Origin: Candidatus Poribacteria bacterium
Lineage (GTDB): Bacteria > Poribacteria > WGA-4E > WGA-3G
Direction of reading: 5' to 3'
DNA length: 36,966 nucleotides
Assembly (NCBI GenBank): GCA_009845545.1
Contig: VXZK01000271.1
Span: 1-36,966, forward strand
Shown: positions 1 to 36,966 of the stretch, in pieces
Position numbering within the stretch: position 1 is the stretch's first letter
Layout of the letters: every line of letters starts with the position of its first letter
Made by a program: the position numbers and the translations under genes
The notes under the pieces: model-generated
The model's input: only the letters and a program-made list of their open reading frames with translations
Database searches by the model: none
What the model was told of the DNA's origin: nothing

Positions 1-120
1 AGTCGAGACAAACTCATAAAGGACGACTTTTACAAGACCTGGGTTTGATAAAACGCTTTACTTGTAGGGCAAACTTTTAGTTTGCGCCGTATGTGCTACA
101 ACTCAGGTGTCAATGTCTAT
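1..120. other. Left flank of the IS element, no gene seen
   Basis: No convincing coding region. It contains a short hairpin at 68-88 (GGCAAACT, loop TTT, AGTTTGC then GCC) with no following T-run, so it reads more like a dispersed intergenic repeat than a terminator. The exact junction with the IS200/IS605 element cannot be fixed from one copy. Confidence 0.4.
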
Positions 121-142
121 TAGCACTCCCCCGTCAAACCTC

Positions 143-156
143 CTGCCTTCAGGTAG
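143..156 (+). repeat. Left-end subterminal hairpin of the IS
   Basis: CTGCCT-TC-AGGTAG, arms of six with one G-T wobble. It is nearly identical to the hairpin at the right end. In IS200/IS605 elements such imperfect palindromes are the TnpA recognition sites on the top strand. Confidence 0.75.
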
Positions 157-193
157 CGGATGTAGACGGCCAAAAACTTAACAAAAAATAAAA

Positions 194-222
194 TTGAAAA
201 TCTAATCAATATGTGGTATAAT
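194..222 (+). promoter_or_regulatory. Sigma-70-type promoter of tnpA
   Basis: TTGAAA at 194-199, a 17-base spacer, then TATAAT at 217-222, with an extended -10 TG at 214-215. This is close to consensus. Transcription would start near 229, about 27 bases before the tnpA ATG at 256. An AAAGG ribosome binding site lies at 242-246. Confidence 0.7.
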
Positions 223-255
223 ATCATATACACTGTAATGGAAAGGTAAGATATT

Positions 256-675
256 ATGCCACTCAAAATCGCTAATAAAAAGCGTGATTACCGAACAACA
301 AACAAAACGGTATATAGCTGTCAATATCACGTGATTTGGTGTACGAAATATCGCCGTAAGGTTTTGGATACACAGATACAAGGTCGTCTCAAGCAACTCA
401 TCCGTGAAAAACAGGACGAGTATGGTTACCAAATCGCAGAAGTTGAAACTCAAGCTGAACATGTCCATTTGCTGATAGAGATACCACCCACGGATTCTAT
501 AGACAAAATCGTTGGAAAAATCAAAAGTTACAGTTCAAAGATTTTGCGAGAAGAGTATCCAAGTTTGAAAAGCCGTTTGCCGTCCCTGTGGACGCGTTCA
601 AAGTTTGTAAGTTCCTGTGGTGGTGTAACGCTTCAAGTCATAAAAGACTATATTGAAGCTCAAAGTGGACAATGA
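256..675 (+). CDS. tnpA: IS200/IS605 transposase TnpA (Y1 HUH)
   Basis: This is a 139-residue single-domain transposase, the normal length for the family. It excises and inserts the element as single-stranded circular DNA through a 5'-phosphotyrosine intermediate. Visible motifs are the N-terminal HVIWCTKYRRKVL strand, the HUH metal-binding motif in HVHLLIEIPP near residues 71-80, and the nucleophilic Tyr in VIKDYIEAQ near residue 132. The start at 256 is supported by AAAGG nine bases upstream and a strong promoter. The stop overlaps the tnpB start (ATGA at 672-675), so the two are translationally coupled. All catalytic residues are present, so I expect a functional protein. Confidence 0.95.
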   Translation: MPLKIANKKRDYRTTNKTVYSCQYHVIWCTKYRRKVLDTQIQGRLKQLIREKQDEYGYQIAEVETQAEHVHLLIEIPPTDSIDKIVGKIKSYSSKILREEYPSLKSRLPSLWTRSKFVSSCGGVTLQVIKDYIEAQSGQ

Positions 676-1784
676 GAAAATCCTCGAAGTTCAAACTTCA
701 AAATCAATCTAACACCATCAAAATCGGCAATATGCTTGACGATATGTGGCAGATTCATGTGCATATCATGCTGTTGGCTCGTAGGTATTATCGCCTTTTT
801 GGTAAAAATCTCTCTACCTATCGCTTGAAGGCACACGTTGCGAAACTTAAAAAACGAACCCAACCACATTGGAAAGACCTACCGAGTCAAGTTCTGCAAG
901 ACGTTGTGCTACGCTATGGCAAATCTCAAGACGCGTTTCTTGGTAACATAAAAGACCGTAAAGCAGGTTTGACGACGCGTAAAGTCGGTAGACCGAAAAT
1001 CAAATCGCGTCAGAAATATAGTTCTCTGACGTTCACACAAGCGGGCTACACACTTGAAGACAATCGTATCAAAATCAACTGCATAGATACATGGTTCTCT
1101 TTTCACAAACACCGCGAAATCAAAGGAAATATCAAGACGATCACAATCAAACGCGATAAGTGCGGCGACTATTGGATATGCTTTTCGTGTGAGAATGTTG
1201 ACGCTTCCGAACCCAAAGCCAAGACGGGTAAGAGCGCAGGATTTGATTACGGAAACAAAACATTCCTCACAAGCGACGAAGGCAACAAAATAGAATCTCC
1301 GCAGTTTTTTAAACAATCACTCAGCACTTTACGCTCCCTGAGCAAAGCACTGAGTCGTAAAGTCAAAGGTTCTAACAACTATTATCGTGCGTGCCGCGCT
1401 TTGGCAAGACACTATAGAAAAGTTGCCCGCCAACGCGAAGATTGGCAATGGAAACTTGCGACTCAACTTTGCACAGAGTTTGACATACTCTGCTTTGAGA
1501 CGCTGAATCTTGATGGTATGAAACGCCTTTGGGGACGTAAAGTTTCTGACCATGCCTTCTACCAGTTTTTGCAGATATTGGAGCAGAAGTGTGCCAAACA
1601 CGGCAAAACACTCAAACGCGTAGGACGCTGGACAGCAACGACAAAGCCTTGCAGTGATTGTGGATCCCATAACAAAGACCTCTCTCTTTCTGATAGGCAG
1701 TGGACGTGTCCCGAATGTGCTTCCCACCACGATAGAGACGTAAACGCTGCAATCAATATCAAACGGGCGGGCTTGGCCGCCTAA
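672..1784 (+). CDS. tnpB: TnpB RNA-guided nuclease (OrfB)
   Basis: This 370-residue protein belongs to the TnpB family, the transposon-encoded ancestors of Cas12. They cut DNA next to a transposon-associated motif, guided by an RNA from the element's right end. The three RuvC-like acidic positions are visible: Asp in SAGFDYGNKTF (about residue 192), Glu in CFETLNLDGM (about 276) and Asp in HDRDVNAAINIKR near the C-terminus. Before the last motif is a zinc ribbon with CSDCG and CPEC pairs. Length and motif order are complete, so it is probably active rather than decayed. It is coupled to tnpA by the ATGA overlap. Its product would help retain the element at the donor site. Confidence 0.95.
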   Translation: MRKSSKFKLQNQSNTIKIGNMLDDMWQIHVHIMLLARRYYRLFGKNLSTYRLKAHVAKLKKRTQPHWKDLPSQVLQDVVLRYGKSQDAFLGNIKDRKAGLTTRKVGRPKIKSRQKYSSLTFTQAGYTLEDNRIKINCIDTWFSFHKHREIKGNIKTITIKRDKCGDYWICFSCENVDASEPKAKTGKSAGFDYGNKTFLTSDEGNKIESPQFFKQSLSTLRSLSKALSRKVKGSNNYYRACRALARHYRKVARQREDWQWKLATQLCTEFDILCFETLNLDGMKRLWGRKVSDHAFYQFLQILEQKCAKHGKTLKRVGRWTATTKPCSDCGSHNKDLSLSDRQWTCPECASHHDRDVNAAINIKRAGLAA

Positions 1785-1869
1785 AGTGGAGCGACAGTAA
1801 GACGGTGGACTCTTTGAGAAAACCGCAGTCGCGAGGAAGCACAAGCTCCTACCTTCAGGTAGTGGGTAC
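1690..1869 (+). ncRNA. Putative omega RNA (TnpB guide RNA scaffold)
   Basis: In characterised IS605-type elements the guide RNA overlaps the 3' end of tnpB and runs to the right end, with the guide taken from flanking DNA. Here the 85 bases after the tnpB stop are GC-balanced, non-coding and end in the CTACCTTCAGGTAG hairpin. If the right end is near 1869, the guide would begin around 1870 and match the 3' end of the nuclease gene. The 5' end given is an estimate. The call rests on family knowledge plus position. Confidence 0.4.
1849..1862 (+). repeat. Right-end subterminal hairpin of the IS
   Basis: A perfect palindrome, CTACCT-TC-AGGTAG. It matches the left-end hairpin with one base changed and lies 7-8 bases inside the presumed right end. 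Confidence 0.75.
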
Positions 1870-2862
1870 CTATGACAAAAGGATAGCGTTACGAACACGT
1901 TCAAAAATCTCAATCGCATAGTCCAGATGTGCTTTGGTTGAGATGTTGAAAGAGATCCCAAAATTTTTGACTGTCACGTTAGGCAGATTAGCTCTGCACT
2001 CAACGATATGCAGCGGCGTAAAATCCCCGTGGACATCCACTCTAAAATGGGTAGCCCTCCTTGAAGGGTATGTATCAAGCCACCAGCATCCACCAATAGT
2101 CATCCGAAGTTTCGCGATACGCGGTCGAAGCGTTGCACCGCATGTATCAACATACGCTAAAAATTCGTTGGCAACTTGTAGGAGTTCCACGTTCACCTGT
2201 AGTGTCTCAATAAATGACGCGAGCGTCATAAATTGTTGTGTAGCACTGCCATAACTCCGTTCTTGTTCCTTGACAACTGTCCCTCCCAAAACAGTTTCGG
2301 TTGCGACTAAAATCTCATCAGGCGCGTGGTAGGAAAAGTAGGAGATATAAGTGAGGTCCAGTCCCAATGCCCGCAGATATTCAGCCACCTCTAAAACACG
2401 CGTGTCCACGCCCTCCGAAATAAGGACCAACCGCTGCCGTTGATTGAACGCCGATTTGCGAATATCACCGGGTTCATATCCAAAAAATTCGCTGTGCAGT
2501 GCGGTGAGCGTTGAAAACTCTTTCCCGTGCTGTAGACACCATCGATAAGCGAGCTGTTCTAATTCTATAAAGGAGAGTTGAGAAATACCGGCAGCATACT
2601 CTAAAATCTGCGTGATCGCTGTCCTTGAGGGTTTTCCACGCTTGAGTTCAATAATCACGGAATTGCCTTGTCGGTCAAGTGCAAGTAGGTCAATTTTTTG
2701 CTTGGAAGTACTCAAGGGTGGTTGCCTACTGATAACGCAGAGAGGTTCACCAAGGATCAGCGTTGCATCCTTTTCGAGGAGATCCTCAAAGTCGCGCTCT
2801 GCGCCAAAGCGCAGTGGCTCAAGTTTTCCAAATTTCCGGTCTTCCCAGCGGTAAACTTCCAT
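1870..2862 (-). CDS. NucS/DUF91-like PD-(D/E)XK nuclease-domain protein
   Basis: About 330 residues. The N-terminal half holds a NucS-like endonuclease core: LLALDRQGNSVIIELKRGK gives the Asp and the ExK of a PD-(D/E)XK site, followed by TQILEYAAGIS. The C-terminal third (GGCWWLDTYPSRRATHFRVD and beyond) is a separate region I cannot name. I chose the ATG at 2862 because an AAGG sits nine bases upstream and the family core begins right after it. A longer start at 2895 would overlap glpD by 22 bases. The gene directly follows glpD, its ribosome site overlapping the glpD stop. Its 3' end touches the IS element, so the last few residues may have been altered by the insertion. The substrate is unknown; NucS proteins act on mismatched or branched DNA. 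Confidence 0.75.
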   Translation of the reverse strand: MEVYRWEDRKFGKLEPLRFGAERDFEDLLEKDATLILGEPLCVISRQPPLSTSKQKIDLLALDRQGNSVIIELKRGKPSRTAITQILEYAAGISQLSFIELEQLAYRWCLQHGKEFSTLTALHSEFFGYEPGDIRKSAFNQRQRLVLISEGVDTRVLEVAEYLRALGLDLTYISYFSYHAPDEILVATETVLGGTVVKEQERSYGSATQQFMTLASFIETLQVNVELLQVANEFLAYVDTCGATLRPRIAKLRMTIGGCWWLDTYPSRRATHFRVDVHGDFTPLHIVECRANLPNVTVKNFGISFNISTKAHLDYAIEIFERVRNAILLS

Positions 2863-2873
2863 AATTTCGTGCC

Positions 2874-4550
2874 TTAGAGATAAAAATTCAGCCACTGGAT
2901 GTGTTCGCGATACGCCTCAACCTCTGCTGTAATCCGCGCTTGATCCCAGTTGTTTCTCTCACTTAAGAACTGCGCAATTTGAGGCGCAATGTCGAGCCCT
3001 TGACCCGGTGTCCAACCGATACGGGTACGTCGCCAGAGGAGGTCATCAAGTGTGATCGCCATCTCGCCCCAATATGCGTAGAGAAGCTCAGCTTTCGTGA
3101 ATGGCAGAGACGGTGTTATCGGTTCAGCAAGTGCCGCATCCTCGTTTATATACTTGAGAATCATCTGATACCCATCCCCATAGCGTTTAATGAGGCGCTC
3201 CATGTCAGTGCTCGATGGTAAAGCGTAATTCACGTCTCCATTCAGTGTCTCCAAGGGAACCGTATCTGTCCTACAATGGCGTGGGACATTCAAAAACGTT
3301 GCCAAGTGATCTACCGTCTCCTCTGCCATCTGGCGATGTGTGGTGAGTTTCCCACCATAGAGATATACGACACCACTCGGGCCCTCTGTGATTAAGTGAT
3401 CCCTTGAAACAAAACCAGTTCTTGCCACACCTCGCTCATGTCTGTTCGCTGCGATGAGCGGACGGGTCCCAGCATACGCAGCGATGATCGCGTCGTTGTC
3501 AAGAGATTTATCTGGGAAAATACGTTGCGTTTCTGAAAGTAGATATGTTACTTCATCCGCTGATGGACGGACGGATCCAAGTTCCTCTTGGGGCGTAGTT
3601 TCAGTGGTACCGACAATAGAAGTATTGTGAGCACCAGGTAAAATAAAAATAACACGCGGATTACGTTTGTGCTGTTTTTCCGAACGTGTACAGGCAATCA
3701 GACCGTACACTTCTGAGTCGCGCTGCTTTCCACAGCGAGGCACCACGAGGTGAATACCTTTTGCATCCTGCGTTAACAAGCGTGGGACCCCATCATAACT
3801 GGGATCTCTACACCATATTTCGTCGTTCCAAGGACCCGTTGCTGCCACAATTTTCCGGGCGGTGATCTCAAAACGTTGCCGAGAAACAATATCTTCAGCA
3901 GTTATCCGAAAAAAACGGTTCCCAGCAATAGTCTCTGATTGCTTGACAAAATCAAGGAAACGGACATAGTTTGCAATCATAGCACCGTGCCGGTGGGCAT
4001 CTTTGAGTGTTGCAAGTGTCAGTCTTGCATCATCAACAGTGCTATCCCATAATAGGACACAGCCCTTTAGCCCATCCGCGGCAATAGGGCCTACCAACCC
4101 TCGAACTTTTCGCCCATCACGAATTACGGCTGTTTTCTCCGTCCCATCTGCTTTAAAGAGACGATTGTAATAATGCGCAGCAAGTTGTATCCCTGTCAAC
4201 GGGTAGGGATCGCCTTTGTAACTCAGCAGTGCTATCGGCATCGGTTTGACAAGATTCGGCGCAATGCGTTGGAGAATTTCACGCTCCTTACGTGATTTTT
4301 TAACAAGGTCAATATCACGTTTAAGCAGGTAGCGAAAGCCACCATGAACAAGTTGTGAGGTTGCACTGCTGGTGCCATTTGCGAAATCGCCTTGTTCTAT
4401 TAAGCCCGCCTTGATGCCTCCGTTGAGCGCGAGATCCCGAATTAAACCCGCACCAACGATACCCCCACCAATAACCAAAACATCCAAAGGCTCTGTCTTG
4501 AAGGTTTTAATATTGTTGGCTCGAGTTCGTGCTGAAAATTCTGTTAACAT
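2874..4550 (-). CDS. glpD: FAD-dependent glycerol-3-phosphate dehydrogenase
   Basis: This 558-residue enzyme oxidises sn-glycerol 3-phosphate to dihydroxyacetone phosphate and passes electrons to the quinone pool at the membrane. The FAD-binding motif GGGIVG is at residues 28-33, followed by the family signature GTSSATSQLVHGGFRYL. The C-terminal domain of GlpD proteins is recognisable (AYWGEMAITLDDLLWRRTR). The length matches the family. The ATG at 4550 lies ten bases after the aminotransferase stop, so the two are probably cotranscribed. No glycerol kinase or facilitator is nearby, so it may serve lipid or glycerophosphodiester turnover rather than a glycerol catabolic operon. Confidence 0.93.
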   Translation of the reverse strand: MLTEFSARTRANNIKTFKTEPLDVLVIGGGIVGAGLIRDLALNGGIKAGLIEQGDFANGTSSATSQLVHGGFRYLLKRDIDLVKKSRKEREILQRIAPNLVKPMPIALLSYKGDPYPLTGIQLAAHYYNRLFKADGTEKTAVIRDGRKVRGLVGPIAADGLKGCVLLWDSTVDDARLTLATLKDAHRHGAMIANYVRFLDFVKQSETIAGNRFFRITAEDIVSRQRFEITARKIVAATGPWNDEIWCRDPSYDGVPRLLTQDAKGIHLVVPRCGKQRDSEVYGLIACTRSEKQHKRNPRVIFILPGAHNTSIVGTTETTPQEELGSVRPSADEVTYLLSETQRIFPDKSLDNDAIIAAYAGTRPLIAANRHERGVARTGFVSRDHLITEGPSGVVYLYGGKLTTHRQMAEETVDHLATFLNVPRHCRTDTVPLETLNGDVNYALPSSTDMERLIKRYGDGYQMILKYINEDAALAEPITPSLPFTKAELLYAYWGEMAITLDDLLWRRTRIGWTPGQGLDIAPQIAQFLSERNNWDQARITAEVEAYREHIQWLNFYL

Positions 4551-4560
4551 CTCTGCCTAC

Positions 4561-5967
4561 TTAAGTGGCTATCAACCGGCTATGTGAAGAGACTTTACGA
4601 ATAGCCGTCAGGATTCCCGATGCCGCACCTGCTATTGGCTGCGTCAATAGTGGTAAAAAGATGAGTTGTGAACAAACTTTTTCAGTCACAGGTAAATCTC
4701 CGGCAGCATAACCTTTAAACGCGCCACCCGTGTCGGCGGTGCAGAGAGAGCCTCGACTGTTCATGTAGATATCAAGCCCATGTGTGAAAAGCGGCAACGT
4801 ATGCAGAAGAGGGTATGGATTGCTATTGGTCGGCAGGCTTTCAGAAAAAAGCGGGACCCCATTTCCAACAAGGAGTGGATACGGACTATTATTCGCCAAA
4901 ACGCCCTCTCTCCTGAGAGCCTCCGCAAACAATGGGGCCGGCAGTCCATGCATCTCTTCCTTATGGTAATGGATAGGAAAACCGTAGAACCCAGCAGATT
5001 CAGATCCTTCATAAGTCTCAATAGGAGAAACGCCCGGAATTTTCTGCAATCCATCGGCAATCTCCTGTATGTAAGCACGACGGCCCACATTAAGGTCATC
5101 AAGCTTTTTCAGTTGTACGGCAGCGATACCGATAGCAAGTGGATGTGCACGAAATTTAACGCCAAGTCCCATCGGCGGCAAATGTGTGTATTGTAGGGCT
5201 TCCGCGGCTTCTCCTACAACATCAGGAGAACGGTTGACCTGCCCGAGTAGACATGCCCGCTCAAAAACGGCTACGTCGTTGGTAGCAAGCATTCCACCTT
5301 CACCGCCGCTAATCGGCTTGTTGCCTTGCAAACTCCATGCCCCCACTTGTCCAATACTTCCACACGGGGTCCCTTTGTAAGATGCGCCGTGGGCATGCGA
5401 ACAGTCCTCTATAACTGGTATGCCTGTCTCCTCACTGAGAGACATGAGCTCATCCATATCACAGACATTGCCCCACAAATGCACCGCCACAATTGCCTTG
5501 GTACTTGATGTAATGCGCTGCCGAACGTCTTCGACATCAATAAGTAATGTCTTTGGATCTACCTCACAAAAAACGGGGGTCGCCATTAATGTCAACGCTG
5601 GCGTGATTGAACCGACCCATGTGTAGGTCGGACAGATAACCTCATCGCCGGGACCAACACCAAGCCCAAACATAGCACTGTGTAAGGCCGCCGTCCCGTT
5701 AGTAAGACTCAACGCGAATTCGGTTTGATGACGTTCACACCAAATCTGCTCAAATTTTTGAACAGTTGGAGAGGCACCAGAGAGTTCGTTCCGAAGCGTC
5801 ATCTCATAAACAACCTGCGCTTCCGCCTCCGTGATTTGGCTCCACGCGTCCAATTTCGGATAAGGGACATCAGGTGTCTGTTCAAAGACAGGAGTTCCCC
5901 CCAAAATAGCAGGAAGTTCTGCTGAGTTTCTCTCCTGATGAGATGCCTGCGCTGTGTTACTCTCCAT
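4561..5967 (-). CDS. DegT/DnrJ/EryC1/StrS-family PLP aminotransferase
   Basis: This 468-residue protein belongs to the sugar and aminocyclitol aminotransferase family, which transfers an amino group, usually from Glu or Gln, to a keto sugar or keto-cyclitol. Visible features are the fold-type I core (SLTNGTAALHSAMFGLG), the Asp pairing with the PLP nitrogen in VIEDCSHAHGASYKG, and the PLP-binding Lys in SLQGNKPISGGEGG. The glycine-rich stretch after the Lys resembles AHBA-synthase and scyllo-inosose aminotransferase members. The start at 5967 has a GAGGAAAA ribosome site seven bases upstream. It heads an operon with glpD and the nuclease gene. The substrate cannot be told from sequence. The C-terminal tail after about residue 420 is longer than usual. 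Confidence 0.9.
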   Translation of the reverse strand: MESNTAQASHQERNSAELPAILGGTPVFEQTPDVPYPKLDAWSQITEAEAQVVYEMTLRNELSGASPTVQKFEQIWCERHQTEFALSLTNGTAALHSAMFGLGVGPGDEVICPTYTWVGSITPALTLMATPVFCEVDPKTLLIDVEDVRQRITSSTKAIVAVHLWGNVCDMDELMSLSEETGIPVIEDCSHAHGASYKGTPCGSIGQVGAWSLQGNKPISGGEGGMLATNDVAVFERACLLGQVNRSPDVVGEAAEALQYTHLPPMGLGVKFRAHPLAIGIAAVQLKKLDDLNVGRRAYIQEIADGLQKIPGVSPIETYEGSESAGFYGFPIHYHKEEMHGLPAPLFAEALRREGVLANNSPYPLLVGNGVPLFSESLPTNSNPYPLLHTLPLFTHGLDIYMNSRGSLCTADTGGAFKGYAAGDLPVTEKVCSQLIFLPLLTQPIAGAASGILTAIRKVSSHSRLIAT

Positions 5968-6003
5968 GATATTTTCCTCACTACTGTCCTATCAATCACC
6001 GGT

Positions 6004-6041
6004 TTGTTTTAATCGAACACCTATGTTATACTAACAGGTGT
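6004..6041 (+). promoter_or_regulatory. Promoter with operator-like inverted repeat for the ABC permease operon
   Basis: TTGTTT at 6004-6009, a 17-base spacer, and TATACT at 6027-6032 with an extended -10 TG at 6024-6025. The -10 box sits between the arms of a perfect inverted repeat, ACACCT at 6017-6022 and AGGTGT at 6036-6041. A protein bound there would cover the -10 box and start site, so repression is plausible. The leader to the TTG at 6120 would be about 80 bases. Confidence 0.5.
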
Positions 6042-6119
6042 GCTGTCGGATAGACCTAATATTATGTATCATAACACGTTCCGAGAATTTTTGTCAAATT
6101 TAGTAGAGACTAAGAACTC

Positions 6120-7211
6120 TTGAATATCCGAAAATCGCTCATCTCACTGTTGCGAGGCAGAACCTCTCAATCCAGAAAGTTTTTCCTAAGTTGTATACCG
6201 CCGCTACTTGCTATCTTTGGGTTTTTCCTTTCATGTGGGATTGTAGTCCATATCCGAGGACAAGACGCGTTAGAGTTCTACAGTATTATTCTTTCCAGCG
6301 GATTCGCAAGTTTTGATGATTTCGGGTATGTCCTGTTTAACGCGACCCCATTAGTCTTTACTGGACTCGCTGTCGCCATCGGCTATAAGAGTGGATTGTT
6401 CAATATCGGTTGCGAGGGGCAACTTTACACCGCCGCGTTCGCTGCCGCGGGGGTAGGTATGCACCTGAACCTACCTGCTTTCCTATTGATTCCGCTGTGT
6501 ATAGGAAGCGCAATGATCGCAGGCGGTGTATGGGGTGCAGTCCCAGGCCTCCTAAAGGCGAAATACGGTGCCCATGAAGTTATCAATACAATTATGATGA
6601 ACTTCATCGCTTTTGCCCTCATGAACTACCTTGTCACATCAGTCTACCAAGAACCAGGGCAGATGATTCCGCAGACCCCGCAGATTCATGAAACGGCGCG
6701 AATCCCACGATTGGCATCTTTCGTACCCTTCCTCCCACAAAGTAACCCATTAAACGCGAGTTTCTTAATTGCCTGCGGGTGTGTTGTGCTTTCTTATATC
6801 TTCTTGACCTACACGCCTTGGGGATACGAACTCCGTTTGGTAGGCAATGCGCGAGATGTGGCAGCTTATGGTCGGATCAACCCACGCACTGTGACGGTAT
6901 GGGTAATGGCATTAAGCGGTGCAGTCGCTGGATTAGCTGGTGTTGCTGAGGTGATGGGATACCGTTATCGGTATCTGGATAGTTTTTCAGCAGGTTGGGG
7001 CTTCACTGGAATAGCAGTCGCACTTTTGGGTAGAAACAATCCTTTCGGTATTTTGGCGGCAGCTGTGTTATTCGGATTACTGAACAAAGTCGCCTTGGAC
7101 ATTGACATTTTGTTGGGGATCCCGCGCGGGCTATTCCTTGCGGGTCAAGGCATGTTAATCATCTGGTTAGTTAGCATAGAAGGCATATCAAGGAAAAAGA
7201 ATGATTTTTGA
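6120..7211 (+). CDS. ABC transporter permease, nucleoside/simple-sugar type (NupP/YufP-like)
   Basis: A 363-residue inner-membrane protein with about nine to ten hydrophobic segments. It belongs to the BPD_transp_2 permeases that pair with Bmp-type lipoproteins in nucleoside import. Supporting motifs are GLAVAIGYKSGLFNIGCEGQ after the second helix, KAKYGAHEVINTIMMNFIA in the middle, and GNARDVAAYGRI in the cytoplasmic coupling loop. Translation appears to begin at a TTG at 6120 with only a weak ribosome site. No ATG fits the family N-terminus better. It overlaps the next permease by 11 bases. The usual ATPase and binding lipoprotein are absent from the window. Confidence 0.88.
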   Translation: MNIRKSLISLLRGRTSQSRKFFLSCIPPLLAIFGFFLSCGIVVHIRGQDALEFYSIILSSGFASFDDFGYVLFNATPLVFTGLAVAIGYKSGLFNIGCEGQLYTAAFAAAGVGMHLNLPAFLLIPLCIGSAMIAGGVWGAVPGLLKAKYGAHEVINTIMMNFIAFALMNYLVTSVYQEPGQMIPQTPQIHETARIPRLASFVPFLPQSNPLNASFLIACGCVVLSYIFLTYTPWGYELRLVGNARDVAAYGRINPRTVTVWVMALSGAVAGLAGVAEVMGYRYRYLDSFSAGWGFTGIAVALLGRNNPFGILAAAVLFGLLNKVALDIDILLGIPRGLFLAGQGMLIIWLVSIEGISRKKNDF

Positions 7212-8037
7212 ATTGATTCCAAGTGCTTTGCGAATGGCAACCCCCTTAGGTTGCGCCGCACTCGGCGGGATTTATTCGGAGCGCGCTGGGGTAATTAACC
7301 TCGCCTTAGAAGGGATGATGTTGATCGGGGCTTTTGGCTACATCGTCGGAACACAAGGCTCTGGATCAACGTGGATTGGGTTGCTTGTCGGCATCAGTTG
7401 TGGGATGGCGACGGCTCTGTTACATGCTGTTGCAACAGTTACATTTCAGGCGGAACAAGTTGTCACCGGGATAGGCATCAACATTTTGGCGTTAGGAATT
7501 ACAGAATATCTCTCGCCTCCACCTGAACAAGTAGGCGGACTGCCACACTGGCAGCTGCCGCTTATCGGTTCATACAATTTCATCGTCTATCTACTACCAA
7601 TATTGATGGTAGCGAGCCACATCTTTCTGTTCAAAACGCCCTGGGGCTTGCGATTGCGGGCAGCAGGCGAATCAACGGAAGCACTCGCGGCACTGAGTCT
7701 AAGCCGATCAAAATGGCAATATCTTGGGATATTGTTAAGCGGACTTTTGGCGGGGACAGGTGGGTGTTTCCTTGCATCTGAAGTTCACTATTTTACAAAA
7801 GGAATGACCGCTGGACGCGGTTATCTGGCACTCGCTGCTGTCATCTTTGGGAACTGGCGACCCTTAAGCGGCGTATCGGCGTGCTTTCTCTTTGGATTCG
7901 CCACTGCCTTAGAGCTCACAAACCGATGGAACATTCCCGGACAACTGCTACACAGTCTGCCCTATATTTTAACAATGGTCGTTCTCATCGGGTTCGTAGG
8001 GACATCGCGTCCACCCGCGAGCTTGGGAAAGATATAG
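7201..8037 (+). CDS. ABC transporter permease, nucleoside/simple-sugar type (NupQ/YufQ-like)
   Basis: A 278-residue inner-membrane permease and heterodimer partner of the preceding protein. The N-terminal motif GGIYSERAGVINLALEGMML is diagnostic for the second permease of Bmp-type nucleoside importers. A coupling-loop sequence, LRAAGESTEALAALSLS, is also present. The ATG at 7201 has AAGG seven bases upstream and lies inside the end of the upstream gene, so translation is coupled. About eight membrane segments are evident. Transported compounds in the family include purine and pyrimidine nucleosides; the exact substrate is not readable here. It converges with the minus-strand gene ending at 8084. 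Confidence 0.88.
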   Translation: MIFELIPSALRMATPLGCAALGGIYSERAGVINLALEGMMLIGAFGYIVGTQGSGSTWIGLLVGISCGMATALLHAVATVTFQAEQVVTGIGINILALGITEYLSPPPEQVGGLPHWQLPLIGSYNFIVYLLPILMVASHIFLFKTPWGLRLRAAGESTEALAALSLSRSKWQYLGILLSGLLAGTGGCFLASEVHYFTKGMTAGRGYLALAAVIFGNWRPLSGVSACFLFGFATALELTNRWNIPGQLLHSLPYILTMVVLIGFVGTSRPPASLGKI

Positions 8038-8083
8038 TCGTAGACTTTTAAACATCACTGCGTAAAAGAAACATATTTACCTC

Positions 8084-8872
8084 CTATTGTAAACCTAAAA
8101 ATTGGTAAGGATCGTATCCTTCTGTATGAGCATCTATGAAAGTAATACCGGTCGGGATGCGTTCATATCGCATCACATCTACAACGTTGATATCTTCATC
8201 AGATTGCCCAAAAAACGAAGCGGGGAGCCGAACTGTGCCATTTCGGCGCTCTATCCAGTTCTCAACGTACATAACATTTTGATAGATCGGGTAAACCTTG
8301 CCATTGTGGTCTCGTCGTGTCACCGCAATGAAACTCTGATCGCCTTGGTTCCAAAGTTTGATGAGAACACGATGCATCAACTCAAAGTCTATCTCTTTAC
8401 TCGCGAGCCTTGCTCTCTTTTCATCCGACCATGTCCATATAGGCATAAGATGTTCGGGGAAACCATGTGGTACTTCCGGATACGCTCCAAAGCCAAAGGG
8501 TGAGACCGGCACTTCGTTGGTTCCTTCTGTTGACAGTATTTCATGAACTAAAAAAGCGTCCAACAACTCATCACTCTCTGCTTCGTTGCTCGGTAAGGTC
8601 TCCCACTCCTCAGTCATCGGCTGCGTGTCATTGAAAACAATAGGCGTTTCCGATGTATCAGATGTATAGGTATCAATCGGAACGTCAGCGTTCGTAGCAG
8701 GACGTTTTTTTTCTGTTTCTTCGAGTGCCCGCACCATCTGCCTTGTCCGTTCTAACTCGGCTTCACCGGTCCGTCGGACGTGCCAATAGTAGAGTTGGGT
8801 TCCGCCGACAACCATGCCGAAGAAAATGATTCCTATGAGGATCACTCTGCTTGAAAAAATATCGCGTAACAT
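8084..8872 (-). CDS. Membrane-anchored protein of unknown function
   Basis: I do not recognise a family. From the ATG at 8872 the product is 262 residues: a short positive N-terminus, one membrane segment (about residues 7-26, VILIGIIFFGMVVGG), then a charged helical stretch rich in Glu, Lys and Arg. An acidic Thr-rich linker follows, and then a folded-looking C-terminal half with many aromatic residues (MPIWTWSDEKRARLASK, QNVMYVENWIERR). The start was chosen because AGGTGA lies about seven bases upstream and the membrane anchor begins immediately. The reading frame is open as far as 9070, but the extra residues have no ribosome site. It is likely a single-gene unit between the permease operon and the polysaccharide genes. 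Confidence 0.7.
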   Translation of the reverse strand: MLRDIFSSRVILIGIIFFGMVVGGTQLYYWHVRRTGEAELERTRQMVRALEETEKKRPATNADVPIDTYTSDTSETPIVFNDTQPMTEEWETLPSNEAESDELLDAFLVHEILSTEGTNEVPVSPFGFGAYPEVPHGFPEHLMPIWTWSDEKRARLASKEIDFELMHRVLIKLWNQGDQSFIAVTRRDHNGKVYPIYQNVMYVENWIERRNGTVRLPASFFGQSDEDINVVDVMRYERIPTGITFIDAHTEGYDPYQFLGLQ

Positions 8873-9426
8873 ACAATCACCTATCAAATTGCCTATGGAA
8901 AGATGCCAGAGAAAAGACAAAAAGCATAAGATACGATAATTTTTCCATGAGGATTTCTTGATAAATAATGATGCAGTGGCGGTCCCTCCTAACGCAGATG
9001 CATCATATTCAACCGAATGTTCATTCTGGAAAATAATAACAAATTTAGGAAAAATTGTCAATGAAGTCATATTGAGTAAAACATCAAGATGTAGTTAGAT
9101 AGGGAACGAAATGAGATAATTTGTGTCCTTTTCTCTCCGCCTCAGATCCCTATTTGCTTTGAATTCTTACCGCTTACTCACTATAAGTTCAATAAAAAAA
9201 TCAGTCTGATTTTTATCATCGAACAAAGATGGATAATGTATCCTTTCCTACTACCAATCCGTAAGAGTTGCGGTACAGTGTGCAATATTTTCCAGTGGAT
9301 TTCACCGTTGGGGCATTCTCATGTTAGCGTGGTTTTAACTAACCTTCATCAAGATCACGATAGGTTATCGCTATATCAGTGGAGATATCTTATACCATAC
9401 CCGCTATTTCTTATATCAAACTCTCG
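8873..9426. other. Intergenic spacer, no gene seen
   Basis: This 554-base AT-rich spacer lies between the membrane-anchored orphan and the tyrosine-kinase gene, both on the minus strand. Reading frames in it are short and lack ribosome sites. The only clear element is the palindromic terminator candidate at 9196-9214. Promoter sequences for the downstream minus-strand gene presumably lie in 8880-9190, but I could not pick one reliably. Confidence 0.5.
9196..9214 (-). terminator. Terminator candidate after the export/kinase genes
   Basis: A 19-base palindrome, AAAAATCAG-t-CTGATTTTT, followed on the minus strand by a run of seven T residues. It lies about 210 bases downstream of the kinase stop codon. 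The stem is AT-rich, so strength is uncertain. Confidence 0.45.
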
Positions 9427-11784
9427 TCATTCGGTTTCCCTGTCTTCATCGGCAAGTCCATAGTAGCTACCATGGCGACTGTAATAACCGTAGGATTTGG
9501 CGTGTTTGGGGTTGATCATGTTACAAAGCACACCAACCCCCTTCGTTGGAAAGGCTTCTGTCAAATGCCGTATCCCTGTGAGAATGTCAAACCGGCGGGT
9601 TTTTGTGATGTCAAAAACATAGACAATAGCATCAACAATGTTTGCCAAAATCATCGGATCAGCGACAGCGCGCACAGGTGGTGAGTCAATTACTATGACA
9701 TCATACTCCGACTTCGCGAGTTCTAACCATTCCACCATCATTTCTGAGTTGAGGAGCTCAATTGGATTCGGCGGGACAGTCCCGCTTGGGACTAAGAATA
9801 AATCAGGAATGCCGGTCTGCTTGACTGTTGCGTGCAGGACCTCGTATCCGTTCTCTGAGTTTAGATGAATGAGGGCTTCACTTAATCCTGGTTTGCGCGC
9901 GTCAGTGCGAGGGACAGGTAATTCAGACGCAGTTGTATCGTCCATGTCCTCTACCTGAACCGCCTGTTCTCTCGGAAAGGTATTGTGTTGCGAAGGTCTC
10001 CGCATATCGGCATCTATGAGCAAAACTTTATTACCTCTCTGCGCAAGCACAACGGCAAGATTCGAGGAGATCGTGCTTTTCCCCTCACCGCGAGTCGCGC
10101 TTGTGACAAGAATCGTTTTCACAGAGGCACCAGGATTCAGAAACGGCAGTTTGGCTTGTAGCACACGAAACGCCTCGGCAGTCCTGGAGCTCGGAGCATC
10201 ATGAACCATTAGCGGGAGTCGATAGGAACTGCGCTTTTTGATAGAAGGGAGTACGCCAAGGAAACTTGGAGATTCCGGGAGTGCGTCCAATTGACGGACA
10301 GCTTCCTCTAAGCGGAGATAGGTGTCTTTAAAATAATTTTTGGCGACAGCGAACGTCACGCCGAGTAACATTCCGACGAAAGCCCCGAAAACGAGATTCA
10401 ATTTCAACCGTGGTTTCAAAGGCTCTTCAGACGCGCGTGCCTTATCCATCACCTTGATAGTTTCCGAACGCGCCTGTGCAAAAATCTCTGCCTCTCGTAT
10501 TTTGGTCTCTAATGCAATGACCTGGGCGTTGTAAATCTCGACGTCACGTTTGAGGCGATAGAACTCTAATTGATCAGGAGACCATTCACGGAGTTCCGAA
10601 AAATGTGCGTCAATTTTGGCAGTAATTTCATCTTTCTGTTTTTTAAGACTAATAACGGTTGCCTCGGTTTCATTTACCTTTTCTGTAAATGCTTGATGAA
10701 GCGGGTTATATGAAGATGTTGTACTCTTTATCTCTTTCTCCTCATTAGCGAGACGTGTTTTCGTTTCCGCAATCTTTTTATCAATAGCAGAGACTTCAGG
10801 ATGCGTTTCATCGTATTTGCCAAGTAGCTCCGCTCTCTCAATTTCATATTGGTTTAAGCTATCCTGCAATTTGGCATGTGAAGGATTTCGTGCGATCGTT
10901 TCCGATATAATCTCCTCTGATAATCCTTCCAGTTTCTGGCGATAGGTTGCGAGTCTCAATTCAGTTCCTACCAACAAGTTTATCACTTCATTTTCTTGGG
11001 CTTGGAGTTGCAAGATAATCTGTGCTTGTGTTCCGCCTTCCGCGTTTAGCGTGAGTTTCGGGTGTTTTTCCTGAAATGCGAAGAGTGCTTTGTCGGCATT
11101 TGCGAGACTTTCCTGTGTCTGATTCAGCATCTCTTGTGGCAGCGGTTTTCGCCACCACTCCATTCTCTCAACGGTTTCTGCTTCAACAACCGTCTGAAAG
11201 ACTATGGCAATTCTGTTGGCGAGATTCTGGGCGCGTTCTGAGTCCCGTTGTTGCACGGTAAGTGTAATCACTTTTCCGTCCGGTGACTCTTCAATTTTTA
11301 ACTGTTCGTCAATCAGCGTTTTGATGAAAAAATCTTCCCACTCGGTGTCCGTGAGTTCTCCCTGTTCCGTTGCACTTTGATCAAGTTCAATACCGAATGT
11401 ATCCGCGATCCATACGACAAACCGTCCACGATGAACGGGTAGCGGGTCAAGAAGTCCCTCATTTCTGAGTTGGCGCACTGCCGGTGTAATCACGAGGTCC
11501 CGTGATTGGAGCTGCGCGGCGAAAGCACTTACAGATGTTCCACCGAATAACCCGGGGATCGGTAGCTGCGAGAGTAGGGAGGAAGCGGATTGACCGTCTA
11601 AAACACGAATTGTGGTTTCGGATTGAAAAACCGGCGGCGTGAGATCCGTTATGAGAAACGCCGCGAAAATGGAAAGCAGAAAAATGAGAAGAACACTCCA
11701 CTTATTCCGAAAGAGTATCCAAAAATAGTCTGACAATCGAATTTCTCTAACTTCTTCAAGGTGCCTATCGGCTGTCTCTGGCAT
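9427..11784 (-). CDS. Polysaccharide co-polymerase / BY-family tyrosine autokinase (Wzc/ExoP-like)
   Basis: About 785 residues. The order is: an N-terminal membrane segment (NKWSVLLIFLLSIFAAFLI), a Wzz chain-length domain with a long periplasmic coiled coil, a second membrane segment (NLVFGAFVGMLLGVTFAVA), then a cytoplasmic BY-kinase. Kinase motifs are Walker A SATRGEGKST (about residue 565), Walker A' LLIDADMRRPSQ and Walker B VIVIDSPP. The C-terminus carries a Tyr cluster (YGYYSRHGSYYG) typical of autophosphorylation tails. The fused arrangement is the proteobacterial type. The start at 11784 has GAGG seven to eight bases upstream; longer TTG starts overlap the exporter gene and lack a ribosome site. 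It lies just downstream of the exporter and would control assembly and chain length. Confidence 0.92.
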   Translation of the reverse strand: MPETADRHLEEVREIRLSDYFWILFRNKWSVLLIFLLSIFAAFLITDLTPPVFQSETTIRVLDGQSASSLLSQLPIPGLFGGTSVSAFAAQLQSRDLVITPAVRQLRNEGLLDPLPVHRGRFVVWIADTFGIELDQSATEQGELTDTEWEDFFIKTLIDEQLKIEESPDGKVITLTVQQRDSERAQNLANRIAIVFQTVVEAETVERMEWWRKPLPQEMLNQTQESLANADKALFAFQEKHPKLTLNAEGGTQAQIILQLQAQENEVINLLVGTELRLATYRQKLEGLSEEIISETIARNPSHAKLQDSLNQYEIERAELLGKYDETHPEVSAIDKKIAETKTRLANEEKEIKSTTSSYNPLHQAFTEKVNETEATVISLKKQKDEITAKIDAHFSELREWSPDQLEFYRLKRDVEIYNAQVIALETKIREAEIFAQARSETIKVMDKARASEEPLKPRLKLNLVFGAFVGMLLGVTFAVAKNYFKDTYLRLEEAVRQLDALPESPSFLGVLPSIKKRSSYRLPLMVHDAPSSRTAEAFRVLQAKLPFLNPGASVKTILVTSATRGEGKSTISSNLAVVLAQRGNKVLLIDADMRRPSQHNTFPREQAVQVEDMDDTTASELPVPRTDARKPGLSEALIHLNSENGYEVLHATVKQTGIPDLFLVPSGTVPPNPIELLNSEMMVEWLELAKSEYDVIVIDSPPVRAVADPMILANIVDAIVYVFDITKTRRFDILTGIRHLTEAFPTKGVGVLCNMINPKHAKSYGYYSRHGSYYGLADEDRETE

Positions 11785-11848
11785 CTGTAACCTCGTAATA
11801 TTTTTCTCAATGCTTTTTAGGTGCATCCCGCAGGCGTAGATCCCACAA

Positions 11849-13093
11849 TTATCTGTAACGAACCAAGACAGTGACAAGTAGATTCACAAATGATGTTGCG
11901 AAGGTAATCACTCGCCAATCTAAACGGGTTCGTTCGCGAACGCGGAGTTGATCCTTCGGGTTCAGATAAACCTCTGAGTGCACCTGATCGAAATCCAACG
12001 CCTCCTCTGTACCATCAGCCCGCGTCAGGAGACATTTTTTCGGATTCGCTCTTTCCTCATTGAACCCACCCGCCATAGCAATGGCCTGTCCCAAAAGCAC
12101 AGGCTCTGTAATTATATATTGCCCCGGCTTTTCTACTGCACCTATAACGCTTATTTTTGCTTCCGCCAAGGGCACATACAACGTGTCCCCTGGTCCTAAC
12201 ATCGCATTGACGTTCTCCGCAGCGAGATTCACTAAAATACGTTCTTTACTCGTGAGAATTTCTGATTTGTGCAAGTCTGCAAAATCAGATCTCGACCCTC
12301 CTGCGATTTTCAATATTTGAGTTGCTGGAACCTGGGGTGTCATTATAGGGTACACACCCGGGGCTACCACCGCACCTATAACACGCACGGGGCGTTGTTG
12401 AAAGATAGACGGAATGTAGATAGTATCGTAATCTTTTAACGGAATATCCGGGCCGCCTGAACTCATGAGCTGAAGGTAATCAATCCTTTTGTAGAGTTTC
12501 CCAGTTCGCCAGATAGAGATGTCCGTAAGATCTGCAGCTTCATAGTTGATTCCAGCGGACGCGAGTGCTTGAAGAAGATAAACCTGTCCAATCTCAAAGA
12601 CATGCAAGTTTCCCCGTGCTCGCGGTTCAACTGCACCGAATACGAGAATCGTTCGTTTCGGTCGCATAAGCGTTACAAACACACGCGCTGCCGGGAGGTG
12701 TTTGGAAAAAGCAGACTGCATCTGCGCCTCAAGTTCAGAAACCGTAAGACCGGCGACTTTGATGAGCCCAATAAGCGGATAGGAGACATACCCGTCTTGT
12801 TGAACTGGTACTGGAATTCGCTCTTTGCTATACTCAGAATACCCATCTACGGTGACGACAAAACTATCACCAACTTCTAACTTATATGTAGATAATTCCG
12901 GGGGCTTTGCAACTTTTGGCGTAACTTCTGTGGCAACCGTCGGATTTTCGGTAGCGGTTTCCGCTGCGAAAACATCAACGGAAAAACCGAAGTGTACCAA
13001 AGTGAGCAGAAATATTAGAAAACTTTTAATAGGAAGTTTGGGGAAATAGCAAACACTGTCAAAAAACTGTCGGTATAAAGAGAGTATATTCAT
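11849..13093 (-). CDS. Wza/GumB-like polysaccharide export protein with SLBB domains
   Basis: This 414-residue protein should form the outer-membrane or periplasmic export channel working with the co-polymerase encoded next to it. An N-terminal signal segment (SFLIFLLTLVHFGFSVDVFA) is followed by the Poly_export domain beginning LSTYKLEVGDSFVVTVDGY. Two or more SLBB-type beta-grasp domains follow (VRVIGAVVAPGVYP, ISVIGAVEKPGQYII). The C-terminus has a hydrophobic helix (VITFATSFVNLLVTVLV). I see no lipobox cysteine at the signal cleavage region, unlike E. coli Wza, so it may not be a lipoprotein. The ribosome site is weak. The gene is divergent from the heptose genes across a 283-base spacer. 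Confidence 0.88.
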   Translation of the reverse strand: MNILSLYRQFFDSVCYFPKLPIKSFLIFLLTLVHFGFSVDVFAAETATENPTVATEVTPKVAKPPELSTYKLEVGDSFVVTVDGYSEYSKERIPVPVQQDGYVSYPLIGLIKVAGLTVSELEAQMQSAFSKHLPAARVFVTLMRPKRTILVFGAVEPRARGNLHVFEIGQVYLLQALASAGINYEAADLTDISIWRTGKLYKRIDYLQLMSSGGPDIPLKDYDTIYIPSIFQQRPVRVIGAVVAPGVYPIMTPQVPATQILKIAGGSRSDFADLHKSEILTSKERILVNLAAENVNAMLGPGDTLYVPLAEAKISVIGAVEKPGQYIITEPVLLGQAIAMAGGFNEERANPKKCLLTRADGTEEALDFDQVHSEVYLNPKDQLRVRERTRLDWRVITFATSFVNLLVTVLVRYR

Positions 13094-13376
13094 GAAAAAT
13101 CACTATCAACCTTTTTAGCGGATTTCTTCTGTTTGTTGATTCTCAGACGCAGATCCTTCTTATTTTTTCATATTGCTGAATATTTTAGCAGGTAATCGTC
13201 AGGAACGCAAGTGAAAACGACTTTTAGGCATCGTGGCACTTTATGGGGCGGGTGTTGAATAGTCATAACCTGCTTAATCGAACTCACGTTATATTAGGTT
13301 CGTTGCAAATGGCTTTGGCTTCCTTCAAAAATAATGTTTGTTGCTTTAACGTGTGGATTTATGCTAATATAATGTT
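13094..13376. promoter_or_regulatory. Divergent promoter region between exporter and heptose genes
   Basis: This 283-base AT-rich spacer must hold the promoters for both directions. On the plus side a likely promoter sits immediately before the GTG start (separate entry). For the minus side I could not select a convincing -35/-10 pair. A short inverted repeat, CGAAC at 13279-13283 and GTTCG at 13298-13302, flanks a TATATT and may be regulatory, but it is weak. Confidence 0.4.
13341..13373 (+). promoter_or_regulatory. Promoter abutting the heptose kinase start (possible leaderless mRNA)
   Basis: TTGCTT at 13341-13346, 18 bases, then TAATAT at 13365-13370 with an extended -10 TG at 13362-13363. 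An overlapping TATAAT is at 13368-13373. Transcription would begin at about 13377-13380, which is at the GTG start codon itself. No Shine-Dalgarno sequence is visible. Confidence 0.45.
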
Positions 13377-14432
13377 GTGAACTTAAAAGCTACTTTTGCA
13401 CAACTTCAAGGCAAACGGGTAATGATTGTCGGTGATGTCATCGTGGACGCATATATCTGGGGGGATGTAAACCGAATTTCGCCCGAAGCCCCTGTACCCG
13501 TATTTGAAATCGAGGCAGAGAAGACCGGATGTGGTGGTGCGGCGAATGTCGCACAGAATGTCGCAAGCTTGGGCGGCGACGCAATCCTGGTCGGTGTCAT
13601 CGGTAAGGACAGGGAAGGCGAAAAGTTAGTCCAGATGCTAACCGAAATGAATCTTGCCACTACTGGGATCTGTATAGATGCCCAGCGACCGACAAGTACA
13701 AAAACACGTGTGATTGCGCGTGTCGATACCGCGACTTTTGCGGACCGCGAGCGTGATTCAGGACACCATTTGCTTCGCATAGATAGAGAATCCAAACAGG
13801 AAATCTCTACAGAGATGCAAGAACATCTATTGAACAGTATAGTTTCCGAGTTGCCAACAAGTGACGCAATTATCTTTGCAGATTACGATAAAGGTGTGAT
13901 TAACGCACGGCTCATCCGAAACGTCATGAAACATGCCCAACCTTATGATATCCCTATTATCGTTGATCCGAAGCGAGACAATTTTTGGGATTATAAAGGT
14001 GTAACAGCCATGACACCAAATCACAACGAGGCTGGCATCGCCGTTCAGAAAGAGATAACCGATGTTCGGCAGCTTCTCGCTATTGCTGAGGAAATCATAA
14101 GTCGGTTATCCCTTAAAGCGTTGCTAATTACACGCGAGGCAAAAGGGATGTCTCTCTTTCAACGCAAACCTGACCGAAGTCTGCAAGTAAAACACCTACC
14201 CCCGCAGTCTAATGTCGTGACAGATGTGACAGGTGCCGGCGATACGGCTGTCGCCGTTTTCACACTCGCGCTCGCGGCAAACGTTAATTTTTACGATGCT
14301 GCGGTATTGTCAAGCCTCGCGAGTGGGATTGCCGTTGGAAAAATGGGGTGTGCTACCGTCACACCCAAGGAACTGCTGAATGCAATTGAAACCGAAGCGG
14401 CTGTCTCTGGACTGTACGGAGACTCAGAATGA
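13377..14432 (+). CDS. rfaE1: D-glycero-D-manno-heptose-7-phosphate kinase (RfaE1/HldE N-terminal type)
   Basis: A 351-residue PfkB-family sugar kinase that phosphorylates heptose 7-phosphate at C1 on the way to an ADP-activated heptose for LPS core or surface glycans. The substrate-site motif GCGGAANVAQNVASLGG (51-67) and the catalytic DVTGAGDT (D289) are intact, as is the family N-terminus VMIVGDVIVDAYIWGDVNRISPEAPVP (broken by no gap). It is the kinase half only. The nucleotidyltransferase half fused in E. coli HldE is absent, so an RfaE2 must be elsewhere. Translation starts at GTG 13377 with no leader ribosome site. The stop overlaps the start of the phosphatase gene by four bases. Confidence 0.9.
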   Translation: MNLKATFAQLQGKRVMIVGDVIVDAYIWGDVNRISPEAPVPVFEIEAEKTGCGGAANVAQNVASLGGDAILVGVIGKDREGEKLVQMLTEMNLATTGICIDAQRPTSTKTRVIARVDTATFADRERDSGHHLLRIDRESKQEISTEMQEHLLNSIVSELPTSDAIIFADYDKGVINARLIRNVMKHAQPYDIPIIVDPKRDNFWDYKGVTAMTPNHNEAGIAVQKEITDVRQLLAIAEEIISRLSLKALLITREAKGMSLFQRKPDRSLQVKHLPPQSNVVTDVTGAGDTAVAVFTLALAANVNFYDAAVLSSLASGIAVGKMGCATVTPKELLNAIETEAAVSGLYGDSE

Positions 14433-15031
14433 AAACCGTCTTTCTTGATCGAGATGGGGTGATCAACCGGAACCCACCGAATATGGGTTATGTCCGAAGG
14501 TGGTCGGAATTCTCTTTCATTCCGAACTCACGGAAAGCAATTCGAGAACTGACGCAAAATGGTTATCGCATCATTGTCGTAACCAATCAAGCGGGGATTG
14601 GGAGAGGACTTTTTTCTGAGGACAATTTGATAGATATTCACTCTCGGATGGTTTCCGAGATTGTGGAAGCAGGTGGCAGAATTGACGGGATTTATTACTG
14701 CCCACACCATCCGAATGCAGGATGTGAGTGTCGAAAACCGAAACCCGGTATGCTAACACGCGCCGGACGTGAGCATAATATTGAACTATCGAGCGCATAT
14801 CTGATCGGCGATTCAAAAACAGATATTGAGGCAGGACAGCGTGTTGGAGCCAAAACATTGCTTGTTTTAACTGGACTCGGGCAGGAGAGTTACCACCATT
14901 ACATTAATACCAAACCTTGTGGGCGCGCCGATAAAAACGGACACCGCCCCGAAAAAATTTTCACGAACCTCTATACAGCGACGCGCTGGCTCATTTCGGC
15001 GCAGCTTGCAGGTTCCCGAAACTTGCGATAA
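14429..15031 (+). CDS. gmhB: D-glycero-D-manno-heptose-1,7-bisphosphate 7-phosphatase
   Basis: This 200-residue HAD-superfamily phosphatase removes the 7-phosphate from heptose 1,7-bisphosphate, the product of the preceding kinase. Motif I is DRDGV at residues 7-11, motif II is VVTNQAGIGRG, and motif IV is LIGDSKTDIEAG. The zinc loop CPHHPNAGCECRKPKPGM, characteristic of GmhB and related histidinol phosphatases, is complete. The ATGA overlap with the kinase gene indicates coupled translation, which supports the pathway assignment. The alternative, histidinol-phosphate phosphatase, is less likely given the neighbour. The C-terminal 40 residues after the HAD core are poorly conserved. Confidence 0.92.
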   Translation: MKTVFLDRDGVINRNPPNMGYVRRWSEFSFIPNSRKAIRELTQNGYRIIVVTNQAGIGRGLFSEDNLIDIHSRMVSEIVEAGGRIDGIYYCPHHPNAGCECRKPKPGMLTRAGREHNIELSSAYLIGDSKTDIEAGQRVGAKTLLVLTGLGQESYHHYINTKPCGRADKNGHRPEKIFTNLYTATRWLISAQLAGSRNLR

Positions 15032-15039
15032 GAAAGAAA

Positions 15040-16365
15040 ATGATACTTGAAAAAATAGAAACCCGGACTGCTCACGCGGGTGTCATCGGCCTTGGCTATG
15101 TTGGGCTGCCGCTTATGGTCGCGATTGCGAGTGCCGGCTTCCGAGTTACAGGTATTGATATCGATTCCGAAAAAATTGAACGGTTGAAGCGGGGAATATC
15201 AGATGTGCCCGATGTCGCCGATACAGCCTTCGCGCCCTTGATTACATCCGGGCAGATCCAGGTAACCACAGATTTCAGTGTGCTTCAGGAATTAGACACG
15301 GTCAACATCTGCGTGCCGACCCCGCTCCGTGAAAACCGGACACCGGATATGCAGTTTATTGTTGCCGCAGTGGAACAGATCACCCAGCACCTCCATCCCG
15401 AACAGTTGATTGTCCTTGAGAGCACCACCTACCCCGGCACAACTGAAGAGTTTGTGCTACCAATGCTCACGCCCCATTTGAATAAAAATGGATCCGATCA
15501 AACCCCAAAAGTCGGGCACGATTTCTATCTCGCTTTCTCCCCTGAACGCATTGAACCTGGCAATAGCACCTACTATATGACAAATACGCCTAAGATCATC
15601 GGTGGCGTTACACCGCGCTGCACACAAGTCGCCCAAACCTTCTACTCACAGTTTATCAGTAAAACACATATAGTATCCTCATCTCGGACGGCTGAGATGG
15701 TGAAGCTACTGGAAAACACGTTTCGGAGCGTCAATATCGGGTTAATCAACGAAGTCGCTCTGATTTGCAACCGGATGGATTTAGATATATGGGAAATCGT
15801 TGACGCTGCGGCTACGAAACCCTTCGGATTTATGCCATTCTATCCAGGACCCGGACTCGGTGGACACTGTATCCCCGTCGATCCACATTACCTCTCTTGG
15901 AAGGCACAGAAGTATCAATATCATGCTCGGTTCATTGAACTCGCCAGCGAAATTAACAGTGAAATGCCCAAATATGTGGTAGACAAAATCAGCCACGCCT
16001 TGAATCTCCAGCGTAAACCCCTTAACGGGTCAAAACTATTAATTCTCGGTGTTGCCTATAAAAAAGACATCGGTGACACACGCGAATCGCCTGCGCTTGA
16101 GGTAATTCGTTTAATTCTTGACAAAAAAGCGGAATTCATATATCATGACCCGTATGTAGAAAATCTGTCTCTCAATAGCAGAGAAACCTATCATTCAGAA
16201 CCACTGACAGCCAATTTGGTTCAAAGTGCCGATTGCGTTGTAATTCTGACCGATCACGGTGCTATAGATTACAAGTGGCTCGTCGAACATGCCCAATCAG
16301 TTGTCGATACGCGCAACGCGACGCGCGGTGTACAGAAGGGACAGGAGAAAATTATCAAAATCTAA
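15040..16365 (+). CDS. wbpA: Nucleotide-sugar 6-dehydrogenase, probably UDP-GlcNAc type (WbpA-like)
   Basis: A 441-residue NAD-dependent dehydrogenase that oxidises C6 of a UDP-sugar twice to give a uronic acid. The Rossmann motif GLGYVG is at residues 17-22. The active-site segment PGLGGHCIPVDPHYLSWKA contains the catalytic Cys277. The sequence ATKPFGFMPFYPGPG before it, and FIELASEIN after it, match the UDP-N-acetylglucosamine dehydrogenase branch better than the UDP-glucose branch; that choice is inference. It starts eight bases after gmhB, so it is in the same transcript and probably supplies an acidic sugar for the surface polysaccharide. Confidence 0.85.
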   Translation: MILEKIETRTAHAGVIGLGYVGLPLMVAIASAGFRVTGIDIDSEKIERLKRGISDVPDVADTAFAPLITSGQIQVTTDFSVLQELDTVNICVPTPLRENRTPDMQFIVAAVEQITQHLHPEQLIVLESTTYPGTTEEFVLPMLTPHLNKNGSDQTPKVGHDFYLAFSPERIEPGNSTYYMTNTPKIIGGVTPRCTQVAQTFYSQFISKTHIVSSSRTAEMVKLLENTFRSVNIGLINEVALICNRMDLDIWEIVDAAATKPFGFMPFYPGPGLGGHCIPVDPHYLSWKAQKYQYHARFIELASEINSEMPKYVVDKISHALNLQRKPLNGSKLLILGVAYKKDIGDTRESPALEVIRLILDKKAEFIYHDPYVENLSLNSRETYHSEPLTANLVQSADCVVILTDHGAIDYKWLVEHAQSVVDTRNATRGVQKGQEKIIKI

Positions 16366-16393
16366 TCTTTATCATATTCGTCGGAGCATAATA

Positions 16394-18022
16394 ATGTCAT
16401 ACTCAAACTTAAAATTGCAGATACATCGGGACCAACTCACTTGGTTTCTGGACTTGCTTTTAGATGAAAGAGAGGTTTTCCAACTGAGTGCCTCTACCGG
16501 TATCGTTCCTGATGTGGACAAACTCTATGCCTTGTCAAGGCGAGAATTATTGGTAAATCTCACAGATGCGTTTTCGGGTGCAGTTGACGGTGCGGAACCT
16601 ACTGCTGAAAATAGCGATGCCGGCACATCCAAACCTGAAATCAACAACGGTGAAGCCTCAATCGAAGCGTTAGCCAGTCAGTTCCTCAGTGAGAAAGCAC
16701 AAGCCGCAATCTCGCGCGTGGGCTATATGGAGGTATCTGAAATCGAAACGTTTTTCAAAACGTCTGATATCCTCATCGAAGCAGGCGACTTCGCCGAAGT
16801 TGTATGGGCACTTCTTACTGACCAACGTACGGCTGTTGTCGAACACGGTTATAAACTCCTGAATACAACCTACGAATCTATAAACGTAGCACACACAAAT
16901 GGGTACGAACCCCCCACCCCTAACGAACGCCTCGAAGAAATTGAAGCTCAGACTGCCCACAATTTAGAAGACACAGATCAAAAACCGGGACATTCGGTGC
17001 GAGAAATTGAGCAACTTGAGCAGCAATTAGCAGACGCAAAAGCCGACTACCTCTCGCTTGAACAGAAACACAGCCGGTTAGACCAACAGCGTGCCTTTCT
17101 CTTAGAAGAGAATAAAGGACTGAAAAACAAAGCGGAAACCCAACACGGAAACGAGAAACGGTTGAAGGAACTTGAACAGGAAAATAGGGAACTCCGCAAA
17201 CAAGTTGCGCAATATACGGAGGACACTGCGGCGTTCCAGCAACTCACTAACGAACGCGAAGTCCTGCTCTTAGAAAAAGAACGGTTGGCAGAACAGTTGA
17301 AAGAATATGAACAGATTAAATCAGCCAAAGAGACCTTCACCACCGATCTTAAATTAGTTGAGGAAGCAATCTACAAAGGGCACCAAGGGCTTGAAGATTT
17401 TCAGACCAGCTTAGATAGCCATTTTGATGCATTGGAAAATTGTCATCAAGCCGCACGCGGCGCACTGAACCAGATTCGCCAGACTCTCGCTTATTTAGAT
17501 ACACAGCAACTTACCGAAGGCGAGGATACCTATCCGATGACCGCTGAGCAACCTCGCGTTGGTGTTTTTGTGGATGTCCAAAATATGTTTTACGCCGCCA
17601 AAGATCGGTTCGGAAGAAGAGTCGATTATATCAAACTCCTTGATCTGATCGTCGGACCGCGTTACCTAATGGTAGCGTATGCTTATGTCGTTCAGATCCC
17701 CGAAATTAATCAATCCAGTTTTCTGTCACTCCTTGAACACAACGGATATACAATTAAAAGTAAAGATTTACGCTTACGGGGTGATGGTTCAGCCAAAGGG
17801 GATTGGGATGTCGGGATCGCTGTAGATGTCGTCTCAATGCTCGGTTCATTGGATGTCGTCATCTTGGCAAGTGGGGACGGTGATTTCTGCCCGCTCGCCG
17901 AACTCATTAAACAACAAGATAAACGCGTCGAGGTCGTTGCTTTTGAACACAATACCTCCATGGATTTACAACAAATCGCAGACCAATTCTTCCCCATTGG
18001 AGACGAACTGCTCATTTCCTAA
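16394..18022 (+). CDS. Coiled-coil protein with C-terminal NYN (PIN-like) nuclease domain, LabA-like
   Basis: About 542 residues. Residues 1-190 are a helical region without a family I can name. Roughly 190-350 is a strongly predicted coiled coil with Glu/Gln/Lys heptads. From about 388 comes an NYN domain: VGVFVDVQNMFYAAKD with the first Asp and Asn, GDWDVGIAVDVVSM with the middle Asp pair, and ASGDGDFCPLAELI with the last acidic group. These are the metal-binding residues of PIN/FLAP-like RNases, so RNA cleavage is the likely activity. The ATG at 16394 has GGAG eight bases upstream and lies 28 bases after the dehydrogenase stop. Its place at the end of a sugar-nucleotide operon is unexplained. 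Confidence 0.85.
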   Translation: MSYSNLKLQIHRDQLTWFLDLLLDEREVFQLSASTGIVPDVDKLYALSRRELLVNLTDAFSGAVDGAEPTAENSDAGTSKPEINNGEASIEALASQFLSEKAQAAISRVGYMEVSEIETFFKTSDILIEAGDFAEVVWALLTDQRTAVVEHGYKLLNTTYESINVAHTNGYEPPTPNERLEEIEAQTAHNLEDTDQKPGHSVREIEQLEQQLADAKADYLSLEQKHSRLDQQRAFLLEENKGLKNKAETQHGNEKRLKELEQENRELRKQVAQYTEDTAAFQQLTNEREVLLLEKERLAEQLKEYEQIKSAKETFTTDLKLVEEAIYKGHQGLEDFQTSLDSHFDALENCHQAARGALNQIRQTLAYLDTQQLTEGEDTYPMTAEQPRVGVFVDVQNMFYAAKDRFGRRVDYIKLLDLIVGPRYLMVAYAYVVQIPEINQSSFLSLLEHNGYTIKSKDLRLRGDGSAKGDWDVGIAVDVVSMLGSLDVVILASGDGDFCPLAELIKQQDKRVEVVAFEHNTSMDLQQIADQFFPIGDELLIS

Positions 18023-18107
18023 AGAATTCTCGCGAGCCTAACTTGCTCCTATGATGAATCCCCTTCTTCAGCGTATATGTGCTGCTGTGCGGAAAGGAGG
18101 AATGCGT

Positions 18108-19589
18108 GTGCGGTATTCCAAAGCCATTTCAACTGATGGTTCTCTTCTACAATCTCGGATATGCCTCGCTCTCACGAGCTTTGCTGTGCTTATTGTAATA
18201 GACGCATCAAGCGCAGAATGGTCATCTTCAACAACACAAAATCTTCCATTGTGCACAGCAGAAAACGAACAACGCTTCCCGGTTCTCATTGCTGATGCCC
18301 AAGGCGGAACTATCGTCGCATGGAGCGATGCAAGGCATGCGAATCGCGATATTTTCGCGCAGCGCGTCAGTGCGACAGGAGATATGCACTGGAACGCGAA
18401 CGGTATCCCTATCTGCGATTTGCCTTCATCGCAAAGTTGGCCCCTGATTGTCAACGACACGATGGGCGGTGCTATTCTCGTTTGGGGAGATACACGACAC
18501 GGCAATCAGGACAGTTATGCCCAACGCATTGACGCAAACGGCAATAAACTCTGGGAGACTGAAGGCGTTCCGGTCTGTACGCACCCAACATTGCAAGATG
18601 ATTTGAACGCTATTGCTGACAGTAAAGGCGGTGTAATCGTTGTATGGGAGGATTGGCGAAACGGAAACCAAGATATTTATGCCCAAAGAATTGACAGTAC
18701 CGGAAAACCGCTTTGGGAAGCGAACGGTGTGCCAGTCTACAGCGGTGATGGAGACCAATATGACCCGGTTTTAATCGCAGATGGACAAGGCGGTGCCATT
18801 TTCGCATGGTGGGATATCAGCACTCCCGATTGGAATATATTCGCGCAACGCCTGTCTGCCGAAGGTAAACCTCTTTGGAACCCGGTTGATGCTGTAGAAG
18901 GCACTCCCATTCCAGTCTGTGTCGCGACAGGTAACCAAGGTGCACCGGTTGCAGTGAGCGATGAAAAAGGCGGCGTGTTTTTCGTCTGGTCAGACTACCG
19001 GAACGATCCGAATTTCTACACGAGTGCCCAGTTATATGCGCAACACATAAATGCTCAAGGGGATGCCCTGTGGGAAAAGGACGGCATCTTTGTCTGCGAA
19101 CTGCAGGTGAATCAGCAACAACCTGACTGTACCCCCGATGGAAGTGGTGGTTTCATCGTCACGTGGTGGGATGAGCGAAACATTTTCGCGGATATCTATG
19201 CGCAACGTATTAACGCAAATGGTGAACCGTTGTGGCACGACGAAAACTCACAGTTCCAAAAGGGGGGCATTCCTGTCTGCACTGAGGGCGGCGTTCAACG
19301 GCTTCCACAACTCGTTCCTACCGACGAAGGCGGAGCGATTGTCTATTGGCTCGATTATCGTGAAGATTTTGGCGATTCAACGGAGGATGCGATCTACGCA
19401 CAAAGGCTTAATGCTGATGGCAAACCGCTTTGGGAAATTAATGGCATCCCTGTCTGTAGTGCCCCAAAAGCACAAATTACGCCGCGCGCCATCCCGACAG
19501 GTGCTAACGCTGCAATCATCGTCTGGGGCGATGCCCGCGGTACGGATGACGATATCTATATCCATCGCATTCCGGATGCGGCAAAATAG
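18108..19589 (+). CDS. Secreted protein with eight tandem WxD-R-AQR repeats (beta-propeller-like)
   Basis: About 493 residues. After a signal peptide (ICLALTSFAVLIVIDASSA) it consists of eight units of about 45-65 residues. Each has the pattern GG-x-IVxWxDxR, then DIYAQRI, then G-x-x-LW, then GIPVC. The N-terminal LPLC matches the IPVC that ends the later units, which suggests a closed ring such as a beta-propeller. Each unit boundary carries one Cys except one that has VY. A consensus AAGGAGG at 18094-18100 places the start at GTG 18108 (spacing seven) rather than the ATG at 18102 (spacing one) or the one at 18051. The role is unknown; similar repeat proteins are usually exported surface proteins. 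Confidence 0.75.
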   Translation: MRYSKAISTDGSLLQSRICLALTSFAVLIVIDASSAEWSSSTTQNLPLCTAENEQRFPVLIADAQGGTIVAWSDARHANRDIFAQRVSATGDMHWNANGIPICDLPSSQSWPLIVNDTMGGAILVWGDTRHGNQDSYAQRIDANGNKLWETEGVPVCTHPTLQDDLNAIADSKGGVIVVWEDWRNGNQDIYAQRIDSTGKPLWEANGVPVYSGDGDQYDPVLIADGQGGAIFAWWDISTPDWNIFAQRLSAEGKPLWNPVDAVEGTPIPVCVATGNQGAPVAVSDEKGGVFFVWSDYRNDPNFYTSAQLYAQHINAQGDALWEKDGIFVCELQVNQQQPDCTPDGSGGFIVTWWDERNIFADIYAQRINANGEPLWHDENSQFQKGGIPVCTEGGVQRLPQLVPTDEGGAIVYWLDYREDFGDSTEDAIYAQRLNADGKPLWEINGIPVCSAPKAQITPRAIPTGANAAIIVWGDARGTDDDIYIHRIPDAAK

Positions 19590-19645
19590 CGGTGACTTCG
19601 CGGGCTTTCTATGTGATAATACATGCAACAAAGGAGGGCGAAAAC

Positions 19646-20023
19646 ATGTCGGAGCAAGATTTCAGAGAACGCGTATTGAGTGCTATTGATGATCTCAAAC
19701 GGACGATCGACCGAATGGACGATAGAATAGATAGAAGACTGACAACCATAGAGGAGGATGCAAGAAATTTACGCGATGAGCTCGGTACACTGCGTGGTGA
19801 GGTTAAACAGACTATCGAACGGATGGATGAGAAAGTTGATGACCGTTTCACAACAGTAGGAAAAGAGGTGAGTGAGCTGCGCGGTGACATTAGATGGATT
19901 CGCGGTAAATTAGAAGGAAGACAGGAAGCAACATCAAACAAAGACGTAAAGACTGCAATATGGATAGCACTCGGATCTGCATTAGCAGCCATCATATCAC
20001 TGATTAAGTCGTTCTGGCAATAG
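19646..20023 (+). CDS. Small coiled-coil protein with C-terminal membrane anchor
   Basis: A 125-residue protein of unknown function. Residues 1-95 form a charged coiled coil built on a repeating DRR/DDR and T-V/I pattern (MDDRIDRRLTTIEEDARNL and MDEKVDDRFTTVGKEVSEL are a duplicated unit). The C-terminus is one membrane segment (IWIALGSALAAIISLIKSF), so it would be tail-anchored with the coil in the cytoplasm. The ATG at 19646 has AAGGAGG eight bases upstream. The stop lies 31 bases before the start of the phosphodiesterase gene, with which it is probably cotranscribed. Similar short coiled-coil tail-anchored proteins are common and mostly uncharacterised. Confidence 0.75.
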   Translation: MSEQDFRERVLSAIDDLKRTIDRMDDRIDRRLTTIEEDARNLRDELGTLRGEVKQTIERMDEKVDDRFTTVGKEVSELRGDIRWIRGKLEGRQEATSNKDVKTAIWIALGSALAAIISLIKSFWQ

Positions 20024-20054
20024 GGTGTTCCGAAAAAATAGAGAAGGAGTTCTT

Positions 20055-22028
20055 ATGACGAAACGCACGCAGCTCGCCCCTGCGAAACGCGCAATTATTA
20101 TCGGCATGGATGGAGCAAGCATGGAGCTGGTTAAGAATATGATTGACTGGGGACATACCCCGAACATGGCGAAATTGCTCCAAACAGGAGTCTACCGTCC
20201 GATGATCGGCGTATTTCCGACATTGACACCTCCCGGATGGACAGCACTCTCAACAGGTTCCTGGCCCGGGACACATCAGGTCATGGATTTTAATATTCGG
20301 GCTGTCGGGGAACGGCTTGACAAAACGGTATGGGGTATTAACACAGGACTGTGCCAATCCGAATACTTATGGAATCTTGTAGAACGTGCCGGCGGCAAAC
20401 CGATTTTAGTGAAATGGGAAATGTCCTGGCCCCCCACTGTCAAGACTGGTATTCAGGTGGAGGGCACAGGACCAGGGGTCTCCAACCACCATCAGATTGC
20501 CGGGTATCACCTCTTTGTCGCCGGAAAATGGGCACCGCGTCCTATTGGTGGACAACGCGACCCGGAAACCCTTGATCCGAGCGCATTACAGAAAGTACGA
20601 CATATTGATCCTGTTACGATTGAAGCCGTTGACAATGAGAAATGGAGTGATTTGCCTGATTCCACTGAACCGGCGCAGGAGGTTGCGCTGACGATCCGAC
20701 CCCTGGCACGCGGCAGAGAAGATGTGATGCCTTCAGTCTACTCCGAGAGCGAAGCCTCCGACGCTTCTCAACAAAAAGTTGGGCGTGTTCCAAAACCGTT
20801 TTACGGATTGATTTACGCCTCCGGCGACACGGGTTACGACCGAGTGAGGATTTGCAAGAGCCGATCTGGAGCAGATAGCGTCGCCGATCTGGGTGTCGGT
20901 GAATGGAGCGAATGGTGGTTAGATAGTTTTGAAATTGACGGTAACAATGCAGAGGGTTACGTCCGCATGAAACTTGTGACGCTCACATCAACGGCTGATG
21001 CTTTTGAACTCTTTGTGCCACAAATCTGGCCCAGAGTCGGATATACCGTCCCGGATACAGTCGCCACGACGATTGATACGGAAATCGGTTCGTTCCTCCA
21101 AAACCCGGCGCGCGATGCCCTCGGACAAATGGACGACGACACCTATTTTGAAGTCTTAGATTACCACCACCAACGTCTCGCAGATGTTGCGACACACCTT
21201 GCTCAGAACAACGATTGGGACGTTTTAATGGTAGAGAGCCACGCGCCGGACTATGCCAGCCACTTCTTCCTTAGCCAAGCGGATGAGATCAGCGGCGCAC
21301 CACCGGAAACAATCCATCGGTGCCGTGAAGGGTTACGGCGCACTTATGAATCCGTTGATCGGATGATTGGGCGTGTCGTGGAATGCGCTGATGACGATAC
21401 AGTTGTCCTCGTCTGTGCCGACCACGGCGGGACCCCGAACCAATTTCGTGCCGTGGATATTGAATCGGTCTTGGCAGAGACAGGGTTTATTGTCAAAGAT
21501 GCAAACGGGGAAATAGATTGGACAAAAACACGGGCTGTTAATGTCGGATTAGTGCATATCTTCATTAACTTAGCCGGACGTGAACCGGAAGGGATTGTCG
21601 CTCCTGAGGACTATGAGGCAACACAACGGGAAATCATCGCAGCATTGCATACTTACAAGGATGCCAAAACTGGACGGCATCCGTTCACTTTAGCCGTCAC
21701 GCGTGCAGATGCTGAGATGTTTAACCTACAAGGCGAATTAGTCGGTGATGTGGTCTATGCACTGCGCCCCGAATTCGATGGCGCGCACGGTAAGCAGTTG
21801 CCTTCCGTGAGTTTCGGTATCGGCGGCCAGCACTCTACATTTATTTTATCGGGGGCTGGCGTTCGGCAAGGCGTTGCGTTGGAACGGCAGGTTCGCGTTG
21901 TCGATGTTGCCCCGACACTCTGCTATCTACTCGGACTTCCAATGCCTGATAGGGTAGAGGGCGGTGTCGTTTACGAGGCATTAACGGATCCGAATTGGCA
22001 TTTGACAGCACTCACAGATTTAGAGTAG
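20055..22028 (+). CDS. Type I phosphodiesterase / nucleotide pyrophosphatase family protein (alkaline phosphatase superfamily)
   Basis: About 657 residues. N-terminal AIIIGMDGAS gives the first metal Asp, and FPTLTPPGWTALSTGSW holds the Thr nucleophile of the family. The later metal ligands are visible in ESHAPDYASHFF and VCADHGG, and in GIGGQHSTF near the C-terminus, so two-metal catalysis on phosphate or phosphonate esters is expected. A domain of about 150 residues is inserted between the nucleophile and the second ligand set. The ATG at 20055 follows AAGGAG by five bases. There is no signal peptide, so it is probably cytoplasmic. The true substrate cannot be inferred. Phosphoglycerate mutase and sulfatases share the fold, but the motifs fit phosphodiesterases best. 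Confidence 0.85.
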   Translation: MTKRTQLAPAKRAIIIGMDGASMELVKNMIDWGHTPNMAKLLQTGVYRPMIGVFPTLTPPGWTALSTGSWPGTHQVMDFNIRAVGERLDKTVWGINTGLCQSEYLWNLVERAGGKPILVKWEMSWPPTVKTGIQVEGTGPGVSNHHQIAGYHLFVAGKWAPRPIGGQRDPETLDPSALQKVRHIDPVTIEAVDNEKWSDLPDSTEPAQEVALTIRPLARGREDVMPSVYSESEASDASQQKVGRVPKPFYGLIYASGDTGYDRVRICKSRSGADSVADLGVGEWSEWWLDSFEIDGNNAEGYVRMKLVTLTSTADAFELFVPQIWPRVGYTVPDTVATTIDTEIGSFLQNPARDALGQMDDDTYFEVLDYHHQRLADVATHLAQNNDWDVLMVESHAPDYASHFFLSQADEISGAPPETIHRCREGLRRTYESVDRMIGRVVECADDDTVVLVCADHGGTPNQFRAVDIESVLAETGFIVKDANGEIDWTKTRAVNVGLVHIFINLAGREPEGIVAPEDYEATQREIIAALHTYKDAKTGRHPFTLAVTRADAEMFNLQGELVGDVVYALRPEFDGAHGKQLPSVSFGIGGQHSTFILSGAGVRQGVALERQVRVVDVAPTLCYLLGLPMPDRVEGGVVYEALTDPNWHLTALTDLE

Positions 22029-22056
22029 TTTTGACTTACACATTCTGCTTTAAAGT

Positions 22057-22080
22057 CCCCCTGATAAGGGGATTTAGGGG
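22057..22080. repeat. CCCCC/GGGG hairpin between convergent genes
   Basis: CCCCC at 22057-22061 pairs with GGGG at 22068-22071 or with a second GGGG at 22077-22080, followed by TTTATTT. It sits in the 72-base gap between two converging genes, so it may serve as a bidirectional terminator. It also resembles dispersed intergenic repeats seen in many bacteria. Confidence 0.45.
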
Positions 22081-22100
22081 TTTATTTGCGTAAGTGCCGA

Positions 22101-22802
22101 TTAAATCTTGTCGGATATTTTATACTTCAGCATGAAATGGATGTGCCGCGCTGCATCTCTAATGGGTTTAAGTTTTGACTCGCCTGCACGATGGTAGTAG
22201 TTGATAGGAATTTCAAGAATTTTTAAGTTTGCTTGCACCGCTTTGATGACCATTTCCGACGCGAATTCCATGCCAGTTGTTTGTAATGCCATGCGTGTGT
22301 ATGCCTCCTCCGTGAAGGAACGCATCCCGCAGTGTGAGTCGGAGATTGAGGTTCCGAAAAGCCAACGCAGAATACCGGATAGGATAGGGTTGCCGATGTA
22401 GCGGCGCGCCCAAGGCATCGCACCCGGTAGCATCTCCCTCTTGAACCGATTTCCCATTACCAAATCAAACCCTTCGTGTAAAGGGATAATGAAACGTCCC
22501 AGGTCTGTAAAATCATAAGTATCGTCGGCATCGCCCATGACGATAAACTTGCCTTGTGCAGCGGCGAAACCTGCAAGATACGCCGCACCATAACCGCGCA
22601 GCGGTTGATGCACCACACGCACACCGAAACACTCGGCAATAGCGACAGATTCATCAGTGGATCCGTTATCTGCAACGACCACCTCACCTTGAACCCCTAA
22701 AGTGTTTAGGGCACGTTGTGCCTTCTCAATGCATGTGCCGAGTGTTTCTTGCTCGTTGAGACACGGCATCACGACAGAGACCTCAATGCTTTGATTTTTC
22801 AT
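22101..22802 (-). CDS. GT2 glycosyltransferase, polyprenyl/dolichyl-phosphate sugar synthase-like (Dpm1-like)
   Basis: This 233-residue enzyme has the GT-A fold of family 2: VSVVMPCLNEQETLGTCI at the N-terminus, the nucleotide-binding DNGSTDES, the metal-binding GDADDTYDFTD, and SDSHCGMRSFTEEAY later. The short length without C-terminal membrane helices is like soluble Dpm1. Such enzymes move a hexose from a nucleotide sugar to a polyprenyl phosphate carrier. The ATG overlaps the STT3 stop (ATGA, 22799-22802) and has GGAG eight bases upstream, so the two proteins are made together. That pairing suggests it makes the lipid-linked donor or an extending sugar for the oligosaccharyltransferase. 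Confidence 0.88.
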   Translation of the reverse strand: MKNQSIEVSVVMPCLNEQETLGTCIEKAQRALNTLGVQGEVVVADNGSTDESVAIAECFGVRVVHQPLRGYGAAYLAGFAAAQGKFIVMGDADDTYDFTDLGRFIIPLHEGFDLVMGNRFKREMLPGAMPWARRYIGNPILSGILRWLFGTSISDSHCGMRSFTEEAYTRMALQTTGMEFASEMVIKAVQANLKILEIPINYYHRAGESKLKPIRDAARHIHFMLKYKISDKI

Positions 22803-25210
22803 TGCGTTGACTCCAGTTCGGTTGCGAGATATTTCTCATCCGTTTTGATATCAGGTGGATAGCGAATCTCCCATACTTTCACTTTGGCATCGGTAGCATT
22901 ACTTGTTGGATAGACACGGATAAACGCCTCGCTATGTTGGCCTCGTAGAAACAACTTAACAGCGAGGCTATTCCAACCAAGAGACGGAATATAATAAGCC
23001 TTGTCAAGGGTTGCCTTGGAGTCAAAGTCTAAAACGACACCGCCATTTTCAATATCTACCGTTTGTAAAGATGGTTTATCGGAATTTACAGAGATCTCTT
23101 GGAATATGTTACGATGCGTTTTAAGATGAACAGCAACAACTATCTTTTGTTGTGTACCAGCTACAACATGTGCATGAGTGCCGGGGCTCCGGACAGGTGT
23201 CTTTGAAACCATGTCAATAAATGCCAGAGGGGTTCCGCCCCATTTGGGTCGTATTTGGTAGGGTGCCCCGATGGGTGTCTCTGTAGACTTGAGCTCATAA
23301 AATCTAAAACGCCTATCATCTTTTTGATTACTGCCGATGAATGAGAAATTTTTGGATTGAGATGTTACGCCGTGCTTTGTTAGCATTAGGTGTGTGGCAC
23401 CGTGGGTTTTTAGGAATTCGAGTGCTTCTTTCTCGTCTTGTGCACAGAAGACATGTCTATAATAGAGGTGTACCCAATGCGGAATGAAATGGTCTGAATC
23501 TGTGATAGTTTTAACACCGGCGAGAACATTAAGCTGCGTTCCATATCCCCAGTTTGCTGCGATAACGGCGTTTTGTGGAAGTGTGTCTTTCATCCATACT
23601 AAGGTTTGTGTGAGGCTTTCATCTTTGCCCGGTGAAGGTTTCTGCATATTGGCGGCAGCGTGAATGGCGCGATTCGCGTGCCCACCGATCGGGTTCCAGA
23701 AGCCAACAAATAGTAACACAACGATGGCAAAATAGGCAGCAGTCCGTTGTTCATTGACTTGGTGGTAAAGAATCTCCGCATCTTTGAGTTTTTGTATAAG
23801 TGAAGCAGTACAAAACAAAAGGAGTGATACAGTGCCGTAAGCAAGTGGCACACCAATGAAGAAGTCATAACGTTTTCCACCACGTGCAAGTGCCACCCAC
23901 AGCAGAAACCAGACCAGCATAACAAGCATCATCTGTTCATTTTTGGAGGTATCATGCCGTAGCGTTGTGATGCCCACCGCAATGAGGGTCATAACTAAGG
24001 CGGTGAAGAAGAGGGTATTGCATAGGTTTGTACCGATAAGACCATTTACCGGTTCGCGAAAGAAAGTTGCTCCAACAAATAGAGACAGCGAGAGTGCCAA
24101 AGGGATCCCTTCCCATTTCCACAACTGGATGCTTCCTATGATGAACCCGATACTACCTAACACAAACACCGCACCATATCGATGTTTCCAATATCCGAAT
24201 TTTGGGTCGGCTAACTCACCAATATCCGCCATCAGTCGGCTTTCACGAAACGGGAACGCGGTGCTAGCGAAAGTATCAACTTGGGAAAAAATATAGTAAA
24301 TCCCTGTGGCGACAGCAAGAAGTGTTAATCCCCATGCAAGCTTCCGAGCATGGGCACCGACAGACTTAACATACAAGAGGAGCAAATACCGCATCCCACG
24401 TAGTGCTAAAATCGCTAGCGGTGGAAGAAGTGTAAGAGCAGCAATATGTGTAGAGAAGCCATATCCGCTCCGATAAGCAGGACTCATGAGATAAAGCCAC
24501 GGCACAAACATGAGTATCCAAAGAACGTATTCTTTTAAATTATGTTCCGTGTCTGTGGTACAGAACGTCCAGAGTTCTATAGAAAGGATGATTAAAAGAA
24601 AAAAGCCGAAGCCCTCCCAACTCATACCACCTAAAAAGACGATAAATCCGGAGAGTGCGGCTACAAGGTATCTACGCTGTCCGGATTCTATCTGCGTCTT
24701 CCAAAGGTAACTTGTGACAGCAAGTACGCCGATCATCCAACACCACGCGTCTCTATCTCCGAAGCCGGCGGCACTACGCTCAATACTTCCAGGGAGGGTT
24801 GCCAAAAGCACACCAACGATAGATGCAAAGAGGAGACCGTGAGCGCGTGCAAGAAAAAGAAAAAGTACACCGAGTCCAAGCGTGAAACAGATGACAGGAA
24901 AGTAGAGTTGGAGCTCATAAAGAGGCGCCCACGGGAGCAATTTGTGGGTGTAGGCGATGGCATAAGCGTAGAGCGAGAGGAGTTGTCCATTATCTCTACC
25001 GTCTGGTAGCCAACGGAACATATCACGTTCCGGGAGAGTACCCTGCTCCTCAATAATTTGTGCCTGCCAATAGTAGAGATAGGCATCATGTCCAGCAAAT
25101 TGTCCTTCTGGAAAACGTTCTGCCCCTTGGACGCGTATCCAGAAGGTAAGGATTAGAATACTGAGCAAAGCGACACCAACGCAGAGACGTTTGACAAGTG
25201 GATTTCTCAT
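22799..25210 (-). CDS. STT3-type oligosaccharyltransferase-like membrane protein (AglB/PglB-like)
   Basis: 803 residues: about 13 membrane helices up to residue 505, then a soluble C-terminal region, the layout of STT3/AglB/PglB, which transfer a lipid-linked glycan to Asn of secreted proteins. GHDAYLYYWQA supplies the loop-1 Asp (D42). AGFGDRDAWCWM gives the DxD pair D152/D154. DIGELADP around E332 is in the position of the TIxE/SVSE loop. RYDFF near residue 449 is in the position of the sequon-contacting Arg region. Where the family has WWDYG, this protein has NWGYG (553-557), losing one Trp and the Asp. I am confident of the fold but less so of Asn specificity. The gene begins four bases after the frameshifted membrane protein and overlaps the GT2 gene. 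Confidence 0.8.
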   Translation of the reverse strand: MRNPLVKRLCVGVALLSILILTFWIRVQGAERFPEGQFAGHDAYLYYWQAQIIEEQGTLPERDMFRWLPDGRDNGQLLSLYAYAIAYTHKLLPWAPLYELQLYFPVICFTLGLGVLFLFLARAHGLLFASIVGVLLATLPGSIERSAAGFGDRDAWCWMIGVLAVTSYLWKTQIESGQRRYLVAALSGFIVFLGGMSWEGFGFFLLIILSIELWTFCTTDTEHNLKEYVLWILMFVPWLYLMSPAYRSGYGFSTHIAALTLLPPLAILALRGMRYLLLLYVKSVGAHARKLAWGLTLLAVATGIYYIFSQVDTFASTAFPFRESRLMADIGELADPKFGYWKHRYGAVFVLGSIGFIIGSIQLWKWEGIPLALSLSLFVGATFFREPVNGLIGTNLCNTLFFTALVMTLIAVGITTLRHDTSKNEQMMLVMLVWFLLWVALARGGKRYDFFIGVPLAYGTVSLLLFCTASLIQKLKDAEILYHQVNEQRTAAYFAIVVLLFVGFWNPIGGHANRAIHAAANMQKPSPGKDESLTQTLVWMKDTLPQNAVIAANWGYGTQLNVLAGVKTITDSDHFIPHWVHLYYRHVFCAQDEKEALEFLKTHGATHLMLTKHGVTSQSKNFSFIGSNQKDDRRFRFYELKSTETPIGAPYQIRPKWGGTPLAFIDMVSKTPVRSPGTHAHVVAGTQQKIVVAVHLKTHRNIFQEISVNSDKPSLQTVDIENGGVVLDFDSKATLDKAYYIPSLGWNSLAVKLFLRGQHSEAFIRVYPTSNATDAKVKVWEIRYPPDIKTDEKYLATELESTQ

Positions 25211-25214
25211 AAAA

Positions 25215-25607
25215 CTACAACCCTAACTCTCGACGGAGTTGACTCATCACCTGATTTGCAGTTTCACTGCCCCATTGTTGGATAAAATACGCCTTCGCTT
25301 CGGAGAGGATATCTTCTACAATTTCACGCGGGATTAGTGAAAAGACTGCGTTAATTTCAGCAAACATCTCAGGCTGCGCGCGCTGCACACGTTCTAAAAG
25401 TGCCTGCTGCGATTCGGCAGTTGGATATGCTTCAAAGAAGTCTTCCTTCGTCATGGTAGAGATTTCTAAGAGTTCAGGATATTTTTCTGCAAACCTGCGA
25501 TCCAAGTCTTCCAAGGTTTCCATGACCGTTGTTACCCATTCTTCAATTTCCTCATCTGAAAGTGATGAATCTTCAGGTGCTGGCGAGGTATCGTTTGCGG
25601 TATCCAC
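25215..25607 (-). CDS. C-terminal part of a frameshifted membrane protein
   Basis: From GTG 25607 the reading frame gives 130 residues: an acidic Ser/Pro-rich start (SPAPEDSSLSDEEIEEW), then an all-helical domain ending SQLRRELGL. No ribosome site precedes the GTG, and a stop codon lies four codons upstream in this frame. The previous frame runs over it by 76 bases with a tail of unlike composition. One added base in the C5 run just upstream, or a -1 ribosomal slip on CCC, would join both into one protein of about 225 residues. I therefore read this as the second half of one gene rather than an independent one. No family recognised. Confidence 0.6.
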   Translation of the reverse strand: MDTANDTSPAPEDSSLSDEEIEEWVTTVMETLEDLDRRFAEKYPELLEISTMTKEDFFEAYPTAESQQALLERVQRAQPEMFAEINAVFSLIPREIVEDILSEAKAYFIQQWGSETANQVMSQLRRELGL

Positions 25608-25891
25608 GAGGGGGTTTCAGTCGGCAAAGTCTCCGCGTCATGACTCTGATCCTGCGGTGGATGGTTATGCCCAGCATGTGGGTCTTCAACCGGTGGAACC
25701 TCGGTGGGTACTGCCTTAACACTTTGTGATTTCGCAGCGGTTGCACGATTTGAATATGGCGTTGTGGTTTTGTAAATCTTAATCGGTTCTGGTGCTGGTT
25801 TATTTTTTTCGTGAATATAGAATGTGACACCGACTGAAAGTATCAGGAAAACAGAAAACGTCACTATTCTTCCCGTTACAGTTCTGAGCAT
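25532..25891 (-). CDS. N-terminal part of a frameshifted membrane protein with His-rich segment
   Basis: The ATG at 25891 is preceded by AAGGAG at seven bases, whereas the ATG two codons earlier is too close. The product begins with a membrane anchor (IVTFSVFLILSVGVTFYI), then a Pro-rich extracytoplasmic linker with a His-rich patch, HAGHNHPPQDQSHD, which could bind metal. After LPTETP the frame continues into about 25 residues (SWIPQTIPRQHLK and on) whose composition looks like out-of-frame translation before a stop at 25532. It most likely continues natively into the frame of the gene ending at 25215. The whole unit would be a single-pass protein encoded directly before the STT3 gene. Confidence 0.6.
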   Translation of the reverse strand: MLRTVTGRIVTFSVFLILSVGVTFYIHEKNKPAPEPIKIYKTTTPYSNRATAAKSQSVKAVPTEVPPVEDPHAGHNHPPQDQSHDAETLPTETPSWIPQTIPRQHLKIHHFQMRKLKNG

Positions 25892-25965
25892 AAGCATTCT
25901 CCTTATTGCGTATTAAGAGATCTCATCTGTCAAGTAAGTAAGCCGGAGGGAACGGTTTCCGTTTA

Positions 25966-26433
25966 TCAGCGGTCGGTCTGTGTCTCTAGTCCCTTCAGTT
26001 GCCTAGGAGGAACGCTACAGATACCATCTCCGTGTAAAGGTGCTTCAGACTTGGGTGTCCCATCTTCATCAGGAGGACAGTCATAATACATCTTACCGCA
26101 GATTGTGCATTCAACAAGGTGTGGATGGGATAGGTTTAGACGCGGACAACCCCAAAAGGACGTTCCACATCTTTTGCATTGCGCTTTATGGGAATCACTA
26201 TTGTTAAATCCTACATGTCCACCACATTTATTAGGACATCGAACAGCGTTTACAGCCCAGAATGCCCCTGGGATTGCGATCATTAACCCGAAACATATCC
26301 CGATTATTACTTCCATAGTTTCTTTGTTTTTTGGCAGACGTTTTATCCTTTCTCCTAATAAAAAGAATTGTTGAACCCACGTTTTGGGCAGTTTCATAAC
26401 GAATAGAATTAAGTTGTGAGTCTGTGTTTTCAT
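25966..26433 (-). CDS. Membrane-anchored zinc-ribbon-like Cys-rich protein
   Basis: About 155 residues from ATG 26433 (AGGA nine bases upstream). The N-terminal third is basic, followed by one membrane segment (VIIGICFGLMIAIPGAFWAV). The rest has Cys pairs spaced like zinc ribbons: CPNKCGGH, CKRCGTSFWGC and CTICGKMYYDC. An acidic PPDEDG follows, and the sequence ends near HGDGICSVPP. No named family comes to mind. The next protein upstream has the same plan and also ends with HGDGIC, so the two look like diverged tandem duplicates. If the anchor is N-in, the Cys domain would be outside the cytoplasm. The function is unknown. Confidence 0.65.
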   Translation of the reverse strand: MKTQTHNLILFVMKLPKTWVQQFFLLGERIKRLPKNKETMEVIIGICFGLMIAIPGAFWAVNAVRCPNKCGGHVGFNNSDSHKAQCKRCGTSFWGCPRLNLSHPHLVECTICGKMYYDCPPDEDGTPKSEAPLHGDGICSVPPRQLKGLETQTDR

Positions 26434-26524
26434 AATTGTTTTCCTGCATGTTAGTTTGAGGAAGTGGGACGTTCGATAAAAGAACGCCCCGACTGCGCCT
26501 TGAGTAGCACAAGTGTATTTCCAT

Positions 26525-26977
26525 TTATCCAGAACTACTGTTCCCACTAGACGAGTTATTATTGCATATCCCGTCCCCGTGTTCATCTTCTTCTATACAA
26601 GGACTGTACTCGTCAGGACAATAATCGCAGGATTGTGGGCCATGGGGTGCCCAAATCTCCTCGATGTTATCAGCCCCAGCGCATGTATAAAGTGCATCAT
26701 TACAGCGACCGCATAACGCTTGATGAGAAGTGTAGTAATAACGGGGACATTGATAGGACTTTATTGGACAATTGCCGCAAGTATCAAGATGATCCGTTTC
26801 TCGCCCTTGATCGCAATAGTCACACCTACCATCATTGTATATCCACATTGTAACAACTACCGTTACCCCAGCAACGATGAGGGTTCCAACGGCAACAGCT
26901 GTTAATACTGCTGCCTCGGATTCTTGGGGCATATACAACAGCGGAATAAACAATGCAAAGACCAGCAGCAAAACCAT
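26525..26977 (-). CDS. Membrane-anchored Cys-rich protein, relative of the downstream gene
   Basis: From ATG 26977 this gives 150 residues: two adjacent hydrophobic segments (VLLLVFALFIPLLYMP and VLTAVAVGTLIVAGVTVVVTMWI), then a Cys-rich domain with CDYCDQG, CGNCPIKSYQC, CGRCNDALYTC and CDYCPDEYSPC. It ends with HGDGIC followed by an Asn/Ser-rich tail. There are twelve or more Cys in pairs, which suggests several bound zinc ions or disulfides. The ribosome site before 26977 is poor. The frame stays open 21 codons further to an AAGGAG at 27045-27050, where no ATG, GTG or TTG is found. The true start may therefore be upstream at an unusual codon. Confidence 0.6.
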   Translation of the reverse strand: MVLLLVFALFIPLLYMPQESEAAVLTAVAVGTLIVAGVTVVVTMWIYNDGRCDYCDQGRETDHLDTCGNCPIKSYQCPRYYYTSHQALCGRCNDALYTCAGADNIEEIWAPHGPQSCDYCPDEYSPCIEEDEHGDGICNNNSSSGNSSSG

Positions 26978-27045
26978 CAGATACCGGCTTGCCTTCTGAA
27001 CGATAAACCAATTAGAATCTAAAGTTGGTGTAAAAAATATATTTC

Positions 27046-27067
27046 TCCTTTCCGATTTCCGAAAGGA
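27046..27067. repeat. Hairpin upstream of the Cys-rich gene
   Basis: TCCTTTC at 27046-27052 and GAAAGGA at 27061-27067 are perfect arms with an 8-base loop. On the minus strand the second arm of the hairpin carries an AAGGAG ribosome-site-like sequence, so folding would hide it. Confidence 0.45.
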
Positions 27068-27120
27068 AATCAGAGTGAATATAAGAGAAAACCACCTTAA
27101 CGTTTTCTCTCTGGTTATTC

Positions 27121-27155
27121 ATAGGAGACACGGTTTATGTTAACATGTCTCCTAT
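27121..27155. repeat. Ten-base perfect inverted repeat with palindromic loop
   Basis: ATAGGAGACA at 27121-27130 and TGTCTCCTAT at 27146-27155. The 15-base loop ends in a further palindrome, ATGTTAACAT (27137-27146). There is no T-run on either side, so it is better read as a protein-binding or element-end site than a terminator. Confidence 0.5.
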
Positions 27156-27501
27156 ATTGTTGTCAACTACAATTGATGCGCGCATTTCAGGCGCGCCACC
27201 GCTTCAAGCCGAGTGCCATAAGGATTTCTCCGCTTGGAATGCTTATAAGCGTTCGATAAAAAATACACGCGTGTTTTCATGCGTATGACTTCTCCAGCGA
27301 TCAGCACCACCCCTTTCCGTCCCTCCACGCTTTCTGTTGCTTTCTTGAATCTATATGTTGGTTTCTGGGCAGCAAAACAGATAAGCTGCCAGCATAGCAG
27401 GGCAGCAGCAGAACAAAAATACCCTCTGAGCGGCCACACAATGTAGCATACTGAGAGGGTTCGTTGATTTGTATGGAGATGGAAATATTTGTGTAAATTT
27501 G

Positions 27502-27530
27502 TCCGGTGTTGCGTTGAAAGGCACACCGGA
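27502..27530. repeat. Eight-base perfect inverted repeat (hairpin)
   Basis: TCCGGTGT at 27502-27509 and ACACCGGA at 27523-27530, with a 13-base loop. It is the most GC-rich stem in this stretch. Confidence 0.45.
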
Positions 27531-27743
27531 AGCAGTATGAATATACTTAACGTTTGTTGGGGGGGAGGAGGGTAATGCTTGGTCGTTTCATAAGAGATAA
27601 CGATACGTCAACACGCCGGGAGCACAAGGCGATTAATACTTGGCTTGGTGTGGGGCAGATCAGACTATTCGTATTGGATCGTCGATTCATCGTTATCTTT
27701 ACCTCTTGCTTCACTAACAACAGAAAATGCAGTTCATCATAAG

Positions 27744-27763
27744 ACATGTTCACATTAACATGT
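27744..27763. promoter_or_regulatory. Operator-like palindrome
   Basis: ACATGTT-N6-AACATGT, perfect 7-base arms, at 27744-27763. The spacing suits a dimeric helix-turn-helix regulator. One half-site (AACATGT) recurs at 27142-27148 within the other large inverted repeat of this stretch. Confidence 0.4.
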
Positions 27764-27851
27764 AAAATTACCCTTCTGGCGAGGGCACTATTTTAATTAT
27801 ACACTCCGAAAAAAGATTTGTCAAATTAAATTTTGAGAATCATAGGTGCTG

Positions 27852-29690
27852 CTATAAACATTTGCCGATGTCGTGTTTTTCGCGCAATTCTTCAAGCGTA
27901 TAGGTGTTGATGACATCGGTTTTTGTGAGCCAACCTCGACGGGCAACATTTAAGCCAGAGTGTCGGTGTGCCAGTTGTCGAATAGCATGGGCATCGGTAT
28001 TGACAGATAGTAGCACACCCGCGTCTTTTGCCATCCGCACAAACTGAGGGTCCAAATCCAATCGACTCGGTGATCCGTTAATCTCCAAAACTGTCCCATT
28101 TTCTGCAGCAGCTGCAATGACTTCCTCAAGATTCAGCGGATAGCCAAGTCTGTGCCCGAGCATCCTGCCTGTCGGATGACCGATGATATTGACAAATGGA
28201 TTCTCAATTGCGCGGACGATGCGTTTTGTCATTTCTACTTCGGTGAGATTGAAATGACTATGGACACTTGCAACAACAATATCAAGCTGCGCTAAAATCT
28301 CATCGGGAAAATCCAGAGTGCCGGACCGCCGAATATCGACTTCAGAACCTGCAAGGACTGTCATACCCTCAATCTCAGCATCTAATTCACGAACTTGCTT
28401 CACTTGTTCAAGGAGTCGTTTCTGATCCAAACCGTTTGCAACGGTGGAAGAGACCGAATGGTCGGTAATAGCGAAGTATTCAAGACCTTCTGCTTTTGCT
28501 GCCGCTACTATCTCTTGAAGTGTATTCCGTCCGTCACTTGAGTCAGTATGTGCGTGTAAGTCGCCTCGCAAGTCGGCAAATTCAACGAGATCCGGTAAGG
28601 TATTGTCTTTAGCCGCCGTGACTGAGGTGCTATCTTGTCGAAGTTCAGGTGGAATATAGGAGAGTTCGAGTGCTTCGTAAATTTCCGCTTCTGTGATACC
28701 GTGTTTAGCCGTTCGCGGGGAAGGACAATCAGGTAGTGCGTCAAAGTGGGCATCTGCTGGTGTCGTTAAAAATAGGGTTAGTTCGTACCTGGCAGCGGTG
28801 CAGAGATAGATAGAGACTGGAAAATCTTGGTCAATATAGAATTGAATTACGGGGAGTATATCTCGGACATCATCCGTCGGTTCGTCTTGACTTTTTTCAA
28901 TGAGAGATGCACTGTTGCTGTCATATAGGTACTGGGTTTGATCGCCTGCTTTGAAAACTATTTGTGTTTGCGAAAAGGATTCAAGAAACGCTTGCAGCGA
29001 ATCAGGAACGACACCTTTCTCAAACTGAAACGCTGACGCGTCCTGACACTCAACAATCAATTCTATACCTTGACAGATCTCTTCGTGTCGCCGTAAATGT
29101 CCCGTGAATTCGGGTTCCCGTTTTATCCATCCAAATTGTGCTAAGTTCTCGGAAATCCGCTGTGCGATCGGTAAAACAGCCCATAGTGGGCGTGCTTTGC
29201 GAAGCTGCATCCGAAACGCCAAACTCTCAGTTATCATCTGAAGGGTCTTCTTTCCGATCCCCTTCAAACCTCTCATCTTTCCGCTCTCCAGCAACGTCTG
29301 GAGGTCCTCAAGATTCCGCACACCGAGTTCCTGATAGAATCTACCGACAGTCTTCACACCGACACCTCGAAGTTCAAGCACTTCAAGTATCCCTGTCCCC
29401 ATCTCCGCTGTGAGGTCATCATAGTATTTGCAGCGTCCGGTTTCCAGCATCTCAACGGTTTTGTCTTGGATAGCTTTCCCGATGCCGGGTGTCGCTCGGA
29501 GCTGTTCGACTGCACTCTTATTGTAATCGGGGGTATTCTGTTCAGGAGCTTCAGCAGATAGTTCGTATGGAAAGTCTTCGATTATATCGGCTGCGCGCGC
29601 ATAAATCCTTGCGCGAAATGCATCGTCACCTCGGATTTGGAGGAGGGATCCAATGGCCCTGAACACATCACTAATCTCACGATTTGTCAT
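27852..29690 (-). CDS. polX: PolX-type protein: HhH and degenerate polymerase domain plus intact PHP nuclease domain
   Basis: About 612 residues with the domain order of bacterial PolX, a base-excision-repair polymerase with a 3'-5' exonuclease. An N-terminal 8-kDa-like region is followed by helix-hairpin-helix motifs (LRATPGIGKAI, LRGVGVKTVGRF, LKGIGKKT) and a palm region near residue 200. The C-terminal PHP domain keeps its metal ligands: GDLHAHTDSSDG, AITDHS, GSEVDI, VASVHSHF, IIGHPTGR and NTDAHA. In the palm, where active enzymes have GS-x-RR-G then DxD, this reads GHLRRHEEICQGIELIVE, so both catalytic aspartates are gone. The start is ATG 29690 with AAGG upstream. I expect a nuclease or phosphatase without polymerase activity. 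Confidence 0.85.
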   Translation of the reverse strand: MTNREISDVFRAIGSLLQIRGDDAFRARIYARAADIIEDFPYELSAEAPEQNTPDYNKSAVEQLRATPGIGKAIQDKTVEMLETGRCKYYDDLTAEMGTGILEVLELRGVGVKTVGRFYQELGVRNLEDLQTLLESGKMRGLKGIGKKTLQMITESLAFRMQLRKARPLWAVLPIAQRISENLAQFGWIKREPEFTGHLRRHEEICQGIELIVECQDASAFQFEKGVVPDSLQAFLESFSQTQIVFKAGDQTQYLYDSNSASLIEKSQDEPTDDVRDILPVIQFYIDQDFPVSIYLCTAARYELTLFLTTPADAHFDALPDCPSPRTAKHGITEAEIYEALELSYIPPELRQDSTSVTAAKDNTLPDLVEFADLRGDLHAHTDSSDGRNTLQEIVAAAKAEGLEYFAITDHSVSSTVANGLDQKRLLEQVKQVRELDAEIEGMTVLAGSEVDIRRSGTLDFPDEILAQLDIVVASVHSHFNLTEVEMTKRIVRAIENPFVNIIGHPTGRMLGHRLGYPLNLEEVIAAAAENGTVLEINGSPSRLDLDPQFVRMAKDAGVLLSVNTDAHAIRQLAHRHSGLNVARRGWLTKTDVINTYTLEELREKHDIGKCL

Positions 29691-29983
29691 TTTCAACGAC
29701 CTTTTCTATAAAGAAATAAATAGTATTTAGCGGTCCCGCCAGGTTTCTGAGAAAGCAAACAAAACCTAAACAGAAACTTTGAAGTCTTCAAAAATCTCTT
29801 TAGTCCCGTAGGGACACAATGTTTATAGAAAGTATTTGAAAGAAATATTCAGCTGGCACGGCTCCTCAAAAGGTCGCAATATATCGTCTTTGACGATCAG
29901 TACCTTGGGGACATAGATTTGGGCGAGTACGCTGCAAAACTGAACCTTTCGGGCTTGGGGATACGCTATAGAATGCAAAACTG
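29691..29983. other. Intergenic spacer with GTCCCGTAGGGAC palindrome
   Basis: About 290 bases with no gene. The palindrome GTCCCGTAGGGAC at 29803-29815, followed by ACAATGTTTATAGAAA, looks like a dispersed intergenic repeat; the sequence is familiar from other genomes, but I cannot count copies here. The spacer separates ftsX from polX on the same strand and may also hold the polX promoter. Confidence 0.45.
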
Positions 29984-30841
29984 CTATGCGAATTTCCGAT
30001 GTATGAAAAAACCGACGAGTAGCCCAATTAGCATCTCAACCGCAACAACCGAAACAATTTGATAAATCGTAAGGAAATCTACACCGCCTAATTGAGATCT
30101 GAACGTATACAGCATCCCATAGAAGCAGCCAAGTCCACACAAAGCCCCAAGCCCACCGAGGAAAATCCCATGAACAATGAAAGGCGCGAGAAGATAGCGT
30201 CGGAACATACCAAGAAGTTTCATGAGGTGAACCTCATCGGCACGGGCAATCGCTGTATTCCTGATAATTGAACCGATAATGAACCAGATAACAACGACAG
30301 CCACACCGATGCCAAGAAGCGTTGTTCGTTCCGAGTCGCGCAACTGATCTTTCAGTTGTCCTTGCCCGGTTAACAAAATGTCTTCAATTTCGTCGTGTGC
30401 TTTAATTTCCAACACAATGTGTTCTAAGGTTTTACGGGTTATTAATTCTTCGTCTACATAGACATTGAGGGATGCCGGAAATGGGTTTACACCGCGAGTT
30501 TCTGAAAATGCCTCTTTAATCAGAACACCCAAGTCTTGGAACTCGGTTTCTCTGCTGGCGAGTTTCTCAGCCTTTGAAGCATAATTGACAGCCAGAATCT
30601 GTCCATTCTTCTCTAATCGGCTCACCAATGTACGCCCCATCGACTCATCCACAGTATCTTTTAGGAATGCGACGAGCGTAGGTGCATCCATTTTAAATTC
30701 AGACTGTCGCAAAATGAATGAATGGTTTAGGAGCAAGGTCGTCAGTAAGGTCGTGACGAATCCGATGCCGACAACACCTATCAGGCTCGAAGTACCAGCC
30801 CGTGCGATATGAGATATGGCATTTTTAAGACGATAGTTCAT
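29984..30841 (-). CDS. ftsX: Cell-division permease-like protein FtsX
   Basis: This 285-residue inner-membrane protein has the FtsX plan. A membrane helix comes first (SLIGVVGIGFVTTLLTTLLL). An extracellular loop of about 130 residues follows, then three helices (GIGVAVVVIWFIIGSII, FIVHGIFLGGLGALCGLGC, IVSVVAVEMLIGLLVGFFI). The loop between helices 2 and 3 has the EVHLMKLLGMFRRYLLAPF segment that contacts FtsE. FtsEX controls peptidoglycan hydrolases at the division septum. The gene lies downstream of ftsE but is separated by 115 bases containing short repeats, where most genomes have an overlap or a few bases. The ribosome site before the ATG is weak. Confidence 0.88.
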   Translation of the reverse strand: MNYRLKNAISHIARAGTSSLIGVVGIGFVTTLLTTLLLNHSFILRQSEFKMDAPTLVAFLKDTVDESMGRTLVSRLEKNGQILAVNYASKAEKLASRETEFQDLGVLIKEAFSETRGVNPFPASLNVYVDEELITRKTLEHIVLEIKAHDEIEDILLTGQGQLKDQLRDSERTTLLGIGVAVVVIWFIIGSIIRNTAIARADEVHLMKLLGMFRRYLLAPFIVHGIFLGGLGALCGLGCFYGMLYTFRSQLGGVDFLTIYQIVSVVAVEMLIGLLVGFFIHRKFA

Positions 30842-30956
30842 TTTTAGTAGCCTTCAGCCGGTTTGTTATGACGTTTAGTTTTCTTGTAGTATTGGCAGCA
30901 TATCTGAATACCACAGTGAGACTGCTAATTGCTGATAGCCGATGGCTGATGACTAT
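30842..30956. repeat. Repeat-bearing spacer between ftsE and ftsX
   Basis: Near 30930-30953 are degenerate units of the type GCTGATAGC and GCTGATGAC in tandem. Such units are typical of intergenic insertions and here separate two genes that are normally adjacent or overlapping. Confidence 0.4.
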
Positions 30957-31604
30957 TTAATGGATACCACCATCTCGCAATTCAATAATCCGCTTATTAC
31001 ATTTCTCAGCGAGTTTGCGGTCCGAGGTCGCTATAAAGATAGTCATACCTTGAAAATTGAGTGCATCGAGCAGTGCCATGACCTCAAGCGAAAGTCGCAA
31101 ATCTAAGCCTTCTGTAGGCGCGTCCGCGAGCAGCAATACAGGATTGTTGATAACGGCTCTGGCTATAGCCAAGCGTCGCTGTTCATTGTCGGATATTTCA
31201 GTCGGTAGCGCATGTCGATGATGGGTCAACCCCATTTGATGCAGGAGTCTATTGACATTCTCTTTCGCTACCCGTGGTGCTATGCCTACTAACCTCTGTG
31301 GCAGGGCAAGGTTCTCCTGAATCGTCTTATCCGCTAAGAATTTGAAATCTTGAAAGACGAGTCCTATCTTCTGTCGAAAGTAAGGCAAACTCACCTTGTC
31401 CAATGTAGCAAGTTTTTGCCCAATCACGCTCAAGTCCCCTCCGACAGGCATCAAATCGGCGTATAGCAACCGTAAAAGTGTTGTCTTCCCAGAACCGCTG
31501 GGCCCTACGAGGAATACGAACTCGCCGCGCTCCACGCGAAAACTCACTTTTTCAAGGACACTAAGTTCATCATAACTGAAGCTGACCTGGTGCATCTGTA
31601 TCAT
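30957..31604 (-). CDS. ftsE: FtsE-like ABC ATPase with degenerate catalytic motifs
   Basis: This 215-residue protein is clearly FtsE by position and by sequence: Walker A GPSGSGKTTLLRLLY, Q-loop IGLVFQDFKFLADKT, and FtsX next door. Three catalytic elements are altered. The signature that should read LSGGEQ is ISDNEQRRLAIARA. Walker B reads VLLLADAPTEGLD, so the catalytic Glu is Ala. The switch His of ATHD is Ser in FIATSDRKL. Walker A and the Q-loop suggest nucleotide can still bind, but hydrolysis should be much reduced or lost. The frame is intact with no stop or shift, so this is not simple decay. The ATG at 31604 has no strong ribosome site. Confidence 0.85.
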   Translation of the reverse strand: MIQMHQVSFSYDELSVLEKVSFRVERGEFVFLVGPSGSGKTTLLRLLYADLMPVGGDLSVIGQKLATLDKVSLPYFRQKIGLVFQDFKFLADKTIQENLALPQRLVGIAPRVAKENVNRLLHQMGLTHHRHALPTEISDNEQRRLAIARAVINNPVLLLADAPTEGLDLRLSLEVMALLDALNFQGMTIFIATSDRKLAEKCNKRIIELRDGGIH

Positions 31605-31737
31605 TTTTTTTATTAGGTGTCAGTTATCAGTACGGTTTTTCTGCGAAAAACTTTTCAGTTGTCAGGGCAATCTTTTCTACAAAAAATCTTTCGGTTGTCA
31701 TTAACTCTCTTTAACCGATAACCGATAAAACCGATAA
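31605..31737. repeat. Degenerate direct repeats between topA and ftsE
   Basis: Two imperfect copies of a 28-29 base unit lie at 31636-31664 and 31673-31700. Each begins with a T-run and ends in (A/G)GTTGTCA. They are followed by three copies of ACCGATA at 31714-31720, 31721-31727 and 31730-31736, just before the topA stop. The region carries no gene. The T-runs and the paired CAGTTATCAG-like elements suggest an intergenic repeat family. Confidence 0.5.
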
Positions 31738-34020
31738 CTATTCCTTGATATAGTCACAATCCGACCTGTGACACCTCAGCAACGCTGTTATCGTCTCACT
31801 ATCTTTTGCTTTCTTGGTTTTCTCAACGAGAAAGGGTGCCTTGCATTCTGGACAAGTTTCAGGTACAGGTTTATCCCATGTAGAAAATTCACACTTCGGA
31901 TAGTTGCTGCATCCGTAAAAGACTTTCCCACGTCGGCTGCGACGCTCACCGAGGTATCCATCACAATCCGCTTCAGGACAGTCAATCCCCATTGGAATAG
32001 GCTTGGCATTTTTGCATTTCGGATATGCGCTACAAGACAAAAACCTACTCCCGGCACGGCTTACCCTGATAACCATCGGTTCGCCACACTTATCACACAC
32101 GGTGTCGGTCTCTTCTGGCTCCGGGGCAGGTGTATCATCTGCCGTTAAAGGTTTAATACTCTTACACTCTGGATAATTAGCACATCCGAGAAAGCGCCCA
32201 TATTTTCCCCACTTGACAATCATGTTTCCGCCACATTTTTCACACTTCTCGTCAGACTCCTCTTCCATCGCTTTTCGTGCTTCATACATCTTATCCGGTG
32301 CTTCTGTGAGAGCGATTTGGAAGGGTGGATAAAACTGTCCTAAAGTTTTAACCCACGCAACTTTGCCATCAGCGATGGTATCAAGTTGTTCTTCCATCTT
32401 TGCTGTGAACTCAACATCAACGATGTTTGGAAATCCGTGAATTAGGAGATGGTTGACGAGTCTACCGACATCTGTCGGCAAAAGTCGCCCGCGTTCTTTG
32501 TGTACATACTCACGCTGAATAGTTGACAGAATAGAGGCGTAGGTGCTGGGCCGTCCGATCTCTTGCGCCTCCAGCATTTTGACGAGCGTCGCTTCGTTGT
32601 AGCGTGGCGGCGGCTGCGTCCAATGCTGCTTCGGCTCTAATTTACGGAGATCAAGCGTATCTCCCTCTTTAAGAACGGGCAAACTGACGTTCTCTTCACT
32701 TGAATCGTTCTCATCAACAGCGGTATCATCTTTACCTTCCATGTAAATACGCCTGAATCCATCAAATTTGATAACCGAACCCGTGGCTCTGAAAAGATAA
32801 GTACCCGCTTTGATATCAATCGTTGTCGCGTCAAAAATCGCCGGATTCATCTGGCTCGCTATGAACCGCATCCAGATAAGTTCATAGAGACGATATTGAT
32901 CAGTGTTCAAATAAGGCTTTAATTCTGCGGGCAGGCGTAAGGGCAGGGTCGGACGGATTGCCTCATGTGCATCTTGGGCACCCTTTTTGCTGCGATAATT
33001 AACCGCGCGACCCGGCAGATATTCTGTGCCATACGTCGTCTTGATGTAATCTCGCACCGCTTGGAGTGCCTCTTGAGCAGTACGGGTTGAATCGGTACGC
33101 ATGTAAGTGATCAGCCCGACTGACCCTTCCTTGCCGATCTCTAAGCCTTCATAAAGTTGTTGGGCAACAAGCATCGTCTTTTTGGCAGTAAACCGGAGTT
33201 TGCGAGATGCTTCCTGTTGTAAGGTACTCGTGATAAACGGTGGGACAGGGCGCTGTTTTCGCTCCCGTTTTTGGACTTTCTCAACGATATAGTCGTGTGT
33301 CTTTGCGTCTGCGGCGAGTTCTTTTGCCCGGGCTTCGTCTATGCGGAACCCGTAGTTATTAATCTCACCTTTCTTGCTACCAATTTTATGTAACTTCGCG
33401 AGAAAAGGGTGTTCAATCGCAATCGGTGTGAGCGTTGCTGTCAGTGTCCAATATTCTTCGGATTTAAACGCTTCAATCTCTGCTTCCCGTTCACAGATAA
33501 GACGGACTGCGACCGATTGAACCCGTCCGGCACTCAACCTCGGTTTGACACTACGCCACAAAATAGGACTAATCAGGTAACCGACAAGTCGATCCAAAAC
33601 GCGTCGCGCCTGTTGGGCATCAACAAGTGCTACATTAATCTCGCCGGGCGTTTCGATAGCATCTAAGATAGCACTTTTGGTGACCTCATTGTAGGTGATC
33701 CGATAGATAGGTTTCTTTGCCTTCTTGAGTTCCTCAGCGAGGTGCCAACAGATCGCTTCACCTTCCCGATCAGGATCTGCAGCAAGATAGATGTTGTCTA
33801 CTTTACGCGCTGCGGTTTGCAGAGATTTTACAACCTTGCCTTTCCCGCGAATCAGGACATACTTCGGCGCAAAGGCGTTTTCGATATCTACCCCAAGTTC
33901 TTTCTTCGGCAAATCTCGGATATGCCCGACAGAGGATTCGACAATATAATCCTTACCTAAAATCTTCTTGATAGTTTTTGCTTTCGCCGGCGATTCAACA
34001 ACGACGAGTGACTTTGGCAT
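31738..34020 (-). CDS. topA: DNA topoisomerase I (type IA)
   Basis: A 760-residue enzyme that relaxes negative supercoils by passing DNA through a transient single-strand break. The Toprim domain is at the N-terminus (LVVVESPAKAKTIKKIL with Glu9, and DPDREGE with D82, D84, E86). The catalytic Tyr is Y306 in GLITYMRTDSTR. The C-terminus carries four Cys4 zinc ribbons, beginning CEKCGG, CDKCGE, CPEADC and CPECKA. This length is between the T. maritima and E. coli enzymes. The ATG at 34020 is preceded by AGGA at eight bases. The frame ends in the last of the ACCGATA repeats. Upstream there is a 271-base spacer with repeated nine-mers that may bear its regulation. Confidence 0.96.
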   Translation of the reverse strand: MPKSLVVVESPAKAKTIKKILGKDYIVESSVGHIRDLPKKELGVDIENAFAPKYVLIRGKGKVVKSLQTAARKVDNIYLAADPDREGEAICWHLAEELKKAKKPIYRITYNEVTKSAILDAIETPGEINVALVDAQQARRVLDRLVGYLISPILWRSVKPRLSAGRVQSVAVRLICEREAEIEAFKSEEYWTLTATLTPIAIEHPFLAKLHKIGSKKGEINNYGFRIDEARAKELAADAKTHDYIVEKVQKRERKQRPVPPFITSTLQQEASRKLRFTAKKTMLVAQQLYEGLEIGKEGSVGLITYMRTDSTRTAQEALQAVRDYIKTTYGTEYLPGRAVNYRSKKGAQDAHEAIRPTLPLRLPAELKPYLNTDQYRLYELIWMRFIASQMNPAIFDATTIDIKAGTYLFRATGSVIKFDGFRRIYMEGKDDTAVDENDSSEENVSLPVLKEGDTLDLRKLEPKQHWTQPPPRYNEATLVKMLEAQEIGRPSTYASILSTIQREYVHKERGRLLPTDVGRLVNHLLIHGFPNIVDVEFTAKMEEQLDTIADGKVAWVKTLGQFYPPFQIALTEAPDKMYEARKAMEEESDEKCEKCGGNMIVKWGKYGRFLGCANYPECKSIKPLTADDTPAPEPEETDTVCDKCGEPMVIRVSRAGSRFLSCSAYPKCKNAKPIPMGIDCPEADCDGYLGERRSRRGKVFYGCSNYPKCEFSTWDKPVPETCPECKAPFLVEKTKKAKDSETITALLRCHRSDCDYIKE

Positions 34021-34291
34021 GTTTGATTCCTATTTTCGTATATTTGAATTGATAACGGCACCGATGAATTGCACATCGGTTTTCGATTGAGTATCAGCGA
34101 TTGCTGCCAAAATAACAAATGTGTAAGGGGCTACACTGACGCGAATCCTTTTAACAGTGCGCAATTATGCGATAACTACACATTTTTATTAACGACTAAT
34201 GTTGATAACGGTTTCATACCTAACTTGCGTGTCTATTCATCTTCGTAGATACACATTTAATTTTCAGATACGGAAAAGATAGCTGCATTGA
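34021..34291. promoter_or_regulatory. topA-accD spacer with repeated short motifs
   Basis: Three copies of the nine-mer TACACATTT occur: inverted at 34117-34125, direct at 34177-34185 and 34250-34258. TTGATAACGG occurs twice, at 34049-34058 and 34202-34211. A perfect hairpin, ACCGATG-N7-CATCGGT, lies at 34060-34080, about 40 bases before the topA start, and would be in the topA leader. No gene is present. The repeats may be binding sites controlling topA or termination after accD. Confidence 0.45.
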
Positions 34292-35080
34292 TTAGCACGC
34301 AAAAGCAATTAGGTCGGTAAGCATCTGTCGCATATCAGTGCGGTGAACGATAGCGTCAATGAATCCATGTTCTAACAAGGACTCTGCCTTTTGAAAATTT
34401 TCAGGCAGTTCTTCGCGGAGGCTGGCAACGGCTAAAGGACCAGCGAAGCCAATCCGCGCCCCCGGTTCAGCGATAATGACATCTCCAAGCGATGTATAAC
34501 TCGCAGTAGCACCGCCAAATGTTGGATCGGTGACAACAGAGATATAAAAAAGCCCCGTTTTAGCATATTCAGCACAAGCAGCGGCGGTCTTTGCCATCTG
34601 CATCAAGGCGAGTGTGCCCTCCTGCATCCGCATACCCCCACTCACAGAAACAATGATTAAGGGCAACTGGTTTTCAAGGGAACGCTCAATACATCGGGTA
34701 ACTTTCTCGCCAATCACAGAACCGCACGTGCCACCTATGAACCCGACATCACCAATCGCGATTGCAGTCGGGTACCCCCCAATTTCGGCGATACCGGAGA
34801 GCATCTCGGATCTAAGTCCTGTTTTTGCGACATCTCTTTCGAGTTTCTGCGGATACTCAGGGAATTCCAGTGAATCAATAGAGTAGAGATTCGCATCGTA
34901 CTCCTGAAAACTATCTGCATCCACGATGAGACTGAGCCGCTCGTAAGCACTCATATAGTGGTGATAGTCGCAGTGTGTGCAAACATTCAGATTCTCAGCA
35001 AACATCTCTGCCGGTATCTGCGCGTCGCAATTTCTACATGAGATCATTTCTGAATTTTCGGGCATCTTTTTTCTCAGCAT
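34292..35080 (-). CDS. accD: Acetyl-CoA carboxylase carboxyltransferase subunit beta
   Basis: This 262-residue protein carries the N-terminal zinc ribbon of AccD (C15, C18, C34, C37 in SCRNCDA and VCTHCDY) and the crotonase-fold core: GFIGGTCGSVIGEKVTR, VSGGMRMQEGTLALMQMAKT and DPTFGGATASYTSLGD. With AccA it transfers carboxyl from biotin to acetyl-CoA, the first step of fatty acid synthesis. Some usual residues differ (GGMRMQEG for GGARMQEG, GGTCGSVIG for GGSMGSVVG), which is within the family range. The ATG at 35080 has AAAGG five bases upstream. The stop-to-start distance to the AAA+ gene upstream is 29 bases, so they may be cotranscribed. No accA is in the window. Confidence 0.93.
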   Translation of the reverse strand: MLRKKMPENSEMISCRNCDAQIPAEMFAENLNVCTHCDYHHYMSAYERLSLIVDADSFQEYDANLYSIDSLEFPEYPQKLERDVAKTGLRSEMLSGIAEIGGYPTAIAIGDVGFIGGTCGSVIGEKVTRCIERSLENQLPLIIVSVSGGMRMQEGTLALMQMAKTAAACAEYAKTGLFYISVVTDPTFGGATASYTSLGDVIIAEPGARIGFAGPLAVASLREELPENFQKAESLLEHGFIDAIVHRTDMRQMLTDLIAFAC

Positions 35081-35109
35081 TTAGCCTTTCATGATTTCGT
35101 CTTTGCCGG

Positions 35110-36924
35110 TCAATCATCCAAACCGAGTTGATCGCTCAACTCCATCAAACGTCTATTAATTCCTGTCTTGTCAATTCGGTTGCCATCCACAAATTCTTGG
35201 TATTCTGGCAACAACCCGTCTGGGACCATTACGCGTGAGTTCGCTTCTCGCAACGCCAATAACCCCATGAAGATTTGCATCTCGCGTGAATAATCCGGGA
35301 TGAAGTCGTTAAGTGTTTGACGGAGCTCGGCTTCTGTAAAGGTATTGCGCCCGCCACGCCTTGCGATGTTATTTGCCCGTTGGACAATCAAAAAGAGATC
35401 TCGCCACGTCAACCCGTCCATTTCCGAACCACCGACGAGTGCCTGGAAGTTGATGTTCCCAGAGGTTTGCCCTCGAGAAAATATTCTTAAAATTTCGACT
35501 CTACCGCCACTGGTAGGCGGCAGCATGATTAATTTAGTGTCAAAAACACCGTACCGTCGAAAGATCGGTGGCATTAGGTCTGGCCGTTGTGATGCGCCCA
35601 CCCATATCACACTGCCGTGCAATGACGTATCATTCATAGCATTCACAAGAGCTTGAGGAAACCTCTGATCATTGTCTTCTGGATTCATTGAGGTGTGCGG
35701 GGATGCCTGCTCAATTTCATCCATGAAGACAACGGTGGGCGCGATGCCACGGATAAAGCTGAGACCAGCATTCAGGTTCCGTTCATAAGTGTTCCCATTT
35801 TCATTGATGTTTATTGTCACTTCGCCTACCTGATTGGCGTAGCGGAGTTGGACAAGGGTCATGTTCGCTTCACCGGCGAGTACCCTTGCAGCGTAAGCCT
35901 TGCTGGTTCCAGGGGGGCCCAGCAAAAGCATCCCGCGTGGCACACGTCGCAGATCCCGATTTTTCATACCATCTGCGATATCCCGAATCGTCCGCATGAC
36001 ATACCAACCATCACCCGATGGATTTGTGTTCGTTTCACCAAGTTCAAGAACACCGTGGCTAAAGGTTTTAATGCTCTCGCGTCGGTATCGGATCAGGGGT
36101 TCACCACCGGCTTTCTGTTCCGCGGCTTCGGCTTGTTGGACAACATCGTGAATACCAAATAGGTTTAATCCAATAGTTTCTCGTGCCAAGACCTCCCGCT
36201 CTTGATTATTGCCGAGGGTTTTACGCATCTGTGAAGAACCCTCTGAAATGTCATGTAGATGTTCAATAAACTTCAGGCGTTCGCCATAGTCCGGAAACGG
36301 GATTTCTATCATAGGAATCTCTGGATTCACGGTGAGGTTCGGGTGTATGTCAAACGTGTTATGCGTGACGAGCAGGACAACGTGCTTGTGCCTTCGGATA
36401 TTAAGATCGGATGCCCAATTTTGGATCTGATTGAACAAGAGTTGTGGCTCATCTCTGGCAACATTGCTCAGTGAAGGGTCGTTGGGAACGAGCTGCTCCA
36501 AAAAATTGATAACCAACCCGATTTTCGTTCTCCCTTGTTTCATGAGGTTATTTAACTTTTCGCGTAACTCTTTGGAGGGCGAAGGGTCTATTTTTAGGAA
36601 CGGTTCTTTATGAACTTCGTCGAATACCACGCGGGAATTAATTCTGCGACGTTCACGCTGTTTCTCCGACGCTTCTTTCGGCAGAAGTTGCAGCATCCTT
36701 TGTGTGTTTCGCCACCGTCCAACATTCGGAAGCTGAATTCCTTGTGACGTATTATAGCCGAGGACAAGATCACACCCTAATACATTGAGCTGCTCCATGA
36801 AATAATCTACAGCGGGCAGATAACCGTAAACATCATCGTATAGCAAGTCATTCACATTAAAATGGAGCAGAAATTGGTGGGCAGAACCTGCAGTGTAGTG
36901 TTTTTTGACTTCGTCCCAAAACAT
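35110..36924 (-). CDS. AAA+ ATPase, Ycf46-like, with altered Walker A
   Basis: This 604-residue protein ends with a clear AAA+ module. Walker A is LLGPPGTSKAYAARVLAGE (about residue 336), Walker B is VVFMDEIEQ, and a sensor/arginine-finger region follows (GASQRPDLMPPIFRRYGVF). The residue after the Walker A Lys is Ala, not Thr or Ser. The N-terminal 300 residues look like a degenerate ATPase fold (HKHVVLLVTHNTFD) with PFPDYGERLKFIEHL, resembling the N-terminal half of cyanobacterial Ycf46 proteins. The start is ATG 36924 with GGAGAG upstream. The function in bacteria is unknown for most members. It lies just before accD on the same strand. Confidence 0.75.
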   Translation of the reverse strand: MFWDEVKKHYTAGSAHQFLLHFNVNDLLYDDVYGYLPAVDYFMEQLNVLGCDLVLGYNTSQGIQLPNVGRWRNTQRMLQLLPKEASEKQRERRRINSRVVFDEVHKEPFLKIDPSPSKELREKLNNLMKQGRTKIGLVINFLEQLVPNDPSLSNVARDEPQLLFNQIQNWASDLNIRRHKHVVLLVTHNTFDIHPNLTVNPEIPMIEIPFPDYGERLKFIEHLHDISEGSSQMRKTLGNNQEREVLARETIGLNLFGIHDVVQQAEAAEQKAGGEPLIRYRRESIKTFSHGVLELGETNTNPSGDGWYVMRTIRDIADGMKNRDLRRVPRGMLLLGPPGTSKAYAARVLAGEANMTLVQLRYANQVGEVTININENGNTYERNLNAGLSFIRGIAPTVVFMDEIEQASPHTSMNPEDNDQRFPQALVNAMNDTSLHGSVIWVGASQRPDLMPPIFRRYGVFDTKLIMLPPTSGGRVEILRIFSRGQTSGNINFQALVGGSEMDGLTWRDLFLIVQRANNIARRGGRNTFTEAELRQTLNDFIPDYSREMQIFMGLLALREANSRVMVPDGLLPEYQEFVDGNRIDKTGINRRLMELSDQLGLDD

Positions 36925-36966
36925 TTTTCTCTCCGCTATGTAGCATTTTTTTCACCAGAAATCAAG
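36925..36966. other. Upstream edge of the window
   Basis: Only 42 bases before the AAA+ gene start, including its GGAGAG ribosome site. The promoter region or the next gene lies outside the window. Confidence 0.5.

Follow-up and report, generated by a model that had tools for sequence, protein, structure and literature searches.

The window, meaning the whole stretch of 36,966 nucleotides analyzed here, belongs to a 5.57 Mb assembly in 401 contigs of a Candidatus Poribacteria bacterium, a group of sponge symbionts. Its minus strand carries an open reading frame (22799-25210, as placed in an earlier note on this DNA) for an STT3-type oligosaccharyltransferase (OST) homolog of 803 amino acids, P0001. 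The gene is part of a cassette (22029-27851), which lies between a phosphodiesterase gene (20025-22028) and a PolX gene (27852-29696). The cassette consists of a structured leader, genes for small secreted and membrane-anchored proteins, STT3 and an AglJ-like GT2, all on the minus strand of the window. The small proteins comprise a Cys-rich secreted or anchored protein (26525-26977) with the tail CNNNSSSGNSSSG, which contains NxS sequons, and a Cys-rich membrane-anchored protein (25966-26433), both candidate acceptors, and a single-pass membrane-anchored protein of the PIKIYK type (25215-25897), a candidate acceptor or adaptor. The C-terminal end of the first cassette gene is NNNSSSGNSSSG. A frameshift at about 25600 breaks the PIKIYK gene in two, at the end of a CCCCC run, which may be a sequencing error or real decay; its ortholog at another locus is intact (L156, 2635-3339; 227-234 aa). 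Elsewhere in the window (256-1784, plus strand) a 139-aa protein, which we take by eye to resemble an IS200/IS605-type transposase, is followed by a 370-aa open reading frame.

The GT2 gene (22101-22802) overlaps the end of STT3. Its product is of the polyprenyl-phosphate-hexose synthase-like AglJ/DPMS type, with 96 bits for PF00535 and a match to the DPMS structure 5mlz (E 2.4e-16); 144 bits for TIGR04182 (AglJ), under the curated cut-off of 325, indicate a relative and not a member of that family. The likeness to AglJ and dolichol-phosphate mannose synthase would be consistent with loading of a polyprenol carrier.

The STT3/PglB/AglB layout claimed in the earlier note was borne out. P0001 scored 30.7 bits with the Pfam STT3 model PF02516, above the curated cut-off of 24.5, while its 58 bits with archaeosortase-associated STT3 (TIGR04154) were far below the cut-off of 450 and do not make it a member there. 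An AlphaFold2 model built from 69 own and related sequences (pLDDT 90.5, pTM 0.90) had the multi-TM domain and C-terminal periplasmic domain of OSTs, and its best Foldseek matches in the PDB were all OSTs, with Archaeoglobus fulgidus AglB first (7e9s, E 3.5e-17, 13% identity), followed by human STT3A, PglB and yeast STT3. The family profile also matched STT3A in the PDB (E 7e-18). DPY19 and ArnT were weaker; the closest non-OST, the C-mannosyltransferase DPY19 (E 6.5e-9), ranked behind every full-length N-OST match. DPY19 shares a related GT-C fold and differs from N-OSTs in acceptor chemistry. Placement in another GT-C family, named beforehand as refuting, was thus ruled out. P0001 is a member of the STT3/AglB/PglB (GT-C) superfamily that lacks the WWDYG motif of canonical N-OSTs.

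The acidic active-site positions listed in the earlier note are present: D42 (25085-25087), the equivalent of PglB D56 in EL1; D152 and D154 of D152-R-D154 (24749-24757), equivalent to the metal site D154/D(E)156 of PglB; and E332 (24215-24217), equivalent to the glutamate of the EL5 TIXE motif (PglB E319). In 59 relatives of over 38% identity, D42, R145, D152, D154, E332, R447 and D571 are 100% invariant, and E332 is so in all 69 alignment rows. In solved enzymes the amide of the acceptor Asn is sandwiched by D56 and E319, with the metal site (PMC7226087). Because the counterparts of both residues, D42 and E332, are invariant, an Asn amide is favored as the acceptor and transfer to lipid, which the earlier note had considered, is not.

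At the canonical position of WWDYG the protein has NWGYG (residues 553-557; 23540-23554). In a profile of 69 relatives the block AAxWxYGxQLN lined up position by position with the WWDYGYQI of STT3 from yeast and human, which confirms the proposed replacement and the loss of the first Trp and of the Asp that contact the +2 residue. A WWDYG elsewhere in the C-terminal domain, the other finding named as refuting, was searched for in protein and genome and was absent: the 803 residues contain no second WWDYG, and the 14-base word encoding every WWDYG (TGGTGGGAYTAYGG) was not found anywhere in the assembled genome. The word was found in four of nine comparison genomes, with five matches. An ortholog from another species, 86% identical, has the same NWGYG. 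Given the profile alignment, the genome devoid of the WWDYG word and the shared motif of the ortholog, the change is neither misalignment nor chance. The DK/MI motif, on the kinked helix of the second pocket half, was not found by sequence, where the alignment stops short of the region; the family includes short forms of about 675 aa without residues 613-751.

In solved enzymes the Asp of WWD and the indole groups of its Trp residues hydrogen-bond the +2 Ser/Thr (PMC7226087). After random mutagenesis of Campylobacter jejuni PglB the motif was called strictly conserved, and the single substitutions W457S, W458R/C and D459V, among others, were inactive (PMC3527161). These data count against the explanation that we prefer below.

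The earlier note was right that P0001 deviates, yet incomplete in describing one deviant protein, since many motif versions occur among about twenty paralogs in exchangeable cassettes. The assembly gave 30 STT3 matches, fragments counted apart, and at least 18 paralogs have a readable motif. These 18 copies show 16 different strings; W occupies position 1 in none and D position 3 in only four. Among the 59 relatives the motif is x-W-x-x-G in 41 different strings, in which position 1 is taken by N, H, D, S, T, P, R or another residue, in no case W, and position 3 by G, S, N, D, I, E, P or further residues; the middle W and last G vary hardly or not at all. A tree of 102 sequences was built with the motif columns excluded, and on it positions 1 to 5 required minimally 33, 2, 34, 29 and 0 changes. 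All canonical or near-canonical proteins (WWDYG, WWDHG, WWHYG) belong to one distant clade of Poribacteria with 13 rows. Judged from these sequences, canonical WWDYG survives only in this separate clade.

In ortholog pairs the drift of the motif columns was no different from that of entropy-matched columns, and special clade-wise conservation or switching of the motif is unsupported against them. Thus the diversity alone does not prove selection for specificity, and the lack of an independent sign of such selection speaks against our preferred explanation. P0001 may instead be an ordinary N-OST that still modifies N-X-S/T, its motif having drifted under relaxed constraint because dedicated substrates are presented by proximity; backbone contacts, the glutamate motif of EL5 and W554, the Trp that is left, would then suffice. 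The near-invariance of the middle Trp and last Gly, the evolution of the motif columns like other variable columns and the canonical sequons beside non-canonical enzymes (NNNSSSGNSSSG in the window, GNSSGNNSSGCNST in a related cassette described below) agree with this. We nevertheless regard it as unlikely in view of the strict conservation described for WWDYG and the inactive PglB mutants (PMC3527161), and overall no enrichment of sequon-rich tails was seen.

Within one genus the number of copies differs strongly, with 10, 3 and 2 matches in single-contig genomes and none in others. In the genome of the window at least ten copies have an open frame of full length, while the remaining ones are cut by contig ends or contain stops or frameshifts. 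Remnant, frameshifted or stop-interrupted copies were seen at L101 (around 8024-8597), L097, L085 and L088; such copies suggest birth-and-death turnover. No match was found among plasmid records. The interrupted copies, together with the frameshifted partner gene beside P0001, could be taken to mean that the paralogs are decaying, non-functional relics. This is highly improbable and largely refuted by the open full-length copies and by the catalytic residues, because neutral decay would not leave them 100% invariant in 59 proteins.

The genes upstream of STT3 often encode single-pass membrane-anchored or small secreted proteins. One N-terminal TM was predicted for the gene directly upstream in 43 of 77 STT3 genes compared with 206 of 730 in the background (Fisher p 2e-6, with orthologs that are not independent and gene calls from our own script). 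On the downstream side a GT2 (18 paralogs) or a CDP-alcohol phosphatidyltransferase (21) is frequent, in some cases together with a methyltransferase. A protein cluster with weak similarity to T2SS protein C accompanies 23 STT3 paralogs (L093 6485-6955, L068 10442-10954 and others). Sigma-54-activator-like ATPase genes, judged by eye and some of them broken, recur beside the cassettes (L152 4565-5439; L156 37-996; L086 312-1334 and 7547-8662).

Small secreted proteins upstream of STT3 bear repetitive tails such as GTGDCGTGDC, SGGCDSGGCD, NDEENDEENDE and NSSGSNSSGSNSSG (L045 6412-7075; L040 7086-7815; L087 744-1269; L089 5209-5989). Generic low-complexity tails were more frequent near STT3 (5 vs 0, p 0.03). 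For sequon-rich NSS or Cys/Gly/Ser-type GSC tails the association was suggestive and the enrichment not significant, and within candidate substrates Ser/Thr at +2 of N-X-S/T was only weakly enriched (154 observed vs about 132 expected); both results weigh against our preferred explanation. Several cassettes have Cys/Ser/Gly/Asp tails without Asn, e.g. GTGDCGTGDC or SGSCDSGSCG. Combined with the loss of W1 and D3, such tails would fit a re-use of the STT3 fold for a non-Asn acceptor (Ser, Cys or other) or a lipid. We consider this quite improbable, because D42 and E332, which activate the carboxamide, are as invariant as the metal site, N-OSTs come first among the fold matches, and the tail association is not significant.

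The conserved leader (27036-27173 or, taken more widely, 27010-27173) contains a promoter-like site TTGACA-18-TAACAT (27166-27137) and a 12-bp inverted repeat (27155-27121). By blastn, copies of 78-87% identity were found to precede another four or five cassettes, including those of L062 (NWPHG) and L078 (NWNYG), while an nhmmer search gave no matches. The leader RNA folds well into three hairpins (z -4.9); six sequences showed no compensatory changes, and Rfam contained no match. The TCTCCT of the repeat could alternatively pair with the Shine-Dalgarno sequence AGGAGA in a switch-like manner.

The junction itself was compared among relatives. In seven genomes (G005, G021, G017, G001, G007, G009 and G010) the phosphodiesterase and PolX genes are direct neighbors with about 34-109 bp between them, and the cassette is absent. 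It is present at the junction in the window and, on the phosphodiesterase side, in G006. G020 has a different version of the cassette at the same junction. There the leader is kept (85.9% over 142 bp), as are GT2 and the final ~90 bp of STT3 (about 85% nucleotide identity). On the other hand, the small-protein genes are unrelated, with no nucleotide match to those of the window, and STT3 is 67% identical in nucleotides and has the motif HWDYG; this version includes GNSSGNNSSGCNST, a canonical sequon. Because both were replaced while leader and GT2 were kept, the exchange of STT3 is linked with that of the upstream small-protein genes. This linked exchange, observed at one locus pair, is the main support for dedicated substrates.

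With moderate confidence we propose that P0001 is a single-subunit OST with a changed +2 pocket, which is dedicated to the proteins of its own cassette and uses Asn as acceptor and a GT2-loaded carrier. A polyprenol-linked sugar would be the donor, with the neighboring AglJ/DPMS-like GT2 as the probable loader of its first sugar, and the sugar would be transferred in the periplasm to the Asn amide of the small proteins, both the secreted Cys-rich and the membrane-anchored ones. The residues that activate the amide and bind the metal are kept, while the pocket that reads +2 in other enzymes (Trp-Trp-Asp) lacks its first Trp and its Asp. Because hardly any two paralogs have the same altered pocket, the enzymes probably each recognize an acceptor sequence of their own, or choose their substrates by proximity, and would not read a universal N-X-S/T. 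Against this proposal, the small proteins may be adaptors or cargo with no relation to the enzyme, the DK/MI half of the pocket was not located, and the swap was seen at a single locus pair.

AglB of A. fulgidus (7e9s/5gmy) is the best structural match and shares the catalytic acids, and the AglJ-like GT2 next to P0001 adds to the likeness; unlike AglB, the window enzyme is bacterial, has NWGYG for WWDYG and belongs to many paralogs per genome in exchangeable cassettes. PglB of Campylobacter lari and C. jejuni, one general enzyme per genome, is likewise a single-subunit bacterial OST whose D56, R147, D154, D156 and E319 have equivalents in P0001. It differs in having MXXI and WWDYG, the mutation of which inactivates it (PMC3527161). 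Multiple paralogs in one genome are also known as AglB-L, S1 and S2 of A. fulgidus, but all three retain WWDYG and have pockets of one type. According to a proposed rule, a single pocket type is common to all OST paralogs of an organism (PMC3703281); as regards the motif, the paralogs in the genome of the window do not seem to follow it. Among the papers searched, none mentions Poribacteria together with oligosaccharyltransferases.

The motif diversity among the copies suggests custom-made protein glycosylation and not one general system. Tentatively, Poribacteria may possess a diversifying repertoire of dedicated OSTs, with the pocket rewritten paralog by paralog and each enzyme inherited and exchanged with its own acceptors as a cassette, which would create many parallel non-N-X-S/T codes per cell. 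The N-X-S/T sequon has its structural basis in WWDYG, a motif described as strictly conserved in N-OSTs. A natural family with intact catalysis and tens of pocket versions would be a ready-made experiment on the determinants of the sequon and might supply OSTs of novel acceptor specificity. It would also be evidence for a symbiont that diversifies its surface glycoproteins via cassette exchange.
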